From assembly GCA_021776795.1 (NCBI GenBank), contig JAJFFC010000008.1, positions 378,738 through 442,737 of the forward strand: a stretch of DNA of 64,000 nucleotides. Direction: 5' to 3'. The notes under the pieces are model-generated. The model was not told where the DNA came from and made no database searches. It saw only the letters and a list, made by a program, of their open reading frames with translations. How positions within the stretch are numbered: the stretch's first letter is position 1; every line of letters starts with the position of its first letter. The DNA is from Planctomycetota bacterium. GTDB lineage: Bacteria; Planctomycetota; UBA1135. The position numbers and the translations under genes are program-made. Below, piece by piece: positions 1 to 64,000 of the stretch.

Positions 1-1359
1 GACGATCTTGAAGTAACCCTCTTCATCCATGATGGCGAGGTCACCGGTGTAGAGCCAACCATTGCGAAGCGTGTTTGCCGTTTCCTGCTCACGGTTGAGG
101 TAACCCTTCATGACTTGCGGGCCGCGCACGATGAGCTCGCCGGCTTCGCCAACCTTGATCTCTGGCAGACCGCTTTCGGGGTCGACAATGCGTACATCGG
201 TATCTGGCAAGGGCAGACCAATGTGCCCAACCTTGCGCCGGCCCTCGACCGGATTAGCCGTCACCACTGGCGAGGTTTCGGTCAGGCCAAAGCCCTCGAC
301 AATGATCGAGCCGGTGAGTTTCTCAAACTGATTCTGCACGTCTTCCGGCAAGGGAGCAGAACCCGAGAAGCAGCGCTTGACTGAGCGCAGGTCAATATTC
401 TCAACCCCGGGGTATTGGTTAATCGCATTAAACAAGGCGGGCAGTGCTGGGAAAAGTGTGACCTTGTACTTGGCCAACTGCTTGATCATCAACTCGATAT
501 CCCGAGGGTTAGTTTGCAACACCATGCGCGCGCCGACGGCCACCGGCCAGGTCAGGCAAACGGTGAGCCCGAAAATGTGGAAGAAGGGCAATGCCGCCAA
601 CAAGACCTCTTCACCCGGTTCCAGGCCGCGGAACCAAGCCCGCACCTGCTGCACGTTGTAACTCAAATTGCGATGGGTCAACACAGCGCCCTTGGAGACT
701 CCCGTGGTGCCACCGGTGTATTGGATGACCGCAATATCGTCCATGTCGACATCGACAGTCGGTGGCGACGCGGCAGAGGCCTCGAGCAAGCGCCGGAAGA
801 AATGGACCCCGGGCTCTGGGTCAACGCGGGCGAAGGTCGGCGGGTCCATCCGCTTCAACTTCAGCGGAGCAAGGAGGTTTAGCGGGAAGCGCAAGTATTC
901 CGGGACCGAGCAGATGATGTAGTCCCGCACCGGCAACTTATCGCGCAGGAAGCGCACCTTTTGATCCCACAGGAAGTCCATAGTGACCGCGACCTCGACC
1001 TCGGCATCGTTCCACTGATGCTCGATTTCCCGCGGCATATACAGCGGGTTGGTCATGACCGCATGCGCACCCAAGCGCTGGATGGCCAGATAAGCGATCG
1101 CTACTTGCGGGATGTTTGGGCCTTGCACCGCGACGCGGGTGCCTTTGACCACGCCGAGACCAGCCAAAGCTGTGGCAAAGCGGTCGACGGCTTCCTTCAA
1201 CTGACGATAGTTGAAGGTGCGGTTGAGGAAGGTCAACGCAGGGCGGTCAGGGAACTCCCGTGCACTGTTTTCGAGGTAGCCACCAAGGGGCATATCCGCG
1301 AAATCTAGATTGTGTGGGACACCATCCTCGTAAAAACGGAACCAGGGGTGCTCGGACAT
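1..1359 (-). CDS. fadD: Long-chain fatty-acid--CoA ligase / AMP-binding acyl-CoA synthetase (3' end runs off the window)
   Basis: Reverse-strand translation from ATG at 1359: MSEHPWFRFYEDGVPHNLDFADMPLGGYLENSAREFPDRPALTFLNRTFNYRQLKEAVDRFATALAGLGV... with AMP-binding motif YTGGTTGVSKGAVLTHRN and GFGLTETSPVV. Absent from the supplied ORF track because it is truncated. Confidence 0.9.
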   Translation of the reverse strand, partial: MSEHPWFRFYEDGVPHNLDFADMPLGGYLENSAREFPDRPALTFLNRTFNYRQLKEAVDRFATALAGLGVVKGTRVAVQGPNIPQVAIAYLAIQRLGAHAVMTNPLYMPREIEHQWNDAEVEVAVTMDFLWDQKVRFLRDKLPVRDYIICSVPEYLRFPLNLLAPLKLKRMDPPTFARVDPEPGVHFFRRLLEASAASPPTVDVDMDDIAVIQYTGGTTGVSKGAVLTHRNLSYNVQQVRAWFRGLEPGEEVLLAALPFFHIFGLTVCLTWPVAVGARMVLQTNPRDIELMIKQLAKYKVTLFPALPALFNAINQYPGVENIDLRSVKRCFSGSAPLPEDVQNQFEKLTGSIIVEGFGLTETSPVVTANPVEGRRKVGHIGLPLPDTDVRIVDPESGLPEIKVGEAGELIVRGPQVMKGYLNREQETANTLRNGWLYTGDLAIMDEEGYFKIV

Positions 1360-1402
1360 GCTTCCAGCATACCGGCACCCCTGGAGGTCAGTGTGGCCCT
1401 TT

Positions 1403-3514
1403 CTAGAGCACCGTGTCGTTGAGCACGTTACTCACCTTGCCGCTCTGCAGCGCTTGCAACCAATAGGCGCGGCCAGACGCACCCGCGGGCACCGAAACCA
1501 GGAAGCTGGTGGCGCCAGCGCCATCGGTTTGCTGCGCGCCTCCAAGAGGAATCGGGTTGGCGATGTTGAGGGTGATGCCCAAGGCGGGAATCGAGTAGCT
1601 ACCAGTGCCGGTAGTCGACACAGCCAACCAAGTCGTGGCACTCGCCGTACCGTTGGTCACAGCCACCGTCGTGGAAGCGCCACTTTGGAAGGTCGGTGCC
1701 GCAATGGTCAGGGTAGTACCGACGCCACCACCATCGTGACCGTAGACGGTCAGGGTGTAGTTTTCCCAGGTACCCGTGGTGCCGGAGTCCTCATCCGAAA
1801 CCTTGATCGTCCAGGTGCCGGCCGAGGACTCGCCCCAGCAGCGCAGGGTGGTCAAGATGTAGTTGTTGAAATCGTTCTGGGAGTCGTTGCGTTTCTTCGT
1901 CAGAATCGAGTTGGTGCCACCAGGTGAGACCAGGGAAACCACGATGTCGCCGATGTAGTTGTGATCGATATTCATCTTCAGCTCCACAGCTTCGATGGTG
2001 ATGTCATCAGGAATCGTGAAGGTGCGGGTCAGGCCGGTGGTGTTGTTATCGGGGATGGCGGTGTTCACCGTCTGCACGCCACTGGTCGAGGACTGCTCTG
2101 CAGGCAGGTTGCTCCAGGTTGCGGCGAGTTGGGTGGCAGCATCGGCGTCAATCGCGCCGAAACCGTAGTTGATGTTGACGTCGTAACCGACACCATTGAC
2201 CAACCAGTTGCTGTTGTTGCCATCGTTCTTGCGTGCGGACTCAATCAAGACCGCTTGCACGTCGCGCCAAGTCAGGGCGGGGTTGGCATCGAGCATCAAG
2301 GCGACCACGCCTGCACCCAGTGGCGAAGCACTCGAGGTACCACCAAAGTTGCTGGTGTAGCCCTGTCCACTGGTGGTGGTGTAAATGCCGCGGTTGTTGC
2401 CATCGGAGTGGGCCACCACGGTCATCGAGCTTCCGTGCTCGTTGTAGTAGGAACGGGTGTCGTTATCGCCAATCGCGCCAATCGCCAAAGTGAAGCGGCT
2501 GGAGGCGTATGGATCGTATTCGACGCGGTCGGCAGTGCCACCGTTACCCGCAGCCCAGGCAAAGACTTCGCCCAAACCACCACGGCCCGTGGCAATCGCG
2601 CTTTCAAAGGCGCTGCGCTCGGAACTCGTCAGGTAGGAAATCGTGCCGTTATCGAAAGGACCCCACGAGTTTGACTTGATGTCGTTGATGTCGTTGCGGT
2701 GACCAAAGGCAGCCACGTTGGTCGAAGAACCCCCGTAGTACAACTTGGCCCAGTTTGAATCGTAGGCGACACCTACGCCACCGCGACCGTTGTTGGCCTC
2801 GGCAGAAGACACGCCTGCACAAGAAGTGCCGTGGCTACTGTTGCCTCCAGACTGACTTGCGGTGCTGTTGTAGTTGTTATCGAGATCAGGGTGCGAAGTT
2901 TCCACACCACCATCGACAATGCCGACGACCACTCCTGTTCCGGTGTAGCCGTTATTCCATGCGCCTTCGGCGTTGACGTCGGCGATGGGGTTCAGCGTGT
3001 TGCGCAGGTGCCACTGATTGCTGAAGTTCGGATCGGTAGGCAAGGCACGCAGCGCCCATGGACGCTCGGCGTCGAGGTAGGCGGCGTCATCGCCGTAAAC
3101 GGCATCGAGAACCGGCAGTAGATCGATCGCGGTCGACACACTCGCGGTGTGGACCAGCGAAAAACCAGGTGCGCCATCCATCAGCTCCACCCAAGACTCG
3201 GTGGTGCCGTTGGCGATGGCAGCCAGGTCGCCGAGGTCGATGGTTTCGACAATGATGGTGTCGGTCAGGATGTAGCCGGAGGTTGGCTCAGGAATCACGC
3301 CTTCCTTCGAGGCGAGGTCATCATTGATGCGCAGAGCCTTAGATTTGGCATTTTCCGGATTCTCGATAGCAAAAAGTGCCATGTCGAAGCCGGTGTCTAC
3401 CCACTGATAGGTGGGCTCCTGAGGAGTCTGGCTCTGGGGAGCCAGCATTAGGGCTAGGGAAAGGGTTAGGATCATCTGTGCAACTGAGACGTGAATTAGG
3501 GCACAGAGTTCCAC
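1403..3514 (-). CDS. Secreted S8 family (subtilisin/kexin-like) serine peptidase with proprotein convertase P-domain
   Basis: Catalytic motifs GIVDGGVETSHPDLD (Asp), HGTSCAGV (His), GGTSSASPLGAGVVALML (Ser); P-domain TFTIPDDITIEAVELKMNIDHNYIGDIVVSLVSPGGT. Start may be the internal Met at 3475. Confidence 0.92.
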   Translation of the reverse strand: MELCALIHVSVAQMILTLSLALMLAPQSQTPQEPTYQWVDTGFDMALFAIENPENAKSKALRINDDLASKEGVIPEPTSGYILTDTIIVETIDLGDLAAIANGTTESWVELMDGAPGFSLVHTASVSTAIDLLPVLDAVYGDDAAYLDAERPWALRALPTDPNFSNQWHLRNTLNPIADVNAEGAWNNGYTGTGVVVGIVDGGVETSHPDLDNNYNSTASQSGGNSSHGTSCAGVSSAEANNGRGGVGVAYDSNWAKLYYGGSSTNVAAFGHRNDINDIKSNSWGPFDNGTISYLTSSERSAFESAIATGRGGLGEVFAWAAGNGGTADRVEYDPYASSRFTLAIGAIGDNDTRSYYNEHGSSMTVVAHSDGNNRGIYTTTSGQGYTSNFGGTSSASPLGAGVVALMLDANPALTWRDVQAVLIESARKNDGNNSNWLVNGVGYDVNINYGFGAIDADAATQLAATWSNLPAEQSSTSGVQTVNTAIPDNNTTGLTRTFTIPDDITIEAVELKMNIDHNYIGDIVVSLVSPGGTNSILTKKRNDSQNDFNNYILTTLRCWGESSAGTWTIKVSDEDSGTTGTWENYTLTVYGHDGGGVGTTLTIAAPTFQSGASTTVAVTNGTASATTWLAVSTTGTGSYSIPALGITLNIANPIPLGGAQQTDGAGATSFLVSVPAGASGRAYWLQALQSGKVSNVLNDTVL

Positions 3515-3567
3515 GATTCACCGTTTCCCACGGTGCCCCATCATCTGCGGAAGTCTAAAATGCGAAT

Positions 3568-4095
3568 ATGCACCCTGCCGCGAAATCTGGGGAGGAATTG
3601 GCGAAGGAGCTTCGCTACGAAGCCACGCGCTCCACAGGGCCCGGAGGGCAGCACCGCAATCGTGTCGCAACGGCAATTCGCGTGTATCACCTGCCCTCGG
3701 GGCTGACGGCGATGGGGACGGAACGGCGCTCTCAGCTCGAAAACAAGGTCGAGGCGTTGTTTCGCCTGCGCAGAAAGCTCGCGCTGCAGCTGCGAAGCCC
3801 CGTCGACGACGAACTCCTGGCCGCCCCTACCCTCTACCAGCCTCCTGAGGCCTGGCTGCGGCGTCTGCGCAAAGGGCGGATCAGCGTCAATCCTACCCAT
3901 GAAGACTTCCCCGCGCTGCTGGCGACGGTCCTGGATCGTCTGGCGGCGGACCAGGATGACCTCGAGCGCACAGCTGCGGCCTTTCGCGTCTCCAAGAGCC
4001 AACTGATTAAATTTCTGGGCCTGGAGACCGCTGCCCTCGGCGGGCTGAATGACCGTCGCCAGGAGCGTGGGCAGCGTCCGCTGCGTGGGCACTAG
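3568..4095 (+). CDS. RF-1 domain (GGQ) peptide chain release factor-like protein
   Basis: ATRSTGPGGQHRNRVATAIRVYHLPSGLTAMGTERRSQLENK; class I RF catalytic domain without a codon-recognition domain. Confidence 0.8.
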   Translation: MHPAAKSGEELAKELRYEATRSTGPGGQHRNRVATAIRVYHLPSGLTAMGTERRSQLENKVEALFRLRRKLALQLRSPVDDELLAAPTLYQPPEAWLRRLRKGRISVNPTHEDFPALLATVLDRLAADQDDLERTAAAFRVSKSQLIKFLGLETAALGGLNDRRQERGQRPLRGH

Positions 4096-4128
4096 ACCCT
4101 GTGAGCAGTTGCCCACCCAACACATTTC

Positions 4129-4503
4129 CTAGAGCGCGGTCCGCGCCAGCCAAACCCCGGCGAAGAACAGGCCGACGCCCAGCACCATATTGGCGAGCAG
4201 GTTGAGCATGGCTTGGCCGAGGTGACCGCTGCGCAAGAAGTCACCGCTCTCAAAGGCCAGGGTGCTGAAGGTGGTGAAGGCACCGAGAAAACCGACCATC
4301 CAGATGGTGGCGGTTTCGGTGGTCACGAGGCTCTTTTCCCGCACTGCCGTGAGGATGAGACCGAAGAAGAAACAACCCAGCACATTGACCGCCAAGGTCC
4401 CCCAAGGGAAGCCCTGGCCACTCCAGCCACGGACCCAGGAGGAGAGTCCGTAGCGAGCCAAAGTTCCGGTGGCTCCGGCGAGGGCAATGAGAAGCAAGTG
4501 CAT
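4129..4503 (-). CDS. crcB: Fluoride efflux transporter CrcB/FEX family
   Basis: MHLLLIALAGATGTLARYGLSSWV...PWGTLAVNVLGCFFFGL...GFLGAFTTFSTLAFE; the ORF track start (4560) trimmed to the internal Met. Confidence 0.9.
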   Translation of the reverse strand: MHLLLIALAGATGTLARYGLSSWVRGWSGQGFPWGTLAVNVLGCFFFGLILTAVREKSLVTTETATIWMVGFLGAFTTFSTLAFESGDFLRSGHLGQAMLNLLANMVLGVGLFFAGVWLARTAL

Positions 4504-4535
4504 GGCGCAAGGGTATTCTAGGCACCGAAAGCGCC

Positions 4536-4994
4536 ATGGACGACCCCACTCTCTTTCCACCGCTGAACGCGGCCCTGAATGGCCTTGCTGGCCTCATGCT
4601 GATTCTTGGCATGCTCAAGATCAAAGCCGGCAACGAAGTCGCTCACAAGCGCTTCATGTTTGCGGCACTTGCGTGTTCGGTGGTGTTTTTGAGCTCTTAT
4701 CTCTACTACCACCTGCACTTTGGCATCAGCGTCAAGTACCAAGGCGCGGATTGGGGCCGCCCCCCCTATTTGGCGTTGCTTCTGAGCCACACGGTGCTCG
4801 CGGCACTCGTCCCCTTCTTGGCTTTGCGCACTGCTTACCTTGGAATCCAGGATCGCCGTAGCGCGCACAAAAAATGGGCCAAGTGGACTTTGCCGATTTG
4901 GCTCTATGTGTCGGCCACTGGCGTATTGGTGTACCTCGTGCTCTATGTCTTCACCGACTCCGGCAAACTAGCCTTTGAGGCCCTCGGCACCTGA
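4536..4994 (+). CDS. DUF420 family membrane protein
   Basis: Four-TM protein, FPPLNAALNGLAGLMLILGMLKIKAGNEVAHKRFMFAALACS...LALLLSHTVLAALVPFLALRTAYLG...HKKWAKWTLPIWLYVSATGVLVYLVLY; DUF420 (YozB-like) pattern. Confidence 0.82.
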   Translation: MDDPTLFPPLNAALNGLAGLMLILGMLKIKAGNEVAHKRFMFAALACSVVFLSSYLYYHLHFGISVKYQGADWGRPPYLALLLSHTVLAALVPFLALRTAYLGIQDRRSAHKKWAKWTLPIWLYVSATGVLVYLVLYVFTDSGKLAFEALGT

Positions 4995-5956
4995 TGGCAA
5001 CGCGGCGTGATCTCATTGCCCTGAGTGTGGTCGCCTTGGCGGCGGCAACTGGCTTGGGCATTAGCTTGACGCGACCCTTTGAAGCTCCGCTGGTTCCTCC
5101 TATTCGCAGCTTCGACACAGAAGCCGAGAGTCAGTTGTGGGACTTGGTCAACGCCGAGTTTGGCCCGGCCGATGCCCCCCTCATTCCCAGCACATTCGCT
5201 GATGTGGTTCGCGGCGATGCCCAACGCGGTCGCGAGTTGTACGAAGTGCAATGCCTGCATTGTCATGGCGCCGATGGCTACGCCGACACCTACACCGCAC
5301 GTTTGCTAACGCCCAAGCCGCGGGACTTCCATTTGGGGGTGGTCAAGTTCACCACGACTGCAAGCGATGCGCCGCCCCGGCAAATAGATTTGGAGCGCAC
5401 TTTGGAGCAAGGCTTAGAGCCCACGGCAATGAGCTCCTTTAGCAACCTGGAGCCTGAAGAGCGCACCGACCTTGCTGCCTACGTCATGAACTTGCTCATT
5501 CGCGGCGCGGTGTTCGAAGATGCTCGTGTGCGCTTGGAGCAACAGCCTCCTGCCGATGCCTTGGCGCAAGCCATCGCCAACGAGACCTCGCGCTGGTCTG
5601 CAGCAGCATCGGCACCGATAGATCCGCCAGCACGACCGCAATTGCAGGCCGCCGACGCCGGTTTGACGTTGTTCCAAAGCAGTAAGGCAGGTTGCTTTGT
5701 ATGCCACGGTAATGACGGCCGCGGCCTGTTTGCCAAAGAGACTCCCGCCCTTTCCTTGTTGGACATCTGGGGCGAGGTGAGCACGCCACGCGACTTGCGC
5801 GAAGGACCCTTGCTAGGTGGAGAAGGTGCCACCGATTTGTATTGGCGCATCTCCTCCGGCATCAAAGGCTCACCAATGCCGCCGATGGAGGACCTATTAA
5901 GCCCGGAGGAAATCTGGAGCTTGGTCAGTTTGGTGCAATCGTGGAGGACGGAATGA
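4994..5956 (+). CDS. Dihaem cytochrome c
   Basis: Two CxxCH motifs (VQCLHCHGADGYAD; AGCFVCHGNDGRG) after an N-terminal hydrophobic segment. Confidence 0.88.
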   Translation: MATRRDLIALSVVALAAATGLGISLTRPFEAPLVPPIRSFDTEAESQLWDLVNAEFGPADAPLIPSTFADVVRGDAQRGRELYEVQCLHCHGADGYADTYTARLLTPKPRDFHLGVVKFTTTASDAPPRQIDLERTLEQGLEPTAMSSFSNLEPEERTDLAAYVMNLLIRGAVFEDARVRLEQQPPADALAQAIANETSRWSAAASAPIDPPARPQLQAADAGLTLFQSSKAGCFVCHGNDGRGLFAKETPALSLLDIWGEVSTPRDLREGPLLGGEGATDLYWRISSGIKGSPMPPMEDLLSPEEIWSLVSLVQSWRTE

Positions 5957-6873
5957 AGGCTTGGTTCACCATTCACCGTCTAGCTTGGCTGGGATTGGTC
6001 TTCACCATTGGCTTGACCATCGGCATTGGCGGCACCATCACCAGCACCGAAGTCGGCATGGCTTACCCGACGTGGCCGAACATCAACGGAAGCTCGCTGT
6101 TCAATATTTTCTACGGCAAGCTTTCGGATGCCTTTGGCATCGGCTCAGTGGTCGAGCATACCCACCGCCAAGCCGCAAGCCTGACCGGCTTGATCATGTT
6201 GGTGTTAGCCATCATGACTTGGGTCAAGAAGGATACGCCCAAACGCATGCGCAACCTCGCCACGGTGAGCTTGGGGGTGGTAATTTTCCAAGGCTTGCTC
6301 GGCGCCAATCGTGTGCTGGCCAATGATTATCTAGTTGCCATCTTCCATGCCGTCGGGGCACAGCTTGTCGTCGCCCTACTGGTTCTGATGGTCAAGGAGA
6401 GTGCCACTAGCTGGGAGCGTCCGGCGCAGCCATTCGCGGCCCACCGCGTCGATCGACTACGCCTCTGGACCACCACCACCATGGTGCTCCTGTTCCTGAA
6501 CCTCTTCGCTGCAGCAAGTCTACGCCAAAAACAAGGAGCGTTTACGGGGCACCTAATATTGGCCATCACCACCGCCTGTGTGTTGTTGTTTGTGATTCAG
6601 CAGGTGCTGACCAAATTCCGCGGACATGTGCAGCTGCAGCGATTGGCCAGGACCACCGCTCATGTACTCGGCACCCAACTCGCGCTCGGTGTGGCCGCGT
6701 GGGCGTTCTTGCTCGGACCGCTGATTGGCAGCTTCCCCGACGAGGACACGCGCTTCCTATTCCAATCGATCTTGGCCACTGCCCATCTGTTGTGCGGTGT
6801 TTTGGTCCTCGCCTTTGTCACGGCGATTTGGCAGGAAGCCAAGCATAAGCTTAAGCCTGAGGTTTCTGCTTGA
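5953..6873 (+). CDS. ctaA: Haem A synthase (COX15/CtaA family)
   Basis: MKAWFTIHRLAWLGLVFTIGLTIGIGGTITSTEVGMAYPTWP...EHTHRQAASLTGLIMLVLAI; start trimmed to 5953, overlapping the cyt c stop. Confidence 0.88.
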   Translation: MKAWFTIHRLAWLGLVFTIGLTIGIGGTITSTEVGMAYPTWPNINGSSLFNIFYGKLSDAFGIGSVVEHTHRQAASLTGLIMLVLAIMTWVKKDTPKRMRNLATVSLGVVIFQGLLGANRVLANDYLVAIFHAVGAQLVVALLVLMVKESATSWERPAQPFAAHRVDRLRLWTTTTMVLLFLNLFAAASLRQKQGAFTGHLILAITTACVLLFVIQQVLTKFRGHVQLQRLARTTAHVLGTQLALGVAAWAFLLGPLIGSFPDEDTRFLFQSILATAHLLCGVLVLAFVTAIWQEAKHKLKPEVSA

Positions 6874-7730
6874 AAGGCCATCCCCGCGACTGGGTGGCTC
6901 TGGCCAAAGCGCGCATCCAACTCCTGTCCACAACCGCAGCCTTGATTTGTCAGTGGGTTGCTGCTGGCGGTAGATGGGATTGGCTCGAAGCATTGCACCT
7001 CACCATCGGCTTGATCTTGGTCAGTTCTGCCTGCGCCGCAATCAACCAGATTCTCGAGGTAGAAATCGACAAGCGCATGCCGCGCACTTGCAACCGCCCC
7101 TTACCGACTGGGCGCATCAGCATGAAAGATGCGAAGGTCTTTTCCTTCGTCACCGCAGCGCTCGGCACTTTCTGGCTGGCGTTTTTCTTAAACCCGCTGA
7201 CGGCATGGCTTGGCCTGGTCATGTTGGTGCTGTATGACTTCATTTATACGCCGCTGAAGCGCATCACCCCGATGAACACGCTCATCGGCGCGGTTCCTGG
7301 CGCGATGCCCTTGTTGATTGGCTATGCCGCGGCAGGTTATGGCCTCGATATTCTGGCCGGCACCCTGTTTTTGATTTTGTTCTTGTGGCAACTGCCGCAC
7401 TTCTTCGCCATTGCTTGGCTCTACCGCGAAGACTATCGCTTAGGTGGCTTGATCATGCTGCCTGGGGTCGATGCCACGGGCGCTGCTGCTGCGCGCCAAT
7501 CGGTGCATTACGCGATTGCCTTAGTCCCAGTGAGCATGGTGCCGACCGTACTCGACATTGCCGGGCGAATTTACTTCTACGGCGCCTTCAGTATGTCGCT
7601 GATTTTCTTGGTGTCAGTGCTGTTCTTCAGCTTCCGTCGCCATCAGTTTCATGCGCGCGCAGTATTCTGGATCAGCATCATTTACCTCCCCTTGCTGTTT
7701 GTTCTGTTAGTGGTCGATAGTCGACTGTAG
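6870..7730 (+). CDS. ctaB: Protohaem IX farnesyltransferase (UbiA superfamily)
   Basis: WVALAKARIQLLST...AAINQILEVEIDKRMPRTCNRPLPTGRI...YDFIYTPLKRITPMNTLIGAVPGAMPLLIGY. Confidence 0.92.
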   Translation: MKGHPRDWVALAKARIQLLSTTAALICQWVAAGGRWDWLEALHLTIGLILVSSACAAINQILEVEIDKRMPRTCNRPLPTGRISMKDAKVFSFVTAALGTFWLAFFLNPLTAWLGLVMLVLYDFIYTPLKRITPMNTLIGAVPGAMPLLIGYAAAGYGLDILAGTLFLILFLWQLPHFFAIAWLYREDYRLGGLIMLPGVDATGAAAARQSVHYAIALVPVSMVPTVLDIAGRIYFYGAFSMSLIFLVSVLFFSFRRHQFHARAVFWISIIYLPLLFVLLVVDSRL

Positions 7731-7732
7731 CC

Positions 7733-9655
7733 ATGGCCCTCATGACTCTCCATCAGGTCGCCAAGGCCTATGATCCGGTGCGCCCTTTGTTCCAGGACTT
7801 GTCCTTGGTCGTCGGCGACGGCGAACGCATCGGGCTGATTGGCGCCAACGGCAGCGGTAAGTCTACTTTGCTGCGTTTAATGGCTGGCATCGAAGAACCC
7901 GACGCCGGGGAACGCGTGACTCGACGTGGCCTGCGTGTGGGTTACTTGGAACAAGAGCCCAAACTCGACCCCAACCTCACCATTCGCGAAGCGGTGCGCC
8001 AGGGCTTAGCTGGCCGCGAAGCGCTGCTTGGTGAGATGGACGAGCTGTATGCCGCTATGGCCTCGGATCCGCCGCCGACCACCGAAAGACTTACCTTTCT
8101 CGCCGAGCGCCAAGAAGAGTTGCAGCACCGACTCGATCGCATGGGCGGTCATGAAGTGGAGCACTTAGTCGCCAGCTCGATTGATGGCGTCGGCCTCGAC
8201 GACCCCGATGCCTCGTGCCGTGACCTTTCTGGCGGCGAAGCGCGACGCGTTGCCCTGGCGCGGTTGTTGGTGGATGCCCCCGACCTCATGCTGCTGGACG
8301 AGCCGACCAACCACCTCGATGCCTTCGTCATTGCGTGGCTGGAAAAGCGCCTGCTGGAAATGCGCGTGCCCTTGGTCATGGTCACGCACGACCGCTATCT
8401 ACTCGACCGCGTGGTCGATCGCATTGTCGAAATCGATCGCGGGCGTTGTTTTGAATACCCCGGAAGCTACGCCAAGTTTGTCGAGCTCCAAGCGCAGCGT
8501 TTTGCTTCGGAAGGCAAGACCGAGTCGGTGCGCCTGCAAACGCTGAAACGCGAAACGGCCTGGATGCGCGCGGGCGTGCAAGGCCGTGGCACCAAAGCCA
8601 AGGCGCGCATCGATCGCTTTCATGAATTGGTCAAAGACGAAGGGCCAGGTTTGGCGCAAACGCTTGCCCTACGCATTCCTCCTGGGCCGCGATTGGGGAC
8701 CAAAGTCATTCAGTGGGAAGGCGTGCGCTTTGGCTATGACGAGCGCACCCTGCTTCCGGGTATCGATCTGCACCTTGAGAAAGGAATGCGCCTTGGCGTG
8801 ATTGGGCCTAACGGCGCTGGCAAAACCACCTTGCTGAAGATTTTGACCGGCCAACTCGAGCCAAATGAAGGCAAGGTAGAGACCGGGCCGACGGTCAAGA
8901 TTGCTGCGATTGACCAAAAACGCAGCGACCTCGACCCCAACGCCACCATCGCCGAGGAAGTCGCTGGCAAAAGTGACCGCGTGAAAGTCGGCGAACGCCT
9001 GCAGCATGTGGTGTCCTTTCTGGACCAGTTCCTTTTCCCGGGCAACAAAAAGCATCTGCAGATCGAAAGCCTTTCTGGCGGCGAGCGCGGGCGCGTGTTG
9101 TTAGCGAAGTTGCTGCTGGAAGGCGGCAATGTCTTGGTGCTCGACGAGCCGACCAACGACCTTGACCTGCCCACCCTGCGCGCGCTGGAAGAGGCACTCA
9201 TCGCTTTCGATGGCGCTATCGTGATTGTGAGTCACGACCGCTTCTTCCTTGACCGTGTCGCCACCCACGTACTACTGCTGGACGGCCATGAAGGTGCCGC
9301 GATGCACACCGGTGACGTCAGCTCTCTGCTAGAAAAGCGCGAACAAGAGCGCGAGCAGTCGGCGCAAGATTCCTCGCCAAAGAAGAAGATCAGTGGCGGC
9401 AGCAAAATCGATACCACGCAGACCGAGCCGGTAGTGCGGCTCAGCAATCAGCAACGCAAAGAAATGGAGCGCCTCGAAGCTTCCATTGCTGCACGCGAAG
9501 AGCGTCTCGTAGCGATTGACGATTCCCTCGCTCACCCGGACACCTATCAAGGCGATGGCGAGGCCATGCGTCAGCTGCAGCAGGAGCGCAAAGAGGTTCT
9601 TCGGAATCTAGAAGAAGACATGAAGCTTTGGGAAGTCTTGGCGGAAATCGCCTAA
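7733..9655 (+). CDS. ABC-F family ATP-binding cassette protein (Uup-like)
   Basis: Two Walker A (GANGSGKST, GPNGAGKTT), two signature motifs (LSGGEARR, LSGGERGR), coiled-coil C-terminus, no TM segments. Confidence 0.92.
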   Translation: MALMTLHQVAKAYDPVRPLFQDLSLVVGDGERIGLIGANGSGKSTLLRLMAGIEEPDAGERVTRRGLRVGYLEQEPKLDPNLTIREAVRQGLAGREALLGEMDELYAAMASDPPPTTERLTFLAERQEELQHRLDRMGGHEVEHLVASSIDGVGLDDPDASCRDLSGGEARRVALARLLVDAPDLMLLDEPTNHLDAFVIAWLEKRLLEMRVPLVMVTHDRYLLDRVVDRIVEIDRGRCFEYPGSYAKFVELQAQRFASEGKTESVRLQTLKRETAWMRAGVQGRGTKAKARIDRFHELVKDEGPGLAQTLALRIPPGPRLGTKVIQWEGVRFGYDERTLLPGIDLHLEKGMRLGVIGPNGAGKTTLLKILTGQLEPNEGKVETGPTVKIAAIDQKRSDLDPNATIAEEVAGKSDRVKVGERLQHVVSFLDQFLFPGNKKHLQIESLSGGERGRVLLAKLLLEGGNVLVLDEPTNDLDLPTLRALEEALIAFDGAIVIVSHDRFFLDRVATHVLLLDGHEGAAMHTGDVSSLLEKREQEREQSAQDSSPKKKISGGSKIDTTQTEPVVRLSNQQRKEMERLEASIAAREERLVAIDDSLAHPDTYQGDGEAMRQLQQERKEVLRNLEEDMKLWEVLAEIA

Positions 9656-9722
9656 CTCTTCTTTCACCGTTATCCGAAGGGAGTCTTCACCATCGAAGGC
9701 GCATGATGTCGACGCAAACGCA

Positions 9723-11240
9723 ATGAAGCGTTTGTGCAACCCCAACTACATCATGCATTCTCGTTCCTCTCTTTTGTGCTTCGGCGCACTTGCTCTTGCT
9801 GTTGCAGCATCGGCTCCTTTGGCACATGCCCAAGGCGCCGAACAAGACGCTCCCGCTAAGAACGCCATCTTCTTCGTTGGTGACGGCATGGGCGTTTCCA
9901 CGGTGACTGCCACACGGATTTTTTCTGTGGGCATTGATGGTCACCTGACTCTAGATCAGGCTCCCTTCACCGCGCTTTCGCAAACCTACACTTCGGACCA
10001 CATCACTCCGGATAGTGCCGGCACCATGACCGCCATGATGACTGGAGTCAATACCAACTCCGGCGTGATTGGCTTTGGCCCCGAAACCGAGCGCCAAGAC
10101 TTCCTCGGCAATGGTGACGGTCCGGCATTGACTACCGTTCTTGAACTGGCGAAAGCCCAAGGCAAGATGGTCGGCGTAATCTCCACGGCGCGAATTACTC
10201 ACGCCACTCCAGCTGCCTGCTACGCAAAGTCCAACGAGCGTAACGAGGAAGAATACATCGCCCTGCAGGCGCTTCCTACCGATGCCGAATACAACCTTGG
10301 GCTAGGCTCTGGCATCGACCTGCTCATGGGCGGCGGACGCCGCTTCTTTGTTCCGGACACTGTGGTGGACGAGGAAGGCAGCACGGGTCGCCGTACCGAT
10401 GGTCGCGACCTTCGCGCTGAGTTCCAGGCTGCTGGCTACACCTACGTGTACGACCAAACCGGATTCGACACTCTGTCTGGCGCTAATCTGCCCATTCTTG
10501 GCCTGTTCGAGAGCAGCCACATGGAATACGAGTACGACCGCCTCACCGACCTCGGCGGGGAACCTTCCCTCGAGGAAATGGTCGCCAAGGCTGTGGAAAT
10601 CCTCGAGGCAAACTCTCCGAACGGTTACTTCCTGATGGTGGAATCGGGCCGCATCGACCATGCCCACCACGCCGGTAACGCTTACCGCGCTTTGGTCGAC
10701 ACCGAGGAGTTCGACGCCGCCATCAATGCCGCCTTGCAACTGGTTAACCTCGGCGAAACTTTGGTCATGGCCACTGCAGACCACAGCCATGTGTTCAACA
10801 TCGCTGGTTACCCCCTTCGCCCACAAGTTGAGCTGCCTTACCCGGTCGCCTACGCTCCCGTGGAGTACATGGCTTCGGCTCACGGCAACATCCTCAACAC
10901 CGTGTTCGACATCAATGCCAGCACCGGTGGCGTGGAGATTTCTAGCGACCTCAACGCCGTGCCCTACACCGCATTGCTTTACGGCAACGGCCCGGGCCAC
11001 CGCGGCGCAGGGGGTCGGGTGGATCCATGGTCCGACGCCACCGCGGGCTACGGAGGCGTGATTCCTCTTGGTCCAGAGGATCCTGCCTACATGCAGGAAG
11101 CCGCCGTACCACTGAGTTCCGAAACCCATGCTGGCGAAGAAGTTGCCATCTATGCCTGGGGGCCAAACTCCCACATGGTTCGTGGCACCGGCAAAAACAC
11201 GGGCTGCTTCCGTTTAATGAAGCGAGCCTTAGGCCTGTAA
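9723..11240 (+). CDS. Alkaline phosphatase
   Basis: NAIFFVGDGMGVSTVTATRIF...TPDSAGTMTAMMTGV (Ser nucleophile), VESGRIDHAHHAGNAYRAL, TADHSHVF metal ligands; signal peptide. Start may be 9753. Confidence 0.92.
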   Translation: MKRLCNPNYIMHSRSSLLCFGALALAVAASAPLAHAQGAEQDAPAKNAIFFVGDGMGVSTVTATRIFSVGIDGHLTLDQAPFTALSQTYTSDHITPDSAGTMTAMMTGVNTNSGVIGFGPETERQDFLGNGDGPALTTVLELAKAQGKMVGVISTARITHATPAACYAKSNERNEEEYIALQALPTDAEYNLGLGSGIDLLMGGGRRFFVPDTVVDEEGSTGRRTDGRDLRAEFQAAGYTYVYDQTGFDTLSGANLPILGLFESSHMEYEYDRLTDLGGEPSLEEMVAKAVEILEANSPNGYFLMVESGRIDHAHHAGNAYRALVDTEEFDAAINAALQLVNLGETLVMATADHSHVFNIAGYPLRPQVELPYPVAYAPVEYMASAHGNILNTVFDINASTGGVEISSDLNAVPYTALLYGNGPGHRGAGGRVDPWSDATAGYGGVIPLGPEDPAYMQEAAVPLSSETHAGEEVAIYAWGPNSHMVRGTGKNTGCFRLMKRALGL

Positions 11241-11255
11241 AGGTTCTTCATACCC

Positions 11256-11287
11256 GGCTCTTTCCTGCCTGCGGGCGGGAAAGGGCC
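11256..11287 (+). terminator. Stem-loop after alkaline phosphatase (terminator-like)
   Basis: ggctctttcctgcc-tgcg-ggcgggaaagggcc: 14-bp stem with two G-T wobbles, 16 nt after the stop; weak downstream T-tract (acttttctc). Confidence 0.55.
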
Positions 11288-11321
11288 ACCCAACTTTTCT
11301 CCCAGAACTCACACACGGCCG

Positions 11322-12179
11322 ATGAAACTCTCCTCATTGTTGTTTTCTTCTTTCCTGGTTTCCGCTGGCGCTTTGACCGCAGCGCTCACCATCACCAGTT
11401 GGTCCAACTCCGACTCCTCACTTAACGCAGCGACTCTTCGCCTCCAGCAATGGGAAAGCACACCACCGACCACGCCGATGCGAAACATCAGTGGCACCGC
11501 TCTGGATGCGCGCCATCGAACACAAGAGTCTGGATCAGAATCGAACCTCATCCTGCCTCCTCTTCGCGCCACCCTGGTGCATCGTAATGCCGATGGGGAA
11601 ATTGGTAATCTCCGGGTGCTGACGCGAAGCCAGAACAGCATGCAACTTGGGCGTAGCGATGCCCCAGAGTTCCTATGGCTGAAACGGAACCCGATTGCGC
11701 CTTCTCGGATGCATGGATTTCATGTTCGTCATGCACTTCGCCATATCTTGGAGTACACCGAAGCCGACTTGCAGCAGGAAGGCGTCGGCGAAACTTGGCT
11801 GGACTTAGCCAGCTTTGGCGTGCGCAGGGAAGACCTTAAGACTATGGAAGTCGATGGCCGCCGCGAACATGCCTTTGGGCTTGAGTTCACTTGCTATGTA
11901 GCTCCCCACGCCGCCATGGAAGAGGGTGGCATGACCGAGTTGTGGTGGAATGAGGAGTACCGGCTTCCGTTGCGCTGGACCAGAATCGGTGTTGGGGGCG
12001 CCTTTTCCCAGGAGCTGACCGATTTAGAGCTCTCCCCCTCCGAAGAGGATGTGCTTTCTCCATGGAACCGCTGGCCTGACTACGCCTTGATGGATTTAGT
12101 CGATTACCGCGAGGAATTGGAATTTGAAGAGGGCCATGAAGATCACGATCATGCGAGTCCACATGCTCATGGCTTTTAA
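11322..12179 (+). CDS. Hypothetical secreted protein with His-rich C-terminus
   Basis: Signal-like N-terminus MKLSSLLFSSFLVSAGALTAAL; C-terminal EEGHEDHDHASPHAHGF. Confidence 0.7.
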   Translation: MKLSSLLFSSFLVSAGALTAALTITSWSNSDSSLNAATLRLQQWESTPPTTPMRNISGTALDARHRTQESGSESNLILPPLRATLVHRNADGEIGNLRVLTRSQNSMQLGRSDAPEFLWLKRNPIAPSRMHGFHVRHALRHILEYTEADLQQEGVGETWLDLASFGVRREDLKTMEVDGRREHAFGLEFTCYVAPHAAMEEGGMTELWWNEEYRLPLRWTRIGVGGAFSQELTDLELSPSEEDVLSPWNRWPDYALMDLVDYREELEFEEGHEDHDHASPHAHGF

Positions 12180-12367
12180 TTTGCCAAGATTCCAACTTTC
12201 TTAGGTCGCAATCGCCAGGCCATTCCTGTTTCCTGTACGGAAGGGAATGGGGGCTCCCACTCTGGCCGGCACGAAGACAGCCGAACAGACATGCCGGAGT
12301 CTAAATGACTCGACCAGCGGCAGGTGATGGGCAGTTGACCACAGCACCGAGGTACAATCTTGACCTC

Positions 12368-13366
12368 ATGGAGCCCATCCTGACCATTCAACAAGCGAAG
12401 CGGAGCTTCGGCGAAGTCCATGCCCTGCGCGGCGTGAGCTTCGACATGGCGGCCGGCGAGGTCGTCGCCCTGCTCGGCCCCAACGGCGCCGGGAAGAGTA
12501 CCTTGATTCGCTCGATCACCACCTTGGAGAATCTCGATGCCGGATCGATTTCCGTTTGTGGTGTTTCGGTGCAAGACGATCCGCGGGCCGCGCGCGCCTT
12601 TCTCGGTTATGCCGGGCAAGAGTCGGCGCTCGATAAGGTCCTGACTGGGCGAGAGTTCTTGCGCTTCCAGGGTGGCTTGGTGCATTTGCCTAAGGCGCAA
12701 ATTTTGCCGCGCGTGGAAGAGTTGCTCGCCCGCTTCGGCTTGCAAGATGCTGGCGACCGTCGTTTGGAAACCTATTCCGGCGGCATGGCGCGGCGCTTGG
12801 ACCTTGCAGCATCGATCATGCATCAGCCCAAGCTTCTGATTCTGGATGAACCCTCTTCGGGCTTGGACTACGACGCCCGCCGCGAGCTGTGGCAAATGCT
12901 CGGCGAGTTGCGCGAAGAAGGCACCGCCTTGTTGTTGGCCACTCACGATTTCGAAGAGGCCGATGTCCTCTCTTCGCGCGCAGTCATGATGAGCCACGGC
13001 GAAGTCGTCGGCAGTGGCACGCCAGATGAATTACGCGCCGCCTTGGGCAGTTGGATTCTTGCCGCATCCTTGCATGAACATCAGGTGCCGGAAGATCGCG
13101 AACGCCTGCGCGCCTTGTTCTCTGAGGTCTCTGGCGTGGAAATGCCACCCAACCCGCAGTCTTCGGAATATGCCAAGGCAGTCCCGCCTGGCCAAGACAT
13201 GGCGCCTGACGGCCGCAACTGGAGCGAATGGCTGCGCGATCACGCTGCGCAACAGGGCGTGGAGTTGGTGAGTGTTGGTTTGCGTCGGCCGACGCTGCAA
13301 GATGCTTATCTCGCTGCCACACATCAACAAACTTCTACTTCAAACGCCGCGGAGGTGAGCGCATGA
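12368..13366 (+). CDS. ABC transporter ATP-binding protein (DrrA/ABC-2 type)
   Basis: LLGPNGAGKSTLIRSITTL Walker A, YSGGMARRLDLAASIMHQPKLLILDEPSSGLD; start trimmed to MEPILTIQQ. Confidence 0.9.
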   Translation: MEPILTIQQAKRSFGEVHALRGVSFDMAAGEVVALLGPNGAGKSTLIRSITTLENLDAGSISVCGVSVQDDPRAARAFLGYAGQESALDKVLTGREFLRFQGGLVHLPKAQILPRVEELLARFGLQDAGDRRLETYSGGMARRLDLAASIMHQPKLLILDEPSSGLDYDARRELWQMLGELREEGTALLLATHDFEEADVLSSRAVMMSHGEVVGSGTPDELRAALGSWILAASLHEHQVPEDRERLRALFSEVSGVEMPPNPQSSEYAKAVPPGQDMAPDGRNWSEWLRDHAAQQGVELVSVGLRRPTLQDAYLAATHQQTSTSNAAEVSA

Positions 13367-14172
13367 ACTCCCCCTTCTGGCAAGAAACGCGCGCCCAAAC
13401 TTGGCGCTGGTTCCTTCACAGCAAGCGTCGGCCGATTGTAGTCATCAGCGGCCTCATGCAGCCCATCATCTGGATGACGCTATTCGTGTTGGTGCTCGGC
13501 AAGTCGATGGCGGAGACCTTGGGTGGTCTCCCCTATCTCGACTTTGTTACGCCGGGTGCCTTGCTGTTCACGGCCTTCAATGCCTCGCTCAATGCGGGTG
13601 TGCCGATTCTGTTCGACCGCGAACTTGGTTTTCTCGACCGCATTCGCGCCGCGCCGCTGCATGATCGCTTCAGCATTGTGCTCGCTAGCGCGATTCACAT
13701 TTCGGTGATGACGCTGTTGCAATGCTTGGTCATCGTCGCCGCGACTTCGGTAATCGGTGTCAGTTTTGCAGGCGGCTTGATGGGCGCGATGGTTGGCTTG
13801 CTGGCCTTACTCTTGGTCATTCTGGGCTTTACTTCCTTAAGCCTCGGCCTGGCCTTCCAGTTCCGCCGTCACTTTGAAATGTTGGCGGTGATCATGATCA
13901 TCACCTTGCCGATGATCTTCCTTTCCAGCGCCTTTGCTCCGCTGGATCGACTGCCCGACTTGTTGCGCAACTTGGTCGTGTTCAACCCGGTCACGATGGC
14001 GATTGAACCACTACGCATGGTCTACAGCAATCCGGAATGGAGCATGACCACGCCGCTGGCCTCGACCTTCTTCGGCGACCTCAACGCCTGGCACTTCTTT
14101 GGCGGCTTGATTGGCTTCAACCTCCTCGCCGGCATGTGGAGCCGCAAGGTGTTGGCCAAGAAGCTGGCTTAG
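13363..14172 (+). CDS. ABC-2 type transporter permease
   Basis: MNSPFWQETRAQTWRWFLHSKRRPIVVISGLMQPIIWMTLF...; six-TM ABC-2 permease; ATGA overlap with the upstream ATPase. Confidence 0.88.
   Translation: MNSPFWQETRAQTWRWFLHSKRRPIVVISGLMQPIIWMTLFVLVLGKSMAETLGGLPYLDFVTPGALLFTAFNASLNAGVPILFDRELGFLDRIRAAPLHDRFSIVLASAIHISVMTLLQCLVIVAATSVIGVSFAGGLMGAMVGLLALLLVILGFTSLSLGLAFQFRRHFEMLAVIMIITLPMIFLSSAFAPLDRLPDLLRNLVVFNPVTMAIEPLRMVYSNPEWSMTTPLASTFFGDLNAWHFFGGLIGFNLLAGMWSRKVLAKKLA
14101..14172 (+). repeat. Boundary block 1, copy 1 (3' end of ABC permease)
   Basis: 72 nt ggcggcttgattggcttcaacctcc...aagctggcttag; matches 16915-16986 at 71/72 (g/t at 14151). Confidence 0.95.
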
Positions 14173-16706
14173 AAACCGCGTAAAAGAACCTCGAGCTCGA
14201 CGTCCTCTCCGGCAATAATCTTCACGCCATCAGACCTTTCCGTTAGCGAAAAGGAATGATCTTCTGGATTACGATACCAGATTAAAAGGCTGTACTCACC
14301 TGGAAGTGCAGCAGGAATAAGGAACTCTGCTTCTGCAACATCCTTTTGCATTACAGCATGCTTCTGCACCACTGTGGCCGCTGTGCTCAGTTTGGAAACG
14401 CTCTCTGACACCTCGGACGCGCGAACCAATTGAAGTTGAAAATTGGCTTTAATACTTCTTTGCGATCGCGCTAAATTGATTCGGCATGCCCCCATAACGG
14501 GAATTTCAATCGTATGAGTGGTGACCCCAGCGGGAATTGAAATTTCTCGGAGGTGATTGCCAACGCGTAACTGAGCCTGAAAGGCATCCTGCGGAATCCC
14601 CGTAAGAAGAAGGCTCCCATCTTCCTGTGAAGCAGCCCGGACTTGTGCATGCTTGATGCCGTAAACAATCGAAGCAACTGATTGAATTTGTCCTAACTCA
14701 TCCTTAACCCATAGTCTCAGATCTCTACTCTGGCTCAAAATAATCCGCAAGTTGTTTCCTGGCGACGGCACGATGACCTCTGCTCGAACATATAAGCCAA
14801 AGCCTTCTTTCCGCACACTCATATTTACTGTTTCTGTTCCGATTCCAGGGACTTCAAATTCTCCAGCCTCATTAGTCGTAACGGTAACTGGCCGGAATCC
14901 CTCCCCATGAAGCCTGACCTTCGCACCAGCAATTGGTTTTGCACCTTCATCATGGACAACCCCTTGCAATTTTGAGGGGAGACTGTCCCAAAAGAGGCTT
15001 TTCTGAGTCCATTGCCCAGGTGGTAAGTAAAACCCCGGCAGTTTCGCCAAGATATTTTCCGATGCGTCCAGAAGAGATAACTCCATTTCCTGATTTGGAG
15101 TTAACCCCCACAGCTCAAGGGTCTCTTGATTTTCTTGGATGGCCAAATTGAGAGATTCCTGACCATCGGATCCTCGGCGGCCACCTGCAGGACTGATACC
15201 CAGCGCATTTCGCAACATGCCAAAAGCAAAATACTCCCAATCATTCTCGCCGACAAAGAGTGGCCGAGTGTTCCCAATTTTCACTCGGAGGTGTTGCCGC
15301 TCTTTACCTTTTGGGAAATCCAAGTGTACTCGGAGAGAAGCAGAGGGCTTGAGCCTAAAAAGTAGCTCTCCTGGCGGCGCCTGATCGAGCCATAAAGACA
15401 CATAGTCATAGCCAACAGCTCCTGCAGCAACTCGCTTTGTACCCTCCTTTAGCTTCACTGTGCCTTTGCCATCAGAATTAGTGAAACCTGAATTCTGATA
15501 TGCGAATGCCATTGCGCCACCAATACCATTGCCATGCTCATCTAGGACCCGAAAGGGGCGGTCCACAACACGGCTTAACGCAAGGTCACCAAGATCCCAC
15601 GGATTGTCGAAGGAAGACAAATCCAGCTCGATTTCTTTCGCGGCACCGTTCAATCCAAAGACGCTTCGGGGACGAAGATCGACCTCTGCCTTCCAAGGTC
15701 TTCCAGGCCCTCCGTTGCCTAACCAACGCTGATACTCATCCTCAGTGGACGGACTAATCGGAACCACAAACTCGCCATCTTCATTAGACTGGACCCATTT
15801 CCACGGAGTGATGGCATCGTTGGAAAAGAAAACGTAAACACCAACGTGAACGCCAGGAACTGGGATTCCTCGATCTGCAGAAACCACACGCCCACGCATG
15901 CTGGGCAACGGCATGGCAGTTAAGCGTACAAATGGAATTGCTTGTGGCAATAGGGCAGTGGAAGGCTGACTTATTCGCCCTTCAGGGAACACCGATTCCA
16001 ACATTACGCCATCGGTGAGAGTGAGCCTACCTTGCCATTCCTGCGGAAGACCAGTCACAAAGAAACGTTGCTCGGCATTCAAATGCAGTGTCCGTTGGCC
16101 TGGAAGGCATTGCAACTCTTTGAACTTCTCCCGAACTCTGTCAGGAATAGGGAAGGTGGACCTTGCTTTCGATTGAAGAAACACGCTTACTTCTCGCTCA
16201 GGTGGCGTAAGGAATTCAACTTCCCCCTCCATCTGCAATCCTTGGGGTAGCTGGGCGAATATCGCCGGCTTCGAGCGGTTGACCTCCTGATAGTGCGGCA
16301 TTGCGTTCGCTGCCAATACCAATAGGCCACCTTTGCCTGAACCAATCGGAAAATGCACTTTCCCTTCGAGGTTGGTGAATTCACTCAAAAGGAATCCGGC
16401 ACTATCCCAAAGCCAAACTTCTGCACCGGGCAAGCGTTTCCCATCGAAACTTTCCACGGTTATTTCGGACTGGCCAGCTCCTTCGGAAACTGAATTCGCG
16501 CTCAAGGCGTGGTCTTCGCGAAGCAAATCCATTTCCGATGCCTCGGCCCTTGAATTAATTGCCAAATCCTCCTCTAGCCGCGATTCTTCAATCTCTTGTG
16601 ACTCATTGCTCTCTCCCCCCCCGTCGGAGGCACTTTCCAACCCCCAAAAGACTCCTAATACCAGGGCAGCGAGTACCACGACCAGGACTGAGGATTTATT
16701 CATCAA
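14169..16706 (-). CDS. Large secreted/anchored protein with CarboxypepD_reg-like repeats, tandem copy A
   Basis: N-terminal hydrophobic anchor (SVLVVVLAALVLGVFWGL), Ig-like repeats such as LQGVVHDEGAKPIAGAKVRLHGEGFRPVTVTTNEAGEFEVPGIG; end-to-end homologous to 16983-19508. Visibly AT-richer than the flanks. Confidence 0.85.
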   Translation of the reverse strand: MMNKSSVLVVVLAALVLGVFWGLESASDGGGESNESQEIEESRLEEDLAINSRAEASEMDLLREDHALSANSVSEGAGQSEITVESFDGKRLPGAEVWLWDSAGFLLSEFTNLEGKVHFPIGSGKGGLLVLAANAMPHYQEVNRSKPAIFAQLPQGLQMEGEVEFLTPPEREVSVFLQSKARSTFPIPDRVREKFKELQCLPGQRTLHLNAEQRFFVTGLPQEWQGRLTLTDGVMLESVFPEGRISQPSTALLPQAIPFVRLTAMPLPSMRGRVVSADRGIPVPGVHVGVYVFFSNDAITPWKWVQSNEDGEFVVPISPSTEDEYQRWLGNGGPGRPWKAEVDLRPRSVFGLNGAAKEIELDLSSFDNPWDLGDLALSRVVDRPFRVLDEHGNGIGGAMAFAYQNSGFTNSDGKGTVKLKEGTKRVAAGAVGYDYVSLWLDQAPPGELLFRLKPSASLRVHLDFPKGKERQHLRVKIGNTRPLFVGENDWEYFAFGMLRNALGISPAGGRRGSDGQESLNLAIQENQETLELWGLTPNQEMELSLLDASENILAKLPGFYLPPGQWTQKSLFWDSLPSKLQGVVHDEGAKPIAGAKVRLHGEGFRPVTVTTNEAGEFEVPGIGTETVNMSVRKEGFGLYVRAEVIVPSPGNNLRIILSQSRDLRLWVKDELGQIQSVASIVYGIKHAQVRAASQEDGSLLLTGIPQDAFQAQLRVGNHLREISIPAGVTTHTIEIPVMGACRINLARSQRSIKANFQLQLVRASEVSESVSKLSTAATVVQKHAVMQKDVAEAEFLIPAALPGEYSLLIWYRNPEDHSFSLTERSDGVKIIAGEDVELEVLLRGF

Positions 16707-16745
16707 TATGTGCTCTCTAGAGCATCCCCACCTTAACCCATTCCG

Positions 16746-16799
16746 ACTGATAAGGTGCAGGAATGGATAGCAAGCACTCCCGACGGGGGCTGATTAGCC
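16746..16799 (+). repeat. Boundary block 2, copy 1 (5' fragment of the 19571 gene)
   Basis: actgataaggtgcaggaatggatagcaagcactcccgacgggggctgattagcc; 53/54 identical to 19554-19607. Confidence 0.95.
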
Positions 16800-16986
16800 G
16801 GGAAGTGCTTCCAATTCGGCCTAGTCACCTCGATTTCCTCGACCGCATTCGCGATGGGCCCGGCAATGCTTGTTGTGCATCGCCGGAATTTCGATGCTTG
16901 GTCTCAGCATTCCTGGCGGCTTGATTGGCTTCAACCTCCTCGCCGGCATGTGGAGCCGCAAGGTTTTGGCCAAGAAGCTGGCTTAG
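16763..16986 (+). pseudogene. Chimeric remnant: 5' fragment of the 19571 gene joined to a decayed 3' fragment of the ABC permease
   Basis: ATG at 16763 gives MDSKHSRRGLIS (identical to the start of the 19571 gene), then LDFLDRIR resembling permease GFLDRIR, stop at 16922-16924; the 3' part 16915-16986 is permease-terminal sequence including its TAG. Confidence 0.88.
16915..16986 (+). repeat. Boundary block 1, copy 2
   Basis: 71/72 identical to 14101-14172, including the stop codon shared with the opposite-strand gene. Confidence 0.95.
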
Positions 16987-19508
16987 AGTTCGTCAAGATT
17001 TAGCACCAGCGAAAGCGGCTGGCCAAGTTCAAGCAAGTAAGACTTCGATTGGAAATGCAGTTCGAATTGATGAGTCTCTAAATTCCATCGCCACAGGAAC
17101 AGGTGGTATTCGCCCGGCACTAACCCAACAACCTGGACATCTTCTTGGACATCTCCCTGCTGAAGCACGATATGGGCCTCACCCATGCCGGCAAAATGTC
17201 GATATTGGTCGCCAACCAACCCTAGGTCGGCAACAGGCACCAATTGCAGCTGATAATTTTCCTTTGACGCGCCTTCCTCGCGCGTGAGCTGGACCGAGGC
17301 TAGCGAAAAAGCTGGAATCTCAATGGAGTGCTCTAGGACACTTGCCGGCAGGGGATAATTACCGAGCCATGGCCCTAGCCAGACAGAGATACTTACTGCT
17401 TCTTGTGGCAGTCCCTCTAGAAGATAGCTCCCATCTTCTTGCACTCGAGAGGATACGGATTCCAACTCACCACCAAATCGAACGAAGCAATCGGACTGCA
17501 ATCGATTGTCTGAATCGGTAATCCACAGCCGAACTGATCTTGCCTCGCTAAGCGTAATCTTGACTGGATCGTCGTCGGCGAGCGGGACGGGAATAGCCTC
17601 TGCCCAATAAAGACCGTATCGTTCATGGCGAACACTTAAGCGTATTGATTCTGTGCCAACGCCTTCCTGGGTAAAGGAGCCGTCAGATTGCGAATAGAGG
17701 CCAAGTCCATGGCCCTCATCTTTAGTCCATAGCTGGACCAACGCTCCGGGAACCGCTTCGCCATGCTCATTGACGACTATGCCGCGAAAGGATTGAGGAC
17801 CCTGCTCCAGGACCAGAACCAATTCTCGAAGCTCGCCACCCTGTAAATAAACTGGGATATCCACCAGCTTATTGCCGATCGCATCAAGCAGGTAAATGCG
17901 AAAATCTTTATTCGCCGATAGCCCCCAAATATCTAGAGGACTTCCATCGCTTGGTAGTTGGAATTCTTTTCCCTCGCCATCCTTGCCGCTATAGCCTCCA
18001 CCAATACGCAAACCCATTCTCCTTCGTAGGCCATCGGCATAACTCCGGCCTTTACCGCCAAGAAGTGCAAAGAGAGGGCCTTGATCCGTGTGAACCAGCA
18101 ATCTTAGGGAAGACAAATCGGTGTTAGCTGGAAAGTCAAACTTGATGCGTAAACTGGGTGCTTTTTGGAGCCGAAAGGTCAACCTCTCTGGAGTGCCATC
18201 CTCGAGTTCGATGCTAGTAAAGGCATAACCCACAGCCCCACAAGTCACCACAGAATGGTTATCGCCGAGAAAAACCGTGCCCTGTCCTTGCGCGTTGGTC
18301 GGCTCCGAAGGAATACCGGCGCTGGCATATGCGCCTGCAATAGGATTTCCGCTTTCATCTAGTGCGGCAAAGGGAATCCCCTTAATGGCCGCCAAAGGAA
18401 TCTCACCTAGGTCCCAAGGGTCACTGAGCGAACTCAAATCAATTTTCACCGATCGACTATTGCCACCGGACTTCACTGGCGATCCTACGTATAGTCGGAG
18501 TTTGGCTGAGATTGGACCTGTAGGCACCTCTCCCGAAATCCAAGCTAGGTAAGTTTCCGTGTTGGACGGAGTGAGGTTCAAGATGAACTCTCCTCGTTCG
18601 TCACTCGAGGCATTGATTACCCTCGCCGCTCTATCTAGTGGGAAGGAAATTGAGCCGCTAATATTTACATCGCCAACCCCTACCCTGCCTTGGGGTGTAA
18701 CTACTTTCCCATGGAATCGAGGGATAGCTACAGCTTCAAGGGTTAAATATGGTGGAATTTTTTCCAGCTCAACCTTATTTGGTCGCTTGACGCTACCTAC
18801 TGGGAGAGAGCTGACTAACAGGTATTCTGGTGAAAGTTCTAGTGAGCCACTCCAATCATCTGGCAAATTGACAAAACGAAATGAACCGTCTTTCTCTGGT
18901 TTTACATAAGATCTTCGGACGTAAACGCCAGCGTTGGCTAAGTGGTACCCAATATCATCTGAGAAGCCGGGAGATGGGACCGAATCAGTTCGCATGATTA
19001 CGCTGTAATCCGCTGGAATCCTATCCGGAAGAAGAATACGGCCAACAATCTCACGATTTCCCTGAATAACAAACTCGGCTTTCCCTTGGGAGAAGTCTGC
19101 CTTGCCAAACTGCGCCAACGAATTCGGCAGAACAACGGCAAATCCTCCCTCCCCGGCAGAAAGAGGAAAGGAGACAACCCCTTCTTCATTCGTATGGTTT
19201 GGACCGAAAATTTCTTCCCCAATCCAAACCCACACACTGACCGCAGATTGGGGGCGGTGTTCGGAGTCAATGACTTTCAAGTGCCAAGACTGTTCTCTTC
19301 CTTCGGGAAAAATGCCCCCATTCTCTAAGGCGGTTCGCTCCACAGATTCGTGAGAGCCCAATTCTCGATTCTGGCTAGCAGAGGAAAGGTCTTCACTCAA
19401 AACGGTACCTTTCTCTATGGTTTTCGAAGTGTGACAGCCGTCAGCCAAGAACAACCAAATCAAAAGGGCAAATAAGACCAAGGACGTCAAGGAGAGAAAG
19501 GCGCGCAT
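16983..19508 (-). CDS. Large secreted/anchored protein with CarboxypepD_reg-like repeats, tandem copy B
   Basis: Homologous along its length to copy A, e.g. DLSSLSDPWDLGEIPLAAIKGIPFAALDESGNPIAGAYA vs DLSSFDNPWDLGDLALSRVVDRPFRVLDEHGNGIGGAMA; N-terminal hydrophobic segment. Confidence 0.85.
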   Translation of the reverse strand: MRAFLSLTSLVLFALLIWLFLADGCHTSKTIEKGTVLSEDLSSASQNRELGSHESVERTALENGGIFPEGREQSWHLKVIDSEHRPQSAVSVWVWIGEEIFGPNHTNEEGVVSFPLSAGEGGFAVVLPNSLAQFGKADFSQGKAEFVIQGNREIVGRILLPDRIPADYSVIMRTDSVPSPGFSDDIGYHLANAGVYVRRSYVKPEKDGSFRFVNLPDDWSGSLELSPEYLLVSSLPVGSVKRPNKVELEKIPPYLTLEAVAIPRFHGKVVTPQGRVGVGDVNISGSISFPLDRAARVINASSDERGEFILNLTPSNTETYLAWISGEVPTGPISAKLRLYVGSPVKSGGNSRSVKIDLSSLSDPWDLGEIPLAAIKGIPFAALDESGNPIAGAYASAGIPSEPTNAQGQGTVFLGDNHSVVTCGAVGYAFTSIELEDGTPERLTFRLQKAPSLRIKFDFPANTDLSSLRLLVHTDQGPLFALLGGKGRSYADGLRRRMGLRIGGGYSGKDGEGKEFQLPSDGSPLDIWGLSANKDFRIYLLDAIGNKLVDIPVYLQGGELRELVLVLEQGPQSFRGIVVNEHGEAVPGALVQLWTKDEGHGLGLYSQSDGSFTQEGVGTESIRLSVRHERYGLYWAEAIPVPLADDDPVKITLSEARSVRLWITDSDNRLQSDCFVRFGGELESVSSRVQEDGSYLLEGLPQEAVSISVWLGPWLGNYPLPASVLEHSIEIPAFSLASVQLTREEGASKENYQLQLVPVADLGLVGDQYRHFAGMGEAHIVLQQGDVQEDVQVVGLVPGEYHLFLWRWNLETHQFELHFQSKSYLLELGQPLSLVLNLDEL

Positions 19509-19553
19509 GAAAGGAAAATCGGAGTCAGCTTGAATCTTAGCATAACGATGTGA

Positions 19554-19607
19554 ACTGCTAAGGTGCAGGAATGGATAGCAAGCACTCCCGACGGGGGCTG
19601 ATTAGCC
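19554..19607 (+). repeat. Boundary block 2, copy 2 (intact locus)
   Basis: 53/54 identical to 16746-16799. Confidence 0.95.
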
Positions 19608-19936
19608 CGGCACTTCTTCTGGTTGGCCTGACCGCAACCGGCGCCTTCGCCCTGGGGCAACGCGCGAGTCAGAAAGCGCAAGATCCGGCACCGCCCAATC
19701 CTGCGGCGCAACGCATCGAAATGATCCAAAGCTTGCGCTCGATGGAAGCTTCCTTCGCCAAGATGGAAGCGAACATGGAACTACAAACCAAGAGTTTGCA
19801 ACAACTCGAGCGCATCAATGGTGCCCTGCTGCGTTTGGTCCATCAACAGGTCACCCCGGTAGAGAGCAACCCCCATGTCATCCCGCATGGGGTGCCCGGC
19901 CCGCCCAATGGCGGCGAGATCAACGGCCCGCGCTAG
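19571..19936 (+). CDS. Hypothetical protein, N-terminal TM/signal plus coiled coil
   Basis: MDSKHSRRGLISPALLLVGLTATGAFALG...IEMIQSLRSMEASFAKMEANMELQTKSLQQLERINGALLRLV. Confidence 0.72.
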   Translation: MDSKHSRRGLISPALLLVGLTATGAFALGQRASQKAQDPAPPNPAAQRIEMIQSLRSMEASFAKMEANMELQTKSLQQLERINGALLRLVHQQVTPVESNPHVIPHGVPGPPNGGEINGPR

Positions 19937-21384
19937 CGCGGAATGCGTTGCAGGGTGTAATACGCCTCTGCATGCAGAAGGGTTTCACCTTCTTGGGCGA
20001 ACAAGTCTTGTACGTGAAGCTCGTGAACATAGCCTTCGCGCAAATCGCTCGTCGGAATGAAAAGTTCCATGCCATCTTCACTGAGCTGAAGAGCGCCAAT
20101 CTCTAAGGCTTTACGGTCCATTTCGTCACTACCGTAGGCACTGTGCAGCTCGTAGGTGTAACTCTCGATCTGCATCGATGGCGGAGAGGCTGCAAATCGC
20201 TTGCGATCCACTGCCTTCGTTAGGAAAAGACGGAAGCCCTTGGGCTCGACCTTCATTTCACGAATCTCGAAGGGTACGACGCCACTCCAACTCAGTTTCT
20301 GCAGGCCAAAGCCTTCCTGGCCCAATGAAGGCCAGCCGCGGTCGGACATGCCAATCCAGAAGCCTCCATCGGGAGCTTGGCTCACGCGAATCACCCCTGC
20401 GGCCAATCCCTTGCGGAAGGGGTAACAAGCACCTTGCCACACGCCGTTGACTTGTTCCAAAGTCACGCGCATAACCGAAGCTTGGTATTGATCGCCGACG
20501 AAGAGTTGTCCGGCGAACGGCCCCATGGAGCCCTTCGTATCCCAAGCCATGCCACTCGGCGAACGCCCCATCTTGTCGTAGGGAAACCAAACCGCCGGAA
20601 GTTGGAAGTGTGGGATGTACTCCGGCACCTCGGGCATGAGCATACCGTCAGGGTTTTCGCCCGGGTACTTCACTCGCGACTGTGGCAGTGCGGCAGACTT
20701 GATTCCGAAAGGGTGGCCGTGGTAATCGCCTTTGCGCAACACGGCCAACTTGCTCGCGCCGCACCACTCGCCTTGGTTGTCGGTGTAGAACATGTCGCCC
20801 CAAGGGCTCAGCTCAATCCCTGCAGGCGAGCGCAACCCGGCAACCATCGGCTCCATCGGCTGGCCTTCCTGGATGCGAAGGGCCCAGCCGCGCCAAGGCT
20901 TATGACCGAAGGATTCTGTGCCAAAGGCGCGGTTGGTGGTGATCCACCAATTGCCCTCGGCGTCCGGACGTGGACCAAAGTTGTACTCGTGATAATTGCC
21001 GCTGATGTCCCAATCGTCGTTGACGACTTCGAAGTCATCGGCGCGACCGTCCTTGTCTTGGTCACGAATGCGCATGAGTGCGCCGCGCGTGGCGGTGTAC
21101 ACCCATTCCCCCTGTTGCCACAAGCCGAGCGGTTCTTGCAAACCGTCGGTCCACAACGTGAAGGCAGGCTCCTCGCTGGAGGCGGCGCTGATATGCCAGA
21201 TTTCTCCGCGACGAGTGCAGACCAAGAGTTGGTCATTGGGCAAGGGCAAGAGCCCACCAACTTCCATTTCGATTTCCTCTGGCAGCGCAACTGTTTGCAC
21301 CTCGTAGACATCGGCCTCCTGCAACTGGGCGGGGGCTTCAGCCAACGGCAAACACAGCAAGCTCAATAAGGGGGTGATCACCAT
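19933..21384 (-). CDS. PQQ-type/L-sorbosone dehydrogenase-like beta-propeller protein
   Basis: LPLPNDQLLVCTRRGEIWHISAASSEEPAFTLWTDGLQEPLGL...GLRSPAGIELSPWGDMFYTDNQGEWCGASKLAVLRKGDYHGHPFG...FVGDQYQASVMRVTLEQV. Confidence 0.8.
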   Translation of the reverse strand: MVITPLLSLLCLPLAEAPAQLQEADVYEVQTVALPEEIEMEVGGLLPLPNDQLLVCTRRGEIWHISAASSEEPAFTLWTDGLQEPLGLWQQGEWVYTATRGALMRIRDQDKDGRADDFEVVNDDWDISGNYHEYNFGPRPDAEGNWWITTNRAFGTESFGHKPWRGWALRIQEGQPMEPMVAGLRSPAGIELSPWGDMFYTDNQGEWCGASKLAVLRKGDYHGHPFGIKSAALPQSRVKYPGENPDGMLMPEVPEYIPHFQLPAVWFPYDKMGRSPSGMAWDTKGSMGPFAGQLFVGDQYQASVMRVTLEQVNGVWQGACYPFRKGLAAGVIRVSQAPDGGFWIGMSDRGWPSLGQEGFGLQKLSWSGVVPFEIREMKVEPKGFRLFLTKAVDRKRFAASPPSMQIESYTYELHSAYGSDEMDRKALEIGALQLSEDGMELFIPTSDLREGYVHELHVQDLFAQEGETLLHAEAYYTLQRIPR

Positions 21385-23999
21385 GACAAATCCTCCTGGA
21401 GTTGAGCCACAAAGAGCTCTCCTTCACGCACCAAGGTCACCGGCTCCCACGGCAAGTTGCTGCTGCGGCGTAGGTGCTGCCAGTACAACCCAGGCAAGTC
21501 CTCCGTGCTCTCCAAGGAAAACTCGCGGCGGAATATCGTGCCGTAAGCCGTCAACACCGGGTAGATCTTTTCTTCGACCATCAATGGCCCCCATTGATAA
21601 CGGAAAGTGGGATGGCCGAGAGCATCGCGCCGATGTCCCAGCATGCGCCACCCGGCTTCCTTGCCAGCCAACTCAGGCCAATCTTGGTCTTCCTCGAGGA
21701 AGGCAAAGGCCGGCCCCGGCGGAAGGTCAAAGACATCGGTACCTGCCGGTTTCTCTAGCTGACCGGCGCGGCCATTCCAGGTGCCCGAGGTACGCATGAA
21801 GTCTCCCCGCCAAACTTTGGCCAAGCGTACGTTGTGCTCATCGAAAGCTAAGTGCACCCGCTCGGGGAAGCCAACGGTCAGAACTCTGGCACTGAGACCT
21901 TGTAGGAAAGTGCCGAAGTACAGCGGCCTGTCAGTGGGCACCAGTAAGTCGTCATCACCATCGACGACGAGCCCCTTAGGCAGCGGTGCACTGACTCCCA
22001 TGGATAGGTAAGTCCAAAGCGCAGGAATCTGGACATCGGCCTGGCCATCGCCAAACTTGGTGAGGCCGGAAACACCTTGTTCATTCCAGAACACCGGCAT
22101 GCGCGTTTGCTTGCGAAACTGATGCGGATCACGCATCCAAGCCTCGAACCATTCCGGACGCAAGCGCTCCTGCGTCGTGACTAAATCCAAGCCTTGAATG
22201 CCAGCGGAGCGATGCCCAGCAAACTGATGACAACTGACGCAGGCAAAACCCTCGATTCCCGTAAGCTGCTGCCCCAGTGTGACCATCTCTGGCCGGAACT
22301 CCTGCGCGGGCTTTGCCACAGGCGGAGGTGCTAAATGCTGCAAAGAACTTAGGGTTCGTTTCCCTCCAACACTGTTGTAGTTGGGCATGCGGGTGCGCAT
22401 ATAGGGGCGGACACTGGCTCCCTCGAGGAGGACTTCCTCCAGCCAGTCGGGCTGCAACTTTGCGGAGACACCGTGCAAAGACGGCGGCACTCTGCCCTCG
22501 TCGCCGAAATCTCCTTCACCCTGGAATCTTTGGTATTGCGCAGAGCTAGGACCACCAAGCCCGGGCCACTCATGACAGGCCGTGCAGTTTTGCGTTTTGA
22601 TCTGCAGATCTGCCAAATCCTGATGGTTGCGGGCCCGCGTGAGTTGATGGGGATTCTCCACCGCGAAGGCCAACAACGCCCGCTCTTCTTCGGTCCAGGT
22701 GTACTGCGGAACCAAAGGCTCGGGAGTCTCGGACAGACACCCCTGGCCAGAACTCAACTTGCCCCATTGCGGCGCTCGTGGATTTGACATGTGAGTACTG
22801 CCTTCGTGGCACTGATTGCAACGAAGCTTTTGGTACCAGCTACTTCCGTGGCCTGGGTCCCCTTCGAGTCCAGTTCCGGAAATCGGTATGGGGCGAAAGG
22901 CTTTGCCAAGGTGAGTCAGGGCGTCAGCACCAAAGGGATGGTCTTCACCATCTGGTTGAATCCATCCGGCCTCCAAACTGGCATCGCCACTGTTCTCGTA
23001 GTACTCCAGGCGAAACTCGTGTGGGCCTTGCTCCAGATCCAGAGTCGTTTGGTGTCGCGTATGGGATTGATTGACGCGCGCATCGAGCACGACTTCGCCA
23101 TCGATCAGCAAGCGATTGCCGTCGTCGGAACCGACATAAACGGTGTATTCACCCGCTTCCTTCACTTGCCAGGTTCCGGTGAAGAGAATTCCGTAGCGAT
23201 CTTGGCGGCCACCATATTCCTCATGCAAGGAAACTGCGGACCCTTCGGCAAACACACTTTCTATATCCCAGTTCGGGCCATTGCCGACGCCATCCCAAGC
23301 GTAAGCTCTCCACCTCAATCCTGGCAGTTCTTCAAATCCTCCATAACCTGCCTGTTCGCGAAGCAGCCATGCGGATAGAGCAAAGGCTTCGTCTTCGCTC
23401 AAATGCATATCTGGCATCAAGGAGTTGGGCCAAGTCAACGAGGGCGTCAGCAATTGATTCTGTAACTGCTTGACGGATGTTCGGCGCGCTAGGGAGCGGT
23501 CCGCAAAGGCATCCTCATGACAGGCCATGCAACCCACCTCCGCAAACAGGCGTTCTCCTTCGAGAACTTGTTCCGGTGTGACTTCGGTTCCACTCGAGTC
23601 AAAGGAGTTGTCACCTTCTAAAAGGTAGGCACGCAAATCTGCGGCAGCCTGTTGGCGCTCCTCTTCGGGCAAGCCCTCCAGCATGGACGGCATGCGTGTG
23701 CCGGGGCGGAGCGATTGGGGGTCGAGCAACCAAGCCTCGACCCAATCTGGCTGCGAGAAGTTACTAATCCGGATGTCTGGGCCATACAGTTCAGGGAACA
23801 ACTCTTGCTTCTTGGGCTCCCGATGGCAGGTCAAACACTGATCGCGAGCGACCAACCAATCTAGTTGCAGGGAATCTTGGCGCGAAAGCTCACGCGGTAA
23901 ACCTGGCTCTTGGGCGAGAAGCGGAACCGTTGCCATGGCCGCCGCGACAACAGAAAAGCCACACAGCGGCCAGATGCGGCTGCTTAGAACGCCAGCCAT
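21378..23999 (-). CDS. Multihaem (five CxxCH) cytochrome c protein with PA14 domain
   Basis: CLTCH, CMACH, CNQCH, CTACH, CVSCH; PA14-like FTGTWQVKEAGEYTVYVGSDDGNRLLIDGEVVLDARVNQSHTRHQTTLDLEQGPHEFRLEYYENSGDASLEAGW. Start trimmed to MAGVLSSRIWPL at 23999. Confidence 0.88.
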   Translation of the reverse strand: MAGVLSSRIWPLCGFSVVAAAMATVPLLAQEPGLPRELSRQDSLQLDWLVARDQCLTCHREPKKQELFPELYGPDIRISNFSQPDWVEAWLLDPQSLRPGTRMPSMLEGLPEEERQQAAADLRAYLLEGDNSFDSSGTEVTPEQVLEGERLFAEVGCMACHEDAFADRSLARRTSVKQLQNQLLTPSLTWPNSLMPDMHLSEDEAFALSAWLLREQAGYGGFEELPGLRWRAYAWDGVGNGPNWDIESVFAEGSAVSLHEEYGGRQDRYGILFTGTWQVKEAGEYTVYVGSDDGNRLLIDGEVVLDARVNQSHTRHQTTLDLEQGPHEFRLEYYENSGDASLEAGWIQPDGEDHPFGADALTHLGKAFRPIPISGTGLEGDPGHGSSWYQKLRCNQCHEGSTHMSNPRAPQWGKLSSGQGCLSETPEPLVPQYTWTEEERALLAFAVENPHQLTRARNHQDLADLQIKTQNCTACHEWPGLGGPSSAQYQRFQGEGDFGDEGRVPPSLHGVSAKLQPDWLEEVLLEGASVRPYMRTRMPNYNSVGGKRTLSSLQHLAPPPVAKPAQEFRPEMVTLGQQLTGIEGFACVSCHQFAGHRSAGIQGLDLVTTQERLRPEWFEAWMRDPHQFRKQTRMPVFWNEQGVSGLTKFGDGQADVQIPALWTYLSMGVSAPLPKGLVVDGDDDLLVPTDRPLYFGTFLQGLSARVLTVGFPERVHLAFDEHNVRLAKVWRGDFMRTSGTWNGRAGQLEKPAGTDVFDLPPGPAFAFLEEDQDWPELAGKEAGWRMLGHRRDALGHPTFRYQWGPLMVEEKIYPVLTAYGTIFRREFSLESTEDLPGLYWQHLRRSSNLPWEPVTLVREGELFVAQLQEDLSW

Positions 24000-25144
24000 G
24001 ATTCTTGCTCGGCGCTGGCGACGACCTTCTCGATGAAGCGCACGCCACGCACGCCGTCGGCCACGGTCGGGAAGGGTGCTTCGGGCAACTGTTGGCCACG
24101 GACGGCGTCGGCGAAGTTGCGATAGAGATTGGCAAAGCCTTCGAGGTAACCCTCGGGGTGCCCCGCCGGCAAACGGGTCATGCCGGCCGCTGTGGCGCCG
24201 ACATAGGCATTGCCGGGGCGACGCCATTCCATGGCGCCATCTTTGTGGAAGATGCGCAACTCATTCGGGTGCTCCTGCTCCCAAGCAATGCCTCCCGCCG
24301 TGCCAAAGATGCGCAAGCTAAGGGCGTTTTCCTGGCCAGTGCACACTTGGCTTGCGGCCAAGGAGCCGCTGGCACCATTGCCGAATTCAAGCAGAACCAT
24401 GGTGTCGTCGTCGACGGCGCGCGTGGGCACAAAACTCTGGCGCCGACCCAGCAAACGTGAAACGCGTTCGCCACTGACATGCTCGGCAAGCTGGAAGGCA
24501 TGGGTGCCGATGTCACCCAGCGCGCCTCCAGGGCCACTGCGTGCTGGATCGGTGCGCCAACTCGCCTGCTTCTGGCCATCGTCTTCAATCGGATCGACCA
24601 ACCAGCCCTGGAGGTATTCGACAAAAATCTTCTGCACCTTGCCAATCCCGCCGCTGCGCACCAACTCGCGCGCTTCGCGAATCATCGGGTAGCCGGTGTA
24701 GTTGTGCGTGAGCGCAAACACCTTGCCGCTCTCCTTCACCGCCTGCTCCAACTCCTCGGCCAAAGCACTGGTGATGGTCAGCGGCTTATCGCAAATCACG
24801 TGAAATCCCGCCTGCAGAGCCGCCATGGCAGGAGCATGGTGCATATGGTTTGGCGTAACAATGCTGACGGCTTCGATGCGCTGTTCCGCCGGCAGCGCCG
24901 CTTCCTGTTGCAGCATGTCTTCCCAACTGCCATAGACGCGCGAGGGGTCTAGTCCCAACTCTTGCCCACCTTGGCGGCTCTTTTCCGGATCGGAGCTTAA
25001 TGCCCCTGCCACCAACTGGCAACGCCCGTCCATCGCCAAAGCCATGCGGTGCACGCCACCGATAAAGGCACCCGGACCGCCTCCAATCATGCCGATGCGC
25101 ACGGCTTGTGAGCCACCGGCAGTCGAAGAAGCCTCAATGCTCAT
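23984..25144 (-). CDS. Gfo/Idh/MocA family oxidoreductase
   Basis: AVRIGMIGGGPGAFIGGVHRMAL...VSIVTPNHMHHAPAMAALQAGFHVICDKPLTIT...DIGTHAFQLAEHVSG. Confidence 0.92.
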   Translation of the reverse strand: MSIEASSTAGGSQAVRIGMIGGGPGAFIGGVHRMALAMDGRCQLVAGALSSDPEKSRQGGQELGLDPSRVYGSWEDMLQQEAALPAEQRIEAVSIVTPNHMHHAPAMAALQAGFHVICDKPLTITSALAEELEQAVKESGKVFALTHNYTGYPMIREARELVRSGGIGKVQKIFVEYLQGWLVDPIEDDGQKQASWRTDPARSGPGGALGDIGTHAFQLAEHVSGERVSRLLGRRQSFVPTRAVDDDTMVLLEFGNGASGSLAASQVCTGQENALSLRIFGTAGGIAWEQEHPNELRIFHKDGAMEWRRPGNAYVGATAAGMTRLPAGHPEGYLEGFANLYRNFADAVRGQQLPEAPFPTVADGVRGVRFIEKVVASAEQESWLAF

Positions 25145-26199
25145 CGATCTAAGCCCAAAATGCGACGGTTGGCCTCACGACCGCTGCCCGAATCGGCAAA
25201 GTCATCAAAAGAGGAGCTCGCAACCGGAATGATGTGGTCGGCGATGAACTGCGCGCCCTCGGCAGCGCCAACTAAGTTGTCTTTGTAAGCGCATTCCCAT
25301 TCCAACACGGCCCAGCCGTCGAAATTGTAATTGGCTAGTTTGGTAAAGATGGAGATGAAATCGGTTTGGCCATCGCCCAGAGAGCGGAAACGCCCGGCGC
25401 GGTCCTGCCAATCTTGGTATCCGCCATACACACCAACGCGGCCATCACACACCAACTCGGCATCTTTGACGTGGAACATTTTGATGCGTTCGTGGTAGTG
25501 ATCGATAAAGGCCAGGTAATCCAAACCCTGCAACACAAAGTGACTCGGGTCGTACAAGATGTTCGCGCGCGGATGATGATCGACACCATCTAAGAATCGC
25601 TCCCAAGTCACGCCGTCGTGCAAATCTTCGCCGGGGTGAATCTCGAAGCACAAGTCCACGCCGCAGTCTTCGGCGACATCCAGCAAGGGGCGCCAGCGCC
25701 GGGCCAACTCAGCAAAGGCTTCGTCGACCAAACCGGCCGGCCGCGGCGGCCATGGGTACATATAGGGCCAGGCCAAGGCACCACTAAAGGTGACACTGGA
25801 GTCTAAGCCAAGATTGCGCGAAGCCAACAGGGACTTGCGCACCTGATCAATGCCCCACTCCATGCGTGCCTTGGGGTTGCCATGCACTTCCTTCGGCGCG
25901 AAGCCATCAAATAACTGGTCATAGGCTGGGTGCACCGCAACCAACTGCCCTTGTAAGTGCGTCGACAATTCGGTGGGTTCCACACCAAAAGCCGCCATCT
26001 TGCCGCGATATTCCTCGCAATAATCCTTAGAGGTTGCCGCTAAATCCAGATCAATCGCGTTGGCATCCCAGGTCGGAACTTGGACTCCGCAAAAGCCCAA
26101 ACCACCGGCCCATTCGGCCGCGCGCTCGTAATGATCGAAGGGTGGTTCGTCGCCCATGTACTGGGCAAGGAAAATGGCAGGGCCTTTCATGGTTTTCAT
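25141..26199 (-). CDS. Sugar phosphate isomerase/epimerase (AP-endonuclease-2-like TIM barrel)
   Basis: MKTMKGPAIFLAQYMGDEPPFDHYERAAEWAGGLGFCGVQVP...LCFEIHPGEDLHDG...ILYDPSHFVLQGLDYLAFIDHYHERIKMFHVKDAE; start trimmed to 26199. Confidence 0.88.
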   Translation of the reverse strand: MKTMKGPAIFLAQYMGDEPPFDHYERAAEWAGGLGFCGVQVPTWDANAIDLDLAATSKDYCEEYRGKMAAFGVEPTELSTHLQGQLVAVHPAYDQLFDGFAPKEVHGNPKARMEWGIDQVRKSLLASRNLGLDSSVTFSGALAWPYMYPWPPRPAGLVDEAFAELARRWRPLLDVAEDCGVDLCFEIHPGEDLHDGVTWERFLDGVDHHPRANILYDPSHFVLQGLDYLAFIDHYHERIKMFHVKDAELVCDGRVGVYGGYQDWQDRAGRFRSLGDGQTDFISIFTKLANYNFDGWAVLEWECAYKDNLVGAAEGAQFIADHIIPVASSSFDDFADSGSGREANRRILGLDR

Positions 26200-26275
26200 G
26201 ACAGACACGTTGTAGGTGACTCGCCGAGCCGCGTCTAGCCGCAACGCTATTCTGGCACGCAACCCCAGAAATTCT

Positions 26276-27463
26276 GTGACCGACCCCTTCGCCCCGACCC
26301 CTCGTGACCGCTTCACCTTCGGCCTATGGACCGTGGGCAACCCTGGCGCCGATCCCTTCGGCTCGCGCGTGCGCCCGAGCATCAGTCCGGTTGAGATTGT
26401 GCAGGGTTTGGCCAAGGCGGGCGCTTATGGCGTCAACCTGCATGACAATGATTTGGTGCCCTTTGACGCCAGCGCCAGTGAGCGCGACCGCATTGTGGCC
26501 GAGTTTCAAGCGGCACTAAAGGATTGCGGCATGAAAGTGCCGATGGCGACGACCAATCTGTTCAGCCATCCGGTGTTTCGCGATGGTGCGTTCACCGCTT
26601 CCGACCCCAAAGTGCGCGCCTTTGCCTTGCGCAAGGCCAAACACGCGATTGAGCTAGGTGTGGAGCTTGGTGCGTCTACGATTGTGTTCTGGGGTGGTCG
26701 CGAAGGCGTCGAATCCGACGCCGCACGTGACGCGCGCGATGCCATCCGTTGGTTCCGCGAATGCTTGGATTACCTCGGCGATTGGAGTCAAGCGCAGGAT
26801 TATCAACTGCGCTTCGCGCTCGAGGCCAAACCGAATGAGCCGCGCGGTGATATTTATCTGCCGACCACCGGCCACATGCTGCATTTCATCGAAACCTTAC
26901 GCAACAAAGATATGTGCGGCGTCAACCCGGAAGTGGCGCATGAAAACATGCCCGGCTTGAGCATGGTGCATGCGGTGGCGCAGGCGATGGAAGCCGACAA
27001 GCTGTTTCACATCGATCTGAACGCGCAGCGCATCGGCCGTTATGACCAAGATCTGCGCTTTGCCAGTGAAGATCTGAAGGGGGCCTTCTTTTTGGTGCGC
27101 TTACTTGAAGGCACCGGCGGTTATCCGCGCTATGAAGGCATGCGCCACTTCGATGCCCACGCCTACCGCACCGAAGACATCGACGGCGTGTGGGATTTCG
27201 CCCGCGGCTGCATGCGCAGCTATCGCATTTTGGCGGAGAAAGCGGCGGCCTTTGACCAAGATGCTGAGGTGCAAGAAATCTTGGCCGCGAATCATGCCGA
27301 TGCCGAGGACATCGGCGCTCTGACCGCCGCCTACTCGACCGAGTCCGACGCCGCGCTCGAAGCCCTCGACCTAGATCCCGATGCCCTCGCCGCACGCGGT
27401 CATCGGTATGAGCGCCTCGATCAACTCGCGATGGAGCACATCATGGGAGTGCGCCAAGGGTGA
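26276..27463 (+). CDS. xylA: Xylose isomerase (actinobacterial-type short form)
   Basis: From GTG 26276: (V)[28 protein letters not shown]...[13 protein letters not shown]...[22 protein letters not shown]...[10 protein letters not shown]. Confidence 0.92.
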
Positions 27464-29427
27464 GCTTGTACCTCGGGGTTGATCTTGGCACGCAATCGGT
27501 CAAGGTGTTGGTCTTCGACGCCGACGCCCGCCGCGTGATTGCCCGTGGCCAATCTGCCCTGCCGCCGCTGTCCATGCCGCGCCCCGGCGCCGCCGAACAA
27601 GATCCGCAAGATTGGTGGTCGGCTTTTGAAGCCGCCATGCAGGAAGCGCTGGCCACAGAAGGCGTGGATCGCAGCGCTATCGCCGCCTTGGGGGTTTCCG
27701 GTCAACAACATGGCATGGTCGCGGTCGACGAAGCCGGCCAAGTGTTGCGCCCCGCCAAACTTTGGTGCGACCTCGAAGCCAGCGCCGAAGCCGAAGCGCA
27801 TAGCCAGACCATGCCCTATCCGGTTCCGGCCGGATTCACCGCGCCGAAGATTCGTTGGTTCTACGCCAAGGAGCCAAAAATCGCAGCGCGCATGCACCGC
27901 GTCATGTTGCCTCATGATTGGCTCAACTTGCAACTCACGGGAACCTTTGCCACCGACCATGGCGATGCTTCCGGCTCCGGACTTTATGACCTAGAGGCCA
28001 GCACCTACCTGACCGAGGCCGCGGCAGCTATCGACCCTGACATAGTCGACAAGCTGCCGCCGATTCTGGAACCGCAAGCGCAACTCGGCACCTTGTTGCC
28101 GCAACATGCCGAACACTTCGGCCTGCCCAAAGACTTACCCATCTCCGTTGGCAGCGGCGACAACATGATGAGTGCCCTCGGCGCCGGCGCGACGGAAGCC
28201 GGCACTTGGGTCATCAGCTTGGGCACCAGTGGCACCATCTTTGGCCCCACGCCGGAAGCGGTGCTCGACCCCAGCGGCAACGTTGCTCCCTTCCGTAGTG
28301 CCTTGGGCGGTGGCCTGCCATTGTTGTGCACCCAAAACTGCTCGACCGTGGTCGAAGAAGCGCGTGCGGCGAGCGGCCAAAGCCATGAATCCTTGAGTTC
28401 AGCGGCATCCATCCTGCCACTGAGTGCCGACGACCCCATCTTCCTGCCCTATCTCAGCGGCGAACGCAGCCCCAACTGGCCGCATGCTTCGGGCGTGTTG
28501 TACGGCTTGCGCCAAAACAGTTTGCAGCCCGAGCGCCTTTACCGCACGGCTCTCGAAGGCGCGAGTTTGGCGCTGGCGCAGGGCATGCAGCATTTAGTCG
28601 ACCTCGGCCTGCCCTTGCGCACGCTGCGTTTAGTCGGCGGTGGAGCCAACAACGCATTGTGGGCGCGCATCTTGTGCGATCTCTTTGGCCGGCCATTGGA
28701 AGTGGTTGAAGAAAGCGAAACTGCAGCACTGGGCGCGGCCATGCAAGCGTGTTGGATGCACAGCGAAGTCCATCCGCGCAGCTTGGTGCCGGACAGCGAT
28801 GGCCTGACCTTGCGCCCAGACGACAAGCAGGAATCGCGCTACCAAGAGTTGCTGCAAAGATTCCAAGCCCTCGGCCAAACGTTGTTCGCGAGTGTGTTCC
28901 TGCTGAGTTTCCTAGGCCTAGCTTCCTGCAGTGTCGCCGCCGATGGCTGGCGTTATGGCCCGGAAATGCAAGGCTATCCCACGGGCTACATTCCAGGTGC
29001 GCAAGTGCAGATTCCTTGGCATCAACAAGATGTCATCGTCATGCGCGCGGCCGCGAATCTCACCGACCGTGGTGACTTTGGCGAACACGACAACGAAGAA
29101 GGCGGCGGCGGCGGACTCGGTGTTGGTTGGCGTCGTTATGAACACCAGGGCTACGAAGGTTGGCTGATTGGCGCACGCCTAGATGCCTGGAGCCTCGACA
29201 TCGATTGGCGCGACGACGTCCCAGGCTCTCCTCGCCGCGGTTCCACCGACGCACTGGTGCTACAGCCGACCCTCGAGGGTGGCTTCGCCTGGCGTTTAGG
29301 CAAGAGTGCGTGGACCTGCGACCTCACCGTAGGCCTCGGTAAAGAGATTAATCTCGAGGAAAACGGCGAATCGGTGGGCGACGGCACGATTGTGCTGTTT
29401 GGCCTGACCCTGCTCTACAATGGCTGA
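27460..29427 (+). CDS. xylB: Xylulokinase fused in frame to a C-terminal lipobox signal sequence and putative outer-membrane domain
   Basis: FGGY kinase: [22 protein letters not shown]...[18 protein letters not shown]...[25 protein letters not shown]; after residue ~470 [16 protein letters not shown] (lipobox) then [20 protein letters not shown]...[25 protein letters not shown]...[13 protein letters not shown]. Confidence 0.88.
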
Positions 29428-29430
29428 ATC

Positions 29431-29871
29431 ATGGATCGCGAGCACGGCAACCGCCTGATTTCTTCTCTTTGTTACCAAGACGCCAACGCCGCCATTTCTT
29501 GGCTGGAATGCGCCTTTGGGTTTACTCCGCATTTGGTCGTGCCCGGTGAAAACGGTGCGGTCATGCATTCGCAGCTGGTGTCCCCCGACGGCCGTTCCAT
29601 GATCATGCTTTATTCGCAGCGCGACGATGAGTTCGGCAAATTGCAAAACCCACCTAAGTCATTAGGCGGGTGCAACCAAAGTTTGTATTTGGTGGTCGAA
29701 GACGTCGACGCCCACCACGCCCGCGCGGTCGAGGCCGGCGCCACCATTCATATGCCTCCGACCAATCAAGACTACGGCGGCAGTTCCTATACCTGCGAAG
29801 ACCCCGAAGGACACATCTGGAGCTTTGGCAGCTATGACCCCTGGGCAGAAGTCGACTGTCCGCAGGATTAG
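29431..29871 (+). CDS. VOC family / glyoxalase-like protein
   Basis: LISSLCYQDANAAISWLECAFGFTPHLVVPGENGAVMHSQL...YLVVEDVDAHHARAVEAGATIHMPPTNQDYGGSSYTCEDPEGHIWSFGSYDP. Confidence 0.88.
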   Translation: MDREHGNRLISSLCYQDANAAISWLECAFGFTPHLVVPGENGAVMHSQLVSPDGRSMIMLYSQRDDEFGKLQNPPKSLGGCNQSLYLVVEDVDAHHARAVEAGATIHMPPTNQDYGGSSYTCEDPEGHIWSFGSYDPWAEVDCPQD

Positions 29872-30929
29872 GGCTGAGGCAACCACAACGAGGCATCGCC
29901 GTAGCTGAAGAAGCGGTAGCGTTGGGCGACGGCTTCGGCGTAGATTTTTTTGACTAGCGCTAGGCCATCGGCGGCGCCTTGGTGTTGCGCTAGGCCGGCG
30001 ACTAAGGCAAGCAAGGTTGACCTTGGGGTGTGGAAGTTGGTGAGTAGACCATCCACTACTTGAAAGTCATGCCCGGGCAAAATCATGAGTCGGGTTTCGC
30101 CTTTGTCGCCTTGGGCCCATGCTTCCAGTGCGCGGCACACGGTGGTGCCCGCGGCAATCACATGACGACCGTCTTGCTTTGCTTGGCGCAGCTTTGCGGC
30201 CAAGTCTTCGGAAACGGTGAAGCGCTCGGCGTGCATCGGGTGCTCTTCGACGCGTTCGGTTTCGACTGGGAGGAATGTGCCGCGACCTACATGCAGAGTG
30301 AGGTAAGCCTGCTCTACACCTTGCTGCTCCAAGGACTGCAACAGAGCCTGGTCAAAATGCAGACTAGCCGTTGGCGCAGCCACCGAACCCTCGGCCTGAG
30401 CCCAAACGGTTTGGTAGCGCGCGCGATCTTCGGCACTGTCGGTGTCTTCGGCTAGGTCTTCGCGCAAACGCCGAATGTAGGGCGGTAAGGGTGTGGAGCC
30501 AATCTGCTCCAAAGCAGCGGGCCAATCGGCAGCTCCCTCTAGGTCCACCGTCCATTCTCCGCGCTCATGCTTTTCGACTAAACGCAATTGAGGTCCGCCC
30601 GTGGCAGTTACCCCATGAAGTTCTACACCCGGGCGCAAACGACCACCGCTCATCAGGCAACGCGCCTGGCCATCGGCGAGGTCATGCAAATACAAACCCT
30701 CGACGCGGCCGCCGGTTTCCTTCTGCAAACACAAACGCGCCGGCAACACCCGCGTGTCATTCAGCACCAACAAATCACCTTCGCGCAAAAACTGCGGTAG
30801 GTCAGCAAAGACGTGGTGATGCCCCGCCCCTTCCTGCACCACCAACAGACGCGCTTCACGGCGCTCCGCCGGAGGATGACGCGCAATCAGCTCTTCGGGC
30901 AGCGGGAAATCAAGCTCGCTTAACTCCAC
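29868..30929 (-). CDS. queA: S-adenosylmethionine:tRNA ribosyltransferase-isomerase
   Basis: LDFPLPEELIARHPPAERREARLLV...DLLVLNDTRVLPARL...YQTVWAQAEGSVAAPTASLHFD...HVGRGTFLPVE...LLTNFHTPRSTLLALVAGL. Confidence 0.95.
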   Translation of the reverse strand: MELSELDFPLPEELIARHPPAERREARLLVVQEGAGHHHVFADLPQFLREGDLLVLNDTRVLPARLCLQKETGGRVEGLYLHDLADGQARCLMSGGRLRPGVELHGVTATGGPQLRLVEKHERGEWTVDLEGAADWPAALEQIGSTPLPPYIRRLREDLAEDTDSAEDRARYQTVWAQAEGSVAAPTASLHFDQALLQSLEQQGVEQAYLTLHVGRGTFLPVETERVEEHPMHAERFTVSEDLAAKLRQAKQDGRHVIAAGTTVCRALEAWAQGDKGETRLMILPGHDFQVVDGLLTNFHTPRSTLLALVAGLAQHQGAADGLALVKKIYAEAVAQRYRFFSYGDASLWLPQP

Positions 30930-30953
30930 AGCACCCCCACGCGGATCACAGGT

Positions 30954-32153
30954 CTACTTGCCCGCGGCTAACCAGCTGCGCAACATCTCCATTTGGCGAT
31001 GGAAATCATGCTCGCTGACGCCAAGCGGGTTCTTGAAGAAGGCCGCGGCGGCCGGCAGCGCACCACCTTCGCCACGCTCCTGCGCCATCAAGGCCAAACG
31101 CGCCAGGTCGAGCACCAAGGGTGCGGCCAAAGCCGAATCGGAACCATGCCAAGTGAACTGCAAGCTCATGCGTGCACCTAGGAAGCCTTCGAAGTGGATA
31201 TAGTCCATCGCGGTCTTCCAATCATGCAGGCTGGGCACGAAATTGATCGACACTCCCGAATGCATTCCGGCTGACTCCTTCAGGATGTCATGCAGCACGC
31301 CATCTTTGTTGGTCATCTTGCCTTTGACGCGCTCGGGATCCTCCAGGGCCGCGCCATCTTTGTTGCCGAGCATGTTGTAGCCTTCCCAGGCCATGACATT
31401 GAGCCGGCGATCGCGGAACATGGGGGCCAAAGAAGTCTTGAGCAAAGTCTCTCCGGTTTTGCCGTCGTTGCCGAGCACGGGCACACCTTGGCGTTTGGCA
31501 TAGGCCGCCACTGCTGGCACTGCAGCGCCAGGTGCCGGAGTGAAGTTCACAAAGGGCATGCCCTCGGCAATGGCTGCTAAGGCGTACATGACCGAACGCG
31601 AAAGATCGGCGGGCGCGCCAATCAATAACTCAAAGGGATCGGCTTCCGGGTCGAGCCACTCTTGTGGCAACTCGCGGTCGCGCTCCGCCGAAGCTAAGTA
31701 CACCACCACACCCGAATGCATGCGCGGCTCGGACATCCATTCGCGCAAGTCCTCGCGCAATGCCGCAACCTGATCCCCCGGAGACAAAGCCAGACGATCT
31801 TTGGAGCCTTCGGAGACTAAGCGCGCGTCTTCCGGCTCGGGAACCCCGGGCGCAATCGACAACTCGAGGCGGTCGCGCAAGGCGCCGGTCATTTCGACTA
31901 AGTCCTGCGGCAGCACACCAATCCGCGCCAAGTCGGCGGCGGCGCGGTTGCAGTCGCCGGCGACATCCCAGCCATGGACTTGGAAGCGCTCGACGTCGGC
32001 CCAAGGAAGATCTTTCCACTCCGGCGCGGCGGTGACCATGCCAGTGGGCGGACTGCCACTACGCAGGGCTTCAATGCCATGGAGGACAGTGGTGGCGATG
32101 GCGCCTCGGACACCGACGAGGAACAGGCCGGTTTTTTGCGGATCAGGACCCAT
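30954..32153 (-). CDS. Inositol-3-phosphate synthase (myo-inositol-1-phosphate synthase family)
   Basis: GLFLVGVRGAIATTVLHGIEALR...MPFVNFTPAPGAAVPAVAAYAKRQGVPVLGNDGKTGETLLKTSLAPMFRDRRLNVMAWEGYNMLGNKDGAALEDPERVKGKMTNK. Confidence 0.9.
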   Translation of the reverse strand: MGPDPQKTGLFLVGVRGAIATTVLHGIEALRSGSPPTGMVTAAPEWKDLPWADVERFQVHGWDVAGDCNRAAADLARIGVLPQDLVEMTGALRDRLELSIAPGVPEPEDARLVSEGSKDRLALSPGDQVAALREDLREWMSEPRMHSGVVVYLASAERDRELPQEWLDPEADPFELLIGAPADLSRSVMYALAAIAEGMPFVNFTPAPGAAVPAVAAYAKRQGVPVLGNDGKTGETLLKTSLAPMFRDRRLNVMAWEGYNMLGNKDGAALEDPERVKGKMTNKDGVLHDILKESAGMHSGVSINFVPSLHDWKTAMDYIHFEGFLGARMSLQFTWHGSDSALAAPLVLDLARLALMAQERGEGGALPAAAAFFKNPLGVSEHDFHRQMEMLRSWLAAGK

Positions 32154-32203
32154 GGTCAGGCAATGCGGGAAGGGGCGGCGCGGGGCGCGAGCCGGCGCCT
32201 ACT

Positions 32204-32977
32204 TTAGCCACCGTGGGCCGGTTCAGGCGTAGGAACCCGCTCCAGGATCAGGCGGACCTCGGTGCCAATCGGCGGCAGCAGGTACAGATTGGGGTACCAG
32301 ATGGTCTGGCTGTCGCAGCTGGGGTCGGCGCCAATCAGCAAGTGATCGGGGGTCGAGAAGTGCACCAGGCTGATGAGATTGCCCTCGGCCTGGGCCATGA
32401 AGATTTCCTTGGCGTCTTTGTGCGGCTTGACGAAGCGCGAGCCGATGTAGACGAAGGTCCCGCGTTGGTAAGTGCGTTCCTCGCGCACATTCAGCACCAG
32501 ATCTTCGGCGCGGAAACGGTAAGGCTCGACGCGGCCATCTTCGTGAGTGACTTCCCACTCAACGAAGGCACGGAAACCGACGCCGCCATAGGCCGGTTCA
32601 AAGATGTAGGGCATGATGCCCTGCTGCATTTCCTCCATGGTCGGCGGCGGGTCTACCCCCACAATGCGGCCAAGCGTGCCCATTTCGGCGCCTAGCAATA
32701 GGAAGGCGGTGTTGAGTGCTTCTGCGGTGGTGCCTTCCATGCTCAGCAAAGACTCAAAGTCTTTGCCTTGAGGCTGCAAGCACAGGAGATACTCCAGCGG
32801 CTCGTAACGCTGGGTGACTTGGACCGGCAAAGTCATGCGCCCCGCTTCTAAATCTAAAGCAATGCCTTGCTCGGCAAAGCCGGCCAGCAGAGCTTCCATG
32901 CCCTGCGGCTCCGCCGGATCCTGCTGCGGCAGGGGCGAAAACAGTGCGGCAACCAGCGGTAAGAAGAGTAGCGCCAT
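32204..32977 (-). CDS. Hypothetical secreted protein
   Basis: Signal peptide MALLFLPLVAALFSPLPQQ; clean frame; no family confidently recognised. Confidence 0.7.
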   Translation of the reverse strand: MALLFLPLVAALFSPLPQQDPAEPQGMEALLAGFAEQGIALDLEAGRMTLPVQVTQRYEPLEYLLCLQPQGKDFESLLSMEGTTAEALNTAFLLLGAEMGTLGRIVGVDPPPTMEEMQQGIMPYIFEPAYGGVGFRAFVEWEVTHEDGRVEPYRFRAEDLVLNVREERTYQRGTFVYIGSRFVKPHKDAKEIFMAQAEGNLISLVHFSTPDHLLIGADPSCDSQTIWYPNLYLLPPIGTEVRLILERVPTPEPAHGG

Positions 32978-33002
32978 TTGCGTAGCCTAACGTGGTCTGG
33001 CG

Positions 33003-35426
33003 CTATTGGTTCAGGCGCTTCAAGCCGGCCACAGCCCCCTTTCCGGCTGCGGTGGTCGGCGCGCGCAGGCGCAACACCGCCTGCCACTGCTGACGCGCGG
33101 CCTCGGGCTGGTCATTTTGCTCATAAAGGCTGGCCAAGCGGTTGCGCAGCTCGCCCGAAAGTGGGTGCAGAGCCACGAAATGCTCCGCCAGGAGCAGCGG
33201 CTGCAGCAAAGAGTTGCCGCGCTCGAGGCTGGTGTTGAGGACGCGCTCGGCGAAGTCCGCTTCACACCATTGCTCGGCGAAGCGGCCGAGGTCTGCCGTG
33301 GGCCGCTCCCCGCTTTCGATTTCGGCAAGGAGCAAGCGTTCTTGCAGGCGGTCCTGCCATAAGGTCCAGCCGATGCCGACCACCGGGAAGCCTTGGGCAA
33401 GCAAACGCGGAGCCGCAGCTAAGGCTTCGGGTTGGGCAAGAAGAGCACGCATGGCTTCGGCTTCGCCTGGCTTTTGCGCAAGCATGCCGGCGCGAATGGA
33501 AGCGATGCGCAACAAGTTATCTGGATGCCGCGCCTCCTTTTCCGCGAGCTGTAACCAATGAGCCGCAAGTGCAGGCGCCATGTCCGCTAATCGCAGGGCC
33601 GCGGCGGCAAGCATTTGCGGCGGAACGCGGCTGACGTCGGTCTCTAACAGCAGCTGCGACACCTCTTCGTCGATGGGAACCGCTGCGAGGCAGGAGCGAT
33701 AGGCCGCCAACATGGCATCGAACTCGCCAAACTCCTGCAAGGCGCGCACGAAATGATTCCACGACTCCTCGACTTCGCCGGTCGGCACCGGGCGCTTCGG
33801 CAAGGACGGAAAATGCGCAGCGAGGTGTTCCTCTAGGAAAGGAATGTCCTGTGCCTTGGCCCCATTGCCGATTTTTTGCCACAGCTCAATGCGCAGACCG
33901 CGCTGCTCGTCTGGTGCCAAGCCCTCAGGCGAAGACAGGGCGAAACTACGCGCCCATTGTTGTTGGTCCGGCGTACCCGCGAGAAGCAGAGTGGTCATGA
34001 GAGCCACCGCGCTTTCATAACCCTGCGGTGGATTCCCTTGCCATTGCTGCACGAGTAAACCGGCATCGGGGTGCGCGGCAAGCAACGTGATGACTAAAGC
34101 GCGCAAGCGGTCATCGGTCGCCGGGTCTTGTGCCAAAGCCGCCAAGCGGAACAGATCTTGCTCTTGACCAGCCGCGCCTAAAGCGCGAATGGCTTGACCA
34201 CGACGCAAGCGATCTTGACCTTGCAGAGCTTCGCGCAAGAAATCGCGCGCGGCTTCGGAATGCGGGGCACGCTCCAAGGCCAAGGGATAGCGAATGCGGT
34301 CGGGGACTTGGGCGTCGTGCAGCAAGGTCGGCAGAATGGGGTCGACCTCTTCGCTGCCTTGCAGAATGCGCGCCAAGGTCATGCCGACGGAACTGCGCCA
34401 ACCACCTTGGGCCAACCAAGTTGCGGCTTCGGCCTTGGCTTCTGGCAATGGCGAGAGCGCCAAGTCGCGCATCCACATCGCCCGTTGCGAAGGAGAAGCC
34501 TCTTTGCCGCGCAGGAGGTATTCCTCCCATAGAGCCTCGGGACCACCGAAGCGCGGCAACAAACGCATGGCGGCGCTGTGGCGCTTGGGGTCGATGGTGT
34601 CGAACTCCTTACGCAACTCGGCGGTGAGCGCCGGGTCGGTGCCTTGGGTGGCGAGCGCATCTAAAGCCACTTGGCGATAGTTGGCTGGCGCTTGCAAAGC
34701 CAAACGCAAAATGCGTAGCCGCGCATCGGGGTCGTCTTCGTTGAGCGCCCACAGCTGCAAAGCGTATTGGCCAGGTACCTCGCTCAGAGAAGTGACCATG
34801 GCTTCGAGCCGTTCCATGTCTTCGGGTTGCACGCATTGACGCCACCCGGCAAAGACGCGGCTGAGATACATGATCTCGGCATCGGCGTGAATCGAAGGCA
34901 AGAGTTGCACCAACATGTCATGGCCTTCGACCAGCAACATGGCCTCGACCAAACGCGCGCGCAAGGGAGCCGGCTGTTGCTCGTTGAGCACAAAGTCGAG
35001 CAACTCTTGCGGCGCACCTGCGACCGGCCAAGACACCAATAGAGACACCAAGTCCTGACGTCGTGGCACCTCGCGCATTTCGAGAATGGCCAAAATCTGA
35101 GTGCGTGCGGCTTGGCTGATCTTGCCACGCAAACGGGTGTACAAATAATCTTGCCACTCCACTGGTACTTCATTCGCAGACCAAGCTTCGAGCAAGGCCT
35201 GCACCGATTGCGCTTGCTGCTCCGCACTCACGCTTCCCTCTAAGCGCGGCGCCAACTGCGCCATATGCCAAGCCAGCTGCGCATTGGGGTGCGCCTCGAT
35301 CGAGAGCGTGCTGGGTGCCTGGCCGGTGAGCAACCAAAGTTCCCACTCCCGTTGCTGCGCCTGTTGCGCCGGGTCTTGTCCAGGCGCCAAAACGCCGAAG
35401 GCGGTCAAAAGGAGAGGGAGAAGCAT
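33003..35426 (-). CDS. Large secreted HEAT/TPR-like alpha-helical repeat protein
   Basis: Leu/Ala-rich repeat sequence throughout; start trimmed to MLLPLLLTAFGVLAPGQ at 35426, giving an overlap with the nnrD stop. Confidence 0.78.
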   Translation of the reverse strand: MLLPLLLTAFGVLAPGQDPAQQAQQREWELWLLTGQAPSTLSIEAHPNAQLAWHMAQLAPRLEGSVSAEQQAQSVQALLEAWSANEVPVEWQDYLYTRLRGKISQAARTQILAILEMREVPRRQDLVSLLVSWPVAGAPQELLDFVLNEQQPAPLRARLVEAMLLVEGHDMLVQLLPSIHADAEIMYLSRVFAGWRQCVQPEDMERLEAMVTSLSEVPGQYALQLWALNEDDPDARLRILRLALQAPANYRQVALDALATQGTDPALTAELRKEFDTIDPKRHSAAMRLLPRFGGPEALWEEYLLRGKEASPSQRAMWMRDLALSPLPEAKAEAATWLAQGGWRSSVGMTLARILQGSEEVDPILPTLLHDAQVPDRIRYPLALERAPHSEAARDFLREALQGQDRLRRGQAIRALGAAGQEQDLFRLAALAQDPATDDRLRALVITLLAAHPDAGLLVQQWQGNPPQGYESAVALMTTLLLAGTPDQQQWARSFALSSPEGLAPDEQRGLRIELWQKIGNGAKAQDIPFLEEHLAAHFPSLPKRPVPTGEVEESWNHFVRALQEFGEFDAMLAAYRSCLAAVPIDEEVSQLLLETDVSRVPPQMLAAAALRLADMAPALAAHWLQLAEKEARHPDNLLRIASIRAGMLAQKPGEAEAMRALLAQPEALAAAPRLLAQGFPVVGIGWTLWQDRLQERLLLAEIESGERPTADLGRFAEQWCEADFAERVLNTSLERGNSLLQPLLLAEHFVALHPLSGELRNRLASLYEQNDQPEAARQQWQAVLRLRAPTTAAGKGAVAGLKRLNQ

Positions 35427-36322
35427 TAGGAAGGATCGGCTGGAGAGTCCTTTAGGTGCTGAAGCATCGCGCGTGACAGCCATTGCGATAGATGGCTGGC
35501 GCGCAGGCCATCAGGCCCCCATTCGGCCGCATAGAGATCGGCGGCGAGGCCATGAAGATACACGCCGAGGCGCGCGGCGTCATACACGGAAAGGCCGCGT
35601 GCGCACAGAGCGCCGAGTAAGCCGGAAAGGACATCGCCGCTGCCGGCGGTGGCGAGACCGGGGTTTCCGCTCAAGTTTTTCCATGGCTCCTGGGAACTCT
35701 GGCCGACGAGAGTGCCTTCCCCTTTTAAAACCACGGTGGCTTGCGTTTGCGCGCACAAAGCTTGCAAGGTGCCGATGCGGTCATTTCCAGGTGAAGCCTT
35801 TTGCTCTGCCAATAAGCGCGCCGCCTCGCCGGGATGTGGCGTGAGCAAACACTGCGCGGAGCAGTGGTGCCAAGCTTGGTTCGGTGCAAGACGATTGAGG
35901 GCGTCGGCGTCGAGCACCAAAGGCAGGTTGGGGTGCTGCTCTTGGATCGTGCGGATGGCTTCGGGCAAGAAGTCCGAAGCGCCCTCCGCCAAACCCATGC
36001 CTGGACCAATCACCATGGCGTCGGCGCGGGCGGCACAGTCGAGCAAGAGCGGCACATCTTCGGCGCTGAGTTGCTGCCGCGTATCTTCCCCACAAGGGTG
36101 GTGGATGGCTTCAGGGAGAGCGTCGAGCAACGCCGGGAACAAGGCGCCCGGCGCCACCAACTCGACATAACCCGCGCCGCTTTCGGAGGCGGCGCGCGCC
36201 GCCAACAGAGGCGCTCCGGGATAGTGCGCGCTACCTCCCACCACGACAACCCGGCCGCAAACTCCCTTATGGGCGTCTTGCGGGCGCGCGGGCAAGGCGG
36301 GCAGGTCGTTGGGCGCAGCCAT
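35426..36322 (-). CDS. nnrD: ADP/ATP-dependent NAD(P)H-hydrate dehydratase (YjeF C-terminal domain)
   Basis: GRVVVVGGSAHYPGAPLLAARAASESGAGYVELVAP...LVLDADALNRLAP...LLTPHPGEAARLL...NPGLATAGSGDVLSGLLGALCARGL. Confidence 0.9.
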   Translation of the reverse strand: MAAPNDLPALPARPQDAHKGVCGRVVVVGGSAHYPGAPLLAARAASESGAGYVELVAPGALFPALLDALPEAIHHPCGEDTRQQLSAEDVPLLLDCAARADAMVIGPGMGLAEGASDFLPEAIRTIQEQHPNLPLVLDADALNRLAPNQAWHHCSAQCLLTPHPGEAARLLAEQKASPGNDRIGTLQALCAQTQATVVLKGEGTLVGQSSQEPWKNLSGNPGLATAGSGDVLSGLLGALCARGLSVYDAARLGVYLHGLAADLYAAEWGPDGLRASHLSQWLSRAMLQHLKDSPADPS

Positions 36323-36365
36323 GGACCTCCAGAATAGCGTTGGGGCACAGATACACTGCGCCGGA

Positions 36366-37061
36366 ATGGCAACTCGCCGCCCCGCCAAGCTTGAGGTCTA
36401 TCAAGAAGACCACATCGCGCAGGATTACGACCAGCGCTGGGCGGGCTCGCGTGGAGCCGCGCGCGATCTGCGCAAGCGCCGCGCCCTGCACAAAGCCTTG
36501 GCGATTTTGCGTTCGCATGTCGAAGCGCAAGGCGGGGTTTGGCGACACCAGTTGATCGATGTGCCTTGCGGCACCGGGCGCTTCAGTGATTTACTCGAGC
36601 GTGAAGGTGGGCAGGTGATTGGCGTCGACCTGGCCACGTCGATGTTAGTCGAAGCCAAGGCCAAGCACCCCAAAGCGACTTACCTCGCCGCCGACCTGGC
36701 TCAGCTCCCTTTCGCCGATGGCTGTGTCGACGCCATGATTTGCATCCGCCTGTTCCATTTGGTGCATCAGCCCGCAATGCGCGTGGCCTTTTTGCGCGAG
36801 TTGGCGCGCGTCGGCCACCATGGTTTGGTGATTGATTATCGCCACGGCCGCACCTTCCGCAGTTGGGGAAGGCGTTGGCGCCACCGCCTCAATCCAGCAG
36901 TCGAAAACGCGCACAACCCCATGCCCAAAGTGATTCGCCAGGAGATTGCCGCGGCTGGCCTGCGCCCTCTGGCATGGATTCCGGTGCACCGCGCCCCGCT
37001 GCTGAGCGACAAGCTGCTGATTCCCTGCGTGCGGCAAGAATCCGCGCCGACTTCGTCCTAA
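36366..37061 (+). CDS. Class I SAM-dependent methyltransferase
   Basis: LIDVPCGTGRFSDLLEREGGQVIGVDLATSMLVEAKAKHPKATYLAADLAQLPFADGCVDAMICIRLFHLV. Confidence 0.9.
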   Translation: MATRRPAKLEVYQEDHIAQDYDQRWAGSRGAARDLRKRRALHKALAILRSHVEAQGGVWRHQLIDVPCGTGRFSDLLEREGGQVIGVDLATSMLVEAKAKHPKATYLAADLAQLPFADGCVDAMICIRLFHLVHQPAMRVAFLRELARVGHHGLVIDYRHGRTFRSWGRRWRHRLNPAVENAHNPMPKVIRQEIAAAGLRPLAWIPVHRAPLLSDKLLIPCVRQESAPTSS

Positions 37062-37064
37062 ACT

Positions 37065-38126
37065 TTGACTATGACCGCCACCATCTCCCCGCTTTCGCCG
37101 TGGTTTGCCGCGCGCGGGGCTAGCTTCCATGAGCAGGACGGGCTTTCCCAAGTGTTGCGCGTCAGTGATGCTGGCCAGGAATATCAGGCCGCCAAAGAGG
37201 GCCTGCTTTTGGCCGATGGCGCCGACCGTGCCGCTTTGCACCTCCAAGGCAAAGATGTGCTCGAGTTTTTGCAGCGCCTCACCAGCAATGACACGCGCAA
37301 ACTTGAAGTTAGCGGCTATCAATGGTCGGCCATGCTCGATGGCAAGGGCCATTGGATTGCCGATTTCCTGATCTACCGTTTGCCGGATCCCACCGAGGGC
37401 AGTGTGCACTTGCTGCTCGACATGCCGCAAGCCGTCGCCACCGATGTCATGCAACGCTTGGAGATGAGTCACTTCACCGAAGACGTGCAATGGGAGCCTT
37501 TCGCTGGTGCACGCTTGTTGCTGTTGGGCCCCAAGGCAAGTGGGCCGACGGAAGAAGATTGCGCCATGCAAGGCGACCACCTGTGGCTACGCCGCCCCGA
37601 CCGCGGCGCCATTTGCTGGGAATGCCTGTGCCCTCCCGAACAAGCCGCACAACTGGCTGATCAACTGTTGACTGCCGGCGCCGTTCCCGGTGGCTTAGTG
37701 GCCCTCGACATTTTGCGCGTGGAATCTTGGCGCCCACGCTTCGGCACCGACTACGACACCTCAGGGATCTTGCCCGCCGCCAATGAATGGCAGCGCGTGT
37801 CTTTACATAAGGGTTGTTACGTCGGCCAAGAAGTGGTGGCGCGCATCAACACTTATGGCGAAGCGCCGCGCCAACTGGTGCGCCTACTCTTCGACGGTCC
37901 ACCGCAGCCACTCACCGGCGCAGAATTGCGCCTGGACGATCGCGCGATTGGACATGTTAGCTCTTGGGTATGGTCCCCCATGCGTGATCAAGCCATCGGC
38001 ATCGGCACGGTGCGGCGTAAAGGCGCCATCGAAGGCCAAGAACTATTTGCGCAGTTTGCCGAGGACCAAGGGCCCGGCGTAAGCGCGGTGGTGCAACTTC
38101 CCGAAAAGAAGACCGACGACTCATGA
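37065..38126 (+). CDS. ygfZ: Folate-binding protein YgfZ / GcvT-like
   Basis: LQGKDVLEFLQRLTSNDTRKL...VSLHKGCYVGQEVVARINTYGEAPRQLVRLLF (KGCYxGQE motif). Confidence 0.88.
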   Translation: MTMTATISPLSPWFAARGASFHEQDGLSQVLRVSDAGQEYQAAKEGLLLADGADRAALHLQGKDVLEFLQRLTSNDTRKLEVSGYQWSAMLDGKGHWIADFLIYRLPDPTEGSVHLLLDMPQAVATDVMQRLEMSHFTEDVQWEPFAGARLLLLGPKASGPTEEDCAMQGDHLWLRRPDRGAICWECLCPPEQAAQLADQLLTAGAVPGGLVALDILRVESWRPRFGTDYDTSGILPAANEWQRVSLHKGCYVGQEVVARINTYGEAPRQLVRLLFDGPPQPLTGAELRLDDRAIGHVSSWVWSPMRDQAIGIGTVRRKGAIEGQELFAQFAEDQGPGVSAVVQLPEKKTDDS

Positions 38127-38971
38127 AGCGAGTTTTGACATGGATTCTGGCGGTTGGCTTGCTTGCCGTGGCGGGCGTGTATTTGGCTTCGGTGATTTGG
38201 CCACCACCTGGCGAAGGTGGGCCCGGCGAAGGCGCCTATCCCCTATTGGCCCGCCCCGGCGTGCAGAATCCACAGCAACCAGATCCTGCCGCGGCCACGC
38301 CATATGACAACATCGACGTCTTCCGCGATACCGTCGACGGCTCGGCGGATCTTCCCGAGCACCTGCAACCGCGCTTGTGGCTCAAAGTCACCAACCAAAG
38401 CGGCGAAGGCTTGGCGAATAGTGAAGTGCGACTATTTCTAGCTGGCGGTGGCGGCAGAGTCGCGCGCACCGGCAAGACCAATGCCGAAGGTGAGTTGCTT
38501 CTCGAAGACTTAGAGCTCGGTAGTTACCTGGTGGAAACCAGTTCACCTGGTTACTTCGATTCCGCTTCGCGCACGGTTAGTGTTCCCACCGGCCGCAAGG
38601 AGCCAGAACAAGTGGTGCTAACTGCGGGCGCCACGCTGTTGGCCCATGTCCAAGATGAATACGGGCGCACGCGCGTCGACGGTGTGATCTTGCTGCAGAA
38701 CACGCAAGGCACGCAAAACTATTTGGTGCGCGCCAATGCCCAAGGCGAAGCCATGTCCGCCACTCTCCCCGGCGGCGCTTGGGCGGTGAGTTGGCGCGAG
38801 CATCAATACGCCGACGTCGATACCAAACTGCAAAGCACCATCGCCGCCGTCCCCGGCGACCGCGTCGAGTATTGGATCACGCTGCCCGTCGCCCCCGCCG
38901 CCAAGCCTCCGGCCGACGGCACCCCACGTTACGCCGTGGGATTGACCTTGGCGCCACCGCAAGCGTTGTGA
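38123..38971 (+). CDS. CarboxypepD_reg-like domain membrane/secreted protein
   Basis: TM MKRVLTWILAVGLLAVAGVYLASVIW; LWLKVTNQSGEGLANSEVRLFLAGGGGRVARTGKTNAEGELLLEDLELGSYLVETSSPGY. Confidence 0.75.
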   Translation: MKRVLTWILAVGLLAVAGVYLASVIWPPPGEGGPGEGAYPLLARPGVQNPQQPDPAAATPYDNIDVFRDTVDGSADLPEHLQPRLWLKVTNQSGEGLANSEVRLFLAGGGGRVARTGKTNAEGELLLEDLELGSYLVETSSPGYFDSASRTVSVPTGRKEPEQVVLTAGATLLAHVQDEYGRTRVDGVILLQNTQGTQNYLVRANAQGEAMSATLPGGAWAVSWREHQYADVDTKLQSTIAAVPGDRVEYWITLPVAPAAKPPADGTPRYAVGLTLAPPQAL

Positions 38972-39034
38972 TAGAGGCGGTTTTGGAGGCAATCCTGCAT
39001 CCGAGTTTCCTGGCTAATATGTTAGCCTATCACC

Positions 39035-40483
39035 ATGAATCCCCTAAGTGGTAACCGCCTTCTTCAGCGCCCATTTATTATTTTACTTTTGGGCTTTGGA
39101 TTACTTTGCTGCTCCGACGAGCAAACGCCCCGCGAGTCTTCAGGAAATGACAATGCCTATCAAACCAGCCTGCTGAATGACAAGAAGGACTTCATTCTTA
39201 TCACCGTAGACACCCTACGAGCAGATCGCCTACCCTTTTATGGCGCATCAAGGGATACCGGAGGGAACCCTAATGCACCGTGGTCCTTTTCCTGGATGGC
39301 AGACAATGGAACGATTTTTGACCAGGTCTATTGCCAAGTTGGGATTACTCTTCCTTCCCTCTCATCCATGTGGACTGGCAAACACCCATTGGTTCATGGT
39401 GCGCTGACTAACCATTCGCAACTTGAAGAGCCGACTCTTGCAATGAAGCTTAATGAGCACGGCTGGATAGGGGTTGGGGCAGTCGCAAACGGTATTTTGA
39501 GAAGAGGATCGGGTCTTGAACGTGGATTCCGAGATTACCTTGCTTTTTCGGCAAAGAAGGAGAATGAAATCCCAAACTTCGTGGTTTCCAAGGCGCAGGA
39601 CCTAGTACGAGAACAAAAGCCTCTGTTTGTGTGGGCTCATTTCATGGCACCCCACCAGCCTTATGAGCCATTTCCCCCTTTCGCAAGTCAATTTACGAAG
39701 CAGATCGGGCCAGAGGGTAATAACAAGACTCTCTATGACTTACATTTAAATCCGGAAAAACTAACGCCAGAAATCAAACATCACCTTCGCGGACTCTACG
39801 ATGCCGAAATCCTTTCTGTAGAATCCCATGTACGCCAATTGCTAGCGGGCCTTGATGCAGAATATAGAAATGCTGGGCGAGGTGGCCTTCTTGAGAATGC
39901 GATTGTAATATTTACATCAGATCACGGAGAGGAACTTGGAGATCGTAATGGCTTCTTTATGCACGCTAAAAGCCTATATTCGGGTGTTATTCAGGTGCCG
40001 ACGATCATTCTCGGTGCAAATTGGCCTGCAAAAAGAGATTCACGCTTAATCGGACTAAACGAGGTTCTGCCATATATTATCGAAGGGGCACCGCTATCTG
40101 AATCCTTCGTAGTCTCCTCATTGAAAGAAAAATTCTATTCGATACGAAATGAGCGCTGGACTCTAATACACAATCCGCGTGCTGACAACTCCGGTCCAGG
40201 TGGCCCTCCTGTTGGCTCAATTTATCCATACCCGACCGTGGCATTATTCGATCGCATTTCTGATCCGCTGGAAAAGAATGATCTGGCAAATCAATACCCA
40301 AACACTGTGCGCCTCCTGCTAGACCAACTCCGAAATTGGCATGATGAGCTGCCCATCAGAGAAGAATCTGCAAGCAGTGGCATCGACACTCAACTTGTAA
40401 ACAGTCTTGGATATGCCGCCCAAGAGGAATCATCTACCAACTCATTGCCACCCCCTTGGCATGGAAATGAATGGCCTAAATAA
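39035..40483 (+). CDS. Alkaline-phosphatase-superfamily 'sulfatase'-like protein, Thr in the nucleophile position
   Basis: FILITVDTLRADRLPFYGASRD...VYCQVGITLPSLSSMWTGKHPLVHGALTNH...IVIFTSDHGEELGDRNGFFMHAKSLYSGVIQVPTIILGANW; possible lipoprotein N-terminus (GLLCCSDEQ). Confidence 0.85.
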   Translation: MNPLSGNRLLQRPFIILLLGFGLLCCSDEQTPRESSGNDNAYQTSLLNDKKDFILITVDTLRADRLPFYGASRDTGGNPNAPWSFSWMADNGTIFDQVYCQVGITLPSLSSMWTGKHPLVHGALTNHSQLEEPTLAMKLNEHGWIGVGAVANGILRRGSGLERGFRDYLAFSAKKENEIPNFVVSKAQDLVREQKPLFVWAHFMAPHQPYEPFPPFASQFTKQIGPEGNNKTLYDLHLNPEKLTPEIKHHLRGLYDAEILSVESHVRQLLAGLDAEYRNAGRGGLLENAIVIFTSDHGEELGDRNGFFMHAKSLYSGVIQVPTIILGANWPAKRDSRLIGLNEVLPYIIEGAPLSESFVVSSLKEKFYSIRNERWTLIHNPRADNSGPGGPPVGSIYPYPTVALFDRISDPLEKNDLANQYPNTVRLLLDQLRNWHDELPIREESASSGIDTQLVNSLGYAAQEESSTNSLPPPWHGNEWPK

Positions 40484-40513
40484 TGCCACCACTGATTAAG
40501 TTTAATTCCTGGC

Positions 40514-42019
40514 CTAAGGATGGTAAAGGACGACTAATGGCTTATTTGAATAAAGGACTGGATTGACAACGGACTTCCCTGCTGGATTCGTAGAGATTAA
40601 CAGGTTGGTTTTGGAGAATTGGTCGAGCGCGGTGCCACTTCCAAATGTTGCTGATTGGAGAGGCGATTCAGGAGAAACAGCCTCTACAGTCGTCGCCCAT
40701 GACGGTACCGGGATCTCAGGAAGTGCACTCACGCTTGTTGTGGTTACTACTGAATAAGAAATCCCAGCGGATAAAACGTCGAACCGAACTATATCGGGGG
40801 CAGAATTCCAGTTTCGGGTGACACTAGTAGACTGGGCCAATAAATCGGAAGCAAGCCAAACAGAAAAAGCATGCTTTCGAACAGGAGTTAAGTAACTCTG
40901 GCAGCCACAATTTCCACTCGTTGGAGCCTTATCAGGATTGCCAACAAGGCCATTTAATGAATAGCGGCCACAATCGTTTCCAAGCAAACCTGGCTCATGA
41001 CGGTCCATGGATGTGCCAGAGACCACTCTCTCAGCTCCTCCGGCAAGTGAGGCGTGAAGGCAAAGAAATGCATAGGACGCTTGCTCCTCCTGAGATTGCG
41101 ACACCAAGAATTGAGCTTGTCAAGTCCAAGTGGAGCCCTCCGTAAGGAATGCCAGTACGGTGGCTCCAGGGAAGGCCGGAGATAGTGAATTCTCGATCAA
41201 GGATTTCGTGTCTCGAATTCTAGATTCGACCGACAAGGCATCATTCCAATCTTCGTGATGGTGGACATCGAACCCATGCACCAATTTTCTGGGGGTCTGT
41301 TGACTGCCCTCTTGAATAGCTTTTTCAAGGATCGCCCTTAGGAAGGGAACAACTTCTCTATCCCAACTCGAACCGGGAACTTCGCTGGGCATTTGCCCAG
41401 CCCTGAACCCTGGAAGTATCACTAATGCACCAGGGTTTACAGCTTCCAATGAATCCTTTACAGCGGTTAACACAATAGGAAAATGATCAACATGCGGCGC
41501 CCAAATAGCACTCGATGTTAGTGGATCAGCATAAATCTCATTCTCGAGCTGCCAATACTCAATATGCTTACCACTCATTGAAAATGCGCGAGTAGCTAAA
41601 TCATCAATCCAATTCTGAAATGCAGCAAGCTCGTCGGACCCGGAAAGTTGAATCCCAGCGAGTGTGACATATTCTCCAAGCCCAACTAGATGCTTTGTGC
41701 CATCTGGGTCAATAAATTTTGAATAGATTGTAAAAAATATCTCTTTGTCAGAGTTAGCAACTAGGATGTCATCAAACCAATCCCACTGATATGAAGCACC
41801 CATCTCATACCAATCGGTAAACTCTTGGCCGAGTGCAGAAATCCGGATAAACCCTAGATTTGCTCCGTCAATAGCAGCCTGGGAGTCTGGGTTAGGCCCA
41901 CCGGCTCCAGTGGTATAGAAGGCTGGCGGTACTAGAGTGCCAACAGGTGATTCCTGGCCAAACGAATTTTGTTGACACGTGACGAAGAAAAGGGAAAGTC
42001 CAATAAGTAATGTTTTCAT
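40514..42019 (-). pseudogene. Secreted clan-A glycoside-hydrolase-like protein interrupted by an in-frame TGA at 41120-41122
   Basis: ORFs 41120-42019 and 40514-41107 are in the same frame, separated only by TGA plus four sense codons; YWQLENEIYADP and FLTEGSTWT resemble GH acid/base and nucleophile segments; downstream EEQASYAFLCLHASLAGGAERVV continues the fold. Confidence 0.75.
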
Positions 42020-42102
42020 GAATGCTCCTTGCCCACAGATTTCTCAGGCTTTCATCTCCCCCACCCTACCAAAGATATGTCAAGTGGAACAACTGCTCTT
42101 CG

Positions 42103-43425
42103 TTAATAAAGCCCTTTCACTTCGTTCGGCTTGTAGTCTGGGAAGAAGCCCTTCGGGGATTCGAAGCCGAGACCGTTGCCGAGGATGCTGTGGAGGACAT
42201 CGCGGAAGTCGGTGGTGACGGCTAGGTCGCGACTTTGGTAGAGGGCGTCATCGGCGAGGCCGCGCCAGTCGCCGTGGACTTTGCCACCCTTCACCCCACC
42301 GCCGAGCACCAGCATGGTGGTGCCGTGGCCGTGGTCGGTGCCGTTGTTGCCATTTTCGCGCACGGTGCGACCGAACTCGCTCATGACCACCACCGTAGTC
42401 TTTTGCATGAGTGGGCCGAGGTCACCTGCAAAGGTCGACAAGCCGCGCGCCAAATCGCTCATGCGATCGGCCATGCGCCCTTCGATACCACCTTCTTGGG
42501 CGTGGTCATCCCAACCGCCGAAGTCGATGCCGGCAACTTCTACACCCTCTTGCGCCTTCAACACCACCGAAAGAGTGCGCAAGGCTTTGCCGAAGCGGCT
42601 ATCGGGATAGGAAGTGCCAGATACCGTGGTGGTGCCGGCACTCTTCTCACGAATGCGCAAGTTGCGCTCGCCTTCCGCCACAATCTGCTGGAAGCGGCGC
42701 AAGGTTTCGATCGTGACGCGACCGGAGTTGACCACGCCAGCGGCATCGTCTTCACGCGGCCCCATCATGTTGTCGCCGCCTTCGAGCATGGTGCCGTCGC
42801 CGTAGAAATCTTCGAAGCGGTCCAGCGTTTTACCAGCACGACGCTGACCAGAGTTCGATGGCACCGCAAGCACCGGATACTGCCCACGTAAAGAACGCGG
42901 CAACAGTTGCTGCAGACCTAAAGCGCGGAACTCACTGGCATCGGGAGTTTCCGAGGCGGCCAAGTAGCGATTCACCCAACCTTCGCGCACCGAACGATTG
43001 CCGGGCGCGGCGAACTCCATCCAGTCTTGCGCGTCGAAGTGACTGCGCGTGGTGTGCGGGGAACCGGTGCACACAATCGGCGCGAACAACTTTGCCGCCC
43101 ATTCGCGCTCCAATGGTGCCAAAGCTGGATGCATGGCGAAGGTGTCATCGAGCTTAAGCAAGCCATCGGCAAGATTACTCGCCAAAGTCGGGCGCTTGGC
43201 CTCGTAGTCGGCGTCGCCATAGGGAATGATCATGTTCAAGACGTCGGCCGCGCCACGCAAGAAGATCACCACCAAGGCTTGGCCTTCGCCGCCTAGGTTT
43301 GCGCCAGGAATCGCGGCCTTGGGCACGGCCCAAAGACGATCGCCAAAGGCTCCAAACTGTGCGGCGCCAGCGGCGGCGGCAGTGAACTGGAGGAAACGGC
43401 GGCGAGAGAGATCGGAGGAACTCAT
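42103..43425 (-). CDS. DUF1501 domain-containing protein
   Basis: Tat-like N-terminus SRRRFLQFTAAAAGAAQFG; VVIFLRGAADVLNMIIPYGDADYEAKRP...VVVMSEFGRTVRENGNNGTDHGHGTTMLVLGGGVKGGKVHGDWRGL. Confidence 0.93.
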   Translation of the reverse strand: MSSSDLSRRRFLQFTAAAAGAAQFGAFGDRLWAVPKAAIPGANLGGEGQALVVIFLRGAADVLNMIIPYGDADYEAKRPTLASNLADGLLKLDDTFAMHPALAPLEREWAAKLFAPIVCTGSPHTTRSHFDAQDWMEFAAPGNRSVREGWVNRYLAASETPDASEFRALGLQQLLPRSLRGQYPVLAVPSNSGQRRAGKTLDRFEDFYGDGTMLEGGDNMMGPREDDAAGVVNSGRVTIETLRRFQQIVAEGERNLRIREKSAGTTTVSGTSYPDSRFGKALRTLSVVLKAQEGVEVAGIDFGGWDDHAQEGGIEGRMADRMSDLARGLSTFAGDLGPLMQKTTVVVMSEFGRTVRENGNNGTDHGHGTTMLVLGGGVKGGKVHGDWRGLADDALYQSRDLAVTTDFRDVLHSILGNGLGFESPKGFFPDYKPNEVKGLY

Positions 43426-43453
43426 GACAAGGACAAAGTGCTAGGGCGAGGGC

Positions 43454-45040
43454 TCACTGTTGTTGGAACTCGGGTGAACCTAAAAGCAGACCGACAAGGG
43501 TTGGGCCGAAGTCGAAGAGATCGGGCACCTTTTTGCGGTCGAGGTATTCAGAAGTGACGGTGGCCAAGGCAGCGCGCGTACGCTCGCCGGCACCACCCGG
43601 CAGAATCAACTCGGTGAGGTAATGCTGCCACAGGCGCGCCGGCACATCTTCCGGCACTTGGGCGTAGAAAGTGTCGGGGATGGTCACTCCGCGCACGCGG
43701 CCCTCGGCCAAATCGGTGGCGAACTCCCAACGCAAAGCCATGACACCTGGATCAAGCCATGACTCGGCGGTGTCGTAATAGCCGGTGGGGTCGTCGCACA
43801 TATAGAGCGGTTCCCCCATGCCATTGAGGTAGTTTTCCAAGGCGCGCAAGTTCTCGATTTCCGCCCCCGTGACCCGCAGCGCGCTAATCACAAACTCGAA
43901 GGGGCGCTTGAACTTGTTGCGCCGATGTTCAGCTGCCCAAAACTCATCGCTATCGACGATGGTCTTGACCATAAGGCGGATATCGCCATCTTTCTTGCGA
44001 TAGACCTGCGAAACCTTATCGATCAAGGTCTGTGGCGGCTGATCAGCAACAAAGAAACGCACCAACTTCATGCTGATGAACTTGGCCGTGCGCTTGTCCT
44101 TGCCCAGCATTTCCAGCAGCGCTTCGCCTTGGCCAGGGCCATCGTTGCGGTCTTCGGATAGACGCCGGCGGAACAAGCGTTTTTCGCCTTTGACGTGCAT
44201 TTCTGGACGGAAGAGGAACTCTTGGGTTCCCTTGCGCCCCCCATCGACAGTCCAACCAGTCAGGATTTCGGCGGTGGTGATGACGTCGTCTTGGTCGTAG
44301 CCATTGTCAACGCCCACGGTATGCAGCTCCAGCAACTCACGCGCATAGTTCTCATTGAGACCACGCTGTTGGGCAATGGACACCGCCTCTTCGGCGCGCT
44401 CCTCGGAACCAGTTTTGCGTTTGGTGCGGCGCTCAATCTCTTTTAACTCCTGCTTATTCGGCGGGCGCCGGCTGAGGTAGTTATCGAGGTAAGTGAGCAT
44501 GGCCGGGTGGCGTGCACTGGCCGCCAACATGTCGGGAAAGCTCCCCCACAAATTCCCACGCACCACAGTGCGATCATAATCGGGAATTTGGTTGTAGATG
44601 CGCTGGCCTTTGGTGAAACTCACATTGAAATGATTGCGGAAAAAGTCGGCCAAAACTTCTTCGGCAACGCGGTCACTAAATACCGCGCGAATCGCCACCG
44701 CTTGCTTCAACTCATTGCGCGGCTGACGTTGCCGTTCGCGCGCAGACTTTTGTTCTTCCCGCGGCGCTTCACGGTCGAGCGGATCCTGCGCAACATAGTC
44801 CACGCATTCCTTCACACTCAAGTCCACGGTATCGAAATCGGCCAGGCGCGATTGCAAACGTGGATCGGTCGCTGGCTTGGCTTGCAGCTGGTCTTCGAGC
44901 CAAGCCTCAATGCCCATTTCCAACACCCGGTCAATCTCGCCAGGGCGTGGTCCGTAGGCAAAACGATTGAGCAGATGCGCCGCGCGTTCTCGCTCTGTGC
45001 GCTCCCTTAGGGTCGGGGGTGAAGTCTTCGGCCGGGGCAT
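43454..45040 (-). CDS. DUF1800 domain-containing protein
   Basis: AAHLLNRFAYGPRPGEIDRVLEMGIEAWLEDQL...NENYARELLELHTVGVDNGYDQDDVITTAEILTGW...KLVRFFVADQPP. Confidence 0.93.
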   Translation of the reverse strand: MPRPKTSPPTLRERTERERAAHLLNRFAYGPRPGEIDRVLEMGIEAWLEDQLQAKPATDPRLQSRLADFDTVDLSVKECVDYVAQDPLDREAPREEQKSARERQRQPRNELKQAVAIRAVFSDRVAEEVLADFFRNHFNVSFTKGQRIYNQIPDYDRTVVRGNLWGSFPDMLAASARHPAMLTYLDNYLSRRPPNKQELKEIERRTKRKTGSEERAEEAVSIAQQRGLNENYARELLELHTVGVDNGYDQDDVITTAEILTGWTVDGGRKGTQEFLFRPEMHVKGEKRLFRRRLSEDRNDGPGQGEALLEMLGKDKRTAKFISMKLVRFFVADQPPQTLIDKVSQVYRKKDGDIRLMVKTIVDSDEFWAAEHRRNKFKRPFEFVISALRVTGAEIENLRALENYLNGMGEPLYMCDDPTGYYDTAESWLDPGVMALRWEFATDLAEGRVRGVTIPDTFYAQVPEDVPARLWQHYLTELILPGGAGERTRAALATVTSEYLDRKKVPDLFDFGPTLVGLLLGSPEFQQQ

Positions 45041-45129
45041 GTGTCCATCCTAGAGTCCAGTCGGGACTCATGTCACTCAAACCCCGCTCTCTGCGCCTGG
45101 TTTCGGCGCAAAAGGGCGAGGACAGCCCC

Positions 45130-45735
45130 TTATCGGCGCAAAGCCGCGCCGCGCCAGCGCTCTTGGGCCGCCAAAACCAGCTCCGCAACCTGATCCCAGT
45201 TCTCTGCGCGGGGGCCAGGAACCAGGAGATTGGTGCTGTTGGCATAGACGATGACCTCGGCGCCGTCTTCCCGCAGCTGCTCCACATTCTTCGGCGTGTC
45301 CTCGATGTACAGGTGCGCCCCGACTGCTTTCTTGTCGCCCATGAAGCACAAATCGTAATATGGGATGTCGTGGCGGTCGAGCCAAGCGATGGTCTGCTGC
45401 ACCGCGGTCATGTGGAAACGACCAATGAACAAGCGGTGGGTAATGATACGAATTTGCACCTCTTGCGCACTCAACTCACGCAGTACTTGTGGCGCACGCG
45501 CCATCGGTTCCAGGCAACCAAATAAGTCGCGCTGGGTGACCGCAAAACGGTGCAAGGCTTTGTAGCCACCTGGCGCTTCGGGGACGCCCCATTCGGGCAA
45601 GCCATAAGTGGGTTCCGGGTGCAGAGAAGATTCGTCTACCCCTAGCCATTCGGCAGCAATCGGGCGCAAGCCACGGTAAAAATCTGCCGTGCAGCCGTCG
45701 AGGTCTAAGCCGAGGATGAAGCGCTCATTCGTCAC
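45130..45735 (-). CDS. HAD-like 5'(3')-deoxyribonucleotidase family protein
   Basis: From GTG 45735: (V)TNERFILGLDLDGCTADFYRGLRPIAAEWLGV...RIITHRLFIG...DIPYYDLCFMGDKKAVGAHLYIEDTPKNVEQLREDG. Confidence 0.82.
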   Translation of the reverse strand: MTNERFILGLDLDGCTADFYRGLRPIAAEWLGVDESSLHPEPTYGLPEWGVPEAPGGYKALHRFAVTQRDLFGCLEPMARAPQVLRELSAQEVQIRIITHRLFIGRFHMTAVQQTIAWLDRHDIPYYDLCFMGDKKAVGAHLYIEDTPKNVEQLREDGAEVIVYANSTNLLVPGPRAENWDQVAELVLAAQERWRGAALRR

Positions 45736-45785
45736 CTGTGCATGATAGTCGGGCGCAATCGCGAATACTGCGTTAGGATGCGCAG

Positions 45786-46544
45786 GTGTCCTGTTGTCAT
45801 TATTGCCAAGCACCCATGACGGAAGGTGCGGCCTTTTGCGTGAATTGCGGACAGGACCGCCCCGGTGCACCGCGCCCCAAGCGCCTCCAGGAACCGGCCG
45901 CCGCGCCCAATTTTCATGACCGGGTTGGCTTGCAAGGCGGTAACGCCATGCGTCTGTTGATTGCCCTATTGGCGACCATGTTCGGCAGCACGGTGCTGAT
46001 CTTGCTGATCCTGCCAGACAGCGAGTACATCATGCTCTATGCGGGCATCGCTATGGCGATTGCCACCACACTGTGCGCATTGCCCGAGGCAGAGGAGATT
46101 CGACGGCTATTCGCCATCGATCGTGTCCTGCGCCCGATGCCCTGGATTGCAGCGATTGTAGTCACCCCATTTCTGCCCCTACTCGCCGATCTTTGGATCG
46201 CCTTCCTAGGCATCCAAGAATCAGCGAGCTACGACTCCCTCGAAGGCATGACCCCCGCCATGGCGCTATTGACCATTGCCATCATGCCGGGCATCTTCGA
46301 AGAATTGGCCTTTCGCGGCGTGGTCCTGGGCAATCTGCGCCATATGTTGTCCCTGCGCAATGCCCACCTGCTTACGGCGTTCCTGTTTACGGCAATCCAC
46401 TTTTCACCGCTCATCTTCCCCTATCATTTCATCATTGCCCTGTTTTTGGGCTGGTTGCGCCAGCGCAGCGGCTCTCTCTTGGTCCCGATGTTTGCCCACG
46501 CCTTGCATAACGCAGTCATCGTGTTCATTTATGATGCTGCCTGA
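45786..46544 (+). CDS. CPBP family intramembrane metalloprotease with N-terminal zinc ribbon
   Basis: CCHYCQAPMTEGAAFCVNCGQDRPG; PGIFEELAFRGVVLGNLRHM...LLTAFLFTAIHFSPLIFPYHFIIALFLGWLRQRSGSLLVPMFAHALHNAVIV. Confidence 0.9.
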   Translation: MSCCHYCQAPMTEGAAFCVNCGQDRPGAPRPKRLQEPAAAPNFHDRVGLQGGNAMRLLIALLATMFGSTVLILLILPDSEYIMLYAGIAMAIATTLCALPEAEEIRRLFAIDRVLRPMPWIAAIVVTPFLPLLADLWIAFLGIQESASYDSLEGMTPAMALLTIAIMPGIFEELAFRGVVLGNLRHMLSLRNAHLLTAFLFTAIHFSPLIFPYHFIIALFLGWLRQRSGSLLVPMFAHALHNAVIVFIYDAA

Positions 46545-46916
46545 ATGATGCCCGTTCCCCTGCTCCCCAGGCTCTGGCTGCCTGCTTTACTGCTCTTTGG
46601 CTTAGTGGCTGTGGCGTCCATGCTGCAGGTCGATGCCCAAGGACTCAGCTGGCTAGGCCAACGCTTACCTTCCGTTTGCCTTTGGCAAAGCGAGAACGGT
46701 GGGTGCCCTGGCTGCGGAACCACCCGCGCTGGCGTATTGCTGCTCCAAGGACAGATTTGGCAAAGCCTGCAGATGCAACCGGCACTTCCTTTGTTCCTTG
46801 GCGCGGCATGGTTTAGCTGGCGCCGCCCTTCCCCATCCCGTCGGAAAATCGCCCTTGGCTTGGCGATCGCCGGCCTTGCTCTTGCCTCTGGCCCTCTGGT
46901 CCTCGCCATTTTGTAA
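46545..46916 (+). CDS. DUF2752 domain-containing membrane protein
   Basis: SVCLWQSENGGCPGCGTTRAGVLLLQGQIWQSLQMQPALPLFL. Confidence 0.88.
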   Translation: MMPVPLLPRLWLPALLLFGLVAVASMLQVDAQGLSWLGQRLPSVCLWQSENGGCPGCGTTRAGVLLLQGQIWQSLQMQPALPLFLGAAWFSWRRPSPSRRKIALGLAIAGLALASGPLVLAIL

Positions 46917-46918
46917 TT

Positions 46919-47479
46919 ATGGGTGACTTCGCACTCCTCATTGGGTATCTCATTTCCTATTTGGTCATGGGAATCGTTTGCAGCTTGATTGCTCGTAATC
47001 GTGGACGTAGCCCAGTCGGTTGGTTTTTCATTGGCTTCTTCGCCAGTTGCATCGGTTTGATTTTGGTCTTGGTGTTGCCTGACCTGAATCAGGAACAAGA
47101 GCGAGAGGAAAGCGAGCGTCGTCGTCGCCGTCGCTTGGAAGAGGAACTCATGCAAGAGCGCATGAAGAACCAGGCTTTCCGCGGCCATGCCACGACCCGG
47201 CTCGATGCCCATGATGGTGAGCTCGGCATCGATACCAAATCTGGGGCGCCGTCTGCCTTGCCGCCGCCCCCTGCCCCGCGCGCGCATGTCGAAGGTGTCC
47301 CGGCAGATGGCTGGTACGTCGCCATGCCTGGCCATGAGCCAGAAGGCCCCATGGCCGTCAGTGAAGTGCAAGCGCGCATCGAAGCGGGCGATGTCAACAA
47401 ACGCACCTTGGTGTGGCATGAGAGCTTCGATGACTGGAAGACTGCGGGTGATTCTCCACTGCACATCTGGCTGTCATGA
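46919..47479 (+). CDS. Membrane protein with C-terminal GYF_2 (DUF4339) domain
   Basis: N-terminal TM segments; GWYVAMPGHEPEGPMAVSEVQARIEAGDVNKRTLVWHESFDDWKTAGDSPLHIWL. Confidence 0.85.
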   Translation: MGDFALLIGYLISYLVMGIVCSLIARNRGRSPVGWFFIGFFASCIGLILVLVLPDLNQEQEREESERRRRRRLEEELMQERMKNQAFRGHATTRLDAHDGELGIDTKSGAPSALPPPPAPRAHVEGVPADGWYVAMPGHEPEGPMAVSEVQARIEAGDVNKRTLVWHESFDDWKTAGDSPLHIWLS

Positions 47480-48372
47480 ATCCGGAACCCGGCACCGTCC
47501 AACTGCAGGGGCTTTATGAAGGCCCGGTTTCCTCGTGGGCTCCACAGCAGGAGTTGGTCGCCGATGCTCTGCGCCGCGCCGGTGCGCCAGATAATTGCCT
47601 GCATGCTGTCACTCACGGCGGCCGTGGATCCTTAGAGCCCGAGCCCATTCTGTTCCCGCGTGGGCAATTTGCCGATGCGCCCGCCGATTGCGTCGCGTTG
47701 GCTTTGGAGTTGATGCTGGAAGAGACACTCGGTGGCAAGCCCGACGAATGGTTCTCAACCTTGCGCGTAATTGAATACCAGGAGCGCGTGCAAATTGAAT
47801 CGTTGATTCAGGTCAATGAAGATGGCATTCGCGGCATTTCGCGCGAACAGCCGTGGACGCCGGTCCCGCAGAAATCACTCAAAGATCGCATCTGGCAAAA
47901 CAAGCTCATTTTGAGTTTGGCCATCCTGGCCTTTTTGGTGTACGGCTTCTTCAATCGCCACAAGGTGGGCGAATGGGTCCACGCATTTGAAACGCGCTTC
48001 TTTTCCGAGGACTTCGCGATTGCGGAAGAGTACCGCCAAGAGTTAAATGGCTTTGGCACTTTCTTATACGCCGAAGCAGAGATCGAGGAAGAATCGAATC
48101 AGCTGGTCGTGACCTTGCGCCAGACCAACGCCTACCCACAAACGCCTAGCGATTTCGATTTGGCACGCGATCAAGCCGACCGCTTGGAAGGAATTGCCTT
48201 GGCCGCTTTAGAACTAGGCAAAGCGCAAGTGGTCTTGCACTTCAACGCTGGCGACGTCCAACGCAGGACGGTTTCGCTCGTCGACTGGGAGGACGATGGC
48301 TCCTTGCGCTTCAAGTTCGAGACCACTTCGTGGAGGGGCACCGAGTTGACTCTGTTGGAGATAGAGTCTTAA
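47476..48372 (+). CDS. Hypothetical single-TM protein
   Basis: TM segment LILSLAILAFLVYGFF; ATGA overlap with the upstream gene; family not recognised. Confidence 0.75.
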   Translation: MNPEPGTVQLQGLYEGPVSSWAPQQELVADALRRAGAPDNCLHAVTHGGRGSLEPEPILFPRGQFADAPADCVALALELMLEETLGGKPDEWFSTLRVIEYQERVQIESLIQVNEDGIRGISREQPWTPVPQKSLKDRIWQNKLILSLAILAFLVYGFFNRHKVGEWVHAFETRFFSEDFAIAEEYRQELNGFGTFLYAEAEIEEESNQLVVTLRQTNAYPQTPSDFDLARDQADRLEGIALAALELGKAQVVLHFNAGDVQRRTVSLVDWEDDGSLRFKFETTSWRGTELTLLEIES

Positions 48373-49163
48373 TTCTGCCGCGCCAACGGCAAGACTTCGA
48401 TTACGCGGAACTCGACGGGGTGGCTTTCCGATTGTAGGGAGAGTGTGCCCTGCTCTAACAGGAGCTCACCGCTTGCCGCGTATAGCGCTTGGGCATCGGC
48501 ATCGTTTTCGTCGAGCTGCGGCTGTTGATAGGACAACACTTCTTGGCCGTCGAGGAAATGGCGGATGACCTGGGAACCACGCACTTCGACTTCGATCCAC
48601 ACCCAGTCGTCGCCATGGTTGGTCGCCGAGGAAGAGTCGGTACAGTGACGCCGCACCAGTTCTTCGTTCATCACCACATGAGTCCCCGGAGTGCAAAGGT
48701 TGGCATTGGCGCGGTCGTTCTTGCCATCGCCGCCGAGTAACTGCACTTCAATCGACACCGGGAAATCTTGGTCCACGCGCATGCTTTCTGCGCTTTGCCC
48801 ATGCACCATGAGACCGCTGTTGCGCCAGGCCCAACCGGGGCCTCCGGACATCTGCTGGCCTAAAAATCGATATTCCACGCGCAGGCGGTAGTCGGTCCAA
48901 GGCATGTCATGAAACAGATGACCGAAGCGGTCGTCGTAGTTGCCTTGGTAGTTGCTGTAGTCGACGGCAATCACGCCATCGCGCACGAGAAAGGTGCGCA
49001 AGGGATCCTCCCCTGCCGCATAGCCGCGAATCTTAGGCGTCCAGCCGCTTAAGGATTGGCCGTCGAACAAGGACTCCCAAGTGGATTCCTGCTCGATTTC
49101 GGTTGGTGATTCCGGGCTTTGACACGCAGCGAAAAGCAAAAGACAAGGCAGGAGTGACTTCAT
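48369..49163 (-). CDS. DUF1080 (3-keto-disaccharide hydrolase-type) lipoprotein
   Basis: Lipobox MKSLLPCLLLFAACQS; WESLFDGQSLSGWTPK...YRLRVEYRFLGQQMSGGPGWAWRNSGLMVHGQSAESM...WVWIEVEVRGSQVIRHFLDGQEVLSY. Confidence 0.9.
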   Translation of the reverse strand: MKSLLPCLLLFAACQSPESPTEIEQESTWESLFDGQSLSGWTPKIRGYAAGEDPLRTFLVRDGVIAVDYSNYQGNYDDRFGHLFHDMPWTDYRLRVEYRFLGQQMSGGPGWAWRNSGLMVHGQSAESMRVDQDFPVSIEVQLLGGDGKNDRANANLCTPGTHVVMNEELVRRHCTDSSSATNHGDDWVWIEVEVRGSQVIRHFLDGQEVLSYQQPQLDENDADAQALYAASGELLLEQGTLSLQSESHPVEFRVIEVLPLARQN

Positions 49164-49543
49164 GAACATTGCTTCAGGAGTTGGGTCAGTTCGACTTCGG
49201 CTTGCGCCGCAATGGCGATTGCCTCTGCGCTGGCACCACAAGCAAGCACCGCAGCTTGGGGAGAGGAAAGCCCAAGATGGCATTGGCCCTGGTCAGTCCA
49301 AACCGCAATGCGCCAAGGCAGGGCCCGACTGAGCCCAGGATCCATCTCTAAAAGTTTTTGCGCTTGTTCGGCATGAACCACTTCCAGGACCCATGAAGTC
49401 TCGGCGCAGGTGGCTTGGCGCGTTTGCAAAATGCCCTGCAGATCAAAGACGTGCAGCACAGCGTAATGCTGGGCTGCGAATGCCTGAGGCAAATCTGAAA
49501 TGATCAGATCAGGGTGCTTGCTGCTGGTGACGGTAGGTTCCAT
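49160..49543 (-). CDS. Hypothetical protein
   Basis: Coding-like frame, overlaps the DUF1080 start by 4 nt; no recognised domain. Confidence 0.6.
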   Translation of the reverse strand: MEPTVTSSKHPDLIISDLPQAFAAQHYAVLHVFDLQGILQTRQATCAETSWVLEVVHAEQAQKLLEMDPGLSRALPWRIAVWTDQGQCHLGLSSPQAAVLACGASAEAIAIAAQAEVELTQLLKQCS

Positions 49544-49646
49544 GGCCCGGCTGAAGGGTCCGCGTGAGGCAACACTCCTACTTAAAAGGTGCGCGGCACA
49601 CCATACGATTGCTCTTCGGTCACCCGTCGAGTCTAGCAGGCGGTGC

Positions 49647-50537
49647 TTACCAGCTGTAAAAGCCCTCGCCGCTCTTCTGCCCTAGCTTGCCAGCTGCCAC
49701 CATATCGCGCATGACCTGCGGCGGCGCAAAGCGCGGTCCAAGCTCCTGTTCCAGGTATTCGGCAATGCCCAGGCGCACATCAAGGCCGACCAAATCAGTC
49801 AGGCGCAATGGCCCCATGGGGTGGCGATAGCCAAGCACCATGGCTTTATCGATGTCTTCGGCGCTGGCCACCCCCTCTTCAAACATGCGCATAGCTTCGA
49901 GGCCGATGCAAACGCCCAAGCGCGAACTGGCGAAACCAGGTGAGTCGGTAACCACAATCGGCTCCTTGCCGAGGCGATGCGCCAAGGCCACGGCCAAGCT
50001 GCGGTCGGCGTCGGCGGTTTTGCTGCCAGTCACCACTTCCAACAGCTTCATGACCGGCACTGGGTTGAAGAAGTGCATGCCGAGGAAACGCGAAGGATTG
50101 TGCAGAGCAGAAGCGATGGCATCGATCGACAGAGAGGAAGTGTTGCTCGCCAGCAGCGTTTCTTGACTGACGTGTTCTTCGACTTGCAGTAGCAAACTGC
50201 GCTTCAGCTCTAATTTTTCAGGAACCGCTTCGACCACGACATGGGCACCAGAACATGCTTCGGCAATGTCGGTCGACATGCTGATGCGCTTGCGCGTAGC
50301 TTTCGCACTGTCTTCGGACATGCGGCCCTTCTCCATTGCCTTGGCCAACATGCGATCGACGTTGGCCAAGCCATGCAGCAAAGGCTCTTCGGCGATGTCG
50401 TACAGCACCACATCTAGGCCTGCCTGCGCAAGCACTTGGGCAATGCCGTTACCCATGGTGCCGGCGCCAAGCACGGTGGCTTTTTGCAGGAGCTCGGAAG
50501 GGTCGTGGGCGGAAGGCGCGGAGGCGGAATCAGTCAT
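49647..50537 (-). CDS. 3-hydroxyacyl-CoA (3-hydroxybutyryl-CoA) dehydrogenase
   Basis: ATVLGAGTMGNGIAQVLAQAGLDVVLYDI...LASNTSSLSIDAIASALHNPSRFLGMHFFNPVPVMKLLEVV...GFASSRLG. Confidence 0.94.
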   Translation of the reverse strand: MTDSASAPSAHDPSELLQKATVLGAGTMGNGIAQVLAQAGLDVVLYDIAEEPLLHGLANVDRMLAKAMEKGRMSEDSAKATRKRISMSTDIAEACSGAHVVVEAVPEKLELKRSLLLQVEEHVSQETLLASNTSSLSIDAIASALHNPSRFLGMHFFNPVPVMKLLEVVTGSKTADADRSLAVALAHRLGKEPIVVTDSPGFASSRLGVCIGLEAMRMFEEGVASAEDIDKAMVLGYRHPMGPLRLTDLVGLDVRLGIAEYLEQELGPRFAPPQVMRDMVAAGKLGQKSGEGFYSW

Positions 50538-50591
50538 GGCTAGGTCCTTGGGTCCGCGAGATTTTAGCCTTGCCTCAGTCACCCTTTGTGC

Positions 50592-51164
50592 TCACCAACG
50601 AAAGACCATGGCCAGGCGCCAAGAATCGTCGAAAGTGTCATAGCCGAAATCCACGCCCAACTCAGGCGAAGGGGTCCACAGCACACCTGACTGCAAGTTT
50701 CCGCCCCAGTACACGGTGCCCAGGATGGCGACGTCGCGCCCACCGCGGTTTTCAATGCTACGGTCATAAAAGTTGCCAATGCCCCCACCGCCATAAACCG
50801 CGATGTCATTGGTGATGCGAAAGAGGCCGCCCATGGAATAGACCACAGCACCTTGATATTCATCGAAGCGCACACTGTCGGAGCCATCGCCGTCGTCGGT
50901 GCGATCGCGCGAAGTATCGCTGAGCAAAAGATCTAGACCAATCACCGAGTCGAAACGCAACGCGGCATAGCTGCCGACGCGGCTGGTGCCGGCGCTATAT
51001 GCCGCCAAAGTCATGCCGGTACGGGCGTTGTCTCCAGAGAGCCCACTGGCTGCCCCCACCGCAAAGGCTTCGAGCGGCAGCATGCCATGATCGGGGCCAT
51101 GCGGAAGTGCGCAGGATCCACAGCCCAATGCCAGCACGGCGCAACGAAGTAGCGGAGAAAGCAC
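50592..51164 (-). CDS. Putative outer-membrane beta-barrel protein
   Basis: Signal/lipobox-like N-terminus (LALGCGSCALPHG); alternating pattern VGSYAALRFDSVIGLDLLL...DIAVYGGGGIGNFYD...WRLAMVFRW with terminal aromatic. Confidence 0.65.
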   Translation of the reverse strand: MLSPLLRCAVLALGCGSCALPHGPDHGMLPLEAFAVGAASGLSGDNARTGMTLAAYSAGTSRVGSYAALRFDSVIGLDLLLSDTSRDRTDDGDGSDSVRFDEYQGAVVYSMGGLFRITNDIAVYGGGGIGNFYDRSIENRGGRDVAILGTVYWGGNLQSGVLWTPSPELGVDFGYDTFDDSWRLAMVFRW

Positions 51165-51167
51165 GCC

Positions 51168-53495
51168 TTATTCTAAAAGCACAGAGCTTCCTTCTAGGAC
51201 GGCTTGCTCGGGAATCTCGAGCGTTTGCGCCTCAGCGTCGCCAAGACGGTAGGTCGGGTTCACGACATCGGCATCGTGATTGCGATTGGTGGCGTAGGGG
51301 ACGCGAAGCTTGGCCACGCCCTGCGCATTGGCGACGGCTTCGTCGGCCCACATGCCGCGCAGGAAGACCTTGCCGCTGACGTCGCGGAACTGGAAGGGAA
51401 TCTCAATCCGCAACACCGCGCCTGGTGCCGTTTGCGCCTGGACCTCGGCTCCGCGTACGACTTGCCACAAGCGACCCGCCGAGGTGATCCCGCCCAGCTG
51501 TTCCGGCACCTCCACGGGCACCGGCGAAACATGGGCTAGGCGCAAGAAGGGCAATGGCGATGCCGGACCTTGTGGGCCATCGACATCGCCAAGATTGAAG
51601 ACTTGTGCCCCCACGCTTTGGAAAAACTGTGCACTGAAGCGACGGCCGGAGCCTTTGCCTGAACCCGTAGCTTCGAGGTAGTCACTCATGGGAACCCCAA
51701 GCGCCTTGCATAACCCGGATAAGACATCGGGGAAGCGCGAGGTGATCATCACCCAGGCCACTTCGCGTTGCCGCAGCACGCCTTCCGCTTCTTCTGCACT
51801 AGCTGTCAGGAAGAAACGCGCCGGCGCTTGAAAGGAATCCATGCCGATGTAGCTGCCGAAATTACTGGCGATGCTCGGCCGTTGTGCAGCCCATTCCAAG
51901 GCATGACCGAAATCCCATGCCGCCAAAACTGGCGCGCGCGTCAAGGGATCTTGCGGGCCAAGGGGTGGGGCATCGGGGGCTTGTTCTAGCCACTGCAGAA
52001 GCGAACGCTCTGCACCATAGACCGCGTCGAAGCGCGACTGGGTGCCCCTCTCCATGGCGTAGGAAACTGTGGGCGCCTGAAGTGCGAGAGGCAGAAGCAA
52101 GCAGCCCAAAGAGGCAAGGCTTCCTTTCGGCAGAGAAGCGAGAGTTGCTTGCGACCACTGTGGCTTGCGGCGGATGATGTCGGCAAGCCACCACGCCAAC
52201 AACAAGGCCAATGGTGCGGCCAGGGGCTCGGCGAAGCGGCGTTGTGCCATGGCCTGAATCGCCAACAGAGGTACCGCAATCAATAAAGGCCACCACTCTT
52301 CTTCCTTGCGCTGGAAGATGGCTCGCGCGGCATAAAACAAGGCAAAGGGCATGAGCAATACCCCGAATCCAATCCATCGGGCGAAGCCACCGGTTTGATA
52401 AGGATCTTTCCCCCACAGCGACGCCGACTCCGCAATCGAAGCCATGAACTGATCGGCGCGCGAGGACCAAGCGAAGGCCTCGCGCAATCCTGCTGCTGGA
52501 CCCAGGTCTAGAGTCAGCAGGATGCCCGCACCAAGGGCGCCGAGAATCCCCACTGCAGGGATGTACCAGCGCTGCCAAGCCTCCTTAAGGAAGAGTGGCG
52601 GCAAGAAAACCAATGCGCCCAAGTTCAACCACATGGCGTGGAAGTAACTCAGATTGACCACCATCCATGGGTGCTCCACCTTCCATGGGCTTTGCAAAAT
52701 CGCTGGCCCCAACGCGACTAGGGCAAGTGCGTGGAAGAAGAAGCCAAAGGCGCACAGGCCTTTGCGCCAGTCCGCGGAACTGCGCCATAGCCAAACCGCC
52801 AACACCAGTTGTAAGGGCAGAATGTAGAGCACGGCGCCAACCCAGCTGCCGAGAAGAACGCCGGCGATGGTGCCACAAAGTGCGCCAAAGACGCTTGCCC
52901 GCCGCACCACAGCAAAGGCGCGAAAACGAATCGCCAAGGTGAACAGCACCAGCAAGGCCGTCGCCATCATCGACACAAAGCTATGGTGGTCGGCCACGCC
53001 GGGAGCGCTGTAATGAATCGCGCCGTAGCTAAAGGCAAACAACAATCCACACAGCAACAAAGCCCGCCGCCCTGCCAAGATTCCTGCAGCGGCCGCGACC
53101 AAAATCGTGGTCAGCAAACTGAAGAACAATGGCAACTCGGCCATCGATTGCTCGAGCGGAAGTCGCCCGCCACTGTCATCGGCCAAAGCCGAAGCGACCA
53201 TGGTGTAGTAAGGCGGCCACGGCACCACCGCACCTTGCGGCGCATTGAGATATGGATCAAACGCTGCCGGCAATCCCACCTCTTGGCGGAAGCGTTCCAC
53301 GCGGCGCATGTGATAGAGGCCATCTGGGTCGAGACTAAACCAACGCTCGACGTCGCCCGCTTGCACTTGCTCCACGCTCGTGTTGTCGGCCAGCGGCACC
53401 GAGCGCATTTGCAGCGCTTCGCGCGCAATCCAAGCACAAAAGACCACCAGCCCCATAAGGAGCACAGTCGACCAGGTGCGGGCAGGAAGTTTCAT
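51168..53495 (-). CDS. STT3/AglB-like oligosaccharyltransferase family polytopic membrane protein
   Basis: FSLDPDGLYHMRRVERFRQEVGLPAAFDPYLNAPQGAVVPWPPYYTMVAS; YSAPGVADHHSFVSMMATALLVLF; VLAAWDFGHALEWAAQRPSIASNFGSYIG, resembling the STT3 WWDYG segment. Confidence 0.82.
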   Translation of the reverse strand: MKLPARTWSTVLLMGLVVFCAWIAREALQMRSVPLADNTSVEQVQAGDVERWFSLDPDGLYHMRRVERFRQEVGLPAAFDPYLNAPQGAVVPWPPYYTMVASALADDSGGRLPLEQSMAELPLFFSLLTTILVAAAAGILAGRRALLLCGLLFAFSYGAIHYSAPGVADHHSFVSMMATALLVLFTLAIRFRAFAVVRRASVFGALCGTIAGVLLGSWVGAVLYILPLQLVLAVWLWRSSADWRKGLCAFGFFFHALALVALGPAILQSPWKVEHPWMVVNLSYFHAMWLNLGALVFLPPLFLKEAWQRWYIPAVGILGALGAGILLTLDLGPAAGLREAFAWSSRADQFMASIAESASLWGKDPYQTGGFARWIGFGVLLMPFALFYAARAIFQRKEEEWWPLLIAVPLLAIQAMAQRRFAEPLAAPLALLLAWWLADIIRRKPQWSQATLASLPKGSLASLGCLLLPLALQAPTVSYAMERGTQSRFDAVYGAERSLLQWLEQAPDAPPLGPQDPLTRAPVLAAWDFGHALEWAAQRPSIASNFGSYIGMDSFQAPARFFLTASAEEAEGVLRQREVAWVMITSRFPDVLSGLCKALGVPMSDYLEATGSGKGSGRRFSAQFFQSVGAQVFNLGDVDGPQGPASPLPFLRLAHVSPVPVEVPEQLGGITSAGRLWQVVRGAEVQAQTAPGAVLRIEIPFQFRDVSGKVFLRGMWADEAVANAQGVAKLRVPYATNRNHDADVVNPTYRLGDAEAQTLEIPEQAVLEGSSVLLE

Positions 53496-55693
53496 CAGAT
53501 GCGAACAGAGTAGACCACCTTAATGGTGACGTCACTCCCTGTCGGCACGATGGCACCACTCGCCAATTCTTCCCAGCCGGAATCGACCACAAGGAATAGC
53601 TCGCGGCCATCCTCCACAATCCAGCGCAAACGCGATTGCAGACCGAGGGTATCGCTTTGATTGTCGGCTTGAATCAAGGTTTCGATACTCACTTCAGGGC
53701 TGAAGGAGAAATCCACCGACAAGCGCTCGATGCGCACCGTGAAGTCCCCTCCAGAAACGCTGCCTTTGTCTTCAATGTAGTTCAACTGCGTGTTGAGGAA
53801 CTCATTGGGGCGGTAATTGACCTCAGCACGTGTTTGCGTGATGTTGCCGTCATACCAGTCACCGCTTAAGAAGGTGAACTGGCCGTAAACCTGGCGGCTC
53901 TTGGAGGTGGTCAGGCGCATGACCGGGAGAATCCAGTCATAACTACCCGGCAGCACGGCCACGCCATCGCCCACGGTGAAAGGACGGTCAGGGCGATCAC
54001 TTTCCAGTATCGCGCCGATGCGAAACTGATCCCCGCTTTCGAGTTCGGCTTCAAAAGCACTGATTTCGGTACGGGAGGAGATGGTATTGCCATCAAGGTC
54101 GGTCCACATCGAGGGCGTAATGGTGAAGCGGTAAAACCGCACTGGACCTCCGGGCGCCGGGCGTGGAGTCCATTGCACTTGGCCGGAAGTTAAAGCTTCG
54201 CCTGGACGGCGAATGAACCCGAGTGCAGGGGCGAAGTCATCTTGGGTACCCACAATGCCCGCACGGTACTGCCAATGCTTCGTACGATAAGAAGCTTGGC
54301 TACCAAAGCCGAGCCCCTGGGCATCGAGAGTGTCATCATCGGACCACACCAAGAAGTTATTCCAGTTGAAGGTGCCGCCATAAAACTTGGTGCTGGAGTA
54401 ACGCGTATCCAATCCAGCCACGGTGTTGCCCTGATCGCTCAATGGATTTCCCGAAGTCAACAAACTGCCAATCGCAAAAGATTCACTGACCTGATAGTTG
54501 GGGCGGAACACGAATAGGTCGCCATCGGGAATGCCGATGTCGGACCGTCCGCCGGTATGCACACCCAAGAATCCCAACCCAAACCGCCCCGCCTGACCCG
54601 CCACCCGCAAGCCAGCTTCGAGAGGGATTTCCTGGCCGCCAGCAAGACCGATGCGGCGACTGAAGAAGGGCAGCACATTGTTGCCATTGAGTTCGCCGAA
54701 CTGGAACATCGTGCTGTCTTGCAGAAAGAAGTCGCGCTTCTCCGGGAAGAATAGCGGGAAGCGCGAGGTATTGACGCGGCGATCATCGACCTCGGTTTCG
54801 GCAAAGTCTGTATTCCAGGTCAAGGACGCGCGCAGTTGTGGACTGATGCTCCAGTTGATCTCGCCGCCGACATCGCCAAGCAAATCGCTATCGCCCACTT
54901 CATCGTGATATTTGCCCTTGAAGAATGGGCGGAATTCCAAGCCATAACCTTGGTCCAAGTTTTCAAAACCATCTAGATCACCAGCGGAAGAAACCGACTG
55001 CATGCGCACATGCCGTAGGCGATTGGACCAATGATGGCGCGAGCGGTCTGCGGAGCGATTGCGCTGAAAGTTGCCGCGCCACATGGGGTTATCGCCAAAA
55101 CGCAAGGTGGAGAATGGAATCCGAATTTCGGCAACCCATCGGTCACTCAGGATTTTTGTGCGCCCTTCCCAACTAGCGTTCCACGGTTTATTGAAGCGCT
55201 GGCCGTTGTCACTCGTGAGTGCATCGCCGCGCGAGCCAGCCGCAGAAATCTGGAAGAAGTAACCATTCTTGCCATCGCGGAAGGTGTCGAAGATGAACTC
55301 GATACGATCGTCTTCGTTTAAGAAGGCGTCGCGCGCCATGTTTTGCAGCACCATGTTGTCGACGTCGGGCTCATGACAAATGAAGGCCAGGTACAGCGCT
55401 TGGTCGTCGCGCATTAACCACACTTCGGTGGGAGGATCCGAAGCCACACCCTCTTGAGGGTCCACTTGGAAGAAGTCGGTCACGCGCGAAGCTTGGCCCC
55501 AAGCTTCTTCTAGAAACTCTCCATCGAGAGTCACGCCCTTCGCGGCAGGAACATAAGGCACTGAAGCCAAGGGGCGCGGCGACTCCGGGCGCTTGCGGCA
55601 GTTCGCCTCCTGCGCCATCAAGGGCGAACCCGAGATAGCGATAAGACCGCCAAGCACAAAGGCGGCCCGCCTCAGTGAGGTTTGGCGAGCCAT
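53495..55693 (-). CDS. DUF5916 / carbohydrate-binding family 9-like outer-membrane protein
   Basis: VTLDGEFLEEAWGQASRVTDFFQVDPQEGVASDPPTEVWLMRDDQALYLAFICHEPD...NEDDRIEFIFDTFRDGKNGYFFQISAAGSRGDALT followed by a beta-barrel-like C-terminus. Start trimmed to MARQTSLRRAAF. Confidence 0.88.
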   Translation of the reverse strand: MARQTSLRRAAFVLGGLIAISGSPLMAQEANCRKRPESPRPLASVPYVPAAKGVTLDGEFLEEAWGQASRVTDFFQVDPQEGVASDPPTEVWLMRDDQALYLAFICHEPDVDNMVLQNMARDAFLNEDDRIEFIFDTFRDGKNGYFFQISAAGSRGDALTSDNGQRFNKPWNASWEGRTKILSDRWVAEIRIPFSTLRFGDNPMWRGNFQRNRSADRSRHHWSNRLRHVRMQSVSSAGDLDGFENLDQGYGLEFRPFFKGKYHDEVGDSDLLGDVGGEINWSISPQLRASLTWNTDFAETEVDDRRVNTSRFPLFFPEKRDFFLQDSTMFQFGELNGNNVLPFFSRRIGLAGGQEIPLEAGLRVAGQAGRFGLGFLGVHTGGRSDIGIPDGDLFVFRPNYQVSESFAIGSLLTSGNPLSDQGNTVAGLDTRYSSTKFYGGTFNWNNFLVWSDDDTLDAQGLGFGSQASYRTKHWQYRAGIVGTQDDFAPALGFIRRPGEALTSGQVQWTPRPAPGGPVRFYRFTITPSMWTDLDGNTISSRTEISAFEAELESGDQFRIGAILESDRPDRPFTVGDGVAVLPGSYDWILPVMRLTTSKSRQVYGQFTFLSGDWYDGNITQTRAEVNYRPNEFLNTQLNYIEDKGSVSGGDFTVRIERLSVDFSFSPEVSIETLIQADNQSDTLGLQSRLRWIVEDGRELFLVVDSGWEELASGAIVPTGSDVTIKVVYSVRI

Positions 55694-55703
55694 GGGCAAA
55701 ATC

Positions 55704-56756
55704 CTAAATGCTTTTCTGCACGATAGCCAGGGCTTTCCTGGTGATGGTGGTGAGGGCCAAATCCGTAGTAGCCTTGACCGCCTCGCCCCCTTCGCTGGGG
55801 TAGTGCCAAACTTCAATCCGAAAACGGTGGTTGGTGATGGCATGGGAGAATTCACCAAGGCGTCGTCCGGGAAGCAAGGCGTGAGCAGCCTCAAACTGCT
55901 CCCGCTCCTCGCCCGACTGCATCAAGGGAGGTTCGAAAAAACCGGGATTCCACCCGGATTGCCGCTGCGACACGCGCCAATGCTTCCCCGCGCCAATCAT
56001 CAAGCATTGCAGACGGCGGGCGACGACCTCTTTCTTGCGCGGCGGCAAGGGATAGGCGTGTGGATTTCCTTCCTGAAAGGCGGTGCAGGAGGATTGCCAT
56101 GGGCATTCGCCACACAAGGCTTGCCGGGCCTTACACACGGTGGCGCCAAGCTCCATCAAGGCTTCGTTCAACTCCCCCGCCGCGGCCAAATCGGCGGTCG
56201 GAAGCTGCTTCATCCAAGCGCTCCCTGCCTGCTCCGAAGCTCGATGCAATGCGGGGGCATCGCGCCGCAACTCCAGGCCATTGAGGCGAGCGACGACACG
56301 CTTGACGTTGCCATCGACCACCGGGAGACGCTCGCCGGATACCAGAGAAGCAATCGCCGCCGAGGTATAGGGGCCGATTCCGGGAAGCGCTTGCCACTCA
56401 GTTGCGGTGATTGGGAATGCGCCGGCCGCGACCACGGTTTGGGCAGCCGCCTGCAGATGGCGCGCGCGGCGGTAGTAGCCAAGGCCAGCCCAGGCGGCCA
56501 AGACCTCGTCTTCTGGGGCCGAGGCCAGGGCGTCGACCGTGGGAAAGTGGGCGAGAAAGGCCTCGAAGTAGGGCACGACGGCCTCGACCCGGGTTTGTTG
56601 GAGCATGATTTCCGCGACCCAAGTGCGGTAGGGGTCGCGCAGGCCGTCGGCACCCACAGACACCCGCCACGGCAGCTCACGACGTCGGCCATGAAACCAC
56701 TGGCGCAATTGCGCCGGGCAAGCCCCAGCCGCTCCGGTAACGTATGGCTTCGTCAT
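55704..56756 (-). CDS. mutY: A/G-specific adenine DNA glycosylase
   Basis: WFHGRRRELPWRVSVGADGLRDPYRTWVAEIMLQQTRVEAVVPYFEAFLAHFPTV...AAWAGLGYYRRARHLQ...LPGIGPYTSAAIASLVSGERLPVVDGNVKRV; [4Fe-4S] pattern VCKARQALCGECPWQSSC. Confidence 0.94.
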   Translation of the reverse strand: MTKPYVTGAAGACPAQLRQWFHGRRRELPWRVSVGADGLRDPYRTWVAEIMLQQTRVEAVVPYFEAFLAHFPTVDALASAPEDEVLAAWAGLGYYRRARHLQAAAQTVVAAGAFPITATEWQALPGIGPYTSAAIASLVSGERLPVVDGNVKRVVARLNGLELRRDAPALHRASEQAGSAWMKQLPTADLAAAGELNEALMELGATVCKARQALCGECPWQSSCTAFQEGNPHAYPLPPRKKEVVARRLQCLMIGAGKHWRVSQRQSGWNPGFFEPPLMQSGEEREQFEAAHALLPGRRLGEFSHAITNHRFRIEVWHYPSEGGEAVKATTDLALTTITRKALAIVQKSI

Positions 56757-56772
56757 GAACCTGCCAGGATAA

Positions 56773-59382
56773 ATGACCGGCTTCCTGCGTGCCTTCCTAA
56801 GCTTCGTCCTTCTCACCGCTCTCGTGCTCGTGCTCGACGGCGTGGTCGCCTGCTTCACCGAAGCGCTCGGTGGCGGCACCAAAATGCGCCTGCTTGCGGC
56901 GCTCTTGACCTTCCTGCCGCTCGGCCTTGGCGCCATCCATCGTGGCGCCGGCCATGTCCCGACCCGCGCGCGCTTTTTGCTGCTGGGTTTCGTCGGCGCC
57001 CTTCCGCTCATGAGCGGCTTGGCCCCGGTCACAGGGCTATTGATCCTGGCCTTCTTGCTGCCACTTCGGGCGCTGGGCGCACAGCTTCACGCCCTGCTCG
57101 CTGCCCAACGCTACACCATGGGTATGGGATTGGTCGCCATGCTCGGCGCTTATGCCCTGAGCACCGCCTTCCCCATGGGCTTGCCGCTTTATCTCGCGGC
57201 ATGGGCTCTGGCGGCGGCCTTGATGCGCTACTTGCTCACCACCGAGCAACCTCCAGCGCAACCCACGGACCCGAGTGGTGCCCTGCAAGCCTTTCTACTC
57301 GGCCTCGGGCTCACCTGCCTGTTCTTCTTTTTCCGCCCCTACTTTGCGGTGTTGGACTCTGGCGCCACTAGGACCGACCTCAGCCGATGGCTCGGTTTCG
57401 CGCTGATCCTTGGATTCAGTTGGGCCACCTTTGGCACCGGCTTTGGCGAAAGCAAACTGCGCCTTCATGCACTCGCGGTGGCGTCCTTGGCCATGGCCCT
57501 GACTCTCCCATGGTGGAGTCATATGGTCGAAGCCTTCTTCCAGCCGCAGGCTTACACCAAAGTGTTGGCCTCGCCGATGTTGCGCGATTGGGTGAACTCA
57601 CCCAATCCTCTCCTGTGGGAAGATCACTGGGCCTATGGCGCAGTCACCGCGATTGCCGCCTTTGGCTTGCCGACGGCATTGGCCACGGTTGCCTTCCGCT
57701 GCTTGAATTGGCCCAAAGCTTTGGCGCCATTCCTATTGGGCATCAGCGCAGCTCTGATTTCCGCTTTGCTCGTGGGCTGGGCTACGTTGCCAATCCTCGG
57801 CACGATTGCCGCAGGGTTCTTATTCGCCACGGCATTGTCCTCGGCCGGCTTGGGCCACCACCGACCTGCGCGCGCTAGTGTGCAAGTTGCGGTGGTACTG
57901 GTTTTGGGCGGCCTATTTTTGCGCGAGGTTTCGCGCCCAGTGCCTGGCTTCCCCCTGCAAGACAACTTTGCGTGGTCCGTCGCCACCGAGGACGGCAGCG
58001 AAGGGCCGGTCCACTTGCAAGAGGCCACCTACACCGCGCTCCCGCGGTGGATTGAGCGTGAATCTGGCGAAGTCATGGGTCGTCGCCTCTTCCTTGCCGA
58101 TGGCCGCAACATGCTGCAGGGAACGCTCCAACAACAAGAAGGCCGATTGCGCGCCGCGGTGTTTGCCGCCACTTTGGGTCCCGAGCAGCTGGAATCGATC
58201 GCGCTAGTCGGTTCGCCTGCACCAGCCACCACGCAAATGCTCGCACGCCTGAGTGGCGCGCGGATGAGTGTGGCCTCTGACCCGCCCGAACTCGGTGCCA
58301 TGGCCTTCCGCTTGTCGCAGCAAGATGACGCCGACCGCGCCATTGATCAACCAGAGTTCGTCAGCAGCTTGACCACCGCCGACGGCCCCTTCGACCTCAT
58401 CATGCTGCAGGGCGATGCCTGGTGGGAATCGCGTCATTCGGTATTGCGCAGCAATCTCTTGCGTCAGGCGCAATTGCGCCTCAGCGACGACGGCGTTTGT
58501 GTATTCGTGTGCCGTCCAGAGCAACTTGAAGCAGGCGTGCTGCCGGCATGGCTGGCCGCTTTCGCTCATGTCTTCCCCGATATGCGTCTGTGGCTGGTTC
58601 CAGATTCGGTGCAATCCATGCACTTGGTCGTCGCCGGCACCTTGGGCGATGAAGACTTGGAGTGGCCACGGCAAGGTGAGTTGAGCCCCGCCTTGGAGCA
58701 AGCCTGCAGCCAGTTGATGTTGCCCTTGGGCACCCATGCTGACCGCCAAGCCTTAGAAGTGCCGCTGAACCTAGATGCTCTACCAAAGGGGCGCTCCTAT
58801 CTTTTCCGCGCGCCATGGCATCCGGTCGATGGGCGCTTAGCGAATACGGCATTCCACCCGGAATCACGAGACAAAGAAGTGCGCCGCGCCGCCCGCGTTT
58901 TGGAAGAGCTCATGAGCTTGCAAACGGCAGATGCCCCAAGCGTGTTGTCTTATTACGCCGCCGAAATTGCTGGCCAAGAATTTTCGGTTCATGACACTTA
59001 CCTGACCGCCAACCCTTATGCGATTGAGATCGATGAAGCGGCACTAGAGGCATTGCTTACACTCGCCAAAGCCCATCCCGAAGCCGCCAGTGTGGTGCAA
59101 CTGTGGCAATGGGTCGCGGTTTCCTTAGTGGAACTACGCGAGGTCATGTGGCTCGAAACTTATATGTCGGAGCTGCAGGCACTCGGCTGGGGAATGCCGT
59201 TCTTGAAACTGGCCCGCGCGCACGCAGCCATGGAAATGCTCGATTTTGAGGGCGCCGTCGCCCTGATTGATGAGGTCCTGGCAGTAGAGCCTGGCCACGA
59301 GGCTGCGTTGCAGATGCGCCCCTACGCCGCCGCACAGGAGCAAATTCCTCGCGACGAGCACGCTGGGCACGACCATCGCTGA
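56773..59382 (+). CDS. Polytopic membrane protein with spermidine-synthase-like domain and C-terminal TPR-like tail
   Basis: N-terminal TM helices to ~residue 385; IALVGSPAPATTQMLARLSGARMSVASDPPELGAMAFRL...GPFDLIMLQGDAWWESRHSVLRSNLLRQAQLRLSDDGVCVF; His-rich end DEHAGHDHR. Confidence 0.72.
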   Translation: MTGFLRAFLSFVLLTALVLVLDGVVACFTEALGGGTKMRLLAALLTFLPLGLGAIHRGAGHVPTRARFLLLGFVGALPLMSGLAPVTGLLILAFLLPLRALGAQLHALLAAQRYTMGMGLVAMLGAYALSTAFPMGLPLYLAAWALAAALMRYLLTTEQPPAQPTDPSGALQAFLLGLGLTCLFFFFRPYFAVLDSGATRTDLSRWLGFALILGFSWATFGTGFGESKLRLHALAVASLAMALTLPWWSHMVEAFFQPQAYTKVLASPMLRDWVNSPNPLLWEDHWAYGAVTAIAAFGLPTALATVAFRCLNWPKALAPFLLGISAALISALLVGWATLPILGTIAAGFLFATALSSAGLGHHRPARASVQVAVVLVLGGLFLREVSRPVPGFPLQDNFAWSVATEDGSEGPVHLQEATYTALPRWIERESGEVMGRRLFLADGRNMLQGTLQQQEGRLRAAVFAATLGPEQLESIALVGSPAPATTQMLARLSGARMSVASDPPELGAMAFRLSQQDDADRAIDQPEFVSSLTTADGPFDLIMLQGDAWWESRHSVLRSNLLRQAQLRLSDDGVCVFVCRPEQLEAGVLPAWLAAFAHVFPDMRLWLVPDSVQSMHLVVAGTLGDEDLEWPRQGELSPALEQACSQLMLPLGTHADRQALEVPLNLDALPKGRSYLFRAPWHPVDGRLANTAFHPESRDKEVRRAARVLEELMSLQTADAPSVLSYYAAEIAGQEFSVHDTYLTANPYAIEIDEAALEALLTLAKAHPEAASVVQLWQWVAVSLVELREVMWLETYMSELQALGWGMPFLKLARAHAAMEMLDFEGAVALIDEVLAVEPGHEAALQMRPYAAAQEQIPRDEHAGHDHR

Positions 59383-59484
59383 GTTCATCAATTCTTCACA
59401 ATTCCTGCGCATCTTCCCACGCGGAAAGGCTTAATCTGCTGGCTCCGACACAAGGTCGGAACTTCCCTAAGCCCATTACCAATT

Positions 59485-61194
59485 GTGAAAGGCATCTACA
59501 TCCCTGCTTCCTTGCTGGCCATCGTCATGGCCGCCCCCCTCTCTGCGCAAAACGCGCGCACACCGGTTCAGCTCGACGCTGGTCTCGGTACTCCTGTCGG
59601 CCCGGCTGTCGTCACCGATGGCGAAACCTCCATGGTGCTCTGGAAAGAGTCCGGCACCAACAACATGTATGTCTCGACTTCGAGCGATCGCGGTCTGACC
59701 TGGAGCACCGCCACTCGTGTCGACTCCGACGCCACTGCTGCTTCTAAGTTCGCCAGCGAGTTTGGCGTGGCTGCCGGCGGCGGCAACTTGGTCGCGTGCT
59801 GGTCCGATGACCGCAACCAAGCCTTCGATGCCGACCTCTTTTACACCATCTCGAACGATGGTGGCTTGACCTGGTCTGCCGACATCGCCGCCGACAAAGG
59901 CTTGCCTTCTCTCGGCAACGACGTGAAAGATTTCAGCGCCTTGGCCGAAGGCCAAACCATCATCTTCGTCACCGCGACCGAAGACGATGCCAACGGCGGA
60001 CCTGAGCAACTCTTCGCCACCGTTTCAGTCGATGGTGGTGCCACCTTTGGTGCAGCCTTCGCCCTTTCCACCCACGGCGCTGCTGCCGACGTCGATGAAT
60101 TCTCTGCTGACCTTTCGCAAGGCGTGTTGCACGTGGTGTGGCAGGACAACCTCACCGGCACCAACGCGGCGTACTACACCCAGTACACCGTCGCCACTGG
60201 CGCCCTGGTCACCGACGTCCTTCTCAGCACCAATGCCTCCGCCGCAGGTGGCATCGTCGAGAACGACATCAACGTTTCGGCCACTGGCAGCAATGTCATC
60301 GCGACCTTCCAAAACGATTACACCACCAGCTCGAGCCTGCATGAGTTGTCGGCCGTGGTTTCCACCGATGGTGGCGCCACCTGGACTGCCGATGCCGTGA
60401 TTGGCGGATACACCCCCGCCGTCGACGACGCCGACCATCCAGTTTCCTTGGCTTTGTCCAACGGCAACTTCGTCATCGCCTATGAGCACAACGCCACTGG
60501 CAGCGACGAGATCTACGCCCTGTCCTCGACCGACTCCGGCGTGACCTGGACCGAAACCGCTAGCCTTGGTGGCGGTGGCTTCCCAGCCATTTCCGGGGGT
60601 GGCGACTACGTCGGCATCAACTGGACCGGAACCTCCTTCCCAGAAGGTTCGCAGCTCGTGACCTCCAACGACGGTGGCGCCACTTTCGTTCCTGCCGTCG
60701 ATGTTGCTGCCGGCCAGACTGGCGATGCTGACTTCGCCGAGTGCGACTTTAACGAGCTCTACGGCAACTTCATGTTGGTGTGGCTCAGCGATGACTCCGG
60801 CGCCAACCAGCTCTTCGCTGGTGGTGCTCGCAGCCAGAGCCTGAACCCTGTCGGCCCATTCACCGCCGGTGGCACCATCAACTTTGATGGCACTGGCTTT
60901 GGCACCAGCGAAGCGGGCAACACCTTCATGGTGCTGATCTCCACCGCGACTGGCTCCGCTTTGGTTCCGGGCGACGGGCGTGACATCGGCCTGGCCGTGA
61001 CCCCAACCCTGCTCTCGACCGCTTCGGCTGCGCCACTGATGGCCACTCTCGATGCCTTCGGCGCTGCGAGCACCCCGGCTGTCACCTTCCCAGGTAGCTT
61101 CCCGATCGGCACCACGCTTTCCGCAGTGGCGCTGAGCCGCCTCGGCGGTAGCTACGACTCCATCACCGACATCGCCACGATCACGGTGCTGTAA
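59485..61194 (+). CDS. Secreted sialidase/BNR-repeat-like protein
   Basis: Signal peptide; repeated Asp-box-like motifs STSSDRGLTWST, TISNDGGLTWSA, SVDGGATFGA, STDGGATWTA, STDSGVTWTE, TSNDGGATFVP. GTG start at 59485. Confidence 0.85.
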   Translation: MKGIYIPASLLAIVMAAPLSAQNARTPVQLDAGLGTPVGPAVVTDGETSMVLWKESGTNNMYVSTSSDRGLTWSTATRVDSDATAASKFASEFGVAAGGGNLVACWSDDRNQAFDADLFYTISNDGGLTWSADIAADKGLPSLGNDVKDFSALAEGQTIIFVTATEDDANGGPEQLFATVSVDGGATFGAAFALSTHGAAADVDEFSADLSQGVLHVVWQDNLTGTNAAYYTQYTVATGALVTDVLLSTNASAAGGIVENDINVSATGSNVIATFQNDYTTSSSLHELSAVVSTDGGATWTADAVIGGYTPAVDDADHPVSLALSNGNFVIAYEHNATGSDEIYALSSTDSGVTWTETASLGGGGFPAISGGGDYVGINWTGTSFPEGSQLVTSNDGGATFVPAVDVAAGQTGDADFAECDFNELYGNFMLVWLSDDSGANQLFAGGARSQSLNPVGPFTAGGTINFDGTGFGTSEAGNTFMVLISTATGSALVPGDGRDIGLAVTPTLLSTASAAPLMATLDAFGAASTPAVTFPGSFPIGTTLSAVALSRLGGSYDSITDIATITVL

Positions 61195-61235
61195 GGCCCT
61201 CAGGGCGGGCTCAGGCCCTCCTAACAGCCTTTTGT

Positions 61236-61273
61236 AGGTCTGCTGCCAACTCAGGCAGCGGACCTCCTTTTTT
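61236..61273 (+). terminator. Intrinsic terminator
   Basis: aggtctgctgcc-aactca-ggcagcggacct: 12-bp stem with one wobble, followed by cctttttt. Confidence 0.82.
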
Positions 61274-61289
61274 GCGCTATCCTAGAGGC

Positions 61290-61688
61290 ATGATTCTCTC
61301 AATCCTCCAGGTTTTTGCCCTCTCGGTGCCTGCCGCCCCGGTGGCCACCGATCTGCCTGCCCCGGCGCCCGTGACGGCTACAGCCTCGACGAGCAGTCAA
61401 GCCCTAGCTGCAGCGCCCACAATCCTGTTCGCCCTGCCTTCTAGCGGCTCTCAGCTCGACCCTGTGGTGATTGTTGGCACCAACTTCGCCGATACCGCCC
61501 TGCCGTTCTTTGGCTTCATCCCTTCGATCCCGCTCTTCACCTTCAGCACCGGCCGTATCCCTTTCCTGGGCCGTGTTTCGGTCATGGTGACCGCAGTTCC
61601 CTTCACGTTTTTCCCGGGAACCGTAGATTTGACGGTGTTGAGCGATTTCCAAAGTAGCAACGCCATCGACTTCACCATTACCTCATAG
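61290..61688 (+). CDS. Short secreted protein with single IPT/TIG-like domain
   Basis: Signal peptide MILSILQVFALSVPAAP; PTILFALPSSGSQLDPVVIVGTNFADTALPFFGFIPS...VDLTVLSDFQSSNAIDFTITS. Confidence 0.7.
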   Translation: MILSILQVFALSVPAAPVATDLPAPAPVTATASTSSQALAAAPTILFALPSSGSQLDPVVIVGTNFADTALPFFGFIPSIPLFTFSTGRIPFLGRVSVMVTAVPFTFFPGTVDLTVLSDFQSSNAIDFTITS

Positions 61689-61762
61689 GACCCTCATACG
61701 GCATCCTATACTGGCCGGTGGCGGCGCCCCTTCCGCCATCCCTAAGTACTCAATAGCACCCC

Positions 61763-63445
61763 ATGCGCACCATCCTCCCACTCGTTGCGGCTGCTGCTTT
61801 AGCAGGTCCCGCACTCGCTCAAACGGTCACAAGTGAGATCGTCATGTACCAAGGTGACTCGGTCCTCGCGGACTGGGGCCTCTGGCGCTACTACGACAAA
61901 GACGGCGATGGCGTTTGGACCAACGTCGACGAACAGATTGAGTTCGGCATCGATGGCCAGACCCAGATCAACTTCATCGATGACGTCAAGTACCGCAAAG
62001 ATGGCGGACGGGACTTTGTCTTCTGCTTGGCTACCGGCGACATCCTGCTGCGCCTCGAAGACATCGATGGCGATGGCCGCGTCGATGGCCCCGGCGAAAT
62101 CGTCGAGTGGGCTGATACCCGCGCCGGTGGTGGATTCTCCAACACTAGCCCAGACGCTCTGGACTTCGACCCCATCACCGGCGGCTTCTACGTCACCGAT
62201 GACAACTACAGCTTCGGTCCCCAGCCTGGCACCGGCATTCACTACTACGAAGACACCAATGTCGACGGCGATGCCAACGACGCCGGTGAGTTCGTGCAGT
62301 TTGTCGACGCCAACTTGCCGATTACTGTGGCCGGCACCGCTGGTGCGGTGACCATCGACGCTGGCGACTTTGAAGGCCTGATGTTCGACTCGACCAACGG
62401 CATTGTGATTGGCTTTGCGCAACAGGACTTGGCGCTTTACGCCTTCCAAGATCTCAACGGCGATGGCGACGCCAACGACGCTGGCGAAGCTTGGAACTTC
62501 TGCAACTTGGTGGGCGAGGTCCCTGGACTGGAGCTCAACGCCGACGTTTTCGCCGGCACGCTTTACAACCCTAGCTGCCCATCCTCGGGCGGCGTTGGCC
62601 TGTTTGCGGCTCTTGAGGTCCTCGACTTCTCCGCAGGCGCTGGTCCTCTTGGCGAAGACGTCTACTGGATCATGTCCAACGCTTCGAACGGTTCCTGCTC
62701 TGGCGCCGGTGGCCTGCTTTACCGCGGCATCGACCTCAACGGCGACATGGACCTCAACGATGCTGGCGAAGTGGTCATGTTCTACGACGGCAACCTCGGC
62801 CCGATCGGCATTCCTGCTCACTACGGTGGCGCAGACATGGATGGTGGCTACACCACTCGCCTCGGCACGGGAGAGACTTACTTCTTCTACGACCTCAACG
62901 GTGACGGCGATGCCATGGACGCAAGCGAGCAAACTCTGCTCGGTTTGGATCCTCTCGGTCACTTCGTGGGCGAAATGGACGCCATGCCAGTCGGCGCTTT
63001 CGTCAAGCCTGGCCTGGGCCCACCGTTCTTCAACACCTTCGGTATCCCTGGATTGAACAGCAACGGCCTCAACCCGTTGATCGGCAATGTCGGTACCCCA
63101 GTGATTGGCAACAGCTTCGACGTCACCCTGACCAACGGCATCCCGTTCAGCTCTGCGATCTTGTTCATGGGTCTGAATGACACTTCCTGGAATCGTCCAC
63201 CGGTCGTCGCTCTGCCGTTTGATATGGTGGCCATTGGCGCGCCGGGCAACATTCTTTACGCGCCTGGTGAATTCCAGTTCCCCGTTGGCACTGACATCAG
63301 TGGTTCGGCGAGCTTCACCATCAACGTACCGAACAACCCTACCTTCATTGGTCAGGATCTGTACCTGCAGTGGTTCTGCATCGACTCCCTGGCCAACCCT
63401 CGCGGGGTGACCATGTCCGATGCCGCGCACACCCAGGTCGAGTAG
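61763..63445 (+). CDS. Secreted protein with six EF-hand/dockerin-like DxDxDG repeats
   Basis: DKDGDGVWTNVDEQ, DIDGDGRVDGPGE, DTNVDGDANDAGE, DLNGDGDANDAGE, DLNGDMDLNDAGE, DLNGDGDAMDASE; signal peptide MRTILPLVAAAALAGPALAQ. Confidence 0.85.
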   Translation: MRTILPLVAAAALAGPALAQTVTSEIVMYQGDSVLADWGLWRYYDKDGDGVWTNVDEQIEFGIDGQTQINFIDDVKYRKDGGRDFVFCLATGDILLRLEDIDGDGRVDGPGEIVEWADTRAGGGFSNTSPDALDFDPITGGFYVTDDNYSFGPQPGTGIHYYEDTNVDGDANDAGEFVQFVDANLPITVAGTAGAVTIDAGDFEGLMFDSTNGIVIGFAQQDLALYAFQDLNGDGDANDAGEAWNFCNLVGEVPGLELNADVFAGTLYNPSCPSSGGVGLFAALEVLDFSAGAGPLGEDVYWIMSNASNGSCSGAGGLLYRGIDLNGDMDLNDAGEVVMFYDGNLGPIGIPAHYGGADMDGGYTTRLGTGETYFFYDLNGDGDAMDASEQTLLGLDPLGHFVGEMDAMPVGAFVKPGLGPPFFNTFGIPGLNSNGLNPLIGNVGTPVIGNSFDVTLTNGIPFSSAILFMGLNDTSWNRPPVVALPFDMVAIGAPGNILYAPGEFQFPVGTDISGSASFTINVPNNPTFIGQDLYLQWFCIDSLANPRGVTMSDAAHTQVE

Positions 63446-63491
63446 TCCTCGGTAGAATTAGGTAACGGATGGCTCGCTCATCCGTCCTCTA

Positions 63492-63520
63492 GAGGGAGCC
63501 CTGCTGGTCGGGGCTCCCTC
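63492..63520 (+). terminator. Stem-loop, terminator-like
   Basis: gagggagccc-tgctggtcg-gggctccctc: perfect 10-bp stem in the intergenic region after the 63445 stop; no strong T-tract. Confidence 0.6.
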
Positions 63521-63531
63521 CTCTCTTGCCC

Positions 63532-64000
63532 ATGCTGTCCTCCCTTCTCTTTTGCCTGCTGCCTGCTGCCCTCCAAGGCGGCACAGACCTCGCCGAGCTC
63601 GCTGACACCCTGCACAGCGCTCGCGACAAGTCCACCTATGAGCAGGGGGCTTATCAGGCCGCCAAGACCTTGGCTGACATGCGCTCGGCCGAAGCGATGG
63701 AGCTTCGCCTGGAGCTCTTTGATACCAAGTACGACACCTACCGCGGGGTCTATCTGCGTGACTGGTTTTACTCCGGCTACCTCAAGGCCAATAGCGCCGA
63801 AGAAGGCGAGCTCATGGCCGAAGCGGCTGGTGAAAAGAAGCGCAGTGAATGGCAGCGCATTTTGTTGCTGCGCGCATTGGAGCGTTCCGAAGCCAAAGCT
63901 CCGGCCAAGTTGCTCATGGCCTCTTCCCTGGTCAAAGCCAAAGGTGAGTTGGGCCGTTCTTGGTCCGCAGCCTTTGGTGCCATGGCTGCCGAAGGTCGCC
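63532..64000 (+). CDS. Hypothetical secreted protein (truncated at the right edge)
   Basis: MLSSLLFCLLPAALQGGTDLAELADTLHSARDKSTYEQGAYQAAKTLADMRSAEAMELRLELFDTKYDTYRGVYLRDWFYSGYLKANS..., open to the window end. Confidence 0.7.
   Translation, partial: MLSSLLFCLLPAALQGGTDLAELADTLHSARDKSTYEQGAYQAAKTLADMRSAEAMELRLELFDTKYDTYRGVYLRDWFYSGYLKANSAEEGELMAEAAGEKKRSEWQRILLLRALERSEAKAPAKLLMASSLVKAKGELGRSWSAAFGAMAAEGR

Follow-up and report, generated by a model that had tools for sequence, protein, structure and literature searches.

In Rhs orphan tips, the displaced variable parts keep a short copy of the conserved homology sequence. These tips of polymorphic toxin loci, with the displacement of C-termini outlined for them (PMC2935791), serve here as one system for comparison. 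For the T6SS immunity arrays of V. cholerae it has been proposed that DNA is joined through homology at one side and illegitimately at the other end (PMC5361080). Of 60 integrants selected in E. coli, 56 yielded a product that is diagnostic for partial duplication of the locus of homology; the 14 that were sequenced contained duplications of 109-950 bp, interpreted as integration of circular molecules by a single crossover (PMC3240628).

The locus described here lies in a window of 64,000 nt (C29:378738-442737), which belongs to the assembly of an uncultured planctomycete, 3.26 Mb in 31 contigs. It resembles the V. cholerae arrays (PMC5361080) in that alternative cargo appears to have been added successively at a fixed place, anchored by homology of the flank; in V. 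cholerae the older units persist downstream as an array, to which we liken the present slot. In contrast to V. cholerae, no T6SS, toxin or immunity gene was recognized here (genes A and B were searched by Pfam), and instead of effector-immunity modules whole secreted-type genes are found, at several unrelated housekeeping loci. Unlike in the Rhs tips, the scraps at the slot stem from neighbouring core genes and not from the variable protein, and no toxin domain was recognized. An insert together with a partial duplication of the locus, as predicted for homology-facilitated illegitimate recombination or circle integration (PMC3240628), matches the scars, but whereas those integrants came from a laboratory selection, the route here has to be read from standing genome structure. 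As in integron cassettes, variable cargo is arrayed with repeats of tens to more than 100 nt in between; unlike attC sites, however, these repeats are locus-specific coding fragments and the units contain no IntI; in these respects the locus does not qualify as an integron cassette array.

Structure of the locus

The order along the locus is permease, gene A, MDSKH start, permease end, gene B and MDSKH gene (Table 1). A first-pass annotation of the window had placed a 72-nt and a 54-nt block around each cargo gene. Both blocks were confirmed, the left one as a repeat of 74 nt (99% identity) with copies spaced 2814 nt apart in direct-repeat comparison, the right one as 54 nt (98%), and the lengths of 2699 and 2693 nt given for the two units are borne out by the coordinates. 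The right block is made up of 37 nt of MDSKH coding sequence and the 17 nt ahead of its ATG. Taken in full, the right repeat comprises 66 nt with 92% identity (16746-16811 and 19554-19619, spacing 2808 nt), its first 54 nt being the part with 98%. Homology to the MDSKH gene past the 54-nt block (beyond 16799) is unsupported, since 200 of 1000 shuffles were equally good.

In a self-comparison of the whole window the repeats reached E values of 5e-30 and 3e-20, which rules out a chance origin. Further copies of either block, a search for which the annotation had suggested, were sought as well; each block occurs in exactly two copies genome-wide, with none beyond the known pair. The permease shares 82-87% amino acid identity with its orthologues in genus g3, and the closest named records containing it are Planctomycetota metagenome-assembled genomes.

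Table 1. Position of genes, repeated blocks and permease remnants in the window
Feature	Position	Strand	Remarks
ABC-2 permease, left flank gene	13363..14172	+	PF01061, E=3.7e-26; longer ORF 13228-14172
Left block, copy 1: end of the intact permease (last 72 nt)	14100..14173	+	74 nt, 99% to 16914-16987
Cargo gene A, 845 aa, N-terminal hydrophobic segment and carboxypeptidase-regulatory-like domain	14169..16706	-	PF13620, E=9.2e-19
Right block, copy 1: truncated start of the MDSKH gene	16746..16799	+	53/54 to 19554-19607
Decayed permease remnant 1 (permease nt 262-293)	16829..16860	+	81%
Decayed permease remnant 2 (permease nt 357-401)	16863..16907	+	16863-16914 identical at 35/52
Left block, copy 2: last 72 nt of the permease without intact gene	16914..16987	+	73/74 to 14100-14173
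Cargo gene B, 841 aa, homologue of A (30%)	16983..19508	-	PF13620, E=7.1e-16
Right block, copy 2: start of the intact MDSKH gene	19554..19607	+	direct-repeat comparison
MDSKH gene, right flank, 121 aa	19571..19936	+	without Pfam family
QueA-like gene, right-hand limit of the interval that varies across the family	29868..30929	-	permease-to-QueA synteny in relatives

Properties of the cargo genes

The two cargo proteins had been described as homologous from end to end, and they indeed align over their full length (30% identity, E = 1e-108). At third codon positions the identity of the genes is 0.31, that is, saturated. Both proteins belong to the CarboxypepD_reg family (PF13620), with scores of 68.0 bits for A and 58.8 bits for B at a cut-off of 32.3, and both start with a hydrophobic segment; Pfam matched neither a toxin domain nor an ECF sigma domain in A or B. 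The cargo proteins are presumably secreted. The stop codon of gene A overlaps the stop codon of the permease, and its ORF starts with TTG, directly followed by an in-frame ATG at 16703. An AlphaFold2 model of B is beta-rich with a single N-terminal helix (residues 4-21), at a low confidence (mean pLDDT 64, pTM 0.35) that is too weak for a fold search.

The cargo genes are also richer in AT than their neighbours, as had been noticed before: A and B have a GC content of 0.505 and a GC3 of about 0.48 (0.476 for gene A) compared with a GC content of 0.583 in the window and a GC3 of 0.59-0.78 in the nearby listed genes. A foreign origin read from the low GC content alone was rejected because homologues in high-GC hosts are high-GC. 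Elsewhere in the window, low GC is also seen in three adjacent ORFs at 39035-42019 (GC3 0.41-0.44); two or more of them have secreted-type N-termini, and no repeats flank them.

Homologues of the cargo in G011 and G033 contain N-terminal Sigma70_r2 and Sigma70_r4_2 domains. The fused proteins are located at L061:10327-13446 (G011:C300), L117 (G033:C163) and L112 (G011:C73) and are possibly membrane-tethered sigma factors. Among these CarboxypepD_reg proteins of planctomycetes, the fused G011 protein, a close homologue, lies outside the slots, whereas the slot copies are without the sigma part; in the cargo tree it is the nearest relative of the slot protein of G021 (90/90). Given the ECF sigma fusions, membrane-anchored extracytoplasmic sensing or binding is a plausible role for the family, and for the slot copies such a function is presumed.

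Remnants in the junction

Between the truncated MDSKH start and the second permease end there are two decayed pieces of the permease gene, a feature that the first-pass annotation had overlooked. The two remnants are collinear (chain score 39, maximum of 400 dinucleotide shuffles 27). Differences in the longer remnant are distributed over codon positions 1, 2 and 3 as 8, 3 and 7, whereas in working permease orthologues of genus g3 40 of the 52 pooled differences are at third positions (Fisher p=0.007). This pattern, being unlike that of the orthologues, suggests that the longer remnant decayed free of coding constraint. The alternative that the inner remnant comes from a divergent functional permease of a donor is disfavoured by the same pattern.

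The left block shows 1 difference in 74 nt and the adjoining remnant 17 in 52 (Fisher p=6e-7); the blocks are therefore the youngest layer of the locus, an age ordering that rests on short sequences. They must also be far younger than the genes, since blocks with 98-99% identity bracket genes that are 30% identical and saturated. As the permease end of this genome is only 73-79% identical to that of the g3 relatives (21-27% different), the blocks were renewed long after the genera had separated. The older decayed permease pieces indicate that the slot was rebuilt at least once; they also show that the junction existed before the blocks were last renewed, so that no fewer than two events are required.

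The slot in related genomes

The relatives that were compared are metagenomic assemblies, all from other genera. In most of them, where the contigs reach, the region is syntenic with UbiA, ATPase and permease genes on one side and QueA and an inositol-phosphate synthase-like gene on the other. Among the 14 relatives with the permease, the permease-to-QueA interval is either empty or filled in different ways, by nothing but small genes, by a single related cargo or by a CotH/lamin-tail protein unrelated to it; the pair of A and B was sought at the slot and is carried by none of the 14. The interval amounts to about 13 nt in G018 and to about 0.1 kb in G009. In G016 its 0.55 kb contain MDSKH and a scrap of a VOC gene (27 aa), and in G024 its 2.8 kb contain a CotH-kinase/lamin-tail protein in cargo orientation. 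G023 (4.1 kb) has one cargo, MDSKH, a kinase scrap and VOC, and G021 (8.8 kb) has one cargo and MDSKH besides others; in the window the interval reaches 15.7 kb. In G023 the stop codon of the cargo overlaps the permease stop exactly as in gene A. MDSKH orthologues follow the permease in G016, G002, G021 and G023, in G002 straight after it without cargo in between, and one is located further off in G015. The smallest intervals tend to occur in the smallest genomes, so that gene loss by streamlining probably contributes to the pattern.

Two observations concern the content of these intervals. The CotH-kinase and lamin-tail protein of G024 (L089:6998-9682) is of the secreted type and is oriented like A and B, and G025 has the same protein with 91% identity (L090:7786-10470). 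The C-terminal scrap of a sugar kinase between MDSKH and QueA in G023 (L053:11153-11647) and the scrap of the VOC family at the corresponding place in G016 (L054:2978-3058) are deletion leftovers.

The variable-cargo slot proposed in the first-pass annotation thus stands as far as the content is concerned, which is zero, one or an unrelated cargo among the relatives; the proposed addition by homology arms is the best explanation and was reached by inference. A and B belong to one PF13620 family with the single cargos found in G021 and G023; the family tree joins A with B (99/99). A topology with B nearer to the G021 cargo than to A was rejected (AU p=0.0004), and a single clade of the four slot cargos was neither supported nor rejected (p=0.099).

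Other loci with the same signature

We scanned 1.26 Mb (39% of the genome) for direct repeats of 35-400 nt with an identity of 88% or more and a distance of 0.2-14 kb, irrespective of the cargo. Seven pairs came out of the scan; they belong to four loci, which are alike in that scraps of neighbouring core genes surround unusually AT-rich genes of the secreted type. One of the four is the locus described above. The six repeat-enclosed intervals are among the lowest 0.1-1.6% in GC content of random intervals of equal length. At the epimerase locus the gene end with a terminator-like hairpin is present in three copies (blocks 94-98%) with AT-rich genes after each; at least two of these genes are of the secreted type, and identity between the two longest cargos is 22%. 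Copies of the start of a DegT aminotransferase gene (97%) lie around three tandem paralogues of the secreted type (L154:14392-17620 = G000:C12:94392-97620), which are mosaic, their C-terminal thirds being 90-97% and their middles 47-70% alike. At the remaining locus the end of a copper-ATPase gene (96%) flanks and precedes FG-GAP-type proteins; here the cargos have 77% nucleotide identity and an ordinary tandem duplication suffices. The repeats of the slots are 54-173 nt long. No common sequence is evident among the blocks of different slots, the blocks did not match an Rfam element, and neither an integrase nor a transposase was recognized in the units, which in these respects do not resemble transposons or IS elements.

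When the other cargo loci were compared with themselves, one further case of this arrangement emerged, in another genus. On contig C131 of G009 a shortened homologue of the cargo and a small ORF are followed by the gene of a 3-keto-disaccharide hydrolase-domain protein, whose start is present in two 59-nt copies (95%), one on either side of them. In its congeners G018 and G022 the site is empty, the upstream and downstream genes are joined directly, and the single copy has 71-78% identity to either copy of G009. With a GC content of 0.489 the insert nearly matches its host (0.512). It is not AT-rich for this host; low GC content therefore marks the cases in the genome of the window and is no general rule.

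Two further genomes were scanned over 0.4 Mb each. G023 gave one short repeat pair and no case of a flank scar; its epimerase slot contains one divergent cargo and no repeats. The second, a control from another family of the order, gave seven pairs, which as judged by eye lie within genes, near tandem genes or at probable integron sites. At the DegT slot no recognizable cargo was present within about 1.5 kb upstream in six of six g3 relatives.

One array of the control, at G042:C1:227801-229865 (L221), consists of three repeats of 59-65 nt that start with TAAC and end with GTTAG, with small genes between them and a tyrosine-recombinase-like ORF nearby (230704-231321, minus strand). It is probably a small integron and looks quite unlike the slots described here. 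In L116 (G008:C69:1-8000) tandem genes of the cargo family have partly similar stretches (74-84%) without sharp flank copies.

Discussion

We consider it rather probable that large, beta-rich proteins, secreted or anchored in the membrane and diverging fast, are exchanged at this locus, a slot between conserved neighbours, and that its cargo was added via homology of one flank. The variable slot is the well supported part of this explanation; the homology-anchored route is likely but unproven. At the junction a flank gene is present as a partial copy, as expected of the scar of such an addition. The same scar at every comparable repeat found in the scanned 39% of the genome, and in another genus, suggests that alternative versions were repeatedly added at fixed slots.

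As to the donor of the DNA and the route of recombination, we infer a related cell whose DNA would carry the permease, another cargo in the same slot and the start of MDSKH. The donor DNA would recombine through homology with one neighbour, by a crossover in the permease, so that the resident cargo is kept. Its other end would be joined illegitimately, or a ligated circle would enter by a single crossover; in either case the end ligation or illegitimate join would create the MDSKH-to-permease junction. Both cargos would then be retained with a short, near-identical scrap of the neighbours at the junction. As the simplest second event, a later homologous exchange through the repeats may have refreshed the blocks; their younger age compared with the adjacent decayed permease pieces would thereby be accounted for. 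Homologues of ComEC and DprA were found in the genome and are compatible with DNA uptake; both are widespread and no proof of competence.

The sisterhood of A and B would equally be expected if the permease end, the cargo and the MDSKH start had been duplicated in tandem long ago, with fast divergence of the cargo, recent gene conversion of the blocks and no outside DNA. Such an ancestral duplication had been proposed in the first-pass annotation. The almost equal lengths of the units fit it as well, the permease remnant shows that the copied segment was once longer, and unequal exchange between direct repeats is common. However, blocks with 98-99% identity beside saturated genes fit badly: conversion would have been required repeatedly in blocks of 54-74 nt and would have had to halt at the gene edges. 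The recurrence elsewhere fits no better, as the pattern is found again at the epimerase slot with cargos merely 22% alike, and G009, with one cargo, a left copy that keeps the junction to the upstream gene and empty congeners, is left unexplained. On balance we regard this duplication as unlikely.

Improbable to us is that the blocks were kept by selection after an old duplication, the 54 nt as promoter or leader and the 72 nt as 3' end or terminator. The permease end is coding and varies by 21-27% among the g3 relatives, the left block, with 1 difference in 74 nt, has changed too little for constraint to account for it while third positions became saturated, and blocks of different slots have neither an evident common sequence nor an Rfam match. 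These points are set against the positions of the blocks, which immediately precede the start and immediately follow the stop of each cargo gene, and the intrinsic-terminator-like hairpin in the epimerase repeat. Integrases make direct repeats of gene 3' ends around inserts, and G018 and G022 show an empty site, so that the blocks might be thought of as attachment sites or target-site duplications of a site-specific or transposon-like mobile element. This we hold to be very improbable: the units are without a recognized integrase or transposase, repeats of 54-173 nt far exceed the usual target duplications, and the slots, which have no evident site in common, duplicate gene starts as well as gene ends.

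If homology-anchored addition is correct, the scraps of neighbouring genes are readable scars of past gene capture, and a simple repeat scan would find where and how uncultured bacteria gain secreted proteins without mobile elements. The displacement model of toxin loci would then extend to ordinary secreted proteins in Planctomycetota. A wider and more doubtful possibility, which we put forward tentatively, is that these planctomycetes keep slots genome-wide beside housekeeping genes, in which AT-rich, fast-evolving secreted proteins are captured time and again from other cells and stacked without a dedicated recombinase. Were this true, genome-wide slots would correspond to integron arrays, but for surface or secreted proteins and without an integrase.
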